Shown: positions 1 to 64,000 of the stretch, one piece after another
Layout of the letters: the number at the start of each line of letters is the position of its first letter
How positions within the stretch are numbered: position 1 is the first letter of the stretch
Assembly (NCBI GenBank): GCA_016793865.1
Contig: JAEULJ010000007.1
Location: forward strand, 582,797 to 646,796
Length of the DNA: 64,000 bases
DNA from: Altererythrobacter sp.
GTDB taxonomy: Bacteria > Pseudomonadota > Alphaproteobacteria > Sphingomonadales > Sphingomonadaceae
Direction of reading: 5' to 3'
The notes under the pieces: model-generated
The model's database searches: none
Told to the model about the DNA's origin: nothing
The model's input: only the letters and a program-made list of their open reading frames with translations
Program-made: the position numbers and the translations under genes

Positions 1-1
1 C

Positions 2-385
2 CAGGAGCTCGGCACCGCCAGCCAGTACCGCCTGCCGGTCAAGGTATTCATCCTCAACAACGAGTACATGGGCATGGTCCGCCAGTGGCAGGAACTGACC
101 TACGAAAGCCGCTATTCGAACAGCTATTCGGACAGCCTGCCCGATTTCGTGAAGCTGGCGGAGGCTTACGGCTGGAAGGGCATCCGCATCGAGGACGAAG
201 CCGATCTCGACGCCGGCATCCAGGCGATGATCGACCATGACGGCCCGGTGATGGTGGATTGCCTGGTCGCCAAGGAGGCGAACTGCCTCCCCATGATCCC
301 GAGCGGCGCCGCGCACACCGAAATGTTGCTCTATGGCGACCGGGTCGAGGGCACGATGGACGACGAAGCCAAGGCACTGGTGTAA
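2..385 (+). CDS. ilvB: Acetolactate synthase large subunit (C-terminal part, 5' end outside window)
   Basis: Catalytic ThDP-dependent subunit of acetolactate synthase, the first common step of valine, leucine and isoleucine synthesis. Only about 127 C-terminal residues are present, read in frame 2 from the window edge. The ThDP-binding-fold segment with LNNEYMGMVRQWQ, then GWKGIRIED and a C-terminal GDRVEGTMDDEA region, are typical of the large subunit. The stop codon lies 4 nt before ilvN, so the two subunits are co-transcribed. Nothing can be said about the N-terminal domains. The symbol could equally be ilvI or ilvG; family assignment is secure. Confidence 0.93.
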   Translation, partial: QELGTASQYRLPVKVFILNNEYMGMVRQWQELTYESRYSNSYSDSLPDFVKLAEAYGWKGIRIEDEADLDAGIQAMIDHDGPVMVDCLVAKEANCLPMIPSGAAHTEMLLYGDRVEGTMDDEAKALV

Positions 386-389
386 GACG

Positions 390-2037
<1,648 letters not shown>

Positions 2038-2045
2038 CCAGCCCC

Positions 2046-3551
2046 TTGCCGAGCGAGGGTAAGAACACCGCCGCCTCCGTCCGCGCGCTTGTCGTGTTCG
2101 CGGCGGCGGCGGTGGCGGCCCGCTTGCTGACGCTCGGCCAGCCGATCGTCAACATAGACGAACAGCTCTACCTCCTGGTCGGCGACCGGATACTGGGTGG
2201 CGCGCTGCCCTATGTCGACATCTGGGATCGCAAGCCGCCGTTCCTGTTCGCCATATACGCCGGCATCCGCCTGCTCGGAGGCGACGGGATCGCACAGGCG
2301 GCGCTTGCGGCGCTCGCCTTCGTCATTGCCGGCGCGTTCCTGGTCTATCGCCTCGCATTGCGGCTGTCAGGCCCCACCGGTGCCCTTGCCGCAGGCATCG
2401 CCTATTGCTGGTGGTCGGCGCTCACCGGCGGGGTGCTGGGCCAGGCAGGCGTGTTCTTCAACGTCTTCATGGCGCTGGCGGCCCTGTTGCTGGTGCGAAT
2501 GATCGAGCGCGGGCAAGGCGCTCGCTCCATCCTTGGGCCGGCGCTCGCCGCCATGTTCCTGAGCGGATTGGCGGTGCAGACGAAGCAGAGCGCGGTCTTC
2601 GAGGCCGCATTCTTCGGGCTGGTGGTCGCGGCCATCGCCTGGCGCACACGCCCGCCCGCAGCGGCCATCGGCATCACCGCCATCGCCGCGCTGGCGGCGC
2701 TGGCCCCATCGCTCGCCGCCGTGGCCATTTGGCAGGGCGCCGGCCAGCTGGACGCGCTCATCTTCGCCACCGTGACATCGGCGACGCTGCGCGCGCCGAT
2801 GGAGCCAGGCGACTATATCTGGCACCTGGGGGCTTCGGCACTGATGATCGCACCGCTGCTGGCGTTCGCCGCATCGGGCCTGCGTCGCGGGCCGCCGGAC
2901 CCAGCGGCTGCACAGCCGGAAAGGCGCACGGTTCGCCTGCTGCTGGCTGGCTGGCTGGCGGTGTCGCTGCTGGCGCTGCTGGCCTATGACCGCACCTTCT
3001 ACGATCACTATCTCCTGCCGGTGCTGGTGCCGGCCTGCGTTTGCGCCGCGCCCGCCTTCGACCGTTGGCGCGACTACCGCCTGCCGCTCGCGGCGACGGC
3101 GGTGGCGCTGATTGTCGCGGTCTTCGCGCTCCAATGGAACGAGCGTGCCGGGACTGGCGGATGGCGCACCATAGCCGCGCTCGACACCGCCACCAGCGGT
3201 CAGCGCAACTGCCCGTTTTCCTATGGCGGGCCGAGCGCCGCCTATCTGCTCAACGACTGGTGCCTGCCGACGCGTTACGCCTTTGCCGGCCATCTCGTCT
3301 TCGCAGCCGAGGCTCCGGCAATCGGAACCGACGCGGTGGCGGAGGTCACCCGAATCCTCGCCACCCGCCCGGACCGCATCATCCTGCGCGCCCGGCCCAA
3401 TCCCAAGGGCAACACGCAAACCCGCGCCGTGGTGATCGCACGTCTCCAACGCGACTATCTTCTCGCCGCCCGGATCGATCCGGACGGACTGCTGGTCTAT
3501 CGGCTCAAGCCCGGGTTGGTCCCGCTACCCAACCGGGTCCCGCCAAGCTGA
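2046..3551 (+). CDS. Integral-membrane glycosyltransferase, GT-C/family-39-like
   Basis: About 501 residues with roughly ten hydrophobic helices. Near the N-terminus, NIDEQLYLLVGDRILGG followed by YVDIWDRKPPFLF is the acidic first periplasmic loop typical of dolichol- or undecaprenyl-phosphate-sugar mannosyl/arabinosyltransferases (GT39/ArnT/PMT-like). It probably adds a sugar to a lipid or cell-surface acceptor in the periplasm; the substrate cannot be read. The start is unusual: TTG at 2046, 8 nt after ilvC, is the first plausible codon, and GTG codons follow within 15 residues. It is probably transcribed with ilvC although functionally unrelated. Confidence 0.75.
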   Translation: MPSEGKNTAASVRALVVFAAAAVAARLLTLGQPIVNIDEQLYLLVGDRILGGALPYVDIWDRKPPFLFAIYAGIRLLGGDGIAQAALAALAFVIAGAFLVYRLALRLSGPTGALAAGIAYCWWSALTGGVLGQAGVFFNVFMALAALLLVRMIERGQGARSILGPALAAMFLSGLAVQTKQSAVFEAAFFGLVVAAIAWRTRPPAAAIGITAIAALAALAPSLAAVAIWQGAGQLDALIFATVTSATLRAPMEPGDYIWHLGASALMIAPLLAFAASGLRRGPPDPAAAQPERRTVRLLLAGWLAVSLLALLAYDRTFYDHYLLPVLVPACVCAAPAFDRWRDYRLPLAATAVALIVAVFALQWNERAGTGGWRTIAALDTATSGQRNCPFSYGGPSAAYLLNDWCLPTRYAFAGHLVFAAEAPAIGTDAVAEVTRILATRPDRIILRARPNPKGNTQTRAVVIARLQRDYLLAARIDPDGLLVYRLKPGLVPLPNRVPPS

Positions 3552-3633
3552 GCCTCCGCCAGCCGCATTGCCGAGTTCCTTCGCCGCCAATTCTTCGCTA
3601 GGATCAACCACCCCCCATCGAAAGTCTCCGCCA

Positions 3634-4509
3634 ATGAAACCGCTCCTTCTCGCCGCCGCTCCTGCGCTTGTTCTGCTGGGCATGGCCGGATACGCCACCC
3701 TCGACGCCCAGACCGCCCCGCCACCGGCGCTCGCCAAGGCGGAAGCGGCGCGTGTCGAAGCGGGGCGCTACACCGTGGACGGTGCCCACACGCTGGTCGG
3801 CTGGCGAGTCAACCACTTCGGCTTCAACGACTATTTCGGGATCTTCGGCGATGTCGCCGGCTCGCTCGAGATAAATCCCAAGAACCTTGCCGCAACCCGG
3901 CTGGATGTCACGATCCCGGTCGCCAAGGTCACGGTGGCGAGCAGCGGGCTGCGCGATCACCTGCTCGCCCCGGGCAAGAATGGCGGCAAGCCCGATTTCT
4001 TCGGCGCCGCTCCGGCCGATGCACGCTTCGTTTCCACCTCGGTCCACCATACCGGAGGAAACCGGGCGACCATCGTGGGCGATTTCACTCTCAACGGCAT
4101 CACCCGCCCCGTTACCCTCGCCGCCGAGTTCACCGGCGCGGGCCCGCATCCCATGAACAAACGGCTCAACATCGGTTTCCAGGCACGCGGCCACATCAAC
4201 CGCTCCGAATTCGGCATCGCCTATGCCATTCCCCTGGTGTCCGACCGGGTGGAACTGGACATCACCGCAGCCTTCGAGAAGAGCGATGCGGTCGCCGCGG
4301 CACCCGACCGGTGCAAGGCGGGTGCCGCCGCGGACGCGGTGGGCCGCCGCGACACGCCCGCCCTGCGCGCGGAAGTGGCGCGCAAGATCGGCCACGGCAG
4401 CATCCGCTGGCTGAAGCCTGGCTCCGTCGTGACGCAGGACTACCGCGAGGACCGGCTTAACGTCGATCTCGACGCCGGCGGCGTGGTGACCCGGCTGAGC
4501 TGCGGCTGA
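3634..4509 (+). CDS. Secreted YceI-family lipocalin-like protein fused to an I78 peptidase-inhibitor domain
   Basis: The 291-residue protein has a signal peptide (residues 1-25, LLLAAAPALVLLGMAGYA), a YceI domain (about 45-215; YTVDGAHTLVGWRVNHFG, and FTLNGITRPV, with predicted isoprenoid/amphiphile-binding barrel) and a separate C-terminal module (about 226-291) matching the I78 elastase-inhibitor family: KPGSVVTQDYREDRLNVDLD, ending VTRLSCG. Cys227 and Cys290 could form a disulfide. YceI proteins are normally about 190 residues with no such tail, so this is a two-domain fusion. ATG 3634 is chosen for the signal peptide. Location: periplasm. Confidence 0.85.
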   Translation: MKPLLLAAAPALVLLGMAGYATLDAQTAPPPALAKAEAARVEAGRYTVDGAHTLVGWRVNHFGFNDYFGIFGDVAGSLEINPKNLAATRLDVTIPVAKVTVASSGLRDHLLAPGKNGGKPDFFGAAPADARFVSTSVHHTGGNRATIVGDFTLNGITRPVTLAAEFTGAGPHPMNKRLNIGFQARGHINRSEFGIAYAIPLVSDRVELDITAAFEKSDAVAAAPDRCKAGAAADAVGRRDTPALRAEVARKIGHGSIRWLKPGSVVTQDYREDRLNVDLDAGGVVTRLSCG

Positions 4510-4564
4510 CCGGAGCAGCCAAGGGACGCTTGCGCATTGCGCGAAACTGCGCGATGCATGGGCC

Positions 4565-4612
4565 ATGACACGCCACGGCCTGCCGCTACGACTTATCCGC
4601 CCTCGGGCATGA
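4565..4612 (+). CDS. Candidate leuA leader peptide (15 codons)
   Basis: Short reading frame encoding MTRHGLPLRLIRPRA, ending at TGA 4610-4612, 77 nt before leuA. Three of 15 codons are leucine, including CTA and CTT, which are rare in this GC-rich genome, followed by ATC (Ile). This is what ribosome-stalling leader peptides of leu operons look like. There is no good Shine-Dalgarno; translation may be leaderless, as described for rhizobial trpL, and a weak promoter (TTGCGC at 4530, 17-nt spacer) would place the transcription start close to the ATG. A competing 39-codon frame begins at ATG 4558, so this is a candidate only. Confidence 0.4.
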   Translation: MTRHGLPLRLIRPRA

Positions 4613-4683
4613 TCGCGCCGGCCCCGGCGCGTGCCGCGCCCGAGGGTCCGTTTCGCCGCAGTTCCACCGTCTCATAGCCCGAG
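4600..4683 (+). promoter_or_regulatory. Alternative-pairing leader upstream of leuA (putative attenuator/RBS switch)
   Basis: CCCTCGGGC (4600-4608), overlapping the last codons of the leader peptide, can pair perfectly with GCCCGAGGG (4638-4646), enclosing a second hairpin CGCGCCGG/CCGGCGCG (4614-4631). A second copy, GCCCGAG (4677-4683), lies directly before the leuA start and can pair with the same arm, which would mask the leuA ribosome-binding region. A ribosome stalled on the leucine codons at 4580-4594 would cover the shared arm. No U-tract is seen, so translational control fits better than termination. Pairings are seen; the mechanism is inferred. Confidence 0.4.
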
Positions 4684-4689
4684 AGCTTC

Positions 4690-6378
4690 ATGTCCATGCT
4701 CCGCGATCCGAGCGCCAAATACGCGCCCTTCCCACCCGTCGCCTTGCCCGATCGGCAATGGCCCTCGCGCACCATAACCAGCCCGCCGCGCTGGCTTTCC
4801 ACCGACCTGCGCGATGGCAATCAGGCCATCGTCGATCCGATGGATTCGGCCAAGAAGACCCGCTTCTTCGACCTGCTGGTGAAGGTCGGGCTCAAGGAGA
4901 TCGAGGTCGGCTTCCCCAGTGCGGGCCAGACCGAGTTCGACTTCATCGCCGGGCTCGTCCGCTCTGGCCGCATTCCCGACGATGTGATCGTCCAGGTGCT
5001 GACCCAGAGCCGCGCGGATCTGATCCGCACCAGCTTCGCCAGCCTCGAAGGTGCGCGCGCGGCCATCGTGCACCTCTACAACGCCGTCAGCCCGGCCTGG
5101 CGCGAGATCGTGTTCGGGATGAGCCGCGCCGAGGTGAAGGCCATCGCGATCGAAGGCGCGAAGGTGATGCGCGACGAGGCGGCGGCGCGGCCCGGCACGG
5201 ACTGGCATTTCCAGTACAGCCCGGAGACATTCTCCACCGCCGAGCTCGATTTCAGCCTCGAGGTCTGCGAGGCGGTGATGGAGGTGCTGGCCCCCACGCC
5301 CGCGCATCCCATCATCCTGAACCTGCCCGCGACGGTCGAGGCGGCGACCCCGAATATCTACGCCGACCAGATCGAATATTTCACTCGCAACCTGCCCCGG
5401 CGGGAAAGCGCGGTCATCAGCCTGCACACCCACAACGACCGCGGCACCGGCGTCGCCGCGGCGGAACTGGGGCTGATGGCCGGCGCGGACCGGGTGGAAG
5501 GCTGCCTGTTCGGCAATGGCGAGCGCACCGGCAACTGCTGCCTGGTGACAATGGCTCTTAACTTATACACCCAAGGCATTGATCCAAGAATAGATTTCTC
5601 GGACATCGGCAGCGTGATCGAGACCGTGGAATATTGCAACCAGCTCCCGGTCCATCCGCGCCATCCCTATGGCGGAGAACTGGTCTACACCGCTTTTTCC
5701 GGCAGCCATCAGGACGCGATCAAGAAGGGCTTCGCCGCGCGTGGCGAGCAGAACTCGCCGCAATGGCGCGTGCCTTACCTGCCGATCGACCCGGCCGATC
5801 TGGGCCGCAGCTATGAGGCCGTGATCCGCGTCAACTCGCAATCCGGCAAGGGTGGCTTCGCCTGGGTTCTGGAGCAGGACCAGGGCTTGCGGCTGCCCAA
5901 GCGGATGCAGGCCGATTTCAGCCCCCATGTCCAGCACATGGCCGACGAGCTTGGCCGCGAACTGACCGCCGCCGACATTTGGAGCGCGTTCCGCCGCGCC
6001 TATTTCGTGAAGATCGAGCCACGCCATCTGAGACTGGTGGATTACGAGGAGCACAAGGCGCCGGACGGCGCGCGCATCTTTGCCGGCACGATCGCTGTCG
6101 ACGGGCACGAGACCAGCGTCAGCGGGCGCGGCAACGGGTTGATTTCCTCGGTCGTCGCGACGCTGCGCGACAGCTTCGGCATCGCGCTGGAGGTTCGCGA
6201 TTACAGCGAACACGCGCTGGGCGCCGGATCGGAAGCACGCGCGGCCGCCTTTCTCGAATGCACGGATGCAGAAGGGCGCACGGTGTGGGGCTGCGGGGTC
6301 GATACGGACGTAGCCGCGGCCAGCGTGCGCGCGGCGCTGAGCGCGGCCAATGCGGTGCACGAACGGCTCCGCCCATGA
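4690..6378 (+). CDS. leuA: 2-isopropylmalate synthase (LeuA type 2)
   Basis: Condenses acetyl-CoA with 2-oxoisovalerate, the committed step of leucine synthesis. The 562-residue protein has the DRE-TIM metallolyase barrel ([10 protein letters not shown] about residue 38; metal ligands in [21 protein letters not shown]) and a C-terminal regulatory domain for leucine feedback. Long length and the HTHNDRGTG form identify the actinobacterial/alphaproteobacterial type 2 enzyme. The ATG at 4690 fits the usual N-terminus (about 50 residues before the barrel). Codons at about 5549-5605 are strikingly AT-rich (TTA, AGA, ATA) compared with the rest of the gene. Confidence 0.97.
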
Positions 6379-6517
6379 GGGCCGCGCCCGCCTGCCTCAG
6401 CCGCCCGATCCTCCCCTGGCGAGGGTGAACGCGGCCGCGTGACCACGGCGCCTCTCGACAAGGCGCTTCGGCCCGGATAGCCGGAAGGCCAGTCCTGTTT
6501 CGCCACGGAGTTTGCCG

Positions 6518-7489
6518 ATGCCCCTGCCCGCCCCCTTCGACCGGCTGCGGCTGCCTGTCATCGGCTCGCCGCTGTTCATCGTCTCCGGGCCGGAGCTGGT
6601 GATCGCACAGTGCAAGGCGGGGATCGTCGGCAGCTTCCCGGCGCTGAACGCCCGCCCGCAGAGCCAGCTCGACGAATGGCTCCACCGCATCACGGAAGAG
6701 CTCGCGGCGCACAATCGCGACAATCCGGGGCGCCCGGCCGCCCCGTTCGCGGTCAACCAGATCGTTCACCGCACCAACGACCGGCTGGAAGCGGACATGA
6801 TGACATGCGCCAAGTGGCAGGTGCCGCTGGTCATCACCTCGCTGGGCGCCCGCGAGGAGATTTTCCAGGCCGTCCGCGGCTGGGGCGGGATCACCATGCA
6901 CGACATCATCAACGACCGCTTCGCCCGCAAGGCCGTCGAGAAGGGTGCGGACGGGTTGATCCCGGTGGCCGCTGGCGCGGGCGGCCATGCCGGCGTGCTC
7001 AGCCCCTTCGCGCTGATGCAGGAGATCAGGGCGTGGTTCGGCGGGCTGGTCGCGCTGTCGGGCTCGATCGGCCATGGACGTTCGATCCTGGCGGCGCAGG
7101 CGCTGGGCGCGGATTTCGCCTATATCGGCAGCCCCTGGATCGCCAGCAGCGAGGCGAACGCGCCCGACGCCTACAAGCAGGGCATCGTGGAAAGCGATGC
7201 GGCGGGTATCGTCTACACCAACCTCTTCACCGGGGTGCATGGCAATTATCTTCGATCGAGCATCGAGGCGGCGGGCATGGACCCCGACAATTTGCCGGTC
7301 AGCGATCCCAGCAAGATGGACTTCGGCAGCGGCGGCAACACCAAGGCCAAGGCGTGGAAGGATATCTGGGGATCGGGCCAAGGCATCGGCCCCGTCAAGG
7401 AAGTCGCGCCGGTAGAGGCCACCGTAGCGAGGCTGGAGGCCGAGTACCGGACCGCACGCGAGGAACTGGCGGCGAAAGCCGCGCTCTAG
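6518..7489 (+). CDS. Nitronate monooxygenase family protein (FMN-dependent)
   Basis: The 323-residue TIM-barrel flavoprotein belongs to the 2-nitropropane dioxygenase/nitronate monooxygenase family, which oxidises alkyl nitronates. Seen: PLFIVSGPELVIAQCKAGIVG near the N-terminus, GADGLIPVAAGAGGHAG (phosphate and active-site loop) and GADFAYIGSPWIAS near the C-terminus. I prefer ATG 6518 over TTG 6512 because GGAG at 6507-6510 is 7 nt upstream. The preceding 139 nt hold no gene. The physiological substrate is unknown; in some bacteria relatives work in fatty-acid or propionate-3-nitronate detoxification. Confidence 0.88.
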   Translation: MPLPAPFDRLRLPVIGSPLFIVSGPELVIAQCKAGIVGSFPALNARPQSQLDEWLHRITEELAAHNRDNPGRPAAPFAVNQIVHRTNDRLEADMMTCAKWQVPLVITSLGAREEIFQAVRGWGGITMHDIINDRFARKAVEKGADGLIPVAAGAGGHAGVLSPFALMQEIRAWFGGLVALSGSIGHGRSILAAQALGADFAYIGSPWIASSEANAPDAYKQGIVESDAAGIVYTNLFTGVHGNYLRSSIEAAGMDPDNLPVSDPSKMDFGSGGNTKAKAWKDIWGSGQGIGPVKEVAPVEATVARLEAEYRTAREELAAKAAL

Positions 7490-7501
7490 CAGTCCGTGCG
7501 G

Positions 7502-7960
7502 CTAGCAGCGGCAGGCGGGCTTGGTGCTGGGCTTGGGCCTGGTGGTCGCGAACTCGGCCGGCGAAAGCACCGCGTCGCCATCACGGTCGGCTCCTTCGAA
7601 GCGGGTGACCGTCGCCACGGCCCATTCCTCGAAGGTGAGCAAATTGTTACCGTCCCGGTCCAGCTTGCGGAACGCCTCGGTCCGGGTCGAAAGCATCTCG
7701 TTGCGGGTGACGCGGCCATCGCGGTCGCGGTCGTAGCGGCCGAAGCGCTGCTGCTCGCGGGTCTGCTCGGTCGCCTCCGGCGGGGCTGGCCCGGTCAGGC
7801 CGGATATGTCGGCGGAGGGGATATCCGTAGCCGCTCGCGGCGCCGCCAGAGGTGCGGGAGGCGGCGCACCCCGCTCCACCTCGGCGCGGCCCTGCCACCA
7901 GAACAGGCCGATCGCGGCCAGCGACAGCGCCCCCAGCGCGCCCAGGATCAACCGGTTCAT
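7502..7960 (-). CDS. Membrane-anchored/secreted EF-hand protein
   Basis: 152 residues: an N-terminal membrane or signal segment (residues 2-22), an Ala/Pro-rich linker, then three EF-hand loops at D77-E88 (DRDRDGRVTRNE), D101-E112 (DRDGNNLLTFEE) and D125-E136 (DRDGDAVLSPAE). These should bind calcium. The tail ends CRC. Expected in the periplasm, possibly anchored in the inner membrane. It is convergent with the nitronate monooxygenase gene and lies 14 nt downstream of the squalene-synthase-like gene, so those two are probably co-transcribed. Function beyond calcium binding is unknown. Confidence 0.8.
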   Translation of the reverse strand: MNRLILGALGALSLAAIGLFWWQGRAEVERGAPPPAPLAAPRAATDIPSADISGLTGPAPPEATEQTREQQRFGRYDRDRDGRVTRNEMLSTRTEAFRKLDRDGNNLLTFEEWAVATVTRFEGADRDGDAVLSPAEFATTRPKPSTKPACRC

Positions 7961-7974
7961 TCGCGCAGCCTAGA

Positions 7975-8634
7975 TCAGCGCCCGAAAATGCCAAGCCGCA
8001 TCGCCACCAGCGGGCTCATCCGGTCTCCGAGCAAATGCCCACCGCCACGCCCAGCCGCGCGCCGTGCAAGCCCGCCAAGCACCGCGAGCGGCCTCAGGGG
8101 GCGCGACAGGCGAGACAGCGGCCCTGCCCTGGCAGCACGGAGCATCTCCTCGCGTTCTTCGATAGAGGCCGCGTGGTTCGCCAATGTCGCCAAAGTCCAG
8201 GATCGGGCCGCAGCACACGCCGCCGCCTCCGGCTCTCCGGCGCAACGGGCCAGAAGGCCAGCGCGGCGCCGCCCTAGGCCTTCGGCCGCGGCAGGCAATC
8301 CCCGCTCGCCCACCGCGACCTCCTCCCAGGCGTCGACAAGCGCCACCAGCGCCTCCCGGTCGTCGCACCCCGTCACGACCAGCGCCGCCAGAACCGGGTG
8401 GCGCGCGGGCTGGCCGAGCGCGGCGCAGGCATCGCGCCACCACGCCAGCTTGAGCTGCGCCAGGGCCGGCTCTCGCGCAGTCAGCGCAATGTGCGCCAGC
8501 AGCGCGTCCAGCCACAGCAACGAGCGGTAACCGGACCGCAAGGATCGCGGGGCATACAGAACGGCGATCCGCTCCGCCTCACCCGCAAGGTCCGAATCCA
8601 GCGAGGTCGATCCGCGGTCGGGGGTGAGATTCAC
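7975..8634 (-). CDS. Squalene/phytoene-synthase-like protein lacking catalytic aspartates
   Basis: About 219 residues from GTG 8634; an upstream ATG at 8727 would add 31 residues that look unlike the family and would cover the divergent promoter. The segment RSLLWLDALLAH followed by REPALAQLKLAWWRDAC matches the squalene/phytoene synthase fold, but the DxxxD prenyl-diphosphate motif expected in that helix is absent, and the protein is shorter than real synthases (about 280-350). It resembles the NDUFAF6-like branch, known in mitochondria as a complex I assembly factor; that link is inference. Probably not a prenyl synthase. Confidence 0.65.
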   Translation of the reverse strand: MNLTPDRGSTSLDSDLAGEAERIAVLYAPRSLRSGYRSLLWLDALLAHIALTAREPALAQLKLAWWRDACAALGQPARHPVLAALVVTGCDDREALVALVDAWEEVAVGERGLPAAAEGLGRRRAGLLARCAGEPEAAACAAARSWTLATLANHAASIEEREEMLRAARAGPLSRLSRPLRPLAVLGGLARRAAGRGGGHLLGDRMSPLVAMRLGIFGR

Positions 8635-8645
8635 CGAACGATCTC

Positions 8646-8662
8646 TTACCTCGCCGTTAACC
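8646..8662 (+). promoter_or_regulatory. CtrA-like box upstream of the Tad pilus genes
   Basis: TTAC-N7-TTAACC, one mismatch from the alphaproteobacterial CtrA consensus TTAA-N7-TTAAC. It lies 71 nt before the tadG-like start and in the 98-nt divergent spacer. Tad/Flp pilus genes are CtrA targets in Caulobacter, so the context fits. Confidence 0.5.
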
Positions 8663-8732
8663 AACGTTCTGAAACCTTTGTAGGTTATACCAGCGCTATC
8701 GGCGTCGGATAAGCGCTTTGCGAGCAAGCATC

Positions 8733-10859
8733 ATGGCATTATTCAAGAGGAACTCCAGCGTCGTGGACGGCAATCGCCGGAGGGGCTTCCTCCGCCGCTT
8801 GTGCCGTGACACGGCCGGCAACACCCTCGCGATCGTCGGCGCCGCCCTGATCCCGCTGACCGCCATGATCGGCTCCGGAATCGACGTCAGCCGCGCCTAC
8901 ATGGCCAAGAGCCGCCTGCAAAGCGCTTGCGACGCCGCGTCGCTCGCCGCCCGCCGCGTAATGCGCAACGATTCGTTGACCGCCGACGTCATGGCGACCG
9001 GCGAGCGCTTCTTTTCGTTCAACTTTCCGGCGGGGCTCTACCAGACCGAGGCATTCTCGCCCGAGATCACCCGCCCTGAGGTAGGCATCGTTCGCATCGA
9101 CGCGGCGACCCGCATTCCGACGGCGGTGATGAAGCTTTTCGGCTTCGGCACCCTGCCGCTCAGTGTAAGCTGCGAGGCCTCGCTCAACTTCGTGAACACC
9201 GATGTGGTGCTCGTCCTGGACGTCACCGGCTCGATGATGAACGACGTCAACGACAACGCGACGAACGTTGACGCCAACCGCAAGATCACCGCCCTTCAAG
9301 ACGCCGTGATGGCACTCTACGACGAGCTCGCCCCGATCCAGGCTCAGTTGGAATCGCAAGGCCTGCGCTTGCGCTATGGCATCGTGCCCTATTCGAACAC
9401 GGTGAACGTGGGTCGCTTGCTGCAAGCCCAGAACAGCGACTTCATCCGTGCGAGCACGCCGTATCAATCGCGGGTCGCGATCTACAACACCACGCCCGCC
9501 ACCGAGACGGTATCGATCACCAGCCCCGAGACCGGCCTTCTAGCCAGCCCCGGTGTGGAGCGGTTTCGCGTCAGTGGCGTCGACCGGCAGATTACGAACG
9601 CAAATTGCGCCAATTTTGGCAGCAACACCGCCTTCAGCCAGGGTGGCACATCACCAGTTGGCGGTTCGTACGCCTCTGTCGGCGTGAGCAACGACGCGGA
9701 CTTCTACGATCCCGATGGACCTGCAGGACCGCAGGCCAATGAGCCAGCGGCACCCACCGGCTATGTGCGGTACCAGTTCTCGCGCAGGACGGCGAGCTGG
9801 ACCAACAATCCCACCAACCGCGTTTGTGAGCGCAACGTCACGATCACCAAGCGGACCTACCCCTATTCCTTCAGTCAGTGGCAGTATCGCGAGGAGCAGC
9901 TCGACACCTCCAGCTTTGCCGGCGGCGGGGCCATCACCCTGGCAACAACCGCGCCCGGAACGCTGCCGACCGGCGGAGGGGTCTATGACATGCAAGAGCT
10001 GGTCGGCGTAGGCGGCGGCGGACTGCAGACGGTCACCTGGAACGGGTGCATCGAGGAGCGGGACACCGTCTCCACCATCAATGGAGGCTCGAGCCTTACG
10101 ATCCCGAGCGGCGCGACCGATCTCGATCTCAATTTCATCCCCAACAGCGAGGCGACCCGCTGGCGCCCCATGCTTGCCCAGGCGACTTATCAGCGCACGG
10201 CGGGCAATGGCGCCACGACTCCGGGCGGGGGAGCCAGCACCAACAACAACTGGATGCCGAGCCTCTACACGCCCTCGCAAGGCTATTACGCCTGCCCCAC
10301 GGAAGCGCGTCGCCTCCAGACCTGGGCTCGCGACGACCAGGGCGGGGTGCAGGGGCTGAGCGGCTATGTTCGAAGCCTGGCCCCGGTGGGCGGCACCTAT
10401 CACGACATCGGGATGATATGGGGCGGACGGCTGATCTCGACCGGCGGCCCCTTCGCCGACGCGTGCGAGGAATTCAACGGCATGCCCTGCAACCGGCACG
10501 TGATCTTCATGACCGACGGCCAGCAGACCGCCTATTGCAACGTCTACACGGCATACGGGCCGGAACGTAACGCGCTCCGGGTCAAGAACGCGAACAACTG
10601 CACGTCGGACGCACAGGGCGACGCCAACACCGCCGATCTTCTCAATCGTCACCGCCAGCGCTTCCAGATGGCGTGCAACGCAACCAAGAACATGAATACC
10701 TCGGTGTGGGTCATTGCATTCGGAACCTCGCTCAGCACTCCGCTCACGCAATGCGCCACCAACGCGAGCCAGGCATCGACATCCGCCAACCGCGAACAGC
10801 TTATCAGTCGCTTCCGCCAGATCGGAAACCAGATCGGCGCGTTGAGGCTGACCAATTGA
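8733..10859 (+). CDS. TadG-like Tad pilus protein with von Willebrand A domain
   Basis: The 708-residue protein has a TadE/TadG-type N-terminus: a membrane helix (about 30-50, AIVGAALIPLTAMIGSGIDV) followed by SRAYMAKSRLQSACDAASLAA. A vWA domain follows, with the MIDAS motif DVTGSM (163-168), expected to bind a divalent metal, and a later VIFMTDGQQTAYC segment. A long Ser/Thr/Gly/Asn-rich insert (about 260-530) separates the two halves of the vWA domain. Expected to be anchored in the inner membrane and exposed to periplasm or pilus base. ATG 8733 is preferred over TTG 8718. First of three translationally linked genes. Confidence 0.85.
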   Translation: MALFKRNSSVVDGNRRRGFLRRLCRDTAGNTLAIVGAALIPLTAMIGSGIDVSRAYMAKSRLQSACDAASLAARRVMRNDSLTADVMATGERFFSFNFPAGLYQTEAFSPEITRPEVGIVRIDAATRIPTAVMKLFGFGTLPLSVSCEASLNFVNTDVVLVLDVTGSMMNDVNDNATNVDANRKITALQDAVMALYDELAPIQAQLESQGLRLRYGIVPYSNTVNVGRLLQAQNSDFIRASTPYQSRVAIYNTTPATETVSITSPETGLLASPGVERFRVSGVDRQITNANCANFGSNTAFSQGGTSPVGGSYASVGVSNDADFYDPDGPAGPQANEPAAPTGYVRYQFSRRTASWTNNPTNRVCERNVTITKRTYPYSFSQWQYREEQLDTSSFAGGGAITLATTAPGTLPTGGGVYDMQELVGVGGGGLQTVTWNGCIEERDTVSTINGGSSLTIPSGATDLDLNFIPNSEATRWRPMLAQATYQRTAGNGATTPGGGASTNNNWMPSLYTPSQGYYACPTEARRLQTWARDDQGGVQGLSGYVRSLAPVGGTYHDIGMIWGGRLISTGGPFADACEEFNGMPCNRHVIFMTDGQQTAYCNVYTAYGPERNALRVKNANNCTSDAQGDANTADLLNRHRQRFQMACNATKNMNTSVWVIAFGTSLSTPLTQCATNASQASTSANREQLISRFRQIGNQIGALRLTN

Positions 10860-10870
10860 GGGACATGCAC

Positions 10871-11497
10871 ATGGAACGCTTCCCACTACGGCTGCGCCGG
10901 CTGCTGACACGCCTGGGTGGCGACACCCGCGGGGTAACGCTGGTGGAGTTCGGCTTCGTCCTCGGACCGCTCTGCTTGCTGCTCCTGGGCGGGCTCGATC
11001 TTGGATACCAGAGCTATCTGCGCTCGGTCGTGCAGGGGGCCCTGGACGATGTATCGCGCTCGGGGTCGATGGAAACGCCGGACTTCAATTGCGAAGGGGA
11101 GTCCATGCAGGCTCAGATCCGCTGCGCGATCGAGACCCGCAGCAACGTGGTCGCCCGGAATGCGACCTACACCATCTCGACCCGCAATTTCTACGACTTC
11201 TCCGGTGTGGGACGGAGCGAAAAGCTGGTCACCGATTACAACGATAACGGACAATACGACGAGGGCGATTGCTGGGAGGACCTGAACAACGACGGGTTCT
11301 ACGATGTCGTCGCCGGCCGCGATGGTGTCGGCGGAGCCGACGACATCGTGTTCTACGAAGTCACGGTGCGTATGCCCCGCCTAGTGCCGATGCGCGGCCT
11401 GTTCGGCACGCGCGAAGAATACAGCATCACCGCACGCAGCGCGATCCGCAACCAGCCCTATGCGCGCCAGGTAGCGCCACCCACGACATGCGGATGA
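10871..11497 (+). CDS. TadE-like pseudopilin with calcium-binding-like loops
   Basis: 208 residues with the TadE signature: basic N-terminus, then GVTLVEFGFVLGPLCLLLLGG (Glu at +5 of the hydrophobic segment), minor pseudopilin type. ATG 10871 is chosen because GAGGGA (10858-10863) is 7 nt upstream; ATG 10865 is too close. Unusually, residues 122-145 hold two D/N-rich loops, DYNDNGQYDEGD and DLNNDGFYD, resembling dockerin or EF-hand calcium loops. Paired cysteines (74, 85, 134) may form disulfides. It overlaps the next gene by 4 nt (ATGA). Confidence 0.82.
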   Translation: MERFPLRLRRLLTRLGGDTRGVTLVEFGFVLGPLCLLLLGGLDLGYQSYLRSVVQGALDDVSRSGSMETPDFNCEGESMQAQIRCAIETRSNVVARNATYTISTRNFYDFSGVGRSEKLVTDYNDNGQYDEGDCWEDLNNDGFYDVVAGRDGVGGADDIVFYEVTVRMPRLVPMRGLFGTREEYSITARSAIRNQPYARQVAPPTTCG

Positions 11498-12147
11498 CCG
11501 CCGTGACATCCTGGCCGGCCATGCGCGCACGCTTGCGCGATCTCGCACTATCCAAGAGCGGGCTCGCGCTCGTCGAGTTCGCTTATGCGTTGCCGATATT
11601 TCTCGTGCTGCTCCTCGGCGGGCTGGAGGTCTCCAACCTCGCCCTCACTCATTTGCGCATCAACCAGATCGCCATGACGGTTGCCGACAACGCCGGACGT
11701 GTCCGCACGGCGATCGACGAAACACATATCTACGAGGTGTTCGCGGGAGCCGACCTGGTCGGGGCGCCGATCGATTTCGTCGACAACGGCCGGATCGTAT
11801 TGTCGTCGCTCGAGCCGAACGGCCGCACCGGATCCCAGGAAGGCCAGATGATCAACTGGCAGCGTTGTCACGGCAACTTCGCGGTCGCTCCCTCCTACGG
11901 AACACAAGGGACGGGCCGCACCACCTCAACCCTTGCGACCGGCATGGGCCCGGCAGGAAACCGGATCGTTTCGGCCGAGGGAACAGCCGTGATGTTCGTC
12001 GAGGTCACCTACCAGTATCGCCCGGCGATTTTCGGCGGCTTCGGCACGGCGCCCACGACTATCCGCTACGAGAGCGCCTTCAACGTGCGCGAACGCACCA
12101 ACCAGAACATCACCAACACGCAGGGCCTGGCGCTCAACAGCTGCTGA
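11494..12147 (+). CDS. TadE-like pseudopilin
   Basis: About 217 residues. The segment SGLALVEFAYALPIFLVLLLGGLEVSNLAL is split as the classic TadE motif: Glu followed by a single hydrophobic helix. The remainder is a predicted extracytoplasmic domain. The ATG at 11494 gives a 4-nt ATGA overlap with the previous TadE-like gene; ATG 11488 is an equally usable alternative. No other tad genes (tadA, tadB, cpaB) are in the window, so the assembly machinery is presumably elsewhere. Its stop codon is one nucleotide from the stop of the convergent pdhB. Confidence 0.82.
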   Translation: MTAVTSWPAMRARLRDLALSKSGLALVEFAYALPIFLVLLLGGLEVSNLALTHLRINQIAMTVADNAGRVRTAIDETHIYEVFAGADLVGAPIDFVDNGRIVLSSLEPNGRTGSQEGQMINWQRCHGNFAVAPSYGTQGTGRTTSTLATGMGPAGNRIVSAEGTAVMFVEVTYQYRPAIFGGFGTAPTTIRYESAFNVRERTNQNITNTQGLALNSC

Positions 12148-12148
12148 T

Positions 12149-13542
<1,394 letters not shown>

Positions 13543-13543
<1 letters not shown>

Positions 13544-14622
13544 CAGTAGCTCTCCACCAGAATATCGGTGTAGAGTTCGCGCGGGTCCGGTTCGGGCGAG
13601 CTTTCGGCGAAGTCGGCGGCCTCGGAAACGGTGGCGCGGATGCGCTTGTCGATGTCCTTCAGTTCGTCCTCGCTCTTGCCCCGTTCCAGCAGGGTCTTCT
13701 TCAGCCCCTCGATCGGATCGCGGTGTTCGCGCATGTCCTGCACCTCCTCGCGGGTGCGATACTTGGCGGGGTCGGACATGGAGTGGCCGCGGTAACGATA
13801 GGTGCCCAGCTCCATCAGCACCGGGCCATTGCCCCCGCGCACATGGGCGAAAGCGATCTCGGCCGCCTGGCGCACCTCGAGCACGTCCATCCCGTTCACA
13901 TCCATGCCGGGGATACGGAAAGCGGTGCCGCGCCGGTAAAACTCGGTCTCCGCGCTGGAGCGGCTGACCGCGGTGCCCATCGCATACTGGTTGTTCTCGA
14001 TCACGAACACGATCGGAAGCTTCCACAGGCTGGCCATGTTGAAGGTTTCGTAGACCTGGCCTTGGTTGGCGGCGCCATCGCCGAAATAGGCAAGGCACAG
14101 TCCGCCGTCCTCGCGATACTGGTGCGCCAGCGCCAGGCCCCCGCCCAGCGCCACTTGAGCGCCCACGATGCCGTGCCCGCCGTAGAAGCGGTGCTCGGTC
14201 GAGAACATGTGCATCGAGCCGCCCTTGCCCTTGGAGATACCCGCCTGGCGGCCGGTCAGCTCGGCCATGATGACCTTGGGATCGATGCCATAGGCCAGCA
14301 TATGGCCATGATCGCGGTAGCCGGTGATGACGCTGTCGAGCCCTTCCTTGAGCGCCGACTGCAAGCCCACCGCGACGGCTTCCTGCCCGATGTAGAGGTG
14401 GCAGAAGCCGCCGATCAGCCCAAGCCCGTAGAGCTGGCCCGCACGCTCCTCGAAACGGCGGATCAGCAGCATCTGCTCGTAGAAGTCGAGCATCTGCTCG
14501 GTGCTGGCGTCATAGCGCAGCGCCTTCTCGTGGCTTTCCTGGAGGCTGTGGAGTGCGAAATCGTGCTGGTCCCGTGCGCTGGGCGCAGAGTCGGTGGTCT
14601 TGCTGCGGGCGGCTTTGGCCAA
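13543..14622 (-). CDS. pdhA: Pyruvate dehydrogenase E1 component, alpha subunit
   Basis: 359-residue ThDP-binding subunit that decarboxylates pyruvate. Seen: [24 protein letters not shown], the [20 protein letters not shown] ThDP/Mg motif (GDG...N), NNQYAMGT, and the phosphorylation-loop-like [11 protein letters not shown]. Length is typical (about 350). It is the first gene of pdhAB; the 115 nt separating it from ftsB upstream holds nothing I recognise, so it may share the ftsB promoter. Confidence 0.97.
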
Positions 14623-14737
14623 GATCGCATCCTCTGTGAGCGCGCCCTGTGCGGCGCTGGACTGCGCCGCCTATAGGCGCAAGCGCGCGAGGCTTGCAAC
14701 GGGTCCGCGACGGAGCCGGAACGCTACGGAAATGCGG

Positions 14738-15058
14738 TCAGTCCTCGATCCTGACGACGACCTCGTCGGGATGCACCACGCCCATCTGGCTGCGCACGAG
14801 TTCGCCCGCCAGATCGGGATCGGCATGGCGGGGGTCGAGGAGATCGACCCGGTTGCGCAAATGGTCGCGCTCGACCTCCAGCCGGGCCAGCCGTTCCTGC
14901 CGAACCTCGCGCAGGCGGAGATTCTCGCTCCAGGCGAAAAGCCCGGACGGCCCGGCGATGGCCAGGCCCGTCATGAACAGCAGTGCCACCAACGCCGCAG
15001 CCTCGCCGCGGTGAGCGGGCAGTCTGAGGCGTCTGCTGACGGTTCGGTGGCGGGCCAT
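14738..15058 (-). CDS. ftsB: Septum formation initiator (FtsB/DivIC family)
   Basis: 106-residue bitopic division protein. A basic N-terminus is followed by one membrane helix (about 20-38, ALVALLFMTGLAIAGPSGLF), then a heptad coiled coil (ENLRLREVRQERLARLEVER and DHLRNRVDLL), ending GVVHPDEVVVRIED. FtsB bridges FtsL and FtsQ in the divisome. In alphaproteobacteria ftsB lies next to pdhA, as here. ATG 15058 is directly preceded by GGTTAACC and two GANTC sites. Confidence 0.88.
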   Translation of the reverse strand: MARHRTVSRRLRLPAHRGEAAALVALLFMTGLAIAGPSGLFAWSENLRLREVRQERLARLEVERDHLRNRVDLLDPRHADPDLAGELVRSQMGVVHPDEVVVRIED

Positions 15059-15086
15059 GGTTAACCCAAGAATCACAGTTCGAGTC
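15059..15086 (-). promoter_or_regulatory. GGTTAACC palindrome and two GANTC sites abutting ftsB
   Basis: GGTTAACC (15059-15066), containing the CtrA half-site TTAACC, touches the ftsB start codon. GAATC (15070-15074) and GAGTC (15082-15086) are CcrM methylation sites (GANTC). Clustering of GANTC and CtrA half-sites at division-gene promoters is known from Caulobacter; here it is only suggestive, because no second TTAA at the right spacing exists. Confidence 0.3.
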
Positions 15087-15187
15087 CGCTGACAACCCCT
15101 GCCGCGCGCTTTTGCCGGCGATTGGGCGCATAAGCCCCACCGGGCATCCGCCATCCGGTTGACGCGCGGTCTCGCGCGGGATAAATG

Positions 15188-15201
15188 GTTTCTATTGAAA
15201 C
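15188..15201 (+). promoter_or_regulatory. Palindromic operator candidate before hppD
   Basis: GTTTC-TATT-GAAAC inverted repeat in an AT-rich patch, 30 nt upstream of the hppD start, in otherwise GC-rich sequence. Size and symmetry suit a MarR-type dimeric repressor of tyrosine/homogentisate catabolism; the regulator is not in the window. Confidence 0.4.
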
Positions 15202-15231
15202 TAGATTGCTCACGCTGGAGAGGAGCGCGCA

Positions 15232-16329
15232 ATGGCCGATCTGTTCGAGAATCCAATCGGGCTTGACGGGTTCGAGTTCGTCGAATTCTGCGCGCCGGAA
15301 AAGGGCGTGATCGAGCCGGTCTTCGCGACCATGGGCTTTACCCATGTGGCCACCCACCGCAGCAAGGACGTGCAGTTGTGGCGGCAGGGGCAGATCAACC
15401 TCATCCTCAACTACGAGCCCAGGAGCGCGGCGTGGTATTTTGCCCGCGAGCACGGCCCCAGTGCCTGCGGCATGGGCTTTCGCGTTCGGAACGCACGCCA
15501 GGCCTATGAGAGCCTGCTGGAGCGCGGAGCCGAGCCGGTGCAGGTCGAGACGGGGCCGATGGAGCTTCGCATCCCCGCGATCCGCGGTATCGGCGGCGCG
15601 ATCGTCTATCTGGTCGATCGCTACGAGAACGAGACAGGAGAAGGCCTGTCCATCTACGATATCGACTTCGAATATGTCCCCGGCATCGACCGCCACCCCG
15701 TCGGCGCGGGCTTCGATCGCATCGATCACCTGACCCACAATGTCTACAACGGCCGGATGAAGTTCTGGGCGGACTATTACGAGACGCTGTTCAACTTCCG
15801 CGAGATCCGCTTCTTCGACATCAAGGGCGAATATACCGGCCTGACGTCGAAGGCGCTCACCGCGCCGGACGGCAAGATCCGCATCCCGCTCAACGAGGAG
15901 GGCGAAGGCGGAAAGGGCCAGATCGAGGAGTTCCTCAAGCAGTTCAATGGCGAGGGCATCCAGCATATCGCGCTGATCTGCGACGATCTCACCGCCGCAT
16001 GGGACCGGCTGAAGGCGCTCGGCGTGCCGTTCATGACCGCGCCGCCGGAAACCTATTACGAGATGTTGCCGGAGCGCCTGCCTGGTCACGGCGAGGACGC
16101 GGGCGAGCTCCAGGCGCGCGGCATTCTCCTCGACGGCACCACCGAGGGTGGTAGTCCGCGCCTGTTGCTCCAGATCTTCGCCGAAGCGCAGGTCGGGCCG
16201 GTGTTCTTCGAATTCATCCAGCGCAAGGGTGACGAGGGCTTCGGCGAAGGCAATTTCAAGGCCCTATTCGAAAGCATGGAGCGCGACCAGATCAAGCGCG
16301 GCGCGCTGAAGGTGGAAGAACCCGCGTAA
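15232..16329 (+). CDS. hppD: 4-Hydroxyphenylpyruvate dioxygenase
   Basis: Fe(II)-dependent enzyme converting 4-hydroxyphenylpyruvate to homogentisate in tyrosine degradation. 365 residues with the two VOC halves of the family; the iron ligands are visible as His166 (IDHLTHNVY), His245 (GIQHIAL) and Glu327 ([10 protein letters not shown]), with the C-terminal [18 protein letters not shown] helix that closes the active site. ATG 15232 follows GAGAGGAG by 7 nt. A second VOC protein follows in the same direction. Confidence 0.96.
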
Positions 16330-16343
16330 TTGGGTCCGGCTCT

Positions 16344-16416
16344 TCATTGCGATGAGCCGAGCGCCAGATGGCCGTTCAGCGTCGCACCGGGGATCGTTTC
16401 GCTCCGGCTGCAATGA
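16344..16416. repeat. Degenerate REP/BIME-like inverted repeat between hppD and the VOC gene
   Basis: Outer arms TCATTGC (16344-16350) and GCAATGA (16410-16416) flank inner GAGCCGAGCG and GATCGTTTCGCTCCGGC. This is the layout of the common alphaproteobacterial intergenic repeat with TCATTGCGAG...AGCGAAGC arms, here degenerate. It fills nearly the whole 103-nt spacer and lies within a likely transcription unit. Confidence 0.5.
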
Positions 16417-16432
16417 CAAAGGGAGTCATAGG

Positions 16433-16999
16433 ATGACCAAGGTAGTCCCCCACCCCGTCCGGCTCGGCGGCATCCATCACACCGCCTATCGGTGCAAGGA
16501 CGCGGCCGAGACGGTGGAATGGTACGGTCGCGTGCTCGGCATGGAATACACCACCGCCTTCGCCGAGGACCACGTGCCCTCCACCGGCGAATACGACCCC
16601 TACATGCATGTCTTCCTCGATGCCGGGAACGGCAATGTCCTCGCCTTCTTCGAACTGCCCAACCAGAAGGACATGGGCCGCGACGAGAACACGCCTGCCT
16701 GGGTGCAGCACCTCGCCCTGCGCTTGGGATCGGAGGCGGAACTGCTGGCCGCCAAGGCGCACATCGAAGGCCAGGGCGTAGAGGTGCTCGGCCCCACCCA
16801 TCATGGCATCTTCAAGTCGATCTATTTCTTCGATCCGAACGGCCACCGTGTGGAACTGGCCGCGGATATCGGCACCACGGAGCAATATGCCGAGCTCAGG
16901 CGGGTCGCACCTGCCATGCTCGACGAATGGGCACGCACCAAGAAGGCGCCACAGCACGCCGCCTGGCTGCATGAGCTGGCGCGCGCCGAACACAATTAG
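16433..16999 (+). CDS. VOC-superfamily (glyoxalase/dioxygenase-like) protein
   Basis: 188 residues with a single VOC module pair: GGIHHTAYRCKDAAETVEWYGRVLG is split here as the start of the fold, with metal-ligand-like His in GGIHH, HLALRLG and a terminal YFFDPNGHRVELA strand. The catalytic role is unknown. Position directly behind hppD suggests a role in aromatic or tyrosine catabolism. ATG 16433 is preceded by a purine-rich GGGAG. Confidence 0.8.
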   Translation: MTKVVPHPVRLGGIHHTAYRCKDAAETVEWYGRVLGMEYTTAFAEDHVPSTGEYDPYMHVFLDAGNGNVLAFFELPNQKDMGRDENTPAWVQHLALRLGSEAELLAAKAHIEGQGVEVLGPTHHGIFKSIYFFDPNGHRVELAADIGTTEQYAELRRVAPAMLDEWARTKKAPQHAAWLHELARAEHN

Positions 17000-17060
17000 G
17001 ACAGCCGGGAACCAGGTGCACCCGCGCACGTTGGAGGCCGGCAAAAGGGACGGTGGCTCA

Positions 17061-17906
17061 GTGAATTATCTTGTCGTGCTGCAGAACGAACTGCAGTCCA
17101 TGTCGCGCGAGGCGATCGCTGCCCTTCCTAGCATCGTCATCGCCGCAGCTGTCCTGCTCATCGCCTGGTTGCTGGCGCGCGGAGCGGCGGGGATCGCGCG
17201 CAGGATCACCGGCCACACGCAACTTCGTGGCGATCTGCGGGAGCTGCTCCAGTCGCTTATCAAGGTAGGCATCGTGCTGGTCGGCATCCTGCTCGCCGCG
17301 ACGATCGCCATCCCTGGCTTTACCTTCGGCGGCATGGTGGCGGGCCTCGGCATCGGCGCGGTGGCGATCGGCTTTGCCTTTCAGGACATCTTCCAGAACT
17401 TCTTTGCCGGTGTGCTCATCATGCTGCGCGACAAGATGCGGATCGGCGATCTGATCGAATGCGACAAGATCCGCGGGAGAATCGAGCACATCTCCCTGCG
17501 CGAAACGCATATCCGCCAGCTCGGCGGACAGCTCTCGATCGTGCCCAATTCTCTACTGTTCAAGAACCCGGTCGAGATCGTGAACGATCAGGCGCTATTG
17601 CGTGACGAGATTGTGGTTCCGGTGGAGTTCGGCGCGGACATCGAGGTCGCCCGCGCGGCGGTGGAGAACGCCCTGAAGGGTATTCCCGCGATCGACAGTT
17701 CGCGGCCGGTCACCGCGCTCGTCCGCGATTTCGATGCCGGTGCGGGGGTTCTTCAACTGCTTGCGCAATGGTGGACCGATGCCATCACCAACGATATCAA
17801 GGCGGTACGCAGCGACGCGTTGATAGCCATCCTCAAATCGCTCGACGAGGCCGGTATAGCCCTGCCGAGCAGCACGACCCATGTCGTGATGGAGCCTCCC
17901 GCTTGA
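17061..17906 (+). CDS. MscS-type small-conductance mechanosensitive channel
   Basis: About 281 residues from GTG 17061 (GGGA 10 nt upstream). Three hydrophobic segments are followed by the MscS pore helix signature GGMVAGLGIGAVAIGFAFQD and the beta domain beginning MRIGDLIECDKIRGRIEHISLRE-type residues, then the alpha/beta cytoplasmic vestibule. It relieves turgor during hypo-osmotic shock in the inner membrane. The length is the same as E. coli MscS (286). Confidence 0.9.
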   Translation: MNYLVVLQNELQSMSREAIAALPSIVIAAAVLLIAWLLARGAAGIARRITGHTQLRGDLRELLQSLIKVGIVLVGILLAATIAIPGFTFGGMVAGLGIGAVAIGFAFQDIFQNFFAGVLIMLRDKMRIGDLIECDKIRGRIEHISLRETHIRQLGGQLSIVPNSLLFKNPVEIVNDQALLRDEIVVPVEFGADIEVARAAVENALKGIPAIDSSRPVTALVRDFDAGAGVLQLLAQWWTDAITNDIKAVRSDALIAILKSLDEAGIALPSSTTHVVMEPPA

Positions 17907-17980
17907 GAAAGTCCGGAGGCGGCCGGCGGCCGGCAGCACCGTTGTCACGCCCCGCGCCAACCCCTATGGCCCGCACGGCG

Positions 17981-18057
17981 GCGCCCGTAGCTCAGCAGGA
18001 TAGAGCACCAGATTCCTAATCTGGGGGCCACAGGTTCGAATCCTGTCGGGCGCACCA
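17981..18057 (+). tRNA. tRNA-Arg (anticodon CCU)
   Basis: Complete cloverleaf: acceptor stem GCGCCCG/CGGGCGC, D-arm with AGCTCAGCAGGATAGAGCA, anticodon stem CCAGA/TCTGG with loop TTCCTAA (anticodon CCT), T-loop GGTTCGAATCC, discriminator A and encoded CCA. It reads AGG codons. No integrase or duplicated 3' end is seen nearby. Confidence 0.97.
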
Positions 18058-18095
18058 TCTGTCGCCAGCGACTTGCTAGCCCCGGAAGCCGCACA

Positions 18096-19067
18096 ATGGA
18101 CATGAGCATTGCCACACTGCGCGATCGGCTCGAGGCGAGCCAGATCGGGCTGTATTTCGCCGCGCTCACCGTCGGGGCGGGAATCGGCGCGTTGATGCCC
18201 GGCACCTCGGCATGGGAAGCGGCAATCACGCCCGCGCTCGCGCTGATGCTCTTCGTGACCTTTCTCCAGGTGCCGCTGGCGGAACTCGGTCGGGCGTTCC
18301 AGCAGACTCGCTTCCTCGCCGTATTGCTCGCGGCGAACTTCGTCGTTGTCCCCGCAATCGTCGCTATCCTGCTGCCGCTCGCACCCGATGACGCGATGGT
18401 CCGGCTTGGCGTGCTGCTGGTGCTGCTGACGCCGTGCATCGACTATGTGGTGACCTTCGCCCATCTCGGGCGCGCGGATGCGAGGATACTGCTCGCCGCC
18501 ACCCCGCTGCTGCTCATCGCGCAGATGCTTGTGCTTCCCCTCCAGCTCCGGCTGTTCCTGGGCGCGGATGCCGCGCGGCTGGTGGAACCGGGGCCGTTCC
18601 TTCACGCCTTCGTGTGGCTGATCGCGGTGCCGCTTGCGATGGCGGCGGTCGTGCAGCTCTGGACACGGCGGTCGAAGCGGGCGGAGCGCGCAGCCGCCGC
18701 GTCCGGCACCATGCCGGTGCCCGCGACGGCACTGGTGCTGCTGATCGTGGCCGCGGCGGTCACGCCCCAGCTCGGCCAGGCGATCGGACCGGCGCTGGGT
18801 GTGCTGCCGATCTACCTTGCCTTCGCCGCCATCGCGCCGCTGCTGGGCTGGGGCGCGGCGCGCCTCGCACGGCTCGATCCACCGGCGGGGCGTACCGTGG
18901 CCTTCAGCGCGGCGACGCGCAACTCGCTCGTCGTGCTTCCGCTGGCGCTGGCGGTGCCGGGCGCGGTGCCGCTGCTCCCGGCGATCATCGTGATGCAGAC
19001 CATGATCGAGCTGCTGGCCGAACTGGTGTACATCCGCGCCATTCCGATGCTCGGGCGGTCGCGCTGA
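18096..19067 (+). CDS. BASS-superfamily transporter, ACR3/arsenite-permease-like
   Basis: 323 residues with about ten hydrophobic helices in the bile acid:sodium symporter/ACR3 fold. The helix LLVLLTPCIDYVVTFAHLG contains the PC motif seen in ACR3-type permeases. No arsR, arsC or arsH is adjacent, so arsenite specificity is not supported by context and the substrate is open. It starts 38 nt after the tRNA. Confidence 0.7.
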   Translation: MDMSIATLRDRLEASQIGLYFAALTVGAGIGALMPGTSAWEAAITPALALMLFVTFLQVPLAELGRAFQQTRFLAVLLAANFVVVPAIVAILLPLAPDDAMVRLGVLLVLLTPCIDYVVTFAHLGRADARILLAATPLLLIAQMLVLPLQLRLFLGADAARLVEPGPFLHAFVWLIAVPLAMAAVVQLWTRRSKRAERAAAASGTMPVPATALVLLIVAAAVTPQLGQAIGPALGVLPIYLAFAAIAPLLGWGAARLARLDPPAGRTVAFSAATRNSLVVLPLALAVPGAVPLLPAIIVMQTMIELLAELVYIRAIPMLGRSR

Positions 19068-19152
19068 ACCCAGCGGCCGCCCGCCACTTCGCCAAGCAGG
19101 GCGCGGTTTGCGGTTGAGAACGATCCGGGCAGAGGCTAACGGCCGCTCCGTG

Positions 19153-19566
19153 ATGGTTCGTCTACTCTCGACGTCACGATCCAGGGGCGCATTCCAGCTT
19201 TTCGCTCTCCTGTTGATGGCATCCAGCTTGCTGTTGCCGCGCGGCTATATGCCGGCGAGCGATTCGCAGGGCAGCGTCCGCGTGATGGTTTGCACCGGGA
19301 TGGGTCCGGCCGCGATGACCATGGTGATCCCCTTCGAGAAGGATGGCCAGGATCGCGACAGTCGGGATGGCCGGCAGCCGGACAAGAGCTGTATATTCGC
19401 GGGCAATTCCGCACCATTGGCCGGCGGCGGGAGCGCCCCGCTTGTGCCTCCCATTGCCTGGTTCGACCTGCCACCAGGCAGCGCCCCGACAATCAGTCTG
19501 GCGCCCGGTCGCGGCATGGCTGCGCCACCGCCGCCATCGCAGGCCCCTCCCATCGCGTTGATCTGA
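19153..19566 (+). CDS. DUF2946-type secreted protein
   Basis: 137 residues: an N-terminal signal or anchor helix (FQLFALLLMASSLLLPRGYMPA), a VMVCTGMGPAAM region and a SCIFA motif in a Pro/Gly-rich tail. This matches DUF2946 proteins, small envelope proteins commonly encoded next to TonB-dependent receptors. Two cysteines and several methionines suit metal (copper) contact. Start uncertain: ATG 19153 or GTG 19150. It lies 102 nt before the copper-receptor gene in the same direction. Confidence 0.65.
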   Translation: MVRLLSTSRSRGAFQLFALLLMASSLLLPRGYMPASDSQGSVRVMVCTGMGPAAMTMVIPFEKDGQDRDSRDGRQPDKSCIFAGNSAPLAGGGSAPLVPPIAWFDLPPGSAPTISLAPGRGMAAPPPPSQAPPIALI

Positions 19567-19668
19567 CAGCAAGCGGCACCGACCTTTCTGGCCGGTGTGC
19601 ATCTTCCCTGCCCCCGATCCTGACCCGGGAAACCGGCCAGCGGGGCTTGCACAATTGCGAGATCAACA

Positions 19669-21840
19669 ATGCCACACCTCAAGACCTTCCGCGCGACCCG
19701 GCGCATGATATCCTGCTGCCTGCTTTCCAGCGCCGCGCTGCCTGTCCTGTCCGCGCCCGCCCTGGCTCAGGAAGCGACGCCTCTTCCCGATGTCGATATC
19801 GAGTCCGGTGCCGCGCGGAACACAGCACCGGCAACGCCCGAGCGCATCGAGCGATCGGAGCTGCGCGCCAGAGAGGCCGGATCGAGCGATACGGCGAAGC
19901 TTCTGCAAGCGCTTCCCGGCGTCAGCGGCCGCTCGGCGGGTGGCTTCTCGACGCTGCCGGTCATTCGCGGCCTCGATGCACAGCGCCTTGGCATCACCGT
20001 CGATGGCGTCACCATCACCAGTGCCTGCCCCAACGACATGAACCCGCCCCTCTCCTATACCGATCCGCAGACGATCAGCTCGATCGGCGTCATCACCGGG
20101 GTATCGCCGGTAAGCGCCGGCGGCGACAGCATCGGCGGGATCATCGCGGTGGAGACCGCGCCCCCGAAATTCGCCGCTTCGGGTGGAACACTGGTCACAG
20201 GAGACGCCTCCACCTTCTACCGCAGCAATGGCGATGGCTTCGGCGGCGCACTGTCGTTCACAGCCGCGAGCGACACGCTCAGCCTGACCTATAGCGGTTC
20301 CTATACGCAGGCGGGCAGGTTCAAGGGCGGCGGCGCGCTGGGCGTGGTGCGTTCGTCGGAGTTCGCCAAGACCGATCATGGCATCAATCTCGCCGCGCAG
20401 ACCGATATCGGCCTGTTCGAACTCAAGGGCGGCTATCACTTCTCGCCCTATGAGGGGTTCCCCAACCAGTACATGGACATGACGTCCAACAAGAGCTGGT
20501 TCCTCAACGGCCATTATGCCGGCGCCTTCGACTGGGGCGATCTCGATGTACGGGCGCATTACCGCAAGACCGACCACGAGATGAATTTTCTGGACGACAA
20601 GGGCGGCACCGCGGGCGGCGGGATGCCGATGAACACCCAGGTGCGCCAGGCGGGCTACAATGTGAAGGCCGACATTTCGCTGGGCGGCGGAAGGCTGCGG
20701 ATCGGCAATGAATTCCAGCATCAGTGGCTCGACGACTACTGGCCGCCGGTCGCAGGCAGCATGATGATGGGGCCGAACCCGTTCATCAATGTCAACGCGG
20801 CAACGCGGAACCGGCTCGGCACATTCATCGAATGGGAGCGGGGCTGGGAGAGCGGCATCACGCTGATCGCGGGTATCCGGAATGACCGGCTCTGGATGAA
20901 CACCGGCGAGGTCGCGCCCTACGGTGCCGGCATGATGCAGATGGCGGATGTCATGGCGGCGGCTGCTTTCAATGCCGCAGACCGGCGCCGGCACGACAGC
21001 AACTGGAGCGGTTCGGCGCTGTTGCGCCATGATCTTTCGCAGATCGCGACGCTCGAGCTCGGCTATGCCCGCAAGGTTCGCTCGCCCAATATCTATGAAC
21101 GCTACACCTGGGGCCGAGGCACCATGTCGAGCAGCATGATCGGCTGGTTCGGCGACGGTAACGGCTATGTCGGCAATCTGGGCCTCAGGCCGGAAAGGGC
21201 CGACACGATCAGCGCAGCGCTCACCCTGAGCGACGCGGGCGAGGAAGGCTGGTCGCTCAAGATCGCGCCCTACTACACCAATGTGAGCGATTACATCGAC
21301 GTTGTGAAGCTGCGGGACTTCACCGACATGATGGGAATGCCGACGGGCTTCGCCCAACTGCAGTTCGCCAACCAGGATGCGCGGATCTACGGTGTCGACA
21401 TCTCGGGCGCAGTGCCGGTGTGGTCGGATGATCGCTTCGGCAAGGGGCGTCTCTCGGCCAAGGCGAGCTGGCTACGCGGGGAAAACCGGACCGATGGCGG
21501 CCCGTTGTACCATCAGATGCCGCTGAGCGGCACGGTCAGCCTCGAACACGGCCTGGACGGGTTCGAGACGCGCATCGACCTCAGCTGGGCGGCGGACAAG
21601 GATCGCGTCGATCCCACCCGTAACGAACCACGCACCCGGGGCTATGCGCTGCTCGACGCGCAGATCGCTTACGCATGGGACAAGTATCGCGTGACGCTGG
21701 CGGCGGAAAACCTGTTCGACGAGGCCTATTATGCACCGCTCGGCGGAATTTCGCTGGGCGACCTGGCGGCGACGGGCGCGCTGCGTCCGGTGCCGGGCCG
21801 CGGGCGATCGATCAATGTCGGCCTCGGCGTCAGGTTCTGA
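19669..21840 (+). CDS. TonB-dependent outer-membrane copper receptor, OprC-like
   Basis: 723 residues: signal peptide (to about residue 34, ALAQ), plug domain with TonB box region and VIRGLDAQRLGITVDGV, then a 22-strand barrel ending in RF. The plug carries Cys120-Pro-Asn-Asp-Met124 (CxxxM) and a barrel loop carries His303-Glu-Met305 (HxM); together these are the copper site described for Pseudomonas OprC. The protein is also rich in methionine clusters. It transports copper across the outer membrane using TonB energy. The following tonB starts 3 nt after its stop. Confidence 0.88.
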   Translation: MPHLKTFRATRRMISCCLLSSAALPVLSAPALAQEATPLPDVDIESGAARNTAPATPERIERSELRAREAGSSDTAKLLQALPGVSGRSAGGFSTLPVIRGLDAQRLGITVDGVTITSACPNDMNPPLSYTDPQTISSIGVITGVSPVSAGGDSIGGIIAVETAPPKFAASGGTLVTGDASTFYRSNGDGFGGALSFTAASDTLSLTYSGSYTQAGRFKGGGALGVVRSSEFAKTDHGINLAAQTDIGLFELKGGYHFSPYEGFPNQYMDMTSNKSWFLNGHYAGAFDWGDLDVRAHYRKTDHEMNFLDDKGGTAGGGMPMNTQVRQAGYNVKADISLGGGRLRIGNEFQHQWLDDYWPPVAGSMMMGPNPFINVNAATRNRLGTFIEWERGWESGITLIAGIRNDRLWMNTGEVAPYGAGMMQMADVMAAAAFNAADRRRHDSNWSGSALLRHDLSQIATLELGYARKVRSPNIYERYTWGRGTMSSSMIGWFGDGNGYVGNLGLRPERADTISAALTLSDAGEEGWSLKIAPYYTNVSDYIDVVKLRDFTDMMGMPTGFAQLQFANQDARIYGVDISGAVPVWSDDRFGKGRLSAKASWLRGENRTDGGPLYHQMPLSGTVSLEHGLDGFETRIDLSWAADKDRVDPTRNEPRTRGYALLDAQIAYAWDKYRVTLAAENLFDEAYYAPLGGISLGDLAATGALRPVPGRGRSINVGLGVRF

Positions 21841-21843
21841 CGC

Positions 21844-22578
21844 GTGGACAAGCGGCCGCGGCCAAATGCAAGCGGGCCGGAATATTCTGCATATTCCGGC
21901 CCGTATGGCGCGCGTCACGGGGCGAGGCTGACCGCCGCGATCGCCTCGCTGTTGATGACGGGGCTGCTGGTGACTGTGCTTGTCGCTGGATTGCGGGGTC
22001 CCCGGTCCGGCCCGCCCACCCCGCATACGAGCCAGCCCCCTGTGTTCGCGCTGCCTGCGGAGCCAGCCGCATCGGACCGGCCGGACGCGCAAGAACACCC
22101 CGTGCCCGGCCGCGAGGCAGCGCCAGACCTCATGGCACCGGCTCCCCCGCCCCCATCCCAGACGGTGCCCGCAAACGGCAGCGAGGCGGAGGAATTGATA
22201 AGGCCGCCATCCGCCCTTCCGTCTCAGTCGGCGCCGGTCAGCCCGCCGATCATGATGGCCAGACCTTCTACGCCCCCTCCCGCTCAGGATCCGCCAGACG
22301 CCGACACCGCATGGCGCAGTTACCAGGTCCTGCTGTGGCAGCGCGTGATGGCGCGACGCCCCGATGGCCCGCACCTGTCCGGCGAAGCGACCCTAAGGTT
22401 CACGCTGGATACAAGGGGGGGAATCATCGCTGCGGCAATCGAACGTTCGAGCGGCAACCGTATGCTGGATCGCATCGCGCTGCGCGCCCTTCGAGACGCC
22501 AGCCCGTTTCCCCCGCCGCCCACGGAGATACGCGACAGGGAGCTCACCTTCACGATCAGGTTCCGCTACAATCAATAG
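21844..22578 (+). CDS. tonB: TonB-family energy transducer
   Basis: 244 residues: cytoplasmic start, one membrane helix (about 30-50, SLLMTGLLVTVLVAGL), a long Pro-rich periplasmic spacer (52-150) and the TonB C-terminal domain (about 155-244; GEATLRFTLDTRGGI, SSGNRMLDRIALRAL, ending FTIRFRYNQ). GTG 21844 lies 3 nt after the oprC-like stop, implying translational coupling and a dedicated partner for that receptor. No exbB/exbD is adjacent. Confidence 0.87.
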   Translation: MDKRPRPNASGPEYSAYSGPYGARHGARLTAAIASLLMTGLLVTVLVAGLRGPRSGPPTPHTSQPPVFALPAEPAASDRPDAQEHPVPGREAAPDLMAPAPPPPSQTVPANGSEAEELIRPPSALPSQSAPVSPPIMMARPSTPPPAQDPPDADTAWRSYQVLLWQRVMARRPDGPHLSGEATLRFTLDTRGGIIAAAIERSSGNRMLDRIALRALRDASPFPPPPTEIRDRELTFTIRFRYNQ

Positions 22579-22580
22579 CC

Positions 22581-22615
22581 CGCGGTGACCGATCCCGATC
22601 GCGCCGGCCACCGCG
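22581..22615 (+). terminator. Possible hairpin terminator after tonB
   Basis: Inverted repeat CGCGGTG (22581-22587) / CACCGCG (22609-22615) 3 nt after the tonB stop, with no U-tract. It would end the copper-uptake operon; weak candidate. Confidence 0.3.
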
Positions 22616-22648
22616 AGACCAAGGGTCGCGAGCATTCATCGCCATGCA

Positions 22649-22684
22649 TATAATGATATAAGAATATCCTTATATGCCTTGACA
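22649..22684 (+). promoter_or_regulatory. metE promoter with palindromic operator
   Basis: A perfect TATAAT (22649-22654) is followed at once by the 20-bp palindrome ATATAAG-AATATC-CTTATAT (22656-22675), which would cover the transcription start; TTGACA (22679-22684) follows directly and could serve an alternative promoter. This AT-rich island stands out in the GC-rich window. The symmetry resembles ArsR-family (SahR-like) methionine-cycle operators; the regulator identity is inference. Confidence 0.5.
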
Positions 22685-22714
22685 GGATCATGGTCCCGGG
22701 CGATGTGGCGCGGG

Positions 22715-22940
22715 TCGAGGTTCCCCGTTTCCGGTCTCAGGAATGAGGCTGGCTGCGCGGCTAAGACGGGAAGCCGGTGACGTCCTCAAGGGGCGGATTC
22801 CGGCGCTGCCCCCGCAACTGTGAGCGGCGAGCGGCGGCCCCATTCAGTGTCACTGGCACCCGCCCCGGGGAAACCGCGGCAGGCGCCGGGAAGGCCGGGA
22901 CCGACGTGTTGACCCGCGAGCCAGGAGACCTGCCTCCGAC
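22715..22940 (+). ncRNA. Cobalamin riboswitch (AdoCbl/B12 type)
   Basis: Conserved blocks in order: GGGAAGCCGGTG (about 22768), CCCGCAACTGTGAG (about 22811), a GTCACTGG variant of the GCCACTG box, GGGAAGGCCGGG, and the B12 box AGCCAGGAGACCTGCC (22919-22934). It lies in the metE leader, so cobalamin would repress the B12-independent enzyme when the B12-dependent one (MetH) can work. The exact 5' limit of the aptamer is approximate. Confidence 0.92.
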
Positions 22941-23061
22941 GCGATAACGTTCCTCGGACGGGGGTGCCTCCGGTGGATCGCGCAAGATGCCCGACGGCGT
23001 TGCGCGTCCGCCTTTGCGAGCGGCCCGCGACCATCCCTTGGCGCCCCTCTCGCGCGCTCTG

Positions 23062-23090
23062 TCCTGGTCCCTCCCCAAGCAGACCAGGAG
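23062..23090 (+). promoter_or_regulatory. Shine-Dalgarno-sequestering hairpin of the metE leader
   Basis: TCCTGGTC (23062-23069) pairs perfectly with GACCAGGA (23082-23089); the latter includes most of the metE Shine-Dalgarno AGGAG (23086-23090), 10 nt before the ATG. It is placed as the expression platform of the riboswitch, suggesting control at translation initiation. Confidence 0.6.
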
Positions 23091-23100
23091 TTCACTTGCG

Positions 23101-25431
23101 ATGACTGTCACCGCCGCCAACCTCGGCTTTCCGCGCATCGGCCCGCGCCGCGAATTGAAGGCCGCCCTCGAAGCCTATTGGGCGGGCAAGGCCGATGAAG
23201 CCGCGCTCCTCGAAGCCGCCAGATCGCTACGGGCGGCGAACTGGGATCGGCAGAAGGCGGCCGGCATCGCCGTGCTCCCGTCGAACGACTTCTCGCTCTA
23301 CGATCAGGTGCTGGACACCAGCGTGATGCTCGGTGCGATCCCGGACATCTACCGCGCGATTGGCGCACCGGATTCGCTGGATGTCTATTTCGCGATGGCG
23401 CGTGGACGGCAGACCGGGGCGGCGACCGGACCCGGCTGCGTTCACGGCCACGGCGCCGGCGCGGATGTTCCCGCGCAGGAGATGACCAAGTGGTTCGACA
23501 CCAATTATCACTACATGGTGCCGGAGGTGACACCCGACACCGCGTTCGCGCTGTCGAGCCTGAAGCCCGTTGATCACTTTCTGGAGGCAGCCGCGCTCGG
23601 CCATCATACCAGGCCCGTGATCCTGGGTCCGGTGACATGGCTGCTCCTCGCCAAGTCACGCATCGGGGGCTTCGATCCGCTGACGCTGCTGCCGAAGGTC
23701 GTGCTGGTCTATGCTGACGTGCTGGCAAGGCTCGCTGCCGCCGGTGCCGACTGGGTCCAGATCGACGAGCCGGCGCTTGTCCTCGATTTGAGCGATATTG
23801 CGCGCGCCGCCTACCGCACGGCCTATGCCGAACTGGCGAAGGTTTCGGGCATCAAGCTGATGCTGACGACCTATTTCGGCGCACTGGGCGATAATCTGCC
23901 GACCGCGCTCGCGCTGCCTGTCGCGGGGCTGCACGTCGATCTCGTCCGCGCGCCGGAACAGCTGGAGGCCGTCGTCGCCTCCGCGCCCGAGGGTATGGTG
24001 CTCTCGCTCGGGCTCATCGACGGCCGCAATGTCTGGAAGACGGATCTGACGGCGTTGCTCGATCGCCATGACGGCATCGCCCGCCAGCGCGATTTGCAGA
24101 TCGCGCCATCTTGCTCGCTGCTGCACACGCCCATCGATCTCGAGCTGGAGAAGGATCTCGATCCTCAGATCAGGGACTGGCTGGCCTTCGCCGCACAGAA
24201 GCTGGAGGAGCTTTCGATCCTGCAGACGGGGCTGAGCGGCGATCGATACATCATCTCCGCCGAGCTTGCCGCCAATGCCGATTCAATCGCCACCCGCCGC
24301 CGCTCGCCCTTGACCAACGACCGCGCGGTTCGTGACCGGATGGCGGGCATCTCGCCGGACTGGACACGCCGCGAGCAACCCTTTGCCGAGCGCATCGCGC
24401 AGCAGCAGGCGCACCTCGGGCTGCCGCCATTGCCGACCACCACGATCGGTTCGTTCCCGCAGACCGCGGAGGTTCGCAAGGCGCGATGGGCGCATGACAA
24501 GGGGCAGATCGACGACGCCGGTTACGAGAAGTTCCTGCAGGAAGAGACGGCGCGCGCGGTCCGATGGCAGGACGAGATCGGTCTCGACGTGCTGGTGCAT
24601 GGAGAGTTCGAGCGCAACGACATGGTGCAGTACTTCGGCGAACAGCTTGCCGGTTTCGCCTTCAGCCGCGCCGGCTGGGTGCAGAGCTACGGCTCGCGCT
24701 GCGTCCGTCCCCCGATCATCTTCGGCGACGTATCCCGGCCCCATGCGATGACGGTGAAATGGTGGCGCTATGCCCAGTCGCTGACGGACAAGCCGATGAA
24801 GGGGATGCTCACAGGACCGGTGACCATCCTAAACTGGTCGTTCGTTCGCGACGATCAGCCGCGGGAGGACAGCTGCTGCCAGATCGCGCTGGCGATCCGT
24901 GACGAGGTGCTCGATCTCGAAGCCGCCGGGTGCAAGGTCATCCAGATCGACGAAGCAGCGCTGCGCGAAGGCCTGCCGCTGCGCAAGGCGAACTGGCAGC
25001 CTTATCTCGACTGGGCCGTCGAAAGCTTCCGCATCTCCGCTTCGGGCGTTGCGGCGCAAACCCAGATCCACACCCACATGTGCTACTCGGAATTCAACGA
25101 GATCATCACCTCGATCAGCCACATGGACGCAGACGTCATCACCATCGAGACCTCAAGATCGAAGATGGAGCTGCTCGATGCCTTCGTTGACTACAAATAC
25201 CCCAACGAGATCGGGCCGGGCGTCTACGATATCCACTCACCCCGCATCCCTTCGACGCGGGAAATGGAATCGCTTCTGCTCAAGGCCGGCGAGCGCCTGT
25301 CCGCCGGCCAGCTATGGGTCAATCCCGACTGCGGCCTCAAGACGCGCAGGTGGGAGGATGTGAAGCCGGCGCTGGTGAACATGGTCGCCGCGGCCCAGGC
25401 CGCGCGCGAGGCTCTCGTCCAGGCATCCTGA
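23101..25431 (+). CDS. metE: Cobalamin-independent methionine synthase
   Basis: 776 residues, zinc enzyme transferring the methyl group of 5-methyltetrahydropteroyltri-glutamate to homocysteine. N-terminal domain from NLGFPRIGPRRELK; C-terminal catalytic barrel from TTTIGSFPQTAEVRKAR, with zinc ligands in IHTHMCYSEF and WVNPDCGLKTR. Start at ATG 23101, 10 nt after AGGAG; an upstream in-frame extension would translate the riboswitch. Regulation: operator plus cobalamin riboswitch (see separate entries). A strong hairpin follows the stop. Confidence 0.97.
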   Translation: MTVTAANLGFPRIGPRRELKAALEAYWAGKADEAALLEAARSLRAANWDRQKAAGIAVLPSNDFSLYDQVLDTSVMLGAIPDIYRAIGAPDSLDVYFAMARGRQTGAATGPGCVHGHGAGADVPAQEMTKWFDTNYHYMVPEVTPDTAFALSSLKPVDHFLEAAALGHHTRPVILGPVTWLLLAKSRIGGFDPLTLLPKVVLVYADVLARLAAAGADWVQIDEPALVLDLSDIARAAYRTAYAELAKVSGIKLMLTTYFGALGDNLPTALALPVAGLHVDLVRAPEQLEAVVASAPEGMVLSLGLIDGRNVWKTDLTALLDRHDGIARQRDLQIAPSCSLLHTPIDLELEKDLDPQIRDWLAFAAQKLEELSILQTGLSGDRYIISAELAANADSIATRRRSPLTNDRAVRDRMAGISPDWTRREQPFAERIAQQQAHLGLPPLPTTTIGSFPQTAEVRKARWAHDKGQIDDAGYEKFLQEETARAVRWQDEIGLDVLVHGEFERNDMVQYFGEQLAGFAFSRAGWVQSYGSRCVRPPIIFGDVSRPHAMTVKWWRYAQSLTDKPMKGMLTGPVTILNWSFVRDDQPREDSCCQIALAIRDEVLDLEAAGCKVIQIDEAALREGLPLRKANWQPYLDWAVESFRISASGVAAQTQIHTHMCYSEFNEIITSISHMDADVITIETSRSKMELLDAFVDYKYPNEIGPGVYDIHSPRIPSTREMESLLLKAGERLSAGQLWVNPDCGLKTRRWEDVKPALVNMVAAAQAAREALVQAS

Positions 25432-25440
25432 GAAGACCAG

Positions 25441-25471
25441 CGTGGAGCGCGGCGCATTGCCGCGCTCCACG
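25441..25471 (+). terminator. Terminator-like hairpin after metE
   Basis: Perfect 13-bp stem CGTGGAGCGCGGC / GCCGCGCTCCACG with 5-nt loop, 9 nt after the metE stop. There is no U-run, so it is either a Rho-assisted or bidirectional terminator for the convergent DUF1178 gene as well. Confidence 0.65.
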
Positions 25472-25538
25472 TCTCGGCACCGCCGCGGCGGAAACGCGGG
25501 CACGGGTTTGGAACTGGCGGCCGCCCTTCCCCCGCGTC

Positions 25539-25997
25539 TCAGTTCAGCTCCTCCGGGGAATGCACGGGCACCAGCAGGGGCGAGACTGCAATGCCTTCCT
25601 CGATCAGCGCCTCGGCATCGCTGCGCGTGGCGCGGCCGTGGACCTGCTTCTCTTCGGTCTCGCCATAATGCATGGAGCGGACGCGCGAAGCGAAGCGGTC
25701 GCCGACCCATTCACTCGTCTCCAGCGCCTTGGCCTGAGCGGCAGCGAGCGCCTTCAAGGCCGCCGCCACTTCGGGCGGCATAGGCCTGTTGGCGACCGGG
25801 TGAGCGGCGGAACCGGGGGCCAAGCGATTGCCCTTGGCCGGCACCGCGGGCGCCATCGGCGCCTTGGTGACCGCAGCGCTCTCGCACACCGGGCAAGTCA
25901 GCAGGCCGCTCGCCTGCTGGCCGGCGAAATCCTCCGACGAACGGAACCAGCCCTCGAAGCTGTGCGCGTTGTCGCAAGCGAGCTGGAAGACGATCAT
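25539..25997 (-). CDS. DUF1178 family protein
   Basis: 152 residues. An N-terminal zinc-ribbon-like stretch MIVFQLACDNAHSFEGWFRS with Cys8 and a CPVC pair, an Ala/Pro linker, and a conserved C-terminus with RSMHYGETEEKQVHGRA. These are DUF1178 features; function unknown. It is the last of three leftward genes (grxC, nitrilase-like, DUF1178), a conserved trio in alphaproteobacteria. Confidence 0.85.
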   Translation of the reverse strand: MIVFQLACDNAHSFEGWFRSSEDFAGQQASGLLTCPVCESAAVTKAPMAPAVPAKGNRLAPGSAAHPVANRPMPPEVAAALKALAAAQAKALETSEWVGDRFASRVRSMHYGETEEKQVHGRATRSDAEALIEEGIAVSPLLVPVHSPEELN

Positions 25998-26003
25998 CGC
26001 ACC

Positions 26004-26825
26004 CTAAGTGGCGATTTCACGGCGGTTGGCAAGGCTGGGCAATTGCGCGCGCACTTCCGCGATGCGGGCGAGGTCCATCTCGGCAAAGCCGATCCCGGGC
26101 GCCTCGTCGCCCATGTCGAGCAGCACCTCGCCCCAAGGGTCGACCACCAGGCTGTGGCCATAAGTGCGCCGCCCGTCCTCGTGCTCGCCCACCTGCGCCG
26201 CGGCAACCACGAAGGCGCTGGCCTCGATCGCGCGGGCGCGCTGGAGGATGTGCCAATGCGCCCTTCCCGTGGGCACGGTGAAGGCGGCGGGAACGGCGAT
26301 CATGTCGCATCGCCGGCGGCCAAGCGCCTCGAACAGCGCGGGAAAGCGCAGGTCGTAACAGACAGCCAGCCCCAGCACGCCCGCTGGCGTGTCCGGCACC
26401 GTCACCACCTGGTCGCCAGCGCGATAGGCGCGCGATTCGCGCCAGCTTTCCCCGCCCGCCAGATCGACATCGAACATATGCATCTTGTCGTAGCGGGCGC
26501 GGATCGCGCCGTCGGGGCCGATCGCGAAGGAACGGTTGGCCCAGGCGCCGTCACCCCGGTCGATCGCCAGCGATCCCACTACGATCCAGATCGCCCGGTC
26601 GGCCGCGGCGCGGCACGCCGCCGCCAGGACAACGTCCTCGGCCTCCGCCCGGATCGTCGCCGCCGCCCGCGCACGGTCGCGGTCGAGGAATCCGCTCATT
26701 TCGGGGGTGAACAGCATCGCCGCTCCACCAGCCGCCGCGGCAGCCGCTGCATCGGCGACAGTCACGGCATTGCCCGCCGGATCGATCCCGGCGGTCATCT
26801 GCAGCACGGCGACCCGCACGCTCAT
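26004..26825 (-). CDS. Carbon-nitrogen hydrolase (Nit/omega-amidase-like)
   Basis: 273 residues of the nitrilase superfamily with the Glu-Lys-Cys triad visible: Glu42 (LFTPEMSG), Lys114 (YDKMHMFDVD) and Cys156 (LGLAVCYDLRF). The closest family is Nit1/Nit2, which in other organisms hydrolyse deaminated glutathione or alpha-ketoglutaramate; adjacency to glutaredoxin fits a glutathione-repair role but is inference. Its start overlaps the grxC stop by 4 nt (ATGA). Confidence 0.88.
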   Translation of the reverse strand: MSVRVAVLQMTAGIDPAGNAVTVADAAAAAAAGGAAMLFTPEMSGFLDRDRARAAATIRAEAEDVVLAAACRAAADRAIWIVVGSLAIDRGDGAWANRSFAIGPDGAIRARYDKMHMFDVDLAGGESWRESRAYRAGDQVVTVPDTPAGVLGLAVCYDLRFPALFEALGRRRCDMIAVPAAFTVPTGRAHWHILQRARAIEASAFVVAAAQVGEHEDGRRTYGHSLVVDPWGEVLLDMGDEAPGIGFAEMDLARIAEVRAQLPSLANRREIAT

Positions 26826-27085
26826 GCGGCCAGCAGCGCGTCCAGCCTGCCCTCGCGTTCCAGCGCGGCAAGCTCGTCCGAACCGCCCACGTGCGTATCG
26901 CCGATAAATATCTGCGGGACTGTCCGCGCCATCGGCGCGCGCTCCATCATCTCGTCGCGCCGGGGGCCGCCCATGGTGATGTCATGCTCGGTATAGATCA
27001 CGCCCTTCGCGTCAAGCAGCCGCTTGGCGCGGTAGCAATAGCCGCAGCCAAACTTCGTGTAGATCGTCACTTCCCGTCCGGCCAT
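26822..27085 (-). CDS. grxC: Glutaredoxin 3
   Basis: 87-residue thioredoxin-fold disulfide reductase with dithiol active site Cys14-Gly-Tyr-Cys17, cis-proline TVPQIFI and GGSDELAAL glutathione-binding loop. Length is typical for bacterial Grx3. It is the first gene of the leftward grxC-nit-DUF1178 unit and is divergent from hsp20; its promoter must lie within the 162-nt shared spacer. Confidence 0.95.
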   Translation of the reverse strand: MAGREVTIYTKFGCGYCYRAKRLLDAKGVIYTEHDITMGGPRRDEMMERAPMARTVPQIFIGDTHVGGSDELAALEREGRLDALLAA

Positions 27086-27118
27086 CGGATCATCCTTGCT
27101 TGTGCTGCAGCGTCCCGA

Positions 27119-27146
27119 CTTGAATGGCGCGGCGGCGATCCTATTT
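27119..27146 (+). promoter_or_regulatory. Sigma-32 (RpoH)-type heat-shock promoter for hsp20
   Basis: CTTG (27119-27122), 17-nt spacer, CCTATTT (27140-27146): a close match to the alphaproteobacterial RpoH consensus CTTG-N17-CYTATnT. Transcription would start about 95 nt before the hsp20 ATG, giving room for the ROSE leader. Confidence 0.7.
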
Positions 27147-27149
27147 CAA

Positions 27150-27247
27150 TCGCGTTCGGCGGGGCTGCATGGCCTGCCGATCGTCACCGGGGATGCCGCC
27201 TGCGCGGGTCTCCACCCAACGAATTGCTCAGATGAGGATTTGTTTCG
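27150..27247 (+). ncRNA. ROSE-type RNA thermometer in the hsp20 leader
   Basis: The 3' hairpin holds the ROSE hallmark TTGCT (27224-27228) facing the Shine-Dalgarno AGGA (27235-27238), closed by CGAA (27220-27223) / TTCG (27244-27247) right before the ATG. GC-rich upstream sequence can form the additional hairpins usual for ROSE elements. Melting on heat shock would expose the ribosome-binding site. Confidence 0.72.
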
Positions 27248-27718
27248 ATGAACCGTTTCGATTTCACCCCCTACCGCCGCAGCACCGTGGGCTTCGACCG
27301 CCTGTTCGACCTGCTGGAAAACAACGCCCGCTCCAGCGGCGGCGAGAACTATCCCCCCTTCAACATCGAGCGCCGGGGCGATGATGCCTTCCGCATCACC
27401 CTGGCCATTGCCGGCTTCCGGGCTGACGATCTCGACATCACCGCGCAGCAGAACCTGCTGACGGTGGTGGGCCGCAAGCGCGAGGAACAGACCGATGGCG
27501 AAATGCTGCATGTCGGCATCGCCAATCGCGGGTTCGAGCGCCGCTTCGAGCTGGCCGATTTCGTCCGCGTCGCCAACGCCGACCTCGCCGACGGCCTGCT
27601 GGTCATCGACCTGATCCGCGAAGTGCCCGAGGCGATGAAGCCCAAGAAGATCGCGGTGGGCAGGAAAGGCCTGGAGATCGTCCAGGACGACAGCGACCAG
27701 GACAGCCGCGCCGCCTGA
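27248..27718 (+). CDS. Small heat-shock protein, Hsp20 (IbpA-like, class A)
   Basis: 156-residue ATP-independent holdase. N-terminal RRSTVGFDRLFDLLEN, alpha-crystallin domain (about 38-130; NIERRGDDAFRITLAIAGF, GLLVIDLIREVPE with the conserved hydrophobic strand) and a C-terminal IxV-like tail (KIAVG). Leader carries an RpoH-type promoter and ROSE thermometer, which is typical of rhizobial and sphingomonad hsp genes. Confidence 0.94.
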   Translation: MNRFDFTPYRRSTVGFDRLFDLLENNARSSGGENYPPFNIERRGDDAFRITLAIAGFRADDLDITAQQNLLTVVGRKREEQTDGEMLHVGIANRGFERRFELADFVRVANADLADGLLVIDLIREVPEAMKPKKIAVGRKGLEIVQDDSDQDSRAA

Positions 27719-28160
27719 CGCGAACCGGCTGGCGATGCAACGGCGGGTGCGTGGGAAGTCTCGCGCGCCCGCCAATCCGCATCTGCATTGCAGCCCACCG
27801 CGCCGGGCGCACCGCACGCACGACACCCCGGCCGGTGAGGGTGTGGTTGGGAGCGGAGCCTCGCGGCTCCGCCCCCGCGGCGCATATGCGCCGCCCTGCC
27901 CCAATCATGGCCGTCCGGGTCGCAGAAGACGGCCTTGACGGAGCAAGCTTGAACCCACGCGTTGCGGCCAGCTGCGGCCAAGGCATTACCGTGGGATATG
28001 CGGGCGCGGCACCCGTGCGAGTTCGTTGCAGAGATTCCACATAAGATAAAGGCCAGTTCGGCGTAGCGAGAGCTGCAATCGACCGACATGGCGGCCGAGC
28101 CGTTGCCTTTTCACAGAAGTGCCAGCATCTTGCGCCACGCAGCGCCAGCACGAAAAAAAG
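27719..28160. other. 442-bp non-coding spacer with strong palindromes
   Basis: No convincing gene on either strand between hsp20 and pyrG. Seen: hairpin GCGGAGCC-TCGC-GGCTCCGC (27853-27872), then 4 nt later an 18-bp perfect palindrome GCGGCGCAT-ATGCGCCGC (27877-27894); these could end hsp20 or form a repeat unit. The pyrG end is followed (minus strand) by a run of seven T (28153-28159). The remainder is mixed sequence of somewhat lower GC with no recognised signal. Confidence 0.5.
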
Positions 28161-29795
<1,635 letters not shown>

Positions 29796-29948
29796 GGGAG
29801 TCGGGCCTTAAGGGTGGGAGCGGATTCGGCGCAAGTGCCAATGCGGCGGGGCGAGGCTGCGAAACGCGCAATCCCCAGCGTTGAACCAGGCGGGGGACCG
29901 CCAGCTCTCGCCCACCCCTACGCAGAAGCGCGGTTGCGCGCCGCGCGA

Positions 29949-30356
29949 TCAGTTCGCCGGAGTGGCCAGCGGATCGGGTGCCGTTGCCGGACCAGCAGCG
30001 GGGGCGGTAGCGGACCCCGCGGCCGCAGGGGCGGAAGCCGGCGCCGCGGCCGGCGCTGTGCCGGCGAGCGGATCGGCGGGTGCCGCGGGAGCGCTGGTGC
30101 GCTCCAGCGTCGTCTCGAGCGCGCCGGTATCGGTTTCCGCCACCGCCAGCGCGGCGAGGAGGATCGACAGCGCCACGAACAGCACGGCCAGCCACTTGGT
30201 CGCCCTGGTAAGGAAATCGGCCGCGCCGCGCGCGCTCAGCATCCCTGTCGGGCTGCCGCCGATGCCCAGTCCCCCGCCTTCGGAGCGCTGCATCAGGATC
30301 ACGCCGACGAGCGCGGCGGCGACCAGCGCCTGGATGACGGTGATGAAAAGATACAT
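29949..30356 (-). CDS. secG: Preprotein translocase subunit SecG
   Basis: 135 residues: two membrane helices (about 4-22 and 55-75) flanking the conserved loop LMQRSEGGGLGIGG, with SARGAADFLTRATKWLA before the second helix. A low-complexity Ala/Pro tail (about 85-135) extends it beyond the usual 75-110 residues, as is common in sphingomonads. Part of the SecYEG channel in the inner membrane; located between tpiA and pyrG. Confidence 0.93.
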   Translation of the reverse strand: MYLFITVIQALVAAALVGVILMQRSEGGGLGIGGSPTGMLSARGAADFLTRATKWLAVLFVALSILLAALAVAETDTGALETTLERTSAPAAPADPLAGTAPAAAPASAPAAAGSATAPAAGPATAPDPLATPAN

Positions 30357-30429
30357 GGGCGTGGGTGTCCGTGGATGGTTCGGGGCTATCTAGGGACGGC
30401 GGGGCCGTCGGGCAAGGTGGCGGGCGAGG

Positions 30430-31191
30430 TCAGGCCGCGTCGTCGTCGATGGCGGCGTGGACGATGCCCAGGAAGCTCTCCGCCGACAGGCTCGCCCCGC
30501 CGACCAGCGCTCCATCGACATCCGCGAGCGCCAGAATCTCCCGCGCATTCTCGGGCTTGACCGAACCGCCGTAAAGGATCCGCACCTGGGCTGCGGCCTG
30601 GGTGCCGAAGCTGTCCTTCACCAGCCGCCGGATCGCGCCGTGCATGGCGGCGATATCCTCCAGCCCGGCGCTGCGCCCGGTGCCGATGGCCCAGATCGGC
30701 TCATAGGCGATCGTGAGCCGCTCCCCTGCATCCACCACCTTCGCAAAGGCGTGGCGCAGCTGTCCGAGCACGAATTCTTCCGCGCGCCCGGAATCGCGGG
30801 TCTCAAGGCTCTCGCCGCAGCACAGCACGATTCGCAGGCCGGCGCCGAGCGCGGCCTCGATCTTGGCCGCCACGAGCGCATCATCCTCGCCGTGACCCTC
30901 GCGCCGCTCCGAATGGCCCAGAATGACGAACTTCGCGCCGGCATCGGCGATCATCGCGGCCGAGATGTCGCCAGTGTAGGCGCCATCCTTCGCCGGGTGG
31001 CAATCCTGGGCGCCCACGCCGATCTGCTCGACCTCGCGGTGCACGGCGTGAATCAGGGTGAACGGCGGAGCCAGCGCGACCTCCACCTTCATCTGGCGCT
31101 GCGCGGCACGGTCGATCGCGCGCGCCTCGGGCAACATCGCGCGGGTGCCGTTCATCTTCCAGTTGCCGACGATAAAGGGCCTCTCGGCCAT
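30430..31191 (-). CDS. tpiA: Triosephosphate isomerase
   Basis: 253-residue TIM barrel interconverting dihydroxyacetone phosphate and glyceraldehyde 3-phosphate. Seen: FIVGNWKMNG (substrate Lys), catalytic His in VILGHSERR, catalytic Glu in YEPIWAIGTG, and the phosphate loop YGGSVKPEN. ATG 31191 matches the family N-terminus; longer in-frame upstream sequence is spurious. It is divergent from ppiD across 182 nt. Confidence 0.97.
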   Translation of the reverse strand: MAERPFIVGNWKMNGTRAMLPEARAIDRAAQRQMKVEVALAPPFTLIHAVHREVEQIGVGAQDCHPAKDGAYTGDISAAMIADAGAKFVILGHSERREGHGEDDALVAAKIEAALGAGLRIVLCCGESLETRDSGRAEEFVLGQLRHAFAKVVDAGERLTIAYEPIWAIGTGRSAGLEDIAAMHGAIRRLVKDSFGTQAAAQVRILYGGSVKPENAREILALADVDGALVGGASLSAESFLGIVHAAIDDDAA

Positions 31192-31373
31192 GATCCGCAC
31201 GATCCTTCGGGATTGGGCAGCGCGGGGGGCGCCGGCCGGGGGGCGCTCGCTAGCCGAGCCGCAAGCGAAGGTCAAAACCCTTCGGTGGCTGTTGCCGCCA
31301 TGTGATCGGCCCGATATGGCGCAGCCGCAACACCTGCGCCAGCGCGCGCCATTCCCCAGGGTCTGTCACCGCA

Positions 31374-33308
31374 ATGCTTAAGTTTTTCCGCAACCTCTTC
31401 AAGACCAAGATCGGCCTGCTGATCACCTTCGGCTTCCTGGCCCTGATCGCGCTCGCCTTCGCCACCGCCGATGTGGCCAATGTGGGCACCTTCGGCGGCG
31501 TGGCCGGGGGCGACCGGGTTGCGGTGGTCGGAAACACGAAGCTGTCCACGTCCGAGCTTTCCCGCGCCGCCAGCCAGGCGCTTGACCGCGCGCAACAGCA
31601 GGATCCCACCCTTTCGATGCAGGCGTTCATCGCCCAGGGCGGTCTCGAGCGGGTTCTTGAACAGATCATCGATCGCGCCGCGATCGCCGCCTACGCCAGC
31701 AATCACGGCTTCCGCGCCGGTGACAATCTGATCAACAGCGAAATTCGCCAGATCGGCGCATTCCGCGGCCCGGACGGCAATTTCAGCGCCGATCTCTACA
31801 AGAACGCCCTCGCCGCGCAGGGCCTCAACGACAAGATCGTGCGCGACGATCTTCGCCAGGGGCTGCTCGCCCAGCTCCTGCTCGAGCCAGCCGCCATCGG
31901 CGTGCGCTATCCCGCCGCCGTCGCCAACCGCTACGCGATGCTGTTCAAGGAACGGCGCGTTGGCGAGCTCGCATTCCTCCCCTCGTCCGCCTTCGCACCT
32001 GCCGGGGAGCCGAGCGCGGCCGCGCTGGAGAGCTATTATCAATCGGCCCGCGCGCGTTTCATCCGGCCGGAGCGGCGCGAGCTTCGTTATGCCGAATTCG
32101 GCGCGGAAGCGGTGGCGGGGCGGATCGCACCGACCCCCGCGCAGGTGGCCGAGCGCTACAAGCGCGACGCCGCGCAATTCGCCGAGCGCGAGACGCGCAG
32201 CTTCGCGCAGCTCATCGTCCCCACCCAGCAGGCCGCGCAGGCGATCGCCCAGCGCGTGGCAGGCGGCACCTCGCTGGAAGCCGCCGCCACGGCCGCCGGG
32301 CTCAAGAGCTCGTCCGTCGCCACGGTGGAACGCGCCGCCCTCACGACACAGAGCTCGGCGGCAGTCGCCACGGCCTATTTCGCCGCTGCCCGGGGCGCCC
32401 TCACCACCCCCGCGCGCAGCCCCCTTGGCTGGCACATCGCGCGGGTGGAATCGGTCACGCGCATAGCGGGCCGCTCGCTGGCGGAGGCCACGCCCGCCAT
32501 CACCGAGACGCTCACCGACGAGAACCGCACCCGCGCCCTCGCCGATCTGTCCGCCGAGATAGAGCAGCAGCTCGACGATGGCGCCACCCTTCCCGAGGTC
32601 GCGCGGACGCTGAAGCTGACCGTCAGCAGCACAAGCCCGCTGATCGCCACAGGCCAGGGTTACGAGGGCGCGGCCTCGGCGCCCTCCGCCCTCACTCCCG
32701 TGCTCGCCACCGCCTTCCAGATGGAGGAGAGCGCGCCGCAGATCGCGCAGATTCCGCAGACCGACCGCTTCGTGATCTTCGAGGTGGCGCGCGTCACCCC
32801 CTCGGCCGCGGCACCGCTGGCGGAAATCCGGCCCGACGTGGTAACCGCGTGGCGCCAGGCCCAGGGCGCGGCGGCCGCCCGCGCCGCCGCCGACCGGGTG
32901 CTCGCCCGCCTCAAGAGCGGCGGCACGCTCGCCGCCGCTCTCGCCGCGGAGAAGGGCGGCCTGCCCGCGCCCGATGCGATAAACCTCTCGCGCGAGGAAC
33001 TCGCCGCCAGCCGCGAACGCGTCGCGCCGCCGCTCGCACTGATGTTCTCGATGGCTCAGGGCACTGCCAAGCGCCTCGCCGCGCCGGGTGACGGCGGCTG
33101 GTATGTGGTCGATCTCGACCGCATCGAGCTCGGGACGTTGGCACCAGGCGATCCGCTGGCGCTGCAGGCGCGACAGGAACTCGCGACTACCCTTGCCGCC
33201 GAGCTGACGCAGCAGGCCGTCGCCGCCATCCGCAAGGAGGTGGGGGTCGAGATAAACCGCACCGCGGTCGATGCGGTGCGCAAGCAGCTCGTCGGCGGCG
33301 GCAACTGA
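31374..33308 (+). CDS. ppiD: Periplasmic folding factor / peptidyl-prolyl isomerase, PpiD/SurA type
   Basis: 644 residues: short cytoplasmic start MLKFFRNLFKTKIG, one membrane helix (about 15-38), a SurA_N-like chaperone domain (residues 40-230) and a parvulin-like region (about 250-350; ERETRSFAQLIVPTQQ), then a long helical C-terminus. It is anchored in the inner membrane facing the periplasm and helps outer-membrane protein folding. ATG 31374 is chosen since the hydrophobic helix follows at the expected distance. Its end overlaps or abuts trpE. Confidence 0.88.
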   Translation: MLKFFRNLFKTKIGLLITFGFLALIALAFATADVANVGTFGGVAGGDRVAVVGNTKLSTSELSRAASQALDRAQQQDPTLSMQAFIAQGGLERVLEQIIDRAAIAAYASNHGFRAGDNLINSEIRQIGAFRGPDGNFSADLYKNALAAQGLNDKIVRDDLRQGLLAQLLLEPAAIGVRYPAAVANRYAMLFKERRVGELAFLPSSAFAPAGEPSAAALESYYQSARARFIRPERRELRYAEFGAEAVAGRIAPTPAQVAERYKRDAAQFAERETRSFAQLIVPTQQAAQAIAQRVAGGTSLEAAATAAGLKSSSVATVERAALTTQSSAAVATAYFAAARGALTTPARSPLGWHIARVESVTRIAGRSLAEATPAITETLTDENRTRALADLSAEIEQQLDDGATLPEVARTLKLTVSSTSPLIATGQGYEGAASAPSALTPVLATAFQMEESAPQIAQIPQTDRFVIFEVARVTPSAAAPLAEIRPDVVTAWRQAQGAAAARAAADRVLARLKSGGTLAAALAAEKGGLPAPDAINLSREELAASRERVAPPLALMFSMAQGTAKRLAAPGDGGWYVVDLDRIELGTLAPGDPLALQARQELATTLAAELTQQAVAAIRKEVGVEINRTAVDAVRKQLVGGGN

Positions 33309-34848
33309 GGAGGCCACGCTGAGCCTTCCCGAAGGCGCCGATGCCGCACGCGCGGCGCTCGCGACGGGCGGCAACGCGCTCGTGTGGCGCCGGCTGGTGG
33401 CCGACACCCTGACCCCCGTGGGCGCGGCGCTGCGGCTGATCGAGCCGGGGCGGGGCGATTTCCTGCTCGAATCGGTCGAAGGCGGGGCGGTTCGGGGGCG
33501 CTACAGCCTGCTCGGCCTCGATCCCGACCTGCTGTTCCGCGCCGAGGGTGCCCGCGCCGAACGCAATCCCCGCTGGCAGAGCGACCGCGCGGCCTTCGCC
33601 CCGGTCGACGGCGACCCGCTGGCCGCCCTGCGCGCCCTGCTGGCGGAATGCCGGATCGCGGTGCCGGACGGCCTCCCGCCTGCTCTCGCCTGCGTGGTCG
33701 GATATTTCGCCTATGAGACGCTGGGGCTGGTCGAGGCCGTGCCCCGGCCCGCCGCGCCCGGCATCGGTCTGCCCGACATATTGTTCGTTCGCCCCACGCT
33801 GCTGCTGGTCTTCGACAGCCTGGGGGAAGAGCTGTTCTGCATTGCCCCGCTGTGGCGCGGCGACCGCGCCGGAAGCGATGCCGGCGATCACGAACGCGCC
33901 ATCGCGGATGCGGCCGAGCGTATCGATGCCGCGCTGGCGCGGCTCGCCGGCCCCGAACCCGTGGCACAGGGCTTCGCCGGACAGCTTCCCGAAGCCGCGC
34001 TCACGCCGGAGCTCGCAGGCGATGACTATCGCGCGATGGTGCTGAAGGCGAAGGACTACATCGCCGCCGGCGACATCTTCCAGGTGGTGCTGGCGCAGCG
34101 CTTCACCTGCCCCTTCCCGCTCCCGCCGCTGGCGCTCTACAGGGCGCTGAGGCGGGTCAACCCCTCGCCCTTCCTCTATTTCCTCGACCTGCCCGGCTTC
34201 GCGGTGGTGGGCTCAAGTCCCGAGATCCTCGTCAGGGTGCGCGATGGCGAGGTGACGGTGCGGCCGATCGCCGGCACCAGCCCTCGCGGGGGCAATGCCG
34301 CCGAGGATGAGCAGCGCGCGCGCCTGCTTCTGGCGGACCCGAAGGAACGCGCCGAGCATCTGATGCTGCTCGATCTGGGTCGCAACGATGTCGGCCGGGT
34401 CGCGGCAAGGGGCAGCGTGGCGGTCACCGACAGCTTCACCATCGAGCGTTACAGCCACGTCATGCACATCGTCAGCCAGGTGACCGGGCGGCTCGATCCG
34501 GCGCGCGATGCGGTCGATGCCCTGTTCGCGGGCTTCCCCGCCGGCACCGTCAGCGGGGCGCCCAAGATCCGCGCCTGTGAGATCGTGGCCGAGCTGGAGC
34601 CGGAGGCGCGCGGCGCCTACGCCGGCGGGGTCGGCTATTTCGCGCCCGACGGATCGATCGACAGCTGCATCGTGCTCAGGACCGCCGTGGTCAAGGACGG
34701 GGTGATGCACGTCCAGGCGGGCGCGGGCATCGTGGCCGACAGCGACCCGGCGGGGGAACAGCGCGAGTGCGAAGCCAAGGCGGGCGCGCTGCGCGCCGCC
34801 GCCGCGGAGGCCTTCCGCATCGCAGGCGAGGCACTATACGGGCAGTGA
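33271..34848 (+). CDS. trpE: Anthranilate synthase component I
   Basis: Chorismate-binding subunit that starts tryptophan synthesis. Seen: tryptophan feedback site LLES (in FLLESVEGG), chorismate-domain motifs PIAGTSPRGG, LDLGRNDVGRV and GTVSGAPKIRACEIV. The start is ambiguous: ATG 33271 gives 525 residues but overlaps ppiD by 38 nt with an atypical N-terminus, whereas family proteins begin near residue 17, where a strong GGAGG (33309-33313) sits 5 nt before CTG 33319. No ATG, GTG or TTG is at that point, so a CTG start is plausible. The stop overlaps the next gene (TGATG). Confidence 0.95.
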   Translation: MRCASSSSAAATEEATLSLPEGADAARAALATGGNALVWRRLVADTLTPVGAALRLIEPGRGDFLLESVEGGAVRGRYSLLGLDPDLLFRAEGARAERNPRWQSDRAAFAPVDGDPLAALRALLAECRIAVPDGLPPALACVVGYFAYETLGLVEAVPRPAAPGIGLPDILFVRPTLLLVFDSLGEELFCIAPLWRGDRAGSDAGDHERAIADAAERIDAALARLAGPEPVAQGFAGQLPEAALTPELAGDDYRAMVLKAKDYIAAGDIFQVVLAQRFTCPFPLPPLALYRALRRVNPSPFLYFLDLPGFAVVGSSPEILVRVRDGEVTVRPIAGTSPRGGNAAEDEQRARLLLADPKERAEHLMLLDLGRNDVGRVAARGSVAVTDSFTIERYSHVMHIVSQVTGRLDPARDAVDALFAGFPAGTVSGAPKIRACEIVAELEPEARGAYAGGVGYFAPDGSIDSCIVLRTAVVKDGVMHVQAGAGIVADSDPAGEQRECEAKAGALRAAAAEAFRIAGEALYGQ

Positions 34849-35681
34849 TGCGAAAAACGATACTCCTCGCCGCAACGATTCCGCTCACCGCTTGCCAGCC
34901 CCCCGAGGCGGGCGAGCCCGTCGGGCGGGTTCAGGTCAGCGGCACGCCGGCCCCTTCCGCCACGCCCACCCCCGCGCCCACCATCGCCAGCCAGGTGGAA
35001 AGCGCTTGCCGCTCCGTGATCTTCGAAAACACCCCGTTGACGGACTGCATCGCCACGCCGGAACGCCACCGCATCGGCACCGCGCTTGCCGGGCCGGACG
35101 GTAATTTCGCCAGTCTTTCCGCCTTCGCGACCAGCCGCGACCGCAAGACCATCGCTTTCGCGGTCAACGCCGGAATGTTCGACAAGGAAGGCCAGCCGGT
35201 CGGCTATTTCGTGGAACGCGGGCAGCGCCGCAAGGAGCTCAACACCGCCGATGGCGAGGGCAATTTCCACATGAAGCCCAACGGCGTGTTCTTCGGCACC
35301 GGGGACAGCTGGGAAATCCGCACCGCCGAGGATTTCAAGGCCAATGTCAGCCAGCGGCCCGACTTCGGCACGCAGTCCGGCCCGATGCTGGTGGTGAATG
35401 GCAAGCTCCATCCCGAAATCACGCAGGACGGCGCCAGCCGCACCATCCGCAACGCCGTGGGCATCGACGCGCAGGGCCGCGCGCATTTCGTCATTTCCAG
35501 CGCTCCGATATCCTTCGGCAAGCTCGCGCGCTTCTACCGCGACGAGCTCAAGGTGAAGAACGCCCTCTATCTCGACGGCAGCGTCTCGCAGCTCTGGAAC
35601 CCGGCGACCGAGCGGATCGACGCGGGCGCACCGATCGGCCCGATCCTGGTTGTCGAACGCAAGGTGCCGGATGACGAATAA
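34848..35681 (+). CDS. Lipoprotein of the phosphodiester glycosidase family (DUF2233/NAGPA-like)
   Basis: 277 residues. Lipoprotein signal with lipobox LTAC (cleavage before Cys16). A Thr/Pro-rich linker precedes the domain with AVNAGMFDKEGQPVG, FHMKPNGVFF, TQSGPMLVVNGK and NALYLDGSVSQLW, the hallmarks of DUF2233/phosphodiester glycosidases that cleave sugar-1-phosphodiesters. Probably a membrane-anchored periplasmic enzyme acting on a cell-envelope glycan; substrate unknown. It is translationally coupled to trpE (TGATG) and overlaps pip by 11 nt. Confidence 0.85.
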   Translation: MRKTILLAATIPLTACQPPEAGEPVGRVQVSGTPAPSATPTPAPTIASQVESACRSVIFENTPLTDCIATPERHRIGTALAGPDGNFASLSAFATSRDRKTIAFAVNAGMFDKEGQPVGYFVERGQRRKELNTADGEGNFHMKPNGVFFGTGDSWEIRTAEDFKANVSQRPDFGTQSGPMLVVNGKLHPEITQDGASRTIRNAVGIDAQGRAHFVISSAPISFGKLARFYRDELKVKNALYLDGSVSQLWNPATERIDAGAPIGPILVVERKVPDDE

Positions 35682-36657
35682 TCCGGCGGGCGATCCCGGC
35701 GGCGCGCCGCGCCGCACGCTCTATCCCGCGATCGAGCCCTACGAGACCGGCTTCCTCGATGTCGGCGAGGGCCATTCGCTCTATTTCGAGCGCGTCGGCA
35801 CGCCCGGCGCCAAGCCGGCGGTGTTCCTCCACGGCGGGCCGGGCGGCGGCATGAGCGCGAACCATCGCCGCCAGTGGGATCCGGCGCGCTATGACGTGCT
35901 GCTGTTCGACCAGCGCGGCTGCGGCCGATCGCTGCCCTTCGCCGAGATCGAGCGCAACGACACCTGGCGCATCGTGGCCGATATCGAGCGGCTGCGGGAA
36001 ATGTGCGGCCATGCCGCCTGGCAGGTGTTCGGCGGAAGCTGGGGCGCGACCCTGGCGCTCGCCTATGCCCAGGCGCATCCCGAACGCGCCACCGAGCTGG
36101 TGCTGCGCGGCGTGTTCCTCGCCCGCGAGACCGAGAAGCGCTGGCTCTACGGCTATGGCGCCAGCGAGATCATGGCCGAGCGGTGGGACAGCTTCAGCGG
36201 GCTGATCCCCGAGAGCGAGCGCGGCGATCTGGTCGCCGCCTACTACCGCCGCCTCACCAGCGAGGACGAAGCCACGCGCCTTGCCGCCGCGCGCGAGTGG
36301 TCGCTGTGGGAGGGGAGCGTGGCCACCCTGCTGCCCGATCCGGCGCTGATGGACGCCTTCGCCGATCCGGCCAAGGCGGTGCCTTTCGCCCGCATCTGCG
36401 CGCGCTTCTTCCTCGAGGATTTCTTCCTCGAGGAAGCGCAGCTCCTGCGCGATATCGGCCGCATCCGCCACATCCCCGGCATCATCGTGCAGGGCCGGCA
36501 CGACGTCTGCTGCCCGCCCACCTCCGCCTGGGCGCTCAGGAAGGCCTGGCCCGAGGCCGAGCTGTGGATGATCCCCGACGCCGGCCACGCCGCCAGCGAG
36601 CCGGGCATCGTGGACGGGCTGGTGCGCGCCACCGATTCCTTCGCGGACCGAGCATGA
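35671..36657 (+). CDS. pip: Prolyl iminopeptidase
   Basis: 328-residue alpha/beta hydrolase removing N-terminal proline from peptides. Seen: oxyanion HGGPGGG (55-61), FDQRGCGRS, nucleophile elbow [10 protein letters not shown] with Ser123, and C-terminal GRHDVCCPP with catalytic Asp and AGHAASEPG with His. Length is typical of the S33 family (about 315-330). ATG 35671 overlaps the upstream lipoprotein gene; its stop overlaps trpG (ATGA). No signal peptide, so cytoplasmic. Confidence 0.93.
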
Positions 36658-37256
36658 TCCTCGTCATCGACAACTACGACAGCTTCACCTTCAACCTGGT
36701 CCACTACCTGATGGAGCTGGGGGCCGAGGTGCGGGTGGAGCGCAATGATGCGATCTCTGCCGCGCAGGCGGTGGCCAGCGGGGCCGCGGGAGTGCTGATC
36801 TCGCCCGGCCCCTGCACGCCGAACGAGGCCGGGATCAGCCTCGAAATGGTCTCAGCTTGTGCCGACAAGCACCTGCCTTTGCTTGGAGTTTGCCTGGGCC
36901 ACCAGGCGATCGGCCAGCATTTCGGCGGACAGGTCGTGCGTGGTGGGCTGATGCACGGCAAGACCAGCCCGGTGGAGCATGACGGCACGGGCGTCTTCGC
37001 CGGCCTCCCCAGCCCCTTCATCGCCACGCGCTATCACTCGCTGGTGGTGGAGGATATTCCCGCCAGCCTGGCCGTCAACGCGACCAGCGCCACCCCCGGG
37101 CTCGACGGCACGGCGGTGATGGGGCTGCGCCATCGCGAGTTGCCCATCCACGGCGTCCAGTTCCATCCCGAGAGCATCGCCACCGAGCACGGCCATGCGC
37201 TGCTCGCCAATTTCCTGCGCGTCTGCGGCCTCCCCGTGGCGGAGCGTACGGCATGA
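36654..37256 (+). CDS. trpG: Anthranilate synthase component II (glutamine amidotransferase)
   Basis: 200 residues; supplies ammonia from glutamine to TrpE. Class I amidotransferase motifs: [19 protein letters not shown], nucleophile Cys in [13 protein letters not shown], and HPESI with catalytic His and Glu. May also serve para-aminobenzoate synthesis, since the PabA/TrpG distinction is not visible. Overlaps pip at the start and trpD at the end by 4 nt each (ATGA). Confidence 0.96.
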
Positions 37257-38245
37257 GAGCGCTGCCAGGCCCCGAGGCCCATCTGAGCGAGGCCGAGGCG
37301 CGCGAGGTCTTCGGCTGGATTCTCGATGGTGACGTCGCCGACGACGAGATCGCGCGCTTCCTGGTCGCCCTGTCGGATCGCGGGGAGACGGCGGAGGAGA
37401 TCGCCGGAGCAGCGCGGGCGCTGCGGACGCGGCTGATCCCGGTCGCCGCCCCGCCGGGCGCGGTCGATTGCTGCGGCACCGGGGGCGACGGGCACCACAC
37501 GCTCAACGTCTCCACCGCGGTCAGCCTGGTGGTGGCCGCCTGCGGGGTGCCGGTCGCCAAGCACGGCAACCGCGCCGCGAGCAGCAAGGCGGGCGCGGCG
37601 GACACGCTGGAGCAGCTCGGCCTGGACATGGAATCGGCGGGAAGAACCGCCGAGAAGACATTGGCGGAACTGGGAATCTGCTTCCTTTTCGCGAAGAACC
37701 ATCACCCCGCGATGGCGCGCATCCAGCCGATCCGCCAGCGGCTGGGTGTTCGCACCATCTTCAACCTGATGGGGCCGCTGTCCAATCCCGCGCGGGTCGA
37801 GCGCCAGCTTATCGGCATCGCGCGTCCTGCCTATGTGCCGATCTATGCCGCCGCCAAGGCCCGGCTGGGCACCGCGCTGACCTTCATCGTCTCCGGCGAC
37901 GAGGGGATCGACGAACTTAGCCTGGCCGGCGGCAACGAGCTGGCGGCGGTCGAGAGCCATGATTTCGAGATGCGCCGGATCAACGGCGACCAGGCGGGGC
38001 TCGATCATGCCCCGATCGATGCGATCCGCGGCGGCGATGCGGCGCATAACGCGCGCGAGCTGGCAGCGCTGCTGTCGGGCACGCCGGGAGCCTATCGCGA
38101 CGCGGTGCGCTTCAACGCCGCAGGGACGCTGATCGTGGCGGGCCGAACGGCCGATTGGGCCGAAGGGGCGGCGATGGCAGCCGAAGCGATCGATTCGGGC
38201 CGCGCGCGGCAGTTGCTCTCCGACTGGATCGCGATGGCGCGATGA
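37253..38245 (+). CDS. trpD: Anthranilate phosphoribosyltransferase
   Basis: 330 residues; transfers phosphoribose from PRPP to anthranilate. Seen: the glycine-rich [19 protein letters not shown] loop, [21 protein letters not shown], and [10 protein letters not shown]. Length normal (330-345). ATGA overlaps on both sides (trpG and trpC) mark tight translational coupling. Confidence 0.97.
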
Positions 38246-39030
38246 ACAGGCTCGAGGAAATCTGCGCCACCAAACGCGAGGAAGTGGCCGCCCGCAAGCG
38301 CCTGCATTCGCTGGGCGATCTGGAAGCGGCGGCGCGGCTTCAGGCGGCACCGCGCGGCTTCCGCGCGGCGCTGGAACGGGCTGAGGCGGGGGGCGGCTTC
38401 GGCCTGATCGCGGAGATCAAGCGCGCCTCGCCCTCAAAGGGCCTGATCCGCGAGGATTTCCGCCCGGCGGACCATGCCCGCGCCTATGCCGCCGGCGGTG
38501 CGGCCTGCCTCTCGGTGCTGACCGACGCACCCTATTTCCAAGGGCACGAGGATTATCTGGTCGCCGCCCGCGCCGCCTGCGACCTGCCGGTGCTACGCAA
38601 GGATTTCATGGTCGATCCGTGGCAGGTGGCGGAAGCTCGCGCGATCGGCGCCGATGCGATCCTCATCATCGTGGCCGCGCTGGGCGACGATGCGATGGCC
38701 GAGATCGAGGCCGCCGCGATCGAGCATGGCATGGATGTGCTGGTCGAGGTTCACGACGCGGAGGAAATGGCCCGCGCGGCGCGGCTCCAGTCGCGGCTCA
38801 TCGGGGTGAACAATCGCAATCTCAAGAGTTTCCAGACCGATCTTGAGACGACATCTCAACTCGCACCGCTCGCCCCGGAGGGCGCGCTTCTGGTCGGCGA
38901 GAGCGGCATCGCCAGCAATGCGGATTGCCAGCGCTTGGCGCGCGTCGGGGTAAACAGCTTCCTGGTAGGCGAGAGCCTGATGCGCCAATCCGATGTGGAG
39001 GCCGCCACCCGCGCGCTGCTGCACGGATAA
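38242..39030 (+). CDS. trpC: Indole-3-glycerol-phosphate synthase
   Basis: 262-residue TIM barrel closing the indole ring. Seen: catalytic Lys in [33 protein letters not shown] and LVGESGIAS. It is the last gene of the coupled trpE-...-trpC unit and is followed by a U-rich intrinsic terminator, which supports an operon end here. Confidence 0.97.
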
Positions 39031-39106
39031 CTTTCCTACACCCCGGCGGCTATGCGATAATGGCCGGATGGCCCTCGCCCGCACCCCTCACGCTCCCACC
39101 CCCCAG

Positions 39107-39144
39107 CGCTCCCCCGCGAACCCGCGCGCGGAGCGGATTTTTTT
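39107..39144 (+). terminator. Intrinsic terminator after trpC
   Basis: CGCTCC (39107-39112) pairs with GGAGCG (39130-39135), with CCGCG/CGCGCG pairing inside, followed by GA and seven T (39138-39144). This is the clearest Rho-independent terminator in the window; it separates the trp genes from moaC. Confidence 0.75.
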
Positions 39145-39198
39145 GCTCCTGGACCGTGTAACACCCGGTCCATGTCTCGCAGGAAAGTGGCGGGTCTT

Positions 39199-39675
39199 AT
39201 GAACGATCGCCTCACTCACCTCGACGAATCGGGGGCCGCTCGCATGGTGGATGTGGGCGGCAAGCCGGCCTCCGTGCGCTCGGCCACGGCCACGGGGCGC
39301 ATCCGCATGAGCGCCGCGGCGCTCGCGGCGATTGCCGATGGGTCCGGTCCCAAGGGCGACGCGCTCGCCGCCGCGCGGATCGCAGGGATCATGGCCGCCA
39401 AGAAGACCGCCGAACTGATCCCCTTGTGCCACCCGCTCGCGATCGAGGCGGTGACCGTCGATTTCGAGATCGAGGCGGACGCCATACGGGCCACCGCCAC
39501 CGTCTCCCTCACCGGCCGAACCGGCGTGGAAATGGAAGCAATGACAGCTACTTGCGTGGCACTCCTCACAGTTTACGACATGGGCAAGGCGCTCGACAAG
39601 GCGATGGTGATCGAAGGCGTGCGCCTGCTCTCCAAGAGCGGCGGCAAGTCCGGCGATTGGCGCGCGCCGGAATGA
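39199..39675 (+). CDS. moaC: Cyclic pyranopterin monophosphate synthase
   Basis: Second step of molybdopterin synthesis (with MoaA). 158 residues from ATG 39199, which fits the family start just before [19 protein letters not shown] 39172 would add nine residues. Seen: [13 protein letters not shown], catalytic Lys/His region, and [21 protein letters not shown]. It overlaps moeA by 4 nt (ATGA). Confidence 0.95.
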
Positions 39676-40856
39676 ACGCCCCGATCCCGCTGGAGGAGGC
39701 GTGGGAGAAGCTGTTCGCCCTCGCCGCGCCCCTGCCCACCGAAACGGTCGCGGCAGACGAGGTGGCCGGGCGCTGGCTCGCCGGCGACCTCCTCGCCCGG
39801 CGCACCCAGCCTGCCGCCGATCTCAGCGCGATGGACGGCTTCGCGGTCGCCGGGCCGGGCCCGTGGCGCATAAGGGGCGAATCGCGGGCCGGAGCGCCCT
39901 TCGCCGGGAAGATCGGCAGTGGAGAAGCCGCGCGCATATCGACCGGCGCGGCCTGCCCCGCCGGCACCGCGGCGATCGTGCCCATCGAGGACGCCGCCCT
40001 CGATGGCGAAACCCTCGATGCCCCGCACCCCGAGCCTGGCCGATACATCCGCCGCCGGGGGTTCGATTTCGGCGAAGGAGACCGGGTGATCGATGCCGGA
40101 ACCCGCATCGGCCCGGCGCAGATCGCGCTCGCCCGCGCCGCCGGGCATGGCGCGCTGGAGGTGGCGCGCCGCCCGCTGGTGGCCATCATCGAATGCGGCG
40201 ACGAGCTTTCCGCCGACCCCGCCGATCCGCATCCCGACCGCATCCCAGCCTCCAACGGCGCGATGGTGGCGGCGATGGCGCGATCCGTCGGGGCGCAGGC
40301 GCTGCGCATCGGGCCGCTGCCGGACAGGCGCGAGGAGCTTGCCCGCGCCCTGGTGGATGCGGGCGATGCCGATGTCATCGTCACCACCGCCGGCGCCTCG
40401 GTGGGAGAACACGACCATGTGCGCGGCGCGCTGGAGGATTGCGGCGCGAGCCTCGCCTTCTGGCGGGTCGCGATCCGGCCCGGCAAGCCGATGCTGGTGG
40501 CGCGACTGGGCCCTCGGATCGCCCTCGGCCTGCCCGGCAATCCAGCCTCAGCCTATGTCACCGCCTTCCTGTTCCTGCTCCCGCTGCTGCGCGCGATGCA
40601 GGGCGCGGCGGGGCCGCTGCCCAGGCCGCTGGCCCTGCCTCTCGCCGGCCCCCTGCCGGCCGGAGGGGAGCGCCGCGAGTTCCTGCGCGCCCGTCTTGTC
40701 GATGGGCGTGCCGTGCCTTTGGCTGAGCGCGACAGCAGCGCACTCGCGGGGCTGGCCGCCGCAGACCTGCTGATCGACCGCGCCATCGCCGCGCCTGCCG
40801 CGCATGATGGCCGGCAGGTGCCCTGCTACTGGCTCGAAAACGGCAGGATCGCTTGA
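39672..40856 (+). CDS. moeA: Molybdopterin molybdenumtransferase
   Basis: 394 residues; inserts molybdate into adenylated molybdopterin. Seen: [10 protein letters not shown] near the N-terminus, [39 protein letters not shown] and [16 protein letters not shown], all conserved MoeA motifs in order. Translationally coupled to moaC. Its stop is 24 nt before the lexA SOS box. Confidence 0.96.
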
Positions 40857-40880
40857 CAGCCTGCGCAAGGTTGCCTAATT

Positions 40881-40895
40881 GTTCCTTGTTCGTTC
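40881..40895 (+). promoter_or_regulatory. SOS (LexA) box
   Basis: GTTC-CTTGTTC-GTTC, an exact match to the alphaproteobacterial LexA operator GTTC-N7-GTTC, 38 nt before the lexA start. Indicates lexA autoregulation. Confidence 0.9.
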
Positions 40896-40933
40896 ACCAT
40901 CCCGCCCCTGTGGCGGTGGCAGGAGTTTTCGCG

Positions 40934-41623
40934 ATGCTGACCGCCAAGCAGCATGAACTTGTCCGCTTCATCCAGCAGCGGCTGGAAGAGACCGGCATCT
41001 CGCCCTCTTTCGAAGAGATGAAGGACGCGCTCGACCTCAAGAGCAAATCGGGTGTCCACCGGCTGATTTCGGCACTGGAAGAACGCGGCTTCATCCGCCG
41101 CCTGCCCAACCGCGCGCGCGCGCTGGAAGTGTTGAAGGGGCCGGAAGATGCCGTCGCCGCGCCGCGCACCGGCCGCGCCGCCAACGATGCCGCCTCCATC
41201 GGCCGCGCCGTGCAGAGGAGCGCGCCGCAGCCCGCCAACGATGTGGTGGAACTGCCGCTGCACGGGCGGATCGCCGCCGGCGCCCCGATCGAGGCGCTGG
41301 AGGGACAGGCCACCCTGCCCGTCCCCGCCGCGCTGCTCGGCCCCGGCGATCACTACGCACTCGAAGTCTCGGGCGATTCCATGATCGAGGCCGGCATCTT
41401 CGACGGCGACTATGCGCTGGTCCGCCGCACCGATACCGCCCGCGACGGGGAGATCGTTGTGGCGCTGGTCGACAACGAGGAAGCGACCCTCAAATACCTC
41501 CGCCGCGAGAACGGAATGATCCGCCTGGACCCGGCCAACGGGGCCTATGACCCGCAGATCTACACCCCCGGCCGTGTGGCGGTGCAGGGCAAGCTGGCGG
41601 GGCTGCTGCGGCGCTATCACTGA
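40934..41623 (+). CDS. lexA: LexA repressor
   Basis: 229-residue SOS repressor and self-cleaving peptidase. N-terminal winged helix (1-65; [19 protein letters not shown]), cleavage site Ala115-Gly116, catalytic Ser149 in [10 protein letters not shown] and Lys187 in ATLKYL. Length is typical of alphaproteobacterial LexA (about 230-240). ATG 40934 follows AGGAG by 8 nt. Conserved position between moeA and comEC. Confidence 0.97.
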
Positions 41624-41734
41624 GGGCGGAGGACCGATGGCCGCCCGGCCTTGTCCATCGGGCAAGTGCGCCGGCGGGATCGGCTCCGGTTGACGTTCTG
41701 CTCGACGGCGGCCGCCTGCGGCCTGCCGTCCATT

Positions 41735-43987
41735 TCACGGCAGCGCAGGTGGTCCTGACGCGGCGCCCTGGCGGGGATCGGCCGGCCAACCGGATCGCTC
41801 GCCCCCGCGCCACCAGCCGTGCTCGCCCTGGCTCTCCCCCACCGTCACCAGACGCGGCTTGCCATCCAGGTAGAGCGCCAGCCCGCCGTTCTCGGCCAGG
41901 AAGCCCCGGTCCGCCTTGAGCCAGCGCGGCGCGCAACTGCGGGGCATGGTGCGGGCGGCAATGACGATGTCGGCGCTGGCGCAGGCGGCGATGAGCTGGC
42001 GGGCATCGACATAATGCCTGTTCCGCGCGACGAGGAGCGACCAGGCCCGCCCTCCCCGTTCGATGGTCAGCGCGCAGAATTCGGCGCTGCATCGGGCACC
42101 CGGGGCTCGGTCGATCGCCACGATCCCGCCCTCGACAGCGGCCGCATCGCGCAGCGAATCGAGCGTGTAGCTGCTCCTGTCGGGGTTCCCTTCGCGCAGC
42201 ACCAGCAGCCGTCCCTCCGCCGCCGTCACCCCGATCTGGCGCCCGTCGCGGGCCACCAGCACGTCCGGGGTGCGCGCGCCCAGCAGCATCAGCGCGCAGG
42301 CCAGCGCCGCCACCGGCAGCCCGAGCAGCCGTGTCCGCCCTCGCCACAGCGCCAGCCACAGCATCCCCGCGACATAGAGTAGCACCGCCCCCAGCCCGAT
42401 CTGCGGCATCAGGCGCACCGCCCCCGGCTGCGCGGCCACGAAGTGCGCGATCCCCAGCAGCAGCTCGATCGCCCGGCCCGCGAGCCACCATACCGGCCCG
42501 CCCGCACCCGCGAGATCGAGGAACAGCGCCAGCGCGATCAGCGGCATGATGACAAAGGTCGTCAGCGGGATGGCCAGCACGTTGGCGAGCGCGCCATAGG
42601 CTCCGGCGCGGTGGAAGTGGAACAGCACGATCGGGGTCAGCACCGCCTCGATGACCACGCCGGTCACGAACAGCATGATGAACCGCCGGCCCATTCGCGC
42701 GGCCCAGCTCTCCTCGCGCGGGGCAAGGAACTGGCGCACCGGCTCCGCCCCGGCCAGCGCCACGATCGCCAGCACGGCGGCGAAGCTCATCTGGAAGCTG
42801 GGGCCCACCAGGCTCTCGGGCCACAGCAGCAGCACGATGCCGGCCACCACCGCCACCATCCGCAGCGAAAGCGGCTCGCGCCCCAGCGCCAGCGCCAGCA
42901 GCACCAGCGCCGCCCCCAGGCAGCTGCGGATCGTGGGCACCTCCGCACCGGTCAGCAGGGTGTAGCCCACCCCCGCCCCCGCGGCGAGCGTGGCCGCCAG
43001 CAGCGGCAGCCGCACCCGCACCACCAGCCACGGCCACAGCGCCAGCAGGCGGATGGCGAGCAGATAGACACCGGCGATCAGCGCGCTGACGTGCAATCCG
43101 CTGATCGACAGCAGGTGGGTGAGCCCCGCATCGCGCATCGCCACCTCGTCGCTATCCGCGATCGCGCCCCGGTCGCCGCTGGCGAAGGCGGCCGCGATCG
43201 CCCCCGGCGAGCCGCCCAGCTCGCCCCGGACATGGGCCGACAGCCGGCGCTGCGCCCGCGCGATGGCCCCGCCCTCGCTGCCGGGCTCGATAATGGCGAT
43301 GGCGCCATAGGAGGCGCCGGTCGCGGCCAGCCCCTCGAACCACGCCCGGCGCGCGAAATCATAGGCGCCGGGCACCAGCGGCGGGGCCGGCGGCAGCAGC
43401 CGCGCGCCGGTGCGGATCATCGCGCCCTCTACCAGCCCCGGCCCGTCCAGAGCGGCGGGAACGTTCAGCCTCACCTTGATCGCGCGAGCCGTGCCGGGCT
43501 CGCGCATCGCCAGCGTCAGCCTGACGCGCTTCTCCGCCGGCTGCTCCACCCGCGCCAGGATGCGGCCTTCCACCACGCCGATATAGGGCTGCGCGATCGG
43601 CGCGGTGCCGACCACCGCCGACCGCGCCCAGATCGTCGCCACGCCGATGGCGAAGGCCAGCGCCAGCGCCACGGCGGCAAGGCGCAGCAGCGCCCGTTCC
43701 TCCCGTCCGCGCCAGTGCAGCCAGGCAGCCGCGGCCGCCGCACCCACCACTGCCATCGCCAGCAGCCATTGCCCGGGCCGCGCGAGGGTGAACCAGGCGG
43801 CGATGCCGGCGGCGAAAGCCACCGCGATCCACGGGCCGCGGTCGTGCGATAGCCGCCCCAGCGCCGCCTCCGCCGCGTCGGCGAAACTGGACAAGGTTAG
43901 GCGGCGATGCCAAGGGCGCTGCAATGCAGCATGGCCGGTCCCGCCGGCCTCCCCCAATGGCACCAAGGGCGCGGTCCGCGTCGCCAT
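41735..43987 (-). CDS. comEC: ComEC/Rec2-family DNA-uptake channel protein without metallo-beta-lactamase motif
   Basis: About 750 residues: N-terminal helices and DUF4131-like soluble region, then the competence domain (LTHLLSISGLHVSALIAGVY is the family signature; also PTIRSCLGAALVLLALAL). About ten or more membrane helices. The C-terminal periplasmic region (from about residue 560) lacks the HxHxDH zinc motif of full ComEC proteins. I chose ATG 43987, 29 nt from the divergent gltX ATG; an ATG 51 nt further upstream would overlap gltX. Its activity in transformation is untested. Confidence 0.88.
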   Translation of the reverse strand: MATRTAPLVPLGEAGGTGHAALQRPWHRRLTLSSFADAAEAALGRLSHDRGPWIAVAFAAGIAAWFTLARPGQWLLAMAVVGAAAAAAWLHWRGREERALLRLAAVALALAFAIGVATIWARSAVVGTAPIAQPYIGVVEGRILARVEQPAEKRVRLTLAMREPGTARAIKVRLNVPAALDGPGLVEGAMIRTGARLLPPAPPLVPGAYDFARRAWFEGLAATGASYGAIAIIEPGSEGGAIARAQRRLSAHVRGELGGSPGAIAAAFASGDRGAIADSDEVAMRDAGLTHLLSISGLHVSALIAGVYLLAIRLLALWPWLVVRVRLPLLAATLAAGAGVGYTLLTGAEVPTIRSCLGAALVLLALALGREPLSLRMVAVVAGIVLLLWPESLVGPSFQMSFAAVLAIVALAGAEPVRQFLAPREESWAARMGRRFIMLFVTGVVIEAVLTPIVLFHFHRAGAYGALANVLAIPLTTFVIMPLIALALFLDLAGAGGPVWWLAGRAIELLLGIAHFVAAQPGAVRLMPQIGLGAVLLYVAGMLWLALWRGRTRLLGLPVAALACALMLLGARTPDVLVARDGRQIGVTAAEGRLLVLREGNPDRSSYTLDSLRDAAAVEGGIVAIDRAPGARCSAEFCALTIERGGRAWSLLVARNRHYVDARQLIAACASADIVIAARTMPRSCAPRWLKADRGFLAENGGLALYLDGKPRLVTVGESQGEHGWWRGGERSGWPADPRQGAASGPPALP

Positions 43988-44016
43988 GATCCGCTTTGGA
44001 AAGGAAGCCGTCCCTG

Positions 44017-45483
44017 ATGGCAAGCAGTATCGGGGCAAACGACGGGGGACCGGGCCAGGGCGGCGCCAGGGGCGCGATTCCGGTCGTGACCCGCTTCGCC
44101 CCCTCGCCGACCGGCTACCTGCACATCGGAGGCGCGCGCACCGCGCTGTTCAACTGGCTGTTCGCGCGCCACCACGGCGGCAAGGTGTTGCTGCGGATCG
44201 AGGATACCGACCGCAAGCGCTCCACCCAGGATGCGATCGACAAGATCATCGACGGGCTCGACTGGCTGGGCCTCGACTTCGATGCTCCGCCGCTGTTCCA
44301 GTCGGACCGGGCGAGCCGCCACGCGGAGGTCGCACGGCAGCTCCTGGCGAAGGGCCAGGCCTACAGGTGCTATGCCACGCCCGAGGAACTGGAAGCGATG
44401 CGCGAGGACCAGCGGGCGAGGAAGCTGCCGCTTCGCTACGACCGCCGCTGGCGCGACCGCGATCCGGCCGAGGCGCCGGCGGGCGCGTCCCCCGTCATCC
44501 GGCTGAAGGTCCCGACCGAAGGCGAGACCAGCATCCAGGATGCGGTGCAGGGCCGTGTCACCGTCCAGAACGCAGAGATCGACGACTACGTCCTGCTGCG
44601 CGCCGACGGCACGCCCACCTACATGCTGGCGGTGGTGGTGGACGACCACGACATGGGCGTCACCCATGTCATCCGCGGCGACGACCATCTGAACAACGCC
44701 TTCCGCCAGCTTCCCATCATACGGGCGATGGGCTGGCCGGAACCGGTCTATGCCCACATCCCGCTGATCCACGGCACCGACGGCGCGAAGCTGTCGAAGC
44801 GCCACGGCGCGGTGGGTGTCGAGGCGTATCGCGACGACGAGGGCGTGCTGCCGGAGGCGCTGTTCAACTATCTGTTGCGGCTCGGCTGGGGCCACGGCGA
44901 CAGGGAGGAGATCACGCGCGAGGAGGCGATCGAGCTGTTCGACCTCGCGGGGGTGGGCAAGAGCCCTTCCCGCTTCGACTTGAAGAAACTTCAGAACCTC
45001 AACGGGCACTACATCCGCGAGGCGGACGATGCGCGGCTGGCGGCGCTGGTGGCACCCAGGATCGGCCTCCAGGTCGATGCCGCGCTGCTTACTCGCGCCA
45101 TGCCGGTGCTCAAGGTCCGTGCGCATGACCTGAACGAGCTGGCGGAAGGTGCGCGCTTCCTGTTCGCACGCCGCCCGCTTGCGCTCACCGAGAAGGCGCA
45201 GGCGCTGCTCGACGATGCCGGGCGCGGCGTGCTCGCGCTCGTGTCCGAAGCGTTGCACGGCGAAACCGACTGGACAATCGAGACGCTCGAGGCCACTACC
45301 AAGGCGCTGGCCGAACGGCTCGGTCTCGGGCTCGGGAAGCTGGCGCAGCCCATGCGTGCGGCGCTGACGGGGACGACGACCTCACCCGGCATTTTCGATG
45401 TCCTGATCCTGCTCGGGCGTGATGAAGCGCTCGCCCGGATCGACGCACACGCGGCGGCCCCAGAGACCGCCACACCCAACTGA
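44017..45483 (+). CDS. gltX: Glutamate-tRNA ligase
   Basis: 488-residue class Ib synthetase. HIGH-type motif [18 protein letters not shown]-type motif KLSKRHG, and a C-terminal anticodon-binding helical domain. ATG 44017 follows AAAGGAAG by about 9 nt; TTG 43996 is the longer alternative. Alphaproteobacteria often carry two gltX paralogues, one charging tRNA-Gln as well; which this is cannot be told. Upstream comEC is divergent. Confidence 0.96.
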
Positions 45484-45497
45484 AGACGGAGACCTTC

Positions 45498-46790
45498 ATG
45501 GCCGACAGCAACGCCAACGCCACGCTCGATATCAACGGCAAGACCGTGCGCTATCCGGTCCTGAAGGGAAGCACCGGACCGGACGTGGTCGATATCCGCA
45601 AGCTGTTCGGCGACACCGGCACCTTCACCTACGATCCCGGCTACAAATCCACCGCGAGCTGCGAGAGCGCCCTCACCTATATCGACGGCGACGAGGGCAT
45701 TCTGCTCCATCGCGGCTATCCCATCGGCCAGCTCGCCGAGCATTCCAGCTTCATGGAGGTGTGCTACCTCCTCCTCAACGGCGAACTGCCCAAGCAGACC
45801 GAGCTGGACGACTTCACCCGCACCATCACCCGCCACACCATGCTGCACGAGCAGCTCGCGACCTTCTACCGCGGTTTCCGGCGCGATGCGCACCCGATGG
45901 CCATCATGTGCGGCGTGGTAGGTGCGCTGAGCGCCTTCTACCACGACAGCACGGACATCTCGGACCCCGAGCACCGCAAGATCAGCAGCCACCGGCTGAT
46001 CGCCAAGATGCCCACGATCGCGGCGATGGCGTACAAATATTCGGTGGGGCAGCCCTTCCTCTACCCCAAGAACGAGCTGTCCTACACCGCCAACTTCATG
46101 CGCATGACCTTCGGCGTGCCGGCGGAGGAATACGAGCTGCACCCGGCGGTCGAGAAGGCGATGGACCGCATCTTCATCCTCCACGCCGACCATGAACAGA
46201 ACGCCTCCACCTCTACGGTGCGGCTGGCCGGTTCCTCGGGCGCGAACCCCTTCGCCTGCATCGCGGCGGGCATAGCCTGCCTGTGGGGCCCGGCGCACGG
46301 GGGCGCCAACGAGGCGGCGCTGAACATGCTCCAGGAGATCGGGACACCCGACAGGATTCCGCACTATATCGAGCGTGCCAAGGACAAGAACGATCCGTTC
46401 CGCCTGATGGGTTTCGGCCACCGGGTGTACAAGAACTACGATCCGCGCGCGGCGGTGATGCAGAAGACCGTGCGCGAGGTGTTCGATGCACTCAAGGTCA
46501 AGGATCCCGTGTTCGAGACCGCCCTGCGGCTCGAGGAACTCGCCCTCAGCGACGACTACTTCAAGGAAAAGAAGCTGTTCCCCAACGTCGATTTCTATTC
46601 GGGCATCATCCTGTCGGCGATCGGCTTCCCCACCACCATGTTCACGGCGCTGTTCGCGCTTGCGCGCACCGTTGGCTGGGTGGCGCAGTGGAACGAGATG
46701 ATTTCCGATCCCGCGCAGGTGATCGGCCGCCCGCGCCAGCTCTACACCGGCCCCACCGAGCGCGACTATGTGCCCATGGCCAAGCGCTGA
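45498..46790 (+). CDS. gltA: Citrate synthase (type II, hexameric)
   Basis: 430 residues; condenses acetyl-CoA and oxaloacetate. Seen: N-terminal beta domain typical of Gram-negative NADH-sensitive enzymes ([20 protein letters not shown] is split here), [20 protein letters not shown] with catalytic His, [26 protein letters not shown] with catalytic His/Arg, and a conserved catalytic Asp in PNVDFYSG. Starts 14 nt after gltX and is probably co-transcribed. Confidence 0.98.
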
Positions 46791-46802
46791 GGGCATGGCC
46801 GC

Positions 46803-46997
46803 ATGATTGCCCGCGTGCTGCTGGTCATCGGGCTCCTGATGGTCGCGGCGGGCGCGCTATGGGCGCTCCAGGGGGCCGGAATCGTGATGTGGCCGGCCGA
46901 AAGCTTCATGCTGCGCCGGGAGGGCTGGATCACCTATGGCCTGGGCACCATGCTGGCGGGCGTGTTCCTGATCGGATGGGCGCGCCGGCGGCGCTGA
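46803..46997 (+). CDS. Small two-helix membrane protein
   Basis: 64 residues with two membrane helices (about 3-22 and 44-60) joined by a short loop IVMWPAESFMLRREGW, ending in RRRR. It lies 12 nt after gltA and ends directly at the stop of the convergent kinase-like gene (46998). Similar short proteins sit behind gltA in sphingomonads; function unknown. Confidence 0.7.
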   Translation: MIARVLLVIGLLMVAAGALWALQGAGIVMWPAESFMLRREGWITYGLGTMLAGVFLIGWARRRR

Positions 46998-48371
46998 TCA
47001 ATCCACCGCCGACAGCGTAAGGGTGAAGCGCGCGCCCTGTCCGGGGGCGCTCTCGACCGTGAGATCGCCCTCCATCGCGCGGGCCAGGCGCCGTCCGATA
47101 TGCAGACCCAGCCCGCTGCCGCCGTCACCACTGCGGCCCAGCCGCTCGAACTTGTCGAACACCCGCGCCTGCTCAGCCGCATTGAGGCCGCGCCCCTGGT
47201 CGGCCACCGTCACCCGCGCGCGATACCCGTCGCGATCGAGCCTGATCCACACCTGGCTGTCCTCGGGCGAATAGGCGATCGCATTGCCGATGAGGTTGAT
47301 GAGGATTTGCAGCACGCGGCGGAACTCGCCCCGCGCCCACAGGCTTTCCCCCGGCACGGGGGGCACCAGCACGATGCCGCGCCCCTGAGCGCGCACACCC
47401 AGGATGCCGCAGGCCTGCCGCGCCGCCTCGCCCAGATCGATCCGCACCAGTGCGACCGTGAAGTCGGGGGCATCCACCCCTTCGAGATCCGCGATGTCCT
47501 CGATCAGCGCCAGCAGATGCTGGCCGGCGTCGATCATGTCCCCGGCATAGCCCGCGTAGATATCGGCGACAGGTCCGGCCAGTCGCGAACGGATCGCTTC
47601 GGCCTGGGTGATGACGCGGTCGATCGGTTCGCGCAGTGCGGGTGCAAGCTCCTCGCCTAGCGAGGGAATGGCCGATGAGGCGGCAGGCGCGGTCCTGTCC
47701 ACTTCCGGCGCGGCCTGCTCGGAGGCAAGGGTCAGCACGAAGCCGTCGCTGCCCGGCTCGGGCATGCCGAGAGGATCGAGCCAGGCGGTCCAGCGACGCG
47801 CCGAGCCCGCCACCTCGCACGCCGCGCCATCGAGAAGGCGCCAGTGAAGAGGCTGCCCTTCGATGGCACCCGGCAGCGTGACGAAATCGGTCCAGGGGCG
47901 ACCCACTCCGGCGGCCATGTCGGCGGCCAGTTCCGCCATGTCGGCGGCATCGCTGGCGGCGGTGAGGACGCCCTGGTTGCGGTCCAGCCGTGCGGAGAAT
48001 TCGGGCAGCGCACGGTCCAGCTCGCGCCGTACCCGGGCAAGTTGCTGCTCCTCCTCGCCACGTTGCACGGCCTCTGCGCGCCAGCTCGCAATCCCCAGGA
48101 GACAGCCGCCGCCACCGGCATAGTCGGGGATCGCCTCGATCCAGCCGCTGATCCGCTCCTCGCGCCCCAGCGCATTGAACGAACGCGACATACGCAGGCC
48201 CAGCTCCACCGCGCGCGTAGCAATGTTGCGCAGCTCCGGGATGGCGAGCGTGCCGCCGATCTCCCCGCCGTTCTCCCTCTGGAGGGTCGCCAGCGGCTCG
48301 TCAGCCTCGACCAGCCGCCCCTCGCGGTCGACGCGGCCCGTCGCCAGATATGGCACAGAAGCCTGGCTCAC
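46998..48371 (-). CDS. PleC/DivJ/DivL-like histidine kinase homologue without the phospho-accepting histidine
   Basis: 457 residues from GTG 48371, which overlaps the upstream stop by 4 nt (GTGA). A PAS-like N-terminal half without membrane helices is followed by a dimerisation helix ALREPIDRVITQAEAI and AGYAGDMIDAGQHLLALIED, clearly of the PleC/DivJ/PdhS type, but Pro244 occupies the H-box histidine position. The ATPase domain is intact: N-box NLIGNAIAYSP (359-369), G1 DQGRGL (391-396), F-box VFDKFERLG, G2 SGLGLHIG (419-426). It therefore probably binds ATP but cannot autophosphorylate in the usual way; DivL of Caulobacter is a known precedent for an altered H-box. Confidence 0.8.
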   Translation of the reverse strand: MSQASVPYLATGRVDREGRLVEADEPLATLQRENGGEIGGTLAIPELRNIATRAVELGLRMSRSFNALGREERISGWIEAIPDYAGGGGCLLGIASWRAEAVQRGEEEQQLARVRRELDRALPEFSARLDRNQGVLTAASDAADMAELAADMAAGVGRPWTDFVTLPGAIEGQPLHWRLLDGAACEVAGSARRWTAWLDPLGMPEPGSDGFVLTLASEQAAPEVDRTAPAASSAIPSLGEELAPALREPIDRVITQAEAIRSRLAGPVADIYAGYAGDMIDAGQHLLALIEDIADLEGVDAPDFTVALVRIDLGEAARQACGILGVRAQGRGIVLVPPVPGESLWARGEFRRVLQILINLIGNAIAYSPEDSQVWIRLDRDGYRARVTVADQGRGLNAAEQARVFDKFERLGRSGDGGSGLGLHIGRRLARAMEGDLTVESAPGQGARFTLTLSAVD

Positions 48372-49282
48372 CGGCGCGCCTCCGCAAGCCATTGCGCCGC
48401 CTCTCGAGTGCCGACATCGTGAAGACCACGCGGCAGTTGTGCATCGGGGCGGATCATCAGCGCCTGGCGCTCAGCCTCGGCGGGCGCGGCGCCGGCGGCG
48501 CGCAGTGCCAGCATCAGCCGGCCAAGCTCCCTGTCGCTGGCGGCGAAGATCGTCCGCTCGCGCGTCTCGCCCGTGCGGATGGCAAGGACGCTGAGCCACA
48601 GCGCGACCCCTGCCTCCTCCACGGCCAGCGCCGCGCCGCCGAGCAGATCGCCGGTCTCGCCCGCCAGCCGGCCAAGCAAGGCGAGGCGGCCGGAGCCTTC
48701 CTCGTAATCGCGGCGCAATCTTGCCTCGCGCCCTTCGGGCTCGCCGGGCAAGGCATTCCGCAGGATCAGCAGCGCGGCATGGAACAGCTCCGCCGGAAGC
48801 TCCCCGAGCGGGAGGGCCATGCGTCGCTGCGCCTGCGCGAACCGCGCCTGCGCCCCGAGCGCCGCCATGGCCAGGGCGCTGGTCTCCGCCGGGATGCCGG
48901 CCACCAGCGACTGGATCAGCGGGGAAAGCACCGGATCGAGCGCGCGCTCGGCCTCCAGGCCCAGCGCGAGCCGCCATTCGAGCGCCAGCGCGTGGCAGTG
49001 GTCGCGCAATGCCTCGCTCTCCGCCAGCCGGGCCGCAAGGGCGGCGCTTGTCGCGGTGTCGACCTCCCGGCCGTCCGTCGCCAGGAGCTGGCGGGACAGA
49101 TCCGCCAGCATTCCGCCGACCTGCGCCACGACCGCCTCGCCCAGCAGGCTGTGATCCTCGACGGCGAGCAGGCGGTGCAACGCGGGTGAGCTGCGGGCAT
49201 GGAGCCGGTCGCCCCGTGCCATCGCGGCGCGCAGCGGGTGGTCGGCGGGTTCCGCCTGACTGGGTGCGCGAGGGCCGCTCAT
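48368..49282 (-). CDS. Unrecognised all-helical cytoplasmic protein
   Basis: 304 residues from ATG 49282; a longer start at 49300 would run into the CtrA-like box. I do not recognise a family. It is Ala/Leu/Arg-rich, predicted almost entirely alpha-helical, with no signal peptide, membrane helix or cysteine-rich motif. Weakly repetitive helical-pair segments (LPLGELPAELFHAALLILR; GRLALLGRLAGETGDLLGG) suggest a scaffold. Its stop overlaps the start of the kinase-like gene (GTGA), so the two are translated together, and a CtrA-like box lies about 24 nt upstream. Confidence 0.7.
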   Translation of the reverse strand: MSGPRAPSQAEPADHPLRAAMARGDRLHARSSPALHRLLAVEDHSLLGEAVVAQVGGMLADLSRQLLATDGREVDTATSAALAARLAESEALRDHCHALALEWRLALGLEAERALDPVLSPLIQSLVAGIPAETSALAMAALGAQARFAQAQRRMALPLGELPAELFHAALLILRNALPGEPEGREARLRRDYEEGSGRLALLGRLAGETGDLLGGAALAVEEAGVALWLSVLAIRTGETRERTIFAASDRELGRLMLALRAAGAAPAEAERQALMIRPDAQLPRGLHDVGTREAAQWLAEARR

Positions 49283-49305
49283 CCGTTCCAGCACTACCAC
49301 CGCAC

Positions 49306-49322
49306 GGTTAATCGCCCGTTAG
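49306..49322 (-). promoter_or_regulatory. CtrA-like box overlapping the stop codon of the upstream gene
   Basis: Read on the minus strand: CTAA-CGGGCGA-TTAACC, one mismatch from TTAA-N7-TTAAC. It lies 24 nt before the ATG of the 304-residue gene and includes the TAA stop of the preceding gene, so it would give the distal pair its own promoter. Confidence 0.45.
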
Positions 49323-50543
49323 CCGCGCTGGCCGGGCCGTGTGGACCCACAGCAACGCGGCAAGGGCCACGAGCATCAGCGCAGCCACGCCGGGCAAGGC
49401 CCAGCCCGTCGTCGCCAGCGCGATCAGCAGCGCGATCATCGGGATGCGATCGCCCAGGAACGTAAGCAGCTCGGCGCCGCGCACATCTTCGCTATCGGCC
49501 TCACACAGCCGCGCGAGGCCGACCAGCAAGCCCCCCAGCACCGCGCCGAGCCAGCCCGGCACCGTTACCAGCAGTTGCGCCAGGAGGGCCACCAGCACCG
49601 CGTCACCCAGCCATCCGGCGATGGCAAGCGCCCGCCCCGGGGCGGGCCGCGCAGCGCCAACCGCCTCGACCCGGTCGAAGATGGCCGCAACGACACGCGC
49701 GGCGGCGAAGGCGAGGAGGAACACCAGTCCCACCACCGGCCACCGCGTCAGCGCGGCCACCAGCGCCAACGCCAGCGCCACGCAGGCGGTGACATGCGGC
49801 GCTCTGCCCCATCGCCCGCCGCCAGCGTCATGCGCCCAGCGCAAGCCCATGCGTTCCGCCAGCGCGGTACCGATCGCCGCGAAGGATGCCGGCCGCACCT
49901 GTCGTGTCAGCCAGCGTCGCTCGCTCTCACCTCCGCCTTGCCGACTCACCCGCCGCTGCCAGGTGCTCTCCTCGACGGGAAGGGGATCGAGCTCGATCAC
50001 CCGCGCGCCGGATTGCAGCGCGATCCGCAGCAGAGCGGAAGCGGGATCGGAATCCGATGGAAGATCGGCGAGCCGCGCCACGCAATCGCCGCGCGTGCGA
50101 AGCATTCCGCTCCATGCCCGGGTCGCATCAATCCGCTCGAAACCCATCGCGAGGGCTGGTTCCTCGGGGAAGGCAAGCACGCCGGGCTGGCGTGCGAGCG
50201 CCGAAACCGCCGCAGCGGCATCCGGCAGCACGCCATCGGAGATCACCAGAACGTCGTCGTCCGCTGTGACCAGCGCGGCCAGTCGCGAAAGCGAATCCAC
50301 GATGTCGAAGCGCAGCCCGGCCCGCTCGGCATAGGCCTTGGAGGCACCCAGGTCGGGGCCGAGCCGCGACGCCATGCACAGCACACGTTCGCAGCCGAGC
50401 CGCGCGGCACAGTCGATCTGGTGGGAAAGCACGCTCTTGCCGGCGAAACGACGGAACGCCGGCCGTTCACCGGCAGCGATACCCTGACCCGCGCTGTCGG
50501 GCCCCGGAGCCTCGGCAAGAGCGGAAAGCAGGGCGAGGCGCAA
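49308..50543 (-). CDS. Nucleotidyltransferase-like domain fused to a membrane domain resembling a decayed CDP-alcohol phosphotransferase
   Basis: About 411 residues. The N-terminal half (about 20-190) looks like a GT-A nucleotidyltransferase: a basic FRRFAGKSVLSHQID segment, a CERVLCMA strand and a DVLVISDGVLPDA acidic loop. The C-terminal half (about 235-400) has about five membrane helices; the place where CDP-alcohol transferases carry DGxxAR...GxxxDxxxD reads FDRVEAVGAAR...GWLGDAV. The order resembles archaeal IPCT/DIPPS fusions, but key residues are missing. The start is weak: TTG 50543 without clear Shine-Dalgarno. Function unknown. Confidence 0.55.
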   Translation of the reverse strand: MRLALLSALAEAPGPDSAGQGIAAGERPAFRRFAGKSVLSHQIDCAARLGCERVLCMASRLGPDLGASKAYAERAGLRFDIVDSLSRLAALVTADDDVLVISDGVLPDAAAAVSALARQPGVLAFPEEPALAMGFERIDATRAWSGMLRTRGDCVARLADLPSDSDPASALLRIALQSGARVIELDPLPVEESTWQRRVSRQGGGESERRWLTRQVRPASFAAIGTALAERMGLRWAHDAGGGRWGRAPHVTACVALALALVAALTRWPVVGLVFLLAFAAARVVAAIFDRVEAVGAARPAPGRALAIAGWLGDAVLVALLAQLLVTVPGWLGAVLGGLLVGLARLCEADSEDVRGAELLTFLGDRIPMIALLIALATTGWALPGVAALMLVALAALLWVHTARPARLTGD

Positions 50544-50626
50544 AGGGCGGTCCGAACGTGGCTCTGGCGGTGGGACAGCGCATGGCTTTAGTCCCTTGCG
50601 CGCGCCCGAATAAGGCCGCCTGGCTG

Positions 50627-50938
50627 TCAGACCGAGATCTGTCCCCCGATTTCGTCGATATGGGCGCCCATGCGCCGGACGGCGAAGGGATCACCCGGGG
50701 CGCCAGCCAGCGCGTCCCTGGCGAGCGCTTCGAGTTCCTGATCGTGAAAGCTGGCCGCGATGCCCTGGAGCCGTGCCGCCGCCATCCGCCAGTTCGCATC
50801 GCACCGCGAGCGGCGCAGCAGGTCGATCTGGCGCGACGCGCTTTCGAGATAGGCGAGCCGCAGTTCTGCGAACAGCGCGAAGTCCTCGCCCGCTGCGGCC
50901 GCTAGCGCGGTCTCGAATGATCCGGATTCGTAAGCCAT
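50627..50938 (-). CDS. Hpt-like helical protein without the phospho-accepting histidine
   Basis: 103 residues. The segment WRMAAARLQGIAASFHDQELEALARDA is split from a histidine phosphotransfer (Hpt) four-helix pattern: the family signature H-R-L-K-G appears as Ala55-Arg-Leu-Gln-Gly59, so the phospho-histidine is alanine, followed by the normal AAS and ELEALAR helix. It would be a binding-only Hpt relative. First gene of the leftward set, immediately divergent from the TipN-like gene across a CtrA box; a GATTC (CcrM) site lies at its 5' end. Confidence 0.6.
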   Translation of the reverse strand: MAYESGSFETALAAAAGEDFALFAELRLAYLESASRQIDLLRRSRCDANWRMAAARLQGIAASFHDQELEALARDALAGAPGDPFAVRRMGAHIDEIGGQISV

Positions 50939-50958
50939 CGTCCCCGGCCTAGGCCCAA

Positions 50959-50981
50959 AGGGTTAAAGCGGGTTTAACCCT
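50959..50981. promoter_or_regulatory. Full CtrA box inside a 9-bp inverted repeat between divergent genes
   Basis: TTAA-AGCGGGT-TTAAC (50963-50978) matches the CtrA consensus TTAA-N7-TTAAC exactly. It is embedded in the perfect inverted repeat AGGGTTAAA-GCGGG-TTTAACCCT (50959-50981), so the site reads similarly on both strands and can serve both divergent genes. It is centred 27 nt from the rightward ATG and 32 nt from the leftward ATG. Confidence 0.75.
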
Positions 50982-50996
50982 GCTTGCGGTCATTGT

Positions 50997-53639
50997 ATGA
51001 ACACCCGCATGAGCAAGGGCAGGCATATCCGCGCGATCGGCAGCGACACGGCGGACGGGGGAACGGGCGAGACCGTGGAGACGGTCGAGCTTGAGGCATC
51101 TCAGGCGGAGGAGGAGCCCACAGCCTGGGATGACACATTCGAAGAGCCAGTCACTGCGGGCCGGCGGCTCTGGCCGGTTCTCCTCGGCGCGCTCGCAGTC
51201 GCTGCGGTTGCCGCATGGACGGGATTCTTCGCCTGGGCGAATCGCGCCGCGATGCTTTCCGGAGCCGCGCCGGGGCAGTGGATCGAATGGGCGATGCAAT
51301 GGGCCGTCCCGGTGCTGCTGGTTGCCGTTGCCTGGCTGATCGCGATGCGCAGCTCGCTGCGGGAGGCCGGCCGTTTCGGCGATGCGGCACGGCTGCTGGC
51401 ACAGGAATCGACGGCGCTGGAGGCGCGGCTTGCCGGGGTGAACCGCGAGCTGAGCCTGGCGCGCGAGTTCCTCGGCGCGCAGACGCGGGAACTGGACTAT
51501 CTGGGCCGCTCCGCCGCGGAGCGCATCTCGGAACACGCGGGCCGGCTCCAGACGCTGGTGGTGGACAATGGCGCACAAGTGGATGCCATCGCCGGGGTCA
51601 GCCAGACAGCGCTCGCCAACATGGCGGAGCTACGCGACAATTTGCCCGTGATCGCCGCCTCCGCGCGCGACGTCAGCAACCAGATCGGCAGCGCGGGACG
51701 GGGCGCGACGACACAGCTCAACGAGCTGGTCGCCGGCTTCGAGCGGCTCAATGAATTCGGCCAGGCAAGCGAGCGGCAGGTCGTCTCCCTTCAACAACGG
51801 ATCGATGGCGCGCTCGGCGATCTGGGCAGCCTCGCGCAGCGCATGGATGCTGACAACGCCGCCCGCCTCGAGACGCTGCAGGCGGCGAGCACTTCGCTCC
51901 GCGCCGATCTGGAGGAGCGCGAAACCCAGGTGCTCGACGCGATCCGCCAACGCGGCGAAGCGTTGCGGGCCGAGCTGGTGGCCGCGCACGACGCGCGCCA
52001 GCTCGAGGAAGCCGCCGCGCTCGCCGCGATGCGTGGGCGGATCGGCGCCTTCACGCAGGAGGCACACGAAGCCGGCGCAGCCGTGCGCGCGGGGGAACGC
52101 AGTGCCCTGGAGGCGTGGGAAGGCCAGGTCGCCGATCTGCGCGCTCGGCTGGAAACCGCGATTGACGAGGTGGGGACGCTCGACCGCAACGCGCTCGAGC
52201 AGGCTCGCGGCAAGCTCGCGGCGCTCTCCGCCGAGGCAGAGGCGGTCGACCGCGGGCTTGGCGAACGCGACCGGGCGTTCAACGAACGCGTTGCCGCGCG
52301 CGAAAGCGAGCTGGAGGCGAGCGAGGCGGCAGCCTTCGCCCGCATGGCCGCCCGTGCCGAGGCGCTGGACAAGGAATTGGCAACGCGGCGCGACGCCCAG
52401 CTCGCCCATGCCGATGCGCTCGCGCAGCGTGGCGAAGCGCTCGCGGCCCGACTGGGGGAGATCGACACGCAACTCGGCGCGGTATCGGAACGCGGCGAAA
52501 CGGCCGAGCGCGTGCTCGCCGGCAGCGCGGAAAGCTTCGCCGCGACGGTGACCGCCAACGCGGATCAGCTCAGTGATGCGGAGGCGGCGGTTTCCCGCCT
52601 GACCGATGCCAGCGTGCGCCTGCTTGAACTCATCCAGGCGGCGGCCACGCACAGCCGCAGCGAACTTCCCGCGGCCATCGAAGGGTTCGAGGAACGCCTC
52701 GGGAGCGCGCGTGACAGCAGCGGGGCGATCCGCGCCGCGCTTCAGGACGCGCGTGAGCTGAGCGATGCCGTCTCCGCTTCGTTGGGCGAGATGAGGGGCG
52801 CCGGCGATGCCGCCATCGGGACGCTCGATTCCTTCGGCACGCGGCTCACGGGCACTGCCCAGGAACAGGCGACTACCTTGGCGGCACTGCGCGATCAGCT
52901 CGCGGCGGCCCATTCCGATAACCGCGCGCTGGCGGAAAGTATCGCGAGCGAGCTGTCCGCCGCCATCACCCGTCTGCGTGACAGCGGCAAGGCGCTGTTC
53001 TCGGACCTCGAAAGCAGCCAGAGCGCACAGGTTGCGGCGCTTGCCGGCCGTGTTGGCGAGGAAAGCGCCCAGACCATCGAGCGCGCCATAGGCGAGCGTA
53101 CGCAGGCCGCCCTCGCCCAGCTCGACGAGGCCACCGCCCGTTCGGCGGAGGCATCGAAGGAGGCGATCGCCAACCTGCGCGACCAGCTCGCGCGGGTGCA
53201 CGAGCTGACATCCAACCTGGAGAACCGCGCCGCGCGCGCGCGCGAGCAGGTGGAGGAACAGGTCGACAGCGATTTCTCGCGGCGGATGGCGCTCATCACC
53301 GAAAGCCTCAATTCGCACAGCATCGACATCGCCAAGGCGCTGTCGACGGAAGTTACCGACACAGCCTGGGCCGCCTATCTCAAGGGCGATCGCGGGGTGT
53401 TCACCCGCCGCGCGGTGCGGCTGGTCGATGGGGGCGAAGCGCGCGAGATTTCGACGCTCTTCGAGGCTGACCACGAATTCCGCGAGCATGTCAGCCGCTA
53501 CATCCACGATTTCGAGGCGATGCTGCGAACCATGCTTTCCACGCGAGACGGGCAGGCGCTGGGCGTCACCCTGCTCTCCAGCGACATGGGCAAGCTCTAT
53601 GTCGCTTTGGCGCAGGCCATCCAGCGGCTGCGCCAGTAA
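50997..53639 (+). CDS. Large coiled-coil inner-membrane protein, TipN-like architecture
   Basis: 880 residues: an acidic cytoplasmic N-terminus (1-55), two membrane helices (about 58-80 and 96-117), a very long Ala/Glu/Arg-rich coiled coil (about 120-760; repeated RxxELxAAxxAR-type heptads) and a conserved-looking globular C-terminus (about 765-880; STEVTDTAWAAYLKGDRG, ALGVTLLSSDMGKLYVALAQ). Size and topology match Caulobacter TipN (about 880 residues, two N-terminal helices, coiled coil), a polarity marker; sequence identity cannot be judged here. The alternative is a generic coiled-coil scaffold. A CtrA box sits 20 nt upstream of the ATG. Confidence 0.7.
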   Translation: MNTRMSKGRHIRAIGSDTADGGTGETVETVELEASQAEEEPTAWDDTFEEPVTAGRRLWPVLLGALAVAAVAAWTGFFAWANRAAMLSGAAPGQWIEWAMQWAVPVLLVAVAWLIAMRSSLREAGRFGDAARLLAQESTALEARLAGVNRELSLAREFLGAQTRELDYLGRSAAERISEHAGRLQTLVVDNGAQVDAIAGVSQTALANMAELRDNLPVIAASARDVSNQIGSAGRGATTQLNELVAGFERLNEFGQASERQVVSLQQRIDGALGDLGSLAQRMDADNAARLETLQAASTSLRADLEERETQVLDAIRQRGEALRAELVAAHDARQLEEAAALAAMRGRIGAFTQEAHEAGAAVRAGERSALEAWEGQVADLRARLETAIDEVGTLDRNALEQARGKLAALSAEAEAVDRGLGERDRAFNERVAARESELEASEAAAFARMAARAEALDKELATRRDAQLAHADALAQRGEALAARLGEIDTQLGAVSERGETAERVLAGSAESFAATVTANADQLSDAEAAVSRLTDASVRLLELIQAAATHSRSELPAAIEGFEERLGSARDSSGAIRAALQDARELSDAVSASLGEMRGAGDAAIGTLDSFGTRLTGTAQEQATTLAALRDQLAAAHSDNRALAESIASELSAAITRLRDSGKALFSDLESSQSAQVAALAGRVGEESAQTIERAIGERTQAALAQLDEATARSAEASKEAIANLRDQLARVHELTSNLENRAARAREQVEEQVDSDFSRRMALITESLNSHSIDIAKALSTEVTDTAWAAYLKGDRGVFTRRAVRLVDGGEAREISTLFEADHEFREHVSRYIHDFEAMLRTMLSTRDGQALGVTLLSSDMGKLYVALAQAIQRLRQ

Positions 53640-53655
53640 CGACTGCCGCGACGGC

Positions 53656-53925
53656 TCAGCCGAACCAGCGGGTGACGTCGAGCGTTTCGACGCCGATCCA
53701 CCCTTGCGTGTAGTTGGCGACATAAAGGCCGGTCAGCGCCGCCGAGATCAGCGTGGCCCTCAGCGCCAGCCGGCCGGGCCGGAAGTTCGCCGGCGCGCTA
53801 TCGGCCTGTCCGGGCGTTTTTTCCTCGCCCAGCTCCTCATGCGTGCGCACCCCGAAGGGTAGCAGCACGAAGGCCGTCATCACCCAGAACAGGAAGTAGA
53901 TCGCCAGAATCGAGGTCCACTGCAT
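53656..53925 (-). CDS. DUF1467 family small membrane protein
   Basis: 89 residues with two membrane helices (about 5-25 and 58-75) and the conserved FWVMTAFVLLPFGVRTHEE segment of DUF1467. Function unknown. Last gene of the long leftward nuo-birA-coaX-rnj unit, starting 7 nt after the rnj stop; this order is conserved in alphaproteobacteria. Confidence 0.85.
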   Translation of the reverse strand: MQWTSILAIYFLFWVMTAFVLLPFGVRTHEELGEEKTPGQADSAPANFRPGRLALRATLISAALTGLYVANYTQGWIGVETLDVTRWFG

Positions 53926-53932
53926 CGCCCGC

Positions 53933-55582
53933 TCACGCCTCCGGAATCATCACGCGGACCTGCGGCCGCTTGCCCGACCAGCGCTGCGCCGCACGGCGCG
54001 CGGCGAGGCGCGCAACCTCGGTAATCTCCGCACGATCGCTGCGAGCCGCACCCTTGAGCCTGGCGAAGGCTGCGGCGATATCCGCCTTCGCCTCGGCCAC
54101 GAATGCGTCGTGGTCCTCGTCGAGCGGGAGGCCGATGGTCTCCACATGGGCTGCGCCTGCCCGCCCCAGGGCCACGATCACCAACCCGTCACGGCCGATC
54201 CTGCGGCGCATGGTGATCGCGTCGCCATCCGCGGGCACGATCAGGTCGCCATCCAGGACAAGCCGGCCTGCCCGCACCTCGGCCAGCTTGCCGGGGGTGC
54301 CGGGCGCGAGCCGCACCAGATCGCCATTCTTCTGCACCACCGCCGCGGGAATCCCGCAGGAAAGACCGAGCCGCGCCTGTTCCTGCATATGCCGCATCTC
54401 GCCGTGAACGGGTACGAGGATGTCCGGGTCGAGCCATTCGTAGATCGCCTCGAGCTCCGGCCGGCCGGGATGGCCCGAGCAGTGGATGTCGCTCTGCCGG
54501 TCGGTCACCATGGTAATGCCGCGCGCGGCGAGGCGGTTCTGGATCAAGCCCACCGCCAGCTCGTTGCCCGGGATCTGCCGGCTGGAAAACAGCACCACGT
54601 CACCATCGGAAAGTTCGATCTGATGGTTGCCGTCGGCGATCCGCGCGAGCGCCGCGCGAGGCTCGCCCTGCCCCCCGGTCGCCAGGATCAGCACCTCGCC
54701 GCGCGGCAGGCGCATGGCGGTGTCGAAATCGACCTGCTCGGGAAAATCCTGCAAATAGCCGTTGTCCTGCGCCACCTCGATGATGCGCTCGAGCGAACGG
54801 CCGGCGATGCACATCCGCCGTCCGGTCTCCCGCGCGACATCGCCCAGAGTCTGGAGGCGGGCGACATTGCTGGCGAAGGTGGTCACCAGCACCCGCCGCC
54901 CGGTATGGCGCCGCACCTCGGCCAGCAGGGCGCGGTGGACCTGGCCTTCCGAACCGCTCGCCGCGTCGTTGAAGACATTGGTGCTGTCGCAGACCAGCGC
55001 CAGCACGCCATCCTGGCCGATCGCGCGCAGTTCTTCCTCGGTGGTCGGCTCACCGATGATCGGATCATCGTCCAGCTTCCAGTCGCCGGTGTGGAACACC
55101 CTGCCGAAAGGGGTTTCGATCAGCAGCGCGTTCCCCTCCGCGATCGAATGGGCCAGCGGGATATAAGTGATGGTGAAGGGGCCGACGGCCAGCTTGCCGT
55201 GGTCCTGCTCGATCACGATCAGTTCCACCTGGTCGCTCAACCCCGCTTCCGCCAGCTTTCGCGCCACCAGATCGGCGGTGAAGGGCGTGGCGTAGAGCGG
55301 CACGCCCAGCTCGGCGGCGAAATAAGGCACCGCGCCGATATGATCCTCGTGCGCGTGAGTAAGCACTATGCCGTCGAGCGTGTCGGCCCGCTCCTCGATG
55401 AAGTCGAGATCCGCGAACACCAGGTCGACCCCGGGATATTCCCCACCCGAGAAGCTCATGCCGAGGTCCACCATCAGCCAGCGCCCGCGGCAGCCATAGA
55501 GGTTGACGTTCATGCCGATCTCGCCCGAGCCGCCCAGGGCCAGGAACAGCAGTTCGTCCTGGGGGGTGAAATCCTTCTTCAA
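53933..55582 (-). CDS. rnj: Ribonuclease J
   Basis: 549-residue metallo-beta-lactamase/beta-CASP nuclease with 5'-to-3' exo- and endonuclease activity, acting in rRNA maturation and mRNA turnover. Seen: [14 protein letters not shown], zinc motif HAHEDH (76-81), HTGDWKLD, beta-[14 protein letters not shown] and SGHPGRPE, and VPVHGE. The start is TTG 55582, overlapping the coaX stop by 4 nt (TTGA); no ATG precedes the conserved region. Confidence 0.94.
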
Positions 55583-56370
55583 GCCGCCAGCCCCCGCGTT
55601 GATGCCCGCTCCGCCAGGATCGCGAGCCCGTCCAGCGTCAGATCGCTGTCCACATGATCGAAAAGCTGCGTTTGTCCGTCGAAGAGAAGCGCCAGTCCTC
55701 CGGTCGCCACCACCTTCACCGGTCGGCCTATCTCCGCCTTCATCCGGGCCGTCAGCCCTTCCATCATCGCGACATAGCCCCAGAACACCCCGATCAGCAT
55801 CTGGTCTTCGGTATTGGTGCCGATCACGCTGTTGGAGCGCGGCTTCTCGATGGCGATACGCGGCAGCTTGGCGGTATTGCCGACCAGGGCGTCCAGCGAA
55901 AGATTGATGCCCGGCGCGATGATCCCGCCCTTGTAGGCCCCATTGAAATCTACCGCGTCGAAGGTCGTGGCGGTGCCGAAGTCGATCACGATGAGATCGC
56001 CCTTGTATTTCTCGTGCGCGGCGATGGCGTTCAGCGCCCGGTCCGCGCCGAGCGAGCGCGGCTCGTCCACATCGACCGCAAAGCCCCACTCCGCCGCGCC
56101 CTGCCCCGCGATCAGCGGTTCCACCCCGAAGTATTTCTGCGCCAGCACGGTGATGTTGTGGACCGCGCGCGGCACCACGGATCCGACGAGGATCTGCGTC
56201 ACATCGTCGCGCGCGAACCCTTCGATGGTGAGCAACTGGAGCAGCCAGACGGCATATTCGTCTCCGGTGCGGCGGGGGTCCGTGGCGATGCGCCAGCGGG
56301 CCTTGATCTCGCGCCCATCGAACAGCGCGAAGACGACATTCGTGTTGCCGACATCGGCGACCAGCAGCAT
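55579..56370 (-). CDS. coaX: Type III pantothenate kinase
   Basis: 263 residues; first step of coenzyme A synthesis. ASKHA-fold motifs: [19 protein letters not shown] (phosphate 1), [23 protein letters not shown] (phosphate 2) and [11 protein letters not shown], and VVATGGLA (adenosine). Starts 3 nt downstream of birA and overlaps rnj at its end. Confidence 0.96.
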
Positions 56371-56373
56371 GGC

Positions 56374-57096
56374 TCAGCCTTTCTCGTGAGCGAAGAAGAC
56401 GTCGCCGGCGTGGATGACACGGCTTGCACCGTCCGCCAAGCGCAGCCGCAGCGCGCCTTCGGGCGTCAAGCCATCGAAACTGCCCGTCAAGGGCGGCTCG
56501 CCCGGCGGCGCGACGGCAAGGGGGGTGCCAAGAGGGTGGGCGACAGCCTGCCAGCGGCGCACCATCGGCTCGATCCCGTAGCTGCGCCAGCGTTCAAGCT
56601 CGGTGTCGAAAGCCGCGGCCAGCGCGACCGCGAACAGGTCGCGATCGGGCGCGGGGCCAAACTCGGCAAGGGCGACCGTCTCGCGGCCCGCGATCCGGGG
56701 TGCCCGCGCAAGATTGACGCCGATCCCGGCGACCAGCGTATCGCCCTCGCGCTCGAGCAGGATGCCGGCCAGCTTCGCCCCCCCACAGGTCAGGTCGTTG
56801 GGCCACTTCAGCCGCAGCGATGCGGGATCGGCCAGCAGCGGCATCACCGCTTCGTAAGCCGCCAGCGCCGCGACCAGGGCCAGGCTGGCGGGCGGCGGGC
56901 CAGCCGAATGGAGATACACCACGGTCGAGCCCATGAAATTGCCCGAGCCGTCGAACCATTCGCGTCCCTGCCGGCCACGTCCCGCGGTCTGGCGGTTGGC
57001 GACGAGCCAGTCGCCCTCGCCCGGTCGTTCGCCGGCGCGAAGGGCGGCGAGCAGATCGGCGTTGGTGGAGCCGGTTTCGGGGACGAAAGCGATCAA
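56374..57096 (-). CDS. birA: Biotin-[acetyl-CoA-carboxylase] ligase
   Basis: 240 residues; attaches biotin to the carboxylase carrier protein. Catalytic domain only, without the N-terminal DNA-binding domain of E. coli BirA. Seen: ETGSTNADL, biotin loop AGRGRQGREW, LRLKWPNDL, and AGILLEREGDTLVAGIGVNL. The start is TTG 57096, overlapping the nuoN stop by 4 nt (TTGA), the second such TTGA junction in this operon. Confidence 0.93.
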   Translation of the reverse strand: MIAFVPETGSTNADLLAALRAGERPGEGDWLVANRQTAGRGRQGREWFDGSGNFMGSTVVYLHSAGPPPASLALVAALAAYEAVMPLLADPASLRLKWPNDLTCGGAKLAGILLEREGDTLVAGIGVNLARAPRIAGRETVALAEFGPAPDRDLFAVALAAAFDTELERWRSYGIEPMVRRWQAVAHPLGTPLAVAPPGEPPLTGSFDGLTPEGALRLRLADGASRVIHAGDVFFAHEKG

Positions 57097-58553
57097 GCGA
57101 CCAGGAATAGCGCCGCGGCCGCCTTGTCCGCCACGCTTCCCAGCCACGGCGTGGCCAGATAGCCCAACGGCGAGATCGCCACCACGCATACCGCCAGCAC
57201 ACCCCAATGGCCGGCGGGGCTGCGCGGTTCGGGCGCGCGATCGGCGGGTTCGTCGAAGAACATCACCTTGATGAACTTCAGATAGTAGAAGGCTCCGATC
57301 ACGCTGGCGGCGATGCCGATCGCGGCGAGCGGGACGAGATCGGCCTGGACAGCCGCCTGGAAGACAACGAACTTGCCCCAGAAGCCGAACAGCGGCGGTA
57401 TGCCCGCCAGGCTGAACATCAGCAGCATCAGACACCATGCCAACGCCGGGCGCGTGGTAGCCAGCCCGGATATATCGGCGAAAGTCTCGAGGGGCTTGCC
57501 ATCGGCATCGCGCAGCATCAGCAGCGCGATGAAGCTGCCCACGGTCATCGGCACGTAGATCGCCAGATATATGGTCACGCCGGCCGCGCCGGCCGGCGTC
57601 GCCGCGGCGAGCCCGATCAGCAGGAAGCCGATGTTGTTGATCGAGGAATAGGCCATCAGCCGCTTGAGGTTCTGCTGCCCGATCGCGCCCAGCGCGCCGA
57701 CCACGATGGAGGCCAGTGCCGCGAAGATCACGATCTGGCGCCAGGCTTCCTCCTCGCCGCCGAACGGGCCGAGCGCCATGCGCATCATCATCCCCACCGC
57801 CGCCACCTTGGGCGCGCTGGCGAAGAAAGCGGTGACCGGCGTGGGCGCGCCTTCGTAAACGTCGGGGGTCCACATGTGGAACGGCACGGCGGCGATCTTG
57901 AAGGCGAGGCCCGCGAGCACGAACACCATGCCGAACAGCGCACCTGTCGGGAAGGCGGCGTCGAAAGCGATGCGGATGCCGGAATAGCTGGTGGTCCCGG
58001 CAAAGCCATAGACCAGGCTCATGCCGTAGAGGATGATGCCCGAGGCGAGCGCGCCGAGGATGAAATATTTCAGCCCCGCCTCGTTCGATCGCCAGTCGGA
58101 GCGCAGGAAGCTGGCGAAGATGTAGCTCGACAGGCTCGACAGTTCGAGTCCGATGTAGAGCGTCATCAGGTCGGTGGCCGAAACCATCATCCCCGCGCCC
58201 ACGGCGCTGAACAGCATCAGCACCGGATATTCGCCGCGATAGGCGCCGCGCTCGGCGAAATACCGGGGTGTCACGATCAGCACCGCTGCGGTGGCGAGGT
58301 AGATCAGCACCTTGGCGAAGCTGCCGAAGGCATCGACCCGGTAGAGCCCGCCGAAGGCATCGCCCGCCGGGCTGGTGTGCCAAAGCTCGCCGCCAGTGAA
58401 GATCGCCGCGCCGAACAGCGCCGCCACGGCCACGATGGTGATGCCGCGCGAGGCGTTGTGGCTGGTCCAGGCCGTGACGAGCAGCAGCATCAGGCCCGCG
58501 AGCGACAGCCCGATCTCGGCACTGGTAAAGTGAAGCGAAGCCGCGAAACCCAT
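57093..58553 (-). CDS. nuoN: NADH-quinone oxidoreductase subunit N
   Basis: 486-residue antiporter-like proton channel of complex I, with about 14 membrane helices. Seen: YIGLELSSLSSYIFASF with the key Glu, KYFILGALASGIILYGMSL, and the discontinuous helix region KIAAVPFHMWTPDVYEGAPTP split here as KIAAVPFHMW and TPDVYEGAPTP. Start codon overlaps the nuoM stop (TGATG). Confidence 0.97.
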   Translation of the reverse strand: MGFAASLHFTSAEIGLSLAGLMLLLVTAWTSHNASRGITIVAVAALFGAAIFTGGELWHTSPAGDAFGGLYRVDAFGSFAKVLIYLATAAVLIVTPRYFAERGAYRGEYPVLMLFSAVGAGMMVSATDLMTLYIGLELSSLSSYIFASFLRSDWRSNEAGLKYFILGALASGIILYGMSLVYGFAGTTSYSGIRIAFDAAFPTGALFGMVFVLAGLAFKIAAVPFHMWTPDVYEGAPTPVTAFFASAPKVAAVGMMMRMALGPFGGEEEAWRQIVIFAALASIVVGALGAIGQQNLKRLMAYSSINNIGFLLIGLAAATPAGAAGVTIYLAIYVPMTVGSFIALLMLRDADGKPLETFADISGLATTRPALAWCLMLLMFSLAGIPPLFGFWGKFVVFQAAVQADLVPLAAIGIAASVIGAFYYLKFIKVMFFDEPADRAPEPRSPAGHWGVLAVCVVAISPLGYLATPWLGSVADKAAAALFLVA

Positions 58554-60097
58554 CAGCGAGCCTCCTCGGCAGGGGCCTTGTGCGCCATGGTGTTGGCGGG
58601 GAACGCGCGCGGCGGCGCTTCGCGCAGTGCGGCGTCCCCGGCGGGCGAGGCATAGGCCAGCCGCGCCTCCAGCGTGGCGATATCCTTGCGCATGGGTGCG
58701 ATAAAGCTTTCGGGATAGACGCCCATCCACAGCACCGCGGCGGCGATGGGGGCGAGCATCAGCCATTCGCGACGGTCGAGATCGGGCATGGCGGCGGCAT
58801 CGGCGTGCTTCTGCACTCCGAAGGCCACGCGGCGGTAGAGATAGAGCATATAGGCCGCGCCCAGGATGATGCCGGTGGTCAGCACCAGGGTGGCGAGGCT
58901 CGATTGTTCATAGACGCCCGCCAGGCTCAGGAACTCGGCCACGAAGCCGCTCGTCCCCGGCAGGCCGATACTCGCCATCGTGAACAGCATGAAGAACAGC
59001 GCGTATTTCGGCATGTTGATGGCAAGCCCGCCGTAACGGTCGATCTCGCGAGTGTGCAGCCGGTCGTAGATCACGCCCACACACAGGAACAGCGCGCCCG
59101 ACACCAGCCCGTGGCTCAGCATCATGACCATCGCGCCCTCGAGCCCCTGGACGTTGAACGCGAACAGCCCCGCGGTCACGATCGCCATGTGCGCGACCGA
59201 GGAATAGGCGATCAGCTTCTTCATGTCGTGCTGGACCAGCGCGATCAGGCTGGTGATGATCACCGCCGCCATGCTGAGGCCGAAGACGAGCCACATGAAT
59301 TGCGCGGAGGCATCGGGGAACATCGGAAGGCTGAAGCGGATGAAGCCATAGCCGCCCATCTTGAGCAGCACGCCGGCCAGGATCACGCTGCCGGCGGTGG
59401 GCGCCTGCACATGCGCGTCGGGCAGCCAGGTGTGGACCGGCCACATCGGCATCTTCACCGCGAAGCTGGCGAAGAAGGCCAGCCACAGCCAGGTCTGCGC
59501 GCCGGCCGGGAAATCATGCTGCATCAGCGCGGGGATGCTGGTGGTGCCGGCAACATTCACCATCCACAGCATCGCGATCAGCATCAGCACCGAGCCGAGC
59601 AGGGTGTAGAGGAAGAACTTGTAGCTGGCGTATATCCGGTTCGCCCCGCCCCACACGCCGATGATGAGATACATCGGGATGAGGCCGGCCTCGAACATGA
59701 TGTAGAAAAGGAACAGGTCCTGCGCCGCGAACACGCCGATCATCAGCGTTTCCATCAGCAGGAAGGCGGCCATGTACTCGCCCACGCGCTTCTCGATGGA
59801 ATCCCAGCTTGCCAGGATGCAGATCGGCATCAGGAACACGCTGAGCACGATCAGCATCAGCGCGATGCCATCGATCCCCAGCGCATACTGGAAGCCGGCG
59901 AACAGGTTCGCGCGTTCGGTGAACTGCCACTGAGCGCCGCCGATGTCATAGCTGGCCCAAAGCACGATGCCGAGGCCCAGGTTCACCAGCGTGGCCACCA
60001 GCGCCAGCGCGCGCGCCGCGCTGCGCCCCAGGAACAGGCACGCGATCGCGGCTGCCAGCGGCACCGCCAGCATGACCGAGAGGATCGGGAAGCCCAT
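58553..60097 (-). CDS. nuoM: NADH-quinone oxidoreductase subunit M
   Basis: 514-residue antiporter-like proton channel of complex I. Seen: YIMFEAGLIPMYLIIGVWG with the essential Glu, KFFLYTLLGSVLMLIAML, KMPMWPVHTWLPDAHVQAPT region (key Lys/His) and SVAHMAIVTAGLF. Overlaps nuoL upstream and nuoN downstream, both by TGATG junctions. Confidence 0.97.
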   Translation of the reverse strand: MGFPILSVMLAVPLAAAIACLFLGRSAARALALVATLVNLGLGIVLWASYDIGGAQWQFTERANLFAGFQYALGIDGIALMLIVLSVFLMPICILASWDSIEKRVGEYMAAFLLMETLMIGVFAAQDLFLFYIMFEAGLIPMYLIIGVWGGANRIYASYKFFLYTLLGSVLMLIAMLWMVNVAGTTSIPALMQHDFPAGAQTWLWLAFFASFAVKMPMWPVHTWLPDAHVQAPTAGSVILAGVLLKMGGYGFIRFSLPMFPDASAQFMWLVFGLSMAAVIITSLIALVQHDMKKLIAYSSVAHMAIVTAGLFAFNVQGLEGAMVMMLSHGLVSGALFLCVGVIYDRLHTREIDRYGGLAINMPKYALFFMLFTMASIGLPGTSGFVAEFLSLAGVYEQSSLATLVLTTGIILGAAYMLYLYRRVAFGVQKHADAAAMPDLDRREWLMLAPIAAAVLWMGVYPESFIAPMRKDIATLEARLAYASPAGDAALREAPPRAFPANTMAHKAPAEEAR

Positions 60098-62157
60098 CAG
60101 AACAGTACCCAGGTGATCGCGGCGACGAGGCCGAGAAGCATGATCAGCGCGTAGCTGGTGAGATAGCCGGACTGGAAGCGCTTGGCCCCGGCGGCACCCT
60201 GTTCGACGACCCAGGCGGCGCCATTGGGGCCGAAGCGGTCGATCAGCCCGACATCGCCCTTCTGCCAGAACTGCCGGCCGAGCCAGAACGCGGGCTTCAC
60301 GAACACGATATTGTAGAGCTCGTCGAAGTACCACTTGTTGAACACGAAGCGGTAGATCGGACCAAGCTGCTCGGCCACCATCCCGGGGAAGCGCGTGTTA
60401 CGGACATAGCCATACCAGGCGATGACGAAGCCGATCACCATCACGATGAAGGCCGCGTATTTCACCAGCCCCGGAACACCGTGCATCGCGTGGATCAGGT
60501 TCTCGTTGTAGAAGATCGAACCGCCCCAGAAGCCGGCATTGTCGAGGAATGTCGGCGCGAAGATCTGCCCGGCCAGGATCGCGCCGATCGACAGCAGGCC
60601 GAGCGGGATCAGCATTGTCAGCGGGCTTTCGTGCGGGTGATAGCCGCCGGTGCCGTCGCCATGCGCCGGGTGCGGCACGGCGTGCGCGACATCCTCGCCC
60701 GCATCCTCCTGCGAAGGGGGATTGGCGTCGGCCGCATGGCCATGCCCGTCGTGGACGGCGTGCTGGATATGCTCGCTCTGCGCCCAGCGCGGCTTGCCGA
60801 AGAAGGTGAGGAACACCAGCCGCCAGGAATAGAAGCTCGTCAGCAGGGCCGCCAGAACGCCCATCCAGAAGGCGAAGCTCGCCGCCTCGGTCCCGCGCGC
60901 GAAGGCGACCTCGATGATCGCGTCCTTGGACCAGAAGCCGGCAAAGCCCAGGTGCAGGTCGTAGATGCCGACCCCGGTGATCGCCAGCGTACCCGCCATC
61001 ATCGCCCAGAAGGTGAGCGGGATATGCCTGCGCAGCCCCCCGTAATAGCGCATGTCCTGCTCGTGATGCATCGCGTGGATCACGCTGCCCGCGCCCAGGA
61101 ACAGCAGCGCCTTGAAGAAGGCGTGCGTGAACAGGTGGAACATCGCCGCGCCATAGGCGCCCACTCCGGCGGCGAAGAACATGTAGCCGAGCTGCGAGCA
61201 GGTCGAATAGGCGATCACCCGCTTGATGTCCCACTGCGTGGTGCCGACGGTGGCCGCGAAGATGCAGGTGGCGGCGCCTACCACCGTCACCACGGTGAGC
61301 GCGACCGGGGCGGCCTCGAACATGGGACTGAGGCGGCAGACCATGAACACGCCGGCGGTCACCATCGTGGCGGCGTGGATCAGCGCGGAGACGGGCGTGG
61401 GCCCTTCCATCGCATCGGGCAGCCAGGTGTGCAGGCCAAGCTGCGCCGATTTGCCCATCGCCCCGATGAACAGCAGTATGGCGAGCAGGTCCATCGTCGA
61501 GACACGCCAGCCCAGGAAACCGATCGTCGCCCCGTTCATCCCCGGCGCGGCGGCCAGGATCTCGGGAATGGAGACGGTGCCGAACACCAGGAATGTGCCG
61601 AAAATGCCGAGCATGAAGCCGAGGTCGCCCACGCGGTTGACCACGAAGGCCTTGATCGCGGCGGCGTTGGCGCTGGGCTTGCGAAACCAGAACCCGATCA
61701 GCAGGTAACTGGCCAGCCCCACCCCTTCCCAGCCGAAGAACATCTGGACCAGGTTGTCGGCCGTCACCAGCATCAGCATCGCGAAGGTGAAAAGGCTCAG
61801 ATAGGCGAAGAACCGGGGCTGGTCCGGGTCTTCGTCCATGTAGCCCCAGCTGTAGAGGTGGACGAGCGCGGAGACGCTGGTGATGACCACCAGCATGACG
61901 GCGGTCAGCGCATCCACGCGCAGCGCCCAGTCGAACACCAGATCGCCCGAGCGCACCCAGTCGAGCACCGGCACCACCGTCGCCTCGGCCCCGCCGGTCA
62001 CGAAAGAGAGGAAGATCGGCCAGGACAGCGCGGCCGACAGGAACAGCGCGCCCGTGGTCAGCAGCTTGACGATGGTGTTGCCGAACAAGCGATTGCCCAG
62101 CCCGCCGACGATGGCGGCCAGCAGCGGCGCGAACACGATGATGAGGATCGAATTCAC
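60097..62157 (-). CDS. nuoL: NADH-quinone oxidoreductase subunit L
   Basis: 686-residue largest membrane subunit of complex I, with the long lateral helix at its C-terminus. Seen: [19 protein letters not shown] (key Glu), [20 protein letters not shown] and [21 protein letters not shown] His/Asp-rich loop (about 470-515, [16 protein letters not shown]) lies before the last helices. The start is GTG 62157, preceded by AAGGGA. Confidence 0.97.
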
Positions 62158-62163
62158 GCGCGC

Positions 62164-62469
62164 CTATCCCTTGAGCCGGTCGACGCTGTCGACCGCGATG
62201 GTGCCGCGACCGCGGAAGTATATGACCAGGATCGCCAGCCCGATCGCCGCCTCGCCGGCTGCCACGGTCAGCACGAACATGGCGAACACCTGTCCCGTCA
62301 GATCGCCCAGGAAGGCGCTGAAGGCGACGAGGTTCAGGTTCACCGCCAGCAGGATCAGCTCGATCGCCATCAGGATCACGATGATGTTCTTGCGGTTGAG
62401 GAAGATGCCCAGCACGCCCAGCACGAACAGGATCGCGCTCACGAACACGTAATGCTCGATGCCGATCAC
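62164..62469 (-). CDS. nuoK: NADH-quinone oxidoreductase subunit K
   Basis: 101 residues, three membrane helices with the conserved Glu residues in [13 protein letters not shown] and [13 protein letters not shown]. Length is standard. Overlaps nuoJ by 4 nt (ATGA) and is followed 6 nt later by nuoL. Confidence 0.97.
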
Positions 62470-63095
62470 AGCTCGATCCCCTCGCCCACAGTCGGCTGGC
62501 GCATCACCGTCGCCTCGCCCGGACGGCGCGCGACCTGTTTGGATATGTCCTGCTGGCCGCGCGGCGCGCGACCTTCGCGATGGGTCAGCACGATCGCGCC
62601 CACCATCGAGACCAGCAGGATCAGCCCCGCCGCCTCGAACAGGAACAGATAATCGCGGTAGAGGATCACGCCGATGCTTTCGATATTGCTGGCGCCCAGA
62701 ACCGCCGCTCCCTTGCCGGTCGGCACGCCCAGCTCGATCCCGCCGAGCTGCCAGGCACCGATGCCCAGCACCAGTTCGGCCAGCAGCACCAGCGCGATCA
62801 GGAGGCCGAGCGGGAAGTTCTTCACGAAGCCTGCGCGCAGTTCCGCGAAATCGATGTCCAGCATCATCACCACGAACAGGAACAGCACCGCGACCGCGCC
62901 GACATAGACGACCAGCAGGATCATCGCGAGGAACTCGGCGCCCGTCAGCAGGAACAGCGCCGCCGCGTTGAAGAAGGTCAGGATCAGGTAGAGGACGGAG
63001 TGCACCGGATTGCGCGCGGAAATGACCATGAACCCCGCCGCGACCGCGACGAAGGCGAAGAGGTAGAAAAATACCGCTTCCAGTCCTGACAGCAT
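62466..63095 (-). CDS. nuoJ: NADH-quinone oxidoreductase subunit J
   Basis: 209 residues, about five membrane helices; contains the pi-bulge helix [22 protein letters not shown] 63095 chosen for the family N-terminus ([16 protein letters not shown]); ATG 63113 is a longer alternative. A 122-nt spacer to nuoI contains a GGCGCG/CGCGCC hairpin near 63119, an unusual break in an otherwise overlapping operon. Confidence 0.96.
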
Positions 63096-63217
63096 GGGTT
63101 GTCCCCGGTTCATCCTTCGGCGCGTTGCGCGCCGTTCACTTCAGTCTGCGACTCCCGGACACCCCCGTCCGAAGTCGCGCGTTCCTTAGACGAGGCATCC
63201 CGCCCCGTCCATCACCC

Positions 63218-63709
63218 TCAGCGGTAGGGCGAGTCGATCTCGATGTTGCGCGCGATCTCGCGCTCCCACCGGTCGCCGTTGGCGAGAAGCTTGTCCTTGT
63301 CGTAGTAGAGTTCCTCGCGCGTCTCGGTCGCGAACTCGAAGTTCGGCCCCTCGACGATCGCGTCCACCGGGCAGGCCTCCTGGCAGAAGCCGCAATAGAT
63401 GCATTTCACCATGTCGATGTCGTAGCGCACCGTTCGGCGCGTGCCGTCGTTGCGCCGCGGGCCGGCCTCGATGGTGATCGCCTGGGCCGGGCAGATCGCC
63501 TCGCACAGCTTGCAGGCGATGCAGCGTTCCTCGCCGTTCGGATAGCGGCGCAACGCGTGCTCGCCCCGGAAGCGCGGCGAGATCGGCCCCTTCTCGTGCG
63601 GGTAGTTCAACGTCGCTTTCGGCGCGAAGAACTGGCGCATCGACAGGAAGAAGGCGCCGACGAACTCCTTGAGCAGCAGCGACTTGGCGGCCTGGGAGAG
63701 AGCGGACAT
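63218..63709 (-). CDS. nuoI: NADH-quinone oxidoreductase subunit I
   Basis: 163-residue peripheral-arm protein carrying clusters N6a and N6b: two 8Fe-ferredoxin motifs, [12 protein letters not shown] (Cys63, 66, 69, 73) and [12 protein letters not shown] (Cys103, 106, 109, 113). It transfers electrons toward the quinone site. ATG 63709 overlaps the nuoH stop (TGATG). Confidence 0.98.
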
Positions 63710-64000
63710 CAGGCAAGCCCCGTCAGCTTGAGGAACGCGGCGGTCGCCACCACGAAGAACAGCGACAGCGGCAGGAAGACCTTCCAGCCGAGCCGCATCA
63801 GCTGGTCGTAGCGGTAGCGCGGCACGAACGCCTTCACCATGGCGATCATGAAGAAGACGAAACAGAGCTTCAGCACGAACCAGATGACGCCGGGCACCCA
63901 GGTGAACGGCGCGACGTCGATCGGCGGCAGCCAGCCCCCAAGGAACAGGATCGTCGTCAGCGCGCACATCAGCACGATCGCCACGTATTCGCCGAGGAAG
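63709..64000 (-). CDS. nuoH: NADH-quinone oxidoreductase subunit H (C-terminal part, 5' end outside window)
   Basis: C-terminal 96 or so residues of the quinone-site membrane subunit: [22 protein letters not shown], followed after a loop by [28 protein letters not shown], both split family signatures. The gene runs off the right edge. The remaining nuo genes (A-G) are presumably beyond. Confidence 0.95.

Follow-up and report, generated by a model that had tools for sequence, protein, structure and literature searches.

In the window, the whole 64,000-nucleotide stretch of Altererythrobacter sp. DNA analyzed here, we found five adjacent genes that have been kept together across the family with two CtrA-type boxes despite lost catalytic residues, which suggests a nonenzymatic regulator of cell polarity. 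The comparisons below support both the pseudo-signaling character of the encoded proteins and CtrA-type control of their genes. The reading we prefer is an old, CtrA-driven, noncatalytic, receiver-binding polarity or cell cycle module of the sphingomonad family, for which we judge the chances to be about even.

The five open reading frames lie divergently around a first box, all at the positions given in the earlier note. Four are on the reverse strand. PHK (46998 to 48392) is a histidine kinase-like protein of 464 residues with Pro251 at the site of the phospho-acceptor His and intact ATP-binding N, G1, and G2 boxes; at rising coordinates come the all-helical HEL (48368 to 49282), the membrane protein NTR (49308 to 50543), and HPT (50627 to 50938), which is Hpt-like and has Ala55 in place of a phosphorylatable His. 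On the forward strand, TIPN (50997 to 53639) encodes a TipN-like protein with two N-terminal transmembrane (TM) segments (residues 58 to 81 and 96 to 118), a long coiled coil, and a conserved C-terminal domain; ATG 51009 (MSKGRH) may be an alternative start. Box 1, TTAA-N7-TTAA (50962 to 50978), is located between the divergent HPT and TIPN, and box 2, CTAAC-N6-TTAACC (49307 to 49323, reverse strand), overlaps the NTR stop codon. The citrate synthase gene gltA (45498 to 46790, forward strand; Pfam, 7.1e-139) is a conserved neighbor for which we claim no functional role.

Of 60 loci sampled from across the family to which the window belongs, 35 have all five genes together near citrate synthase, and all five are together at 63 of 80 named loci; the two samples overlap in some genomes, and the Sphingomonadaceae membership of the compared G genomes was inferred from the named loci. 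The synteny on which the earlier note had made its proposal depend was not lost in relatives. The other 25 of the 60 family loci lack one or more of the genes, and some of these loci are reduced to TIPN only or to NTR and TIPN. Among the same-genus loci (20 fetched, of 24 relatives), PHK, NTR, TIPN, and the flanking genes are present at all 20, HEL at 19, and HPT at 12. At the eight loci without HPT the other genes are retained, so the five genes are not obligate partners. This loss, the presence of TIPN without the other four at some family loci and in other families, and the divergent promoter shared by HPT and TIPN would all fit neighboring CtrA targets with separate jobs, whose synteny reflects shared promoters and tight packing rather than joint work. 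We consider this possible but doubtful, as it is opposed by the co-conservation of all five genes in both samples and by a conserved CtrA-type box that HEL and PHK have to themselves within the cluster.

The consensus recognized by CtrA is TTAA-N7-TTAA, with TTAACC as a half-site. Both boxes reported in the earlier note are present in the window and conserved at the promoter position in relatives. Box 1 (GTTAAAGCGGGTTTAAC) is the sole TTAA-N7-TTAA in the window, and 0 of 100 shuffles contain one. Matched at 7 or more of its 8 bases, it precedes TIPN at 101 of 147 distinct loci, whereas only 2 of 146 downstream controls contain such a match. HPT and TIPN are divergent at 117 loci, 105 of them boxed, and at 100 of the boxed loci the box is 23 to 27 bp from the HPT ATG. 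It fades in distant genera, where seven of eight bases are reached at only 3 of 29 loci (L112 to L140). Box 2, which reads GCTAACGGGCGATTAAC on the gene strand, has one mismatch to the pattern and is found with at least seven of eight bases before HEL at 112 of 121 distinct loci, compared with 0/121 and 0/119 in controls and 4/605 in random segments; of 16 distant loci, 13 also carry it. We ruled out that box 2 is a chance product of coding sequence around the NTR stop, because its offset to that stop varies (-12 in 51 loci, -1 in 35, and -26 in 11) while its distance to the HEL start is mostly constant (23 to 25 bp in 85 of these 112 loci with a box). In the window 25 bp separate box 2 from ATG 49282, and for this reason HEL probably starts there rather than at the upstream GTG 49300. 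TGGTAG/GCTA presumably represents -10-like elements.

Genome-wide, TTAA-N7-TTAA occurs at four places, as does a reversed control pattern, and in the absence of enrichment the case for the boxes rests on their conservation and position. The same lack of enrichment would be compatible with a non-CtrA regulator that binds a TTAA-type site. We regard such a regulator as improbable: the boxes fit the CtrA consensus, a TTTA-N7-TTAA element was seen by eye upstream of ctrA in the same genome, and a similar box is found at a Tad-pilus gene. The genome encodes ChpT and a CtrA that is 77% identical to a Caulobacter CtrA sequence. The box-like site before the Tad-pilus gene also lies in the window; pili are known CtrA targets.

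Active histidine kinases carry xHELRTP at the H box. In the window, the corresponding region of PHK is LAPALREP, and only 1 of 131 aligned rows has His in the acceptor column (L130, in a noncanonical context; two rows are gapped there). In active kinases this His is followed by an acidic residue, in place of which 123 of the 131 PHKs have V or A, and the position matching the Thr of HELRTP is Q in 103. The ATP-site residues of the N, G1, and G2 boxes, on the other hand, are conserved in 129 to 130 rows, and the window protein matches HATPase_c at 5e-25. LRQPIxRIIANAETIR is prominent in the PHK consensus. By our own reading, the spacing of the near-invariant R254 of PHK matches that of DivL R553, a residue described as required for DivK binding (PMC4211667). 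The intact ATP site would also suit a kinase that works in trans, for example within a heterodimer, on the DHp domain of the other kinase, with HPT only binding the target. We find this unlikely in view of the replaced residues at the two H-box positions and of DivL itself, which is described as having neither kinase nor phosphatase activity despite its HK fold (PMC4211667), so that the ATP site kept in PHK is no proof of kinase action. The preferred reading of PHK is a noncatalytic one, and the kinase-like protein without its His that the earlier note had described in the window proved typical of its relatives.

HPT presents a parallel case. Hpt domains carry an HxLKG motif, for which the window protein has AARLQG. 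The histidine is kept in 1 of 119 aligned rows (L137) and also in L196, a second species of the same genus from outside the 119-row set, and a single loss suffices on the tree. Four other residues, C46, D47, W50, and F64, are near-invariant in the 119-row alignment. A Pfam scan gave no match for the window HPT, and the positional orthologues L137 and L196 pass Pfam Hpt. The structural model (pLDDT, 91.1) has ShpA (PDB 2ooc) as its top match (probability, 0.99; TM score, 0.67; Foldseek E value, 0.35), with no Foldseek E value below 0.001 against the PDB, and the best hit of the HPT profile to PDB sequences is a non-Hpt entry (E value, 0.094), with one Hpt entry at 0.11. The absence of the His from this Hpt-like protein is borne out in the window and in relatives, and for neither HPT nor PHK do close relatives retain the active-site histidines. 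Catalytic residues absent from adjacent genes could in principle reflect recent decay or an assembly error. This has next to no probability, given that the 131 PHK and 119 HPT rows have intact frames and have gained conserved residues of their own, and given the single old loss of the Hpt histidine; a local mutation or assembly error is ruled out by that conservation.

NTR had been described as a nucleotidyltransferase-like membrane protein, which holds weakly for its N terminus; its membrane half is better described as a decayed CDP-alcohol phosphotransferase. The NTR profile matches outgroup homologues over 385 columns (probability, 99.2; E value, 1.5e-19), and the C-terminal half of these homologues matches NF041135, though far under its cutoff. 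The CDP-alcohol phosphotransferase motif, D..DG..AR, is found in 2 of 137 NTRs and is absent from 135, including that of the window. Judged from sequence, NTR is a decayed relative of these enzymes. The window HEL had no match in the Pfam scan, while 9 of 13 other HEL orthologues scanned against PF10098 (DUF2336) match it, distant orthologues among them and 7 above the cutoff, and 4 do not. The HEL profile matches the single L130 sequence weakly (probability, 10.2; E value, 0.003), so support for the DUF2336 link comes from positional orthologues with Pfam matches of their own. The HEL model is confident (pLDDT, 91.9), with no PDB match at an E value of 0.001 or lower, and no literature on DUF2336 was found in an open-access search. 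HEL belongs with DUF2336-type proteins as a diverged candidate.

For TIPN, the proposed likeness to TipN stands in its architecture and in a remote domain match, made to a TipN-like protein rather than to a named TipN. At an E value of 6.5e-8, this match joins the C-terminal domain to a protein of the Caulobacter genus that has a pair of TM segments and a coil; the best PDB sequence match of the domain is at 0.062. In G538, a second Caulobacter-family genome with an identical CtrA, the best match to this domain is at 0.34, and no TIPN relative was seen in the 400 kb read of its 4.14 Mb. Among the papers listed in open-access literature searches, none treats TipN together with Sphingomonadales and none bears on this module.

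We infer CtrA binding, complex formation, polar location, the target, and the feedback and its sign; the preferred module would work as follows. Active CtrA would drive transcription at both boxes, box 1 serving the divergent HPT and TIPN and box 2 serving HEL-PHK. TIPN, as a TipN-type membrane coiled-coil scaffold, would mark a pole. PHK, an ATP-binding core, would dock a response regulator receiver through its conserved first DHp helix, in the way that DivL docks DivK~P; DivL is described as using the docking face of its DHp domain to sense DivK~P (PMC4211667). At loci that have it, HPT would add a second, nonphosphorylatable receiver-docking surface, with NTR as membrane anchor and HEL connecting the parts. 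The assembly would sense or sequester a CtrA pathway component (DivK-like, CckA, or CtrA) at the pole and so provide a feedback loop for CtrA.

The DivJ-PleC-DivK system is described as degenerate or lost in sphingomonads (PMC2877005), and the cluster bears on how these bacteria then set polarity inputs on CtrA. More speculatively, and with a rather low probability, it could be a replacement spatial input to CtrA, in which PHK as a second pseudo-kinase and HPT as a pseudo-Hpt make up a noncatalytic receiver-binding pair of retired proteins. This pair would be tied to a membrane pseudo-enzyme and to a scaffold of the TipN type, with CtrA driving the set as a feedback loop, possibly coupled to the neighboring citrate synthase. 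The cluster is family-wide, has two conserved CtrA-type promoters, and encodes three proteins that lack their catalytic residues, which makes it a short list of candidate genes; it is also an example of adjacent signaling and membrane proteins that lost catalysis and were then retained.

Five known systems come closest. NTR shares a profile match, through outgroup homologues, with bifunctional inositol-phosphate cytidylyltransferase/CDP-inositol phosphotransferases (NF041135) but has lost D..DG..AR in nearly all members. HPT has a predicted helical fold for which ShpA, an Hpt phosphotransfer protein, is the top structural match, at the weak E value given above; it differs in lacking the phosphorylatable His and in having its own conserved R-x-RCD-x-NW motif. 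TIPN shares with TipN a pair of TM segments near the N terminus and a coiled coil, and its C-terminal domain matches a TipN-like protein from one Caulobacter-genus genome, but the link to Caulobacter TipN is remote: 81 of 99 Caulobacter-family genomes have no match below 1e-4, and no PHK, HEL, NTR, or HPT match was found around the five TIPN-type loci examined in that family. Like DivL of the Caulobacter CckA-ChpT-CtrA pathway, PHK is an HK core that lacks a phospho-His, in a genome that also encodes CtrA and ChpT, but it has Pro instead of Tyr, sits at another locus, and has DivL only 11th among the PDB matches of its profile. That PHK is the DivL orthologue was ruled out, as a separate DivL is encoded elsewhere in this genome (G000:C2:314130), with SYEFRTP, Tyr at the His site, and DivL as its best PDB match. 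Osp of Rhodobacter sphaeroides, described as a receiver-like CckA inhibitor activated by CtrA (PMC9430884), is of receiver type, which none of the five module proteins is; it is nonetheless a signaling-type protein under CtrA control and a model for feedback via binding.

All five open reading frames of the earlier note were recovered where it had placed them in the window (G000:C2:582797-646796, from a 2.56-Mb genome). On the minus strand are genes for a histidine-kinase-like protein (PHK, 46998-48392), an all-helical protein (HEL, 48368-49282), a membrane protein (NTR, 49308-50543), and an Hpt-like protein (HPT, 50627-50938), and on the plus strand is a gene for a TipN-like coiled-coil protein (TIPN, 50997-53639). 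The citrate synthase gene gltA (45498-46790) adjoins the module. A near-full-length PHK relative was found in 25/25 same-genus genomes searched, its own genome counted, and in the remaining 16 genomes of this search the best matches were confined to the kinase part. Loci were fetched from 20 of the 24 same-genus relatives. With flanking genes labeled by Pfam, gltX, gltA, PHK, NTR, TIPN, an RNase J-type gene, and a coaX-type gene were each present in 20/20 of them, while tblastn and the family profiles agreed on HEL in 19/20 and HPT in 12/20. The eight loci lacking HPT were L032, L036, L042, and L046 to L050. A small hydrophobic ORF between gltA and PHK (46803-46997) has tblastn matches in 5/20 of the same-genus loci.

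Of 119 genomes sampled throughout the Sphingomonadaceae, 117 have a TIPN relative, and the two that lack one are 66 to 67% complete. The named relatives in the comparison were Erythrobacter, Qipengyuania, Novosphingobium, and similar genera. The earlier note had proposed the five genes as a module, and they do stand together in relatives: the complete set is present at 35 of 60 loci picked and fetched from the family-wide TIPN-bearing set and at 63 of 80 named loci, where part of the non-complete ones are short contigs and the genomes partly overlap the 60-locus set. At least one gene is missing at the other 25 of the 60 family loci, and at some of the 60 only TIPN, or only NTR and TIPN, is kept. 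The fetched stretch includes gltA at 47/60 of these loci. This adjacency is worth noting in light of Caulobacter CitA, a citrate synthase described in PMC7083601 as a moonlighting cell-cycle regulator and studied in delta-tipN strains; a functional link with the module is hypothetical.

Two CtrA-type boxes accompany the genes. For box 1 (50962-50978), between the divergent HPT and TIPN, the best TTAA-N7-TTAA match within 260 bp around the TIPN start was 8/8 in 24 and 7/8 in 77 of 147 distinct loci, compared with 0 and 2 of 146 in downstream controls and 0.1% and 2.7% of base-shuffled segments. The eight same-genus loci lacking HPT still have 6 to 8 of 8 positions before TIPN, and only 3 of the 29 most distant fetched loci (L112 to L140) reach at least 7/8. 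Where HPT and TIPN are divergent (117 loci), a TTAA-N7-T[TA][TA][AC] box is present in 105, and in 100 of these it sits 23 to 27 bp from the HPT ATG; in a count without its own control, the 75 bp before this ATG held at least 7/8 in 86/115 loci and 6/8 in the other 29. Box 2 (49307-49323, minus strand) overlaps the NTR stop codon and precedes HEL. It was found at 7/8 or better around that stop in 112 of 121 distinct loci holding PHK, HEL, NTR, and TIPN (13/16 of the distant ones), with controls of 0/121 at the HEL stop, 0/119 at the PHK stop, and 4/605 in random segments. Its consensus is (C/A)TAAC-N6-TTAACCA. The offset to the NTR stop varies (-12 in 51 loci, -1 in 35, -26 in 11), so the stop codon is supplied by different halves of the box, while the distance to the HEL start is mostly fixed (23 to 25 bp in 85/112, 12 bp in 9, the rest scattered), a pattern of constraint at the DNA level. 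Genome-wide, exact TTAA-N7-TTAA occurs at 4 places, as does the reversed control, which counts against enrichment.

The genome encodes CtrA (77% identical to Caulobacter CtrA), ChpT, and a CckA-like hybrid kinase (L325, identified by eye). It also has its own DivL, encoded separately, which reads SYEFRTP and matches DivL best in the PDB (5.5e-30). The DivL-like frame at L318 (G000:C2:314130) has 608 codons, Tyr at the acceptor site, and one TGA within the ATPase-domain match. Upstream of ctrA (L304), TTTA-N7-TTAA and overlapping half-sites were seen by eye, as expected of autoregulation. In the window, a CtrA-like site, TTACCTCGCCGTTAACC (8646-8662), lies upstream of a Tad-pilus gene (8718-10859; Pfam Tad, 1e-12).

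The absence of phosphorylatable histidines, read from the window alone in the earlier note, extends to the relatives. In PHK, 115 of 131 aligned rows have P at the His column, 2 are gapped there, and only 1 has His (L130, in the non-canonical context DHSFKPS). Residues of the N, G1, and G2 boxes are retained in 129 to 130 of the 131, and the docking-helix sequence is also kept. Among 119 aligned HPT rows, His is present only in L137; L196, from a second species of the same genus and outside this set, reads GHRLKG. Both pass Pfam Hpt (2.4e-7 and 3.6e-7, respectively). The 119 rows have conserved residues of their own, namely, C46 (111), D47 (114), W50 (118), and F64 (117). On a TIPN tree (60 rows, with six outgroup rows as the root, quick search; support of 93 to 94, 19/57 inner branches weak, several branches long), the HPT His state is one change, with the His-bearing genus branching in the basal group. 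Among 20 TipN-type loci read outside the family, two (L214 and L216, one genus) carry a divergent HTLKG Hpt gene about 1 kb upstream (Pfam Hpt at L214, 2.1e-10). Given this intact-His Hpt near a TipN-type gene, the link between Hpt and TipN may be older than the loss of His.

Neither HEL nor NTR of the window has a Pfam match, and the confident HEL model (pLDDT 91.9) matched nothing in the PDB at an E value of ≤0.001. DUF2336 was matched by 9 of 13 HEL orthologues scanned outside the window, including 8 of 10 distant positional orthologues (6 over the cutoff; best, 4.2e-63); L112 and L113 gave no match. Locus L130 (G064) has a low GC content (0.417) and keeps PHK, HEL, NTR, and TIPN, and its HEL is clearly DUF2336 (3.4e-30). 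Direct profile comparison of HEL with L130 alone was weak. For NTR, two of five positional orthologues scanned (L129, 3.2e-10; L140, 3.1e-8) and a homologue in a different family of the same order (4.5e-9) match CDP-OH_P_transf; the other three orthologues do not. The profile of the window's relatives aligned over 385 columns with a profile built from L129, L140, and seven outgroup proteins (13% identity; probability, 99.2; E value, 1.5e-19). In all four proteins of the latter profile that were scanned, the C-terminal half matched inositol-phosphate transferase models far below cutoffs. L129 and L140 are NTR orthologues beside TIPN that still bear the CDP-alcohol phosphotransferase motif, D..DG..AR being present in 2/137 NTRs, and are possible intermediates between enzyme and pseudo-enzyme. 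The N-terminal part gives a below-cutoff NTP_transf_3 match (0.0017), which weakly suggests a nucleotidyltransferase.

TIPN combines TM segments at 58-81 and 96-118 (hydropathy scan), a long coil, and a C-terminal domain that is conserved and occurs in 104/289 genomes sampled across the class. In one family sampled deeper, the domain scored below 1e-4 in 18 of 99 genomes and not in 81. We took this family to be Caulobacteraceae because the CtrA of two of its genomes, G477 and G538, is identical to the Caulobacter sequence. G477 has a 936-amino-acid frame with the domain (E value, 6.5e-8), two TM segments, and a coil, the architecture expected for TipN, but the best match in G538 was 0.34, and no relative was found in the 400 kb read. 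The relationship of TIPN to TipN is therefore remote and tentative. At the five TIPN-type loci read in that family, the rest of the module was not found.

The module is syntenic, its boxes are conserved, and catalytic residues have been lost from it, while PHK has retained the ATP site and the docking-helix sequence. Five neighboring CtrA targets with separate jobs would share the synteny and the boxes too, a reading that we consider less likely than the module. CtrA binding, a physical complex, a polar location, a target, and a sign of feedback are what we infer for the module. CtrA would drive a non-catalytic module centered on the TipN-type scaffold TIPN, in which PHK, and HPT at the loci that have it, would be the receiver-binding parts. 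We give this CtrA-driven module an about even chance of being correct and regard it as the most economical account in the setting of known systems: in DivL, a kinase core has turned into a phospho-specific sensor of receivers that has neither kinase nor phosphatase activity (PMC4211667); Osp, a CtrA-activated signaling-type protein, can inhibit CckA through binding (PMC9430884); and in Sphingomonadales, DivJ-PleC-DivK is described as degenerate or lost and CckA-ChpT-CtrA as kept (PMC2877005).
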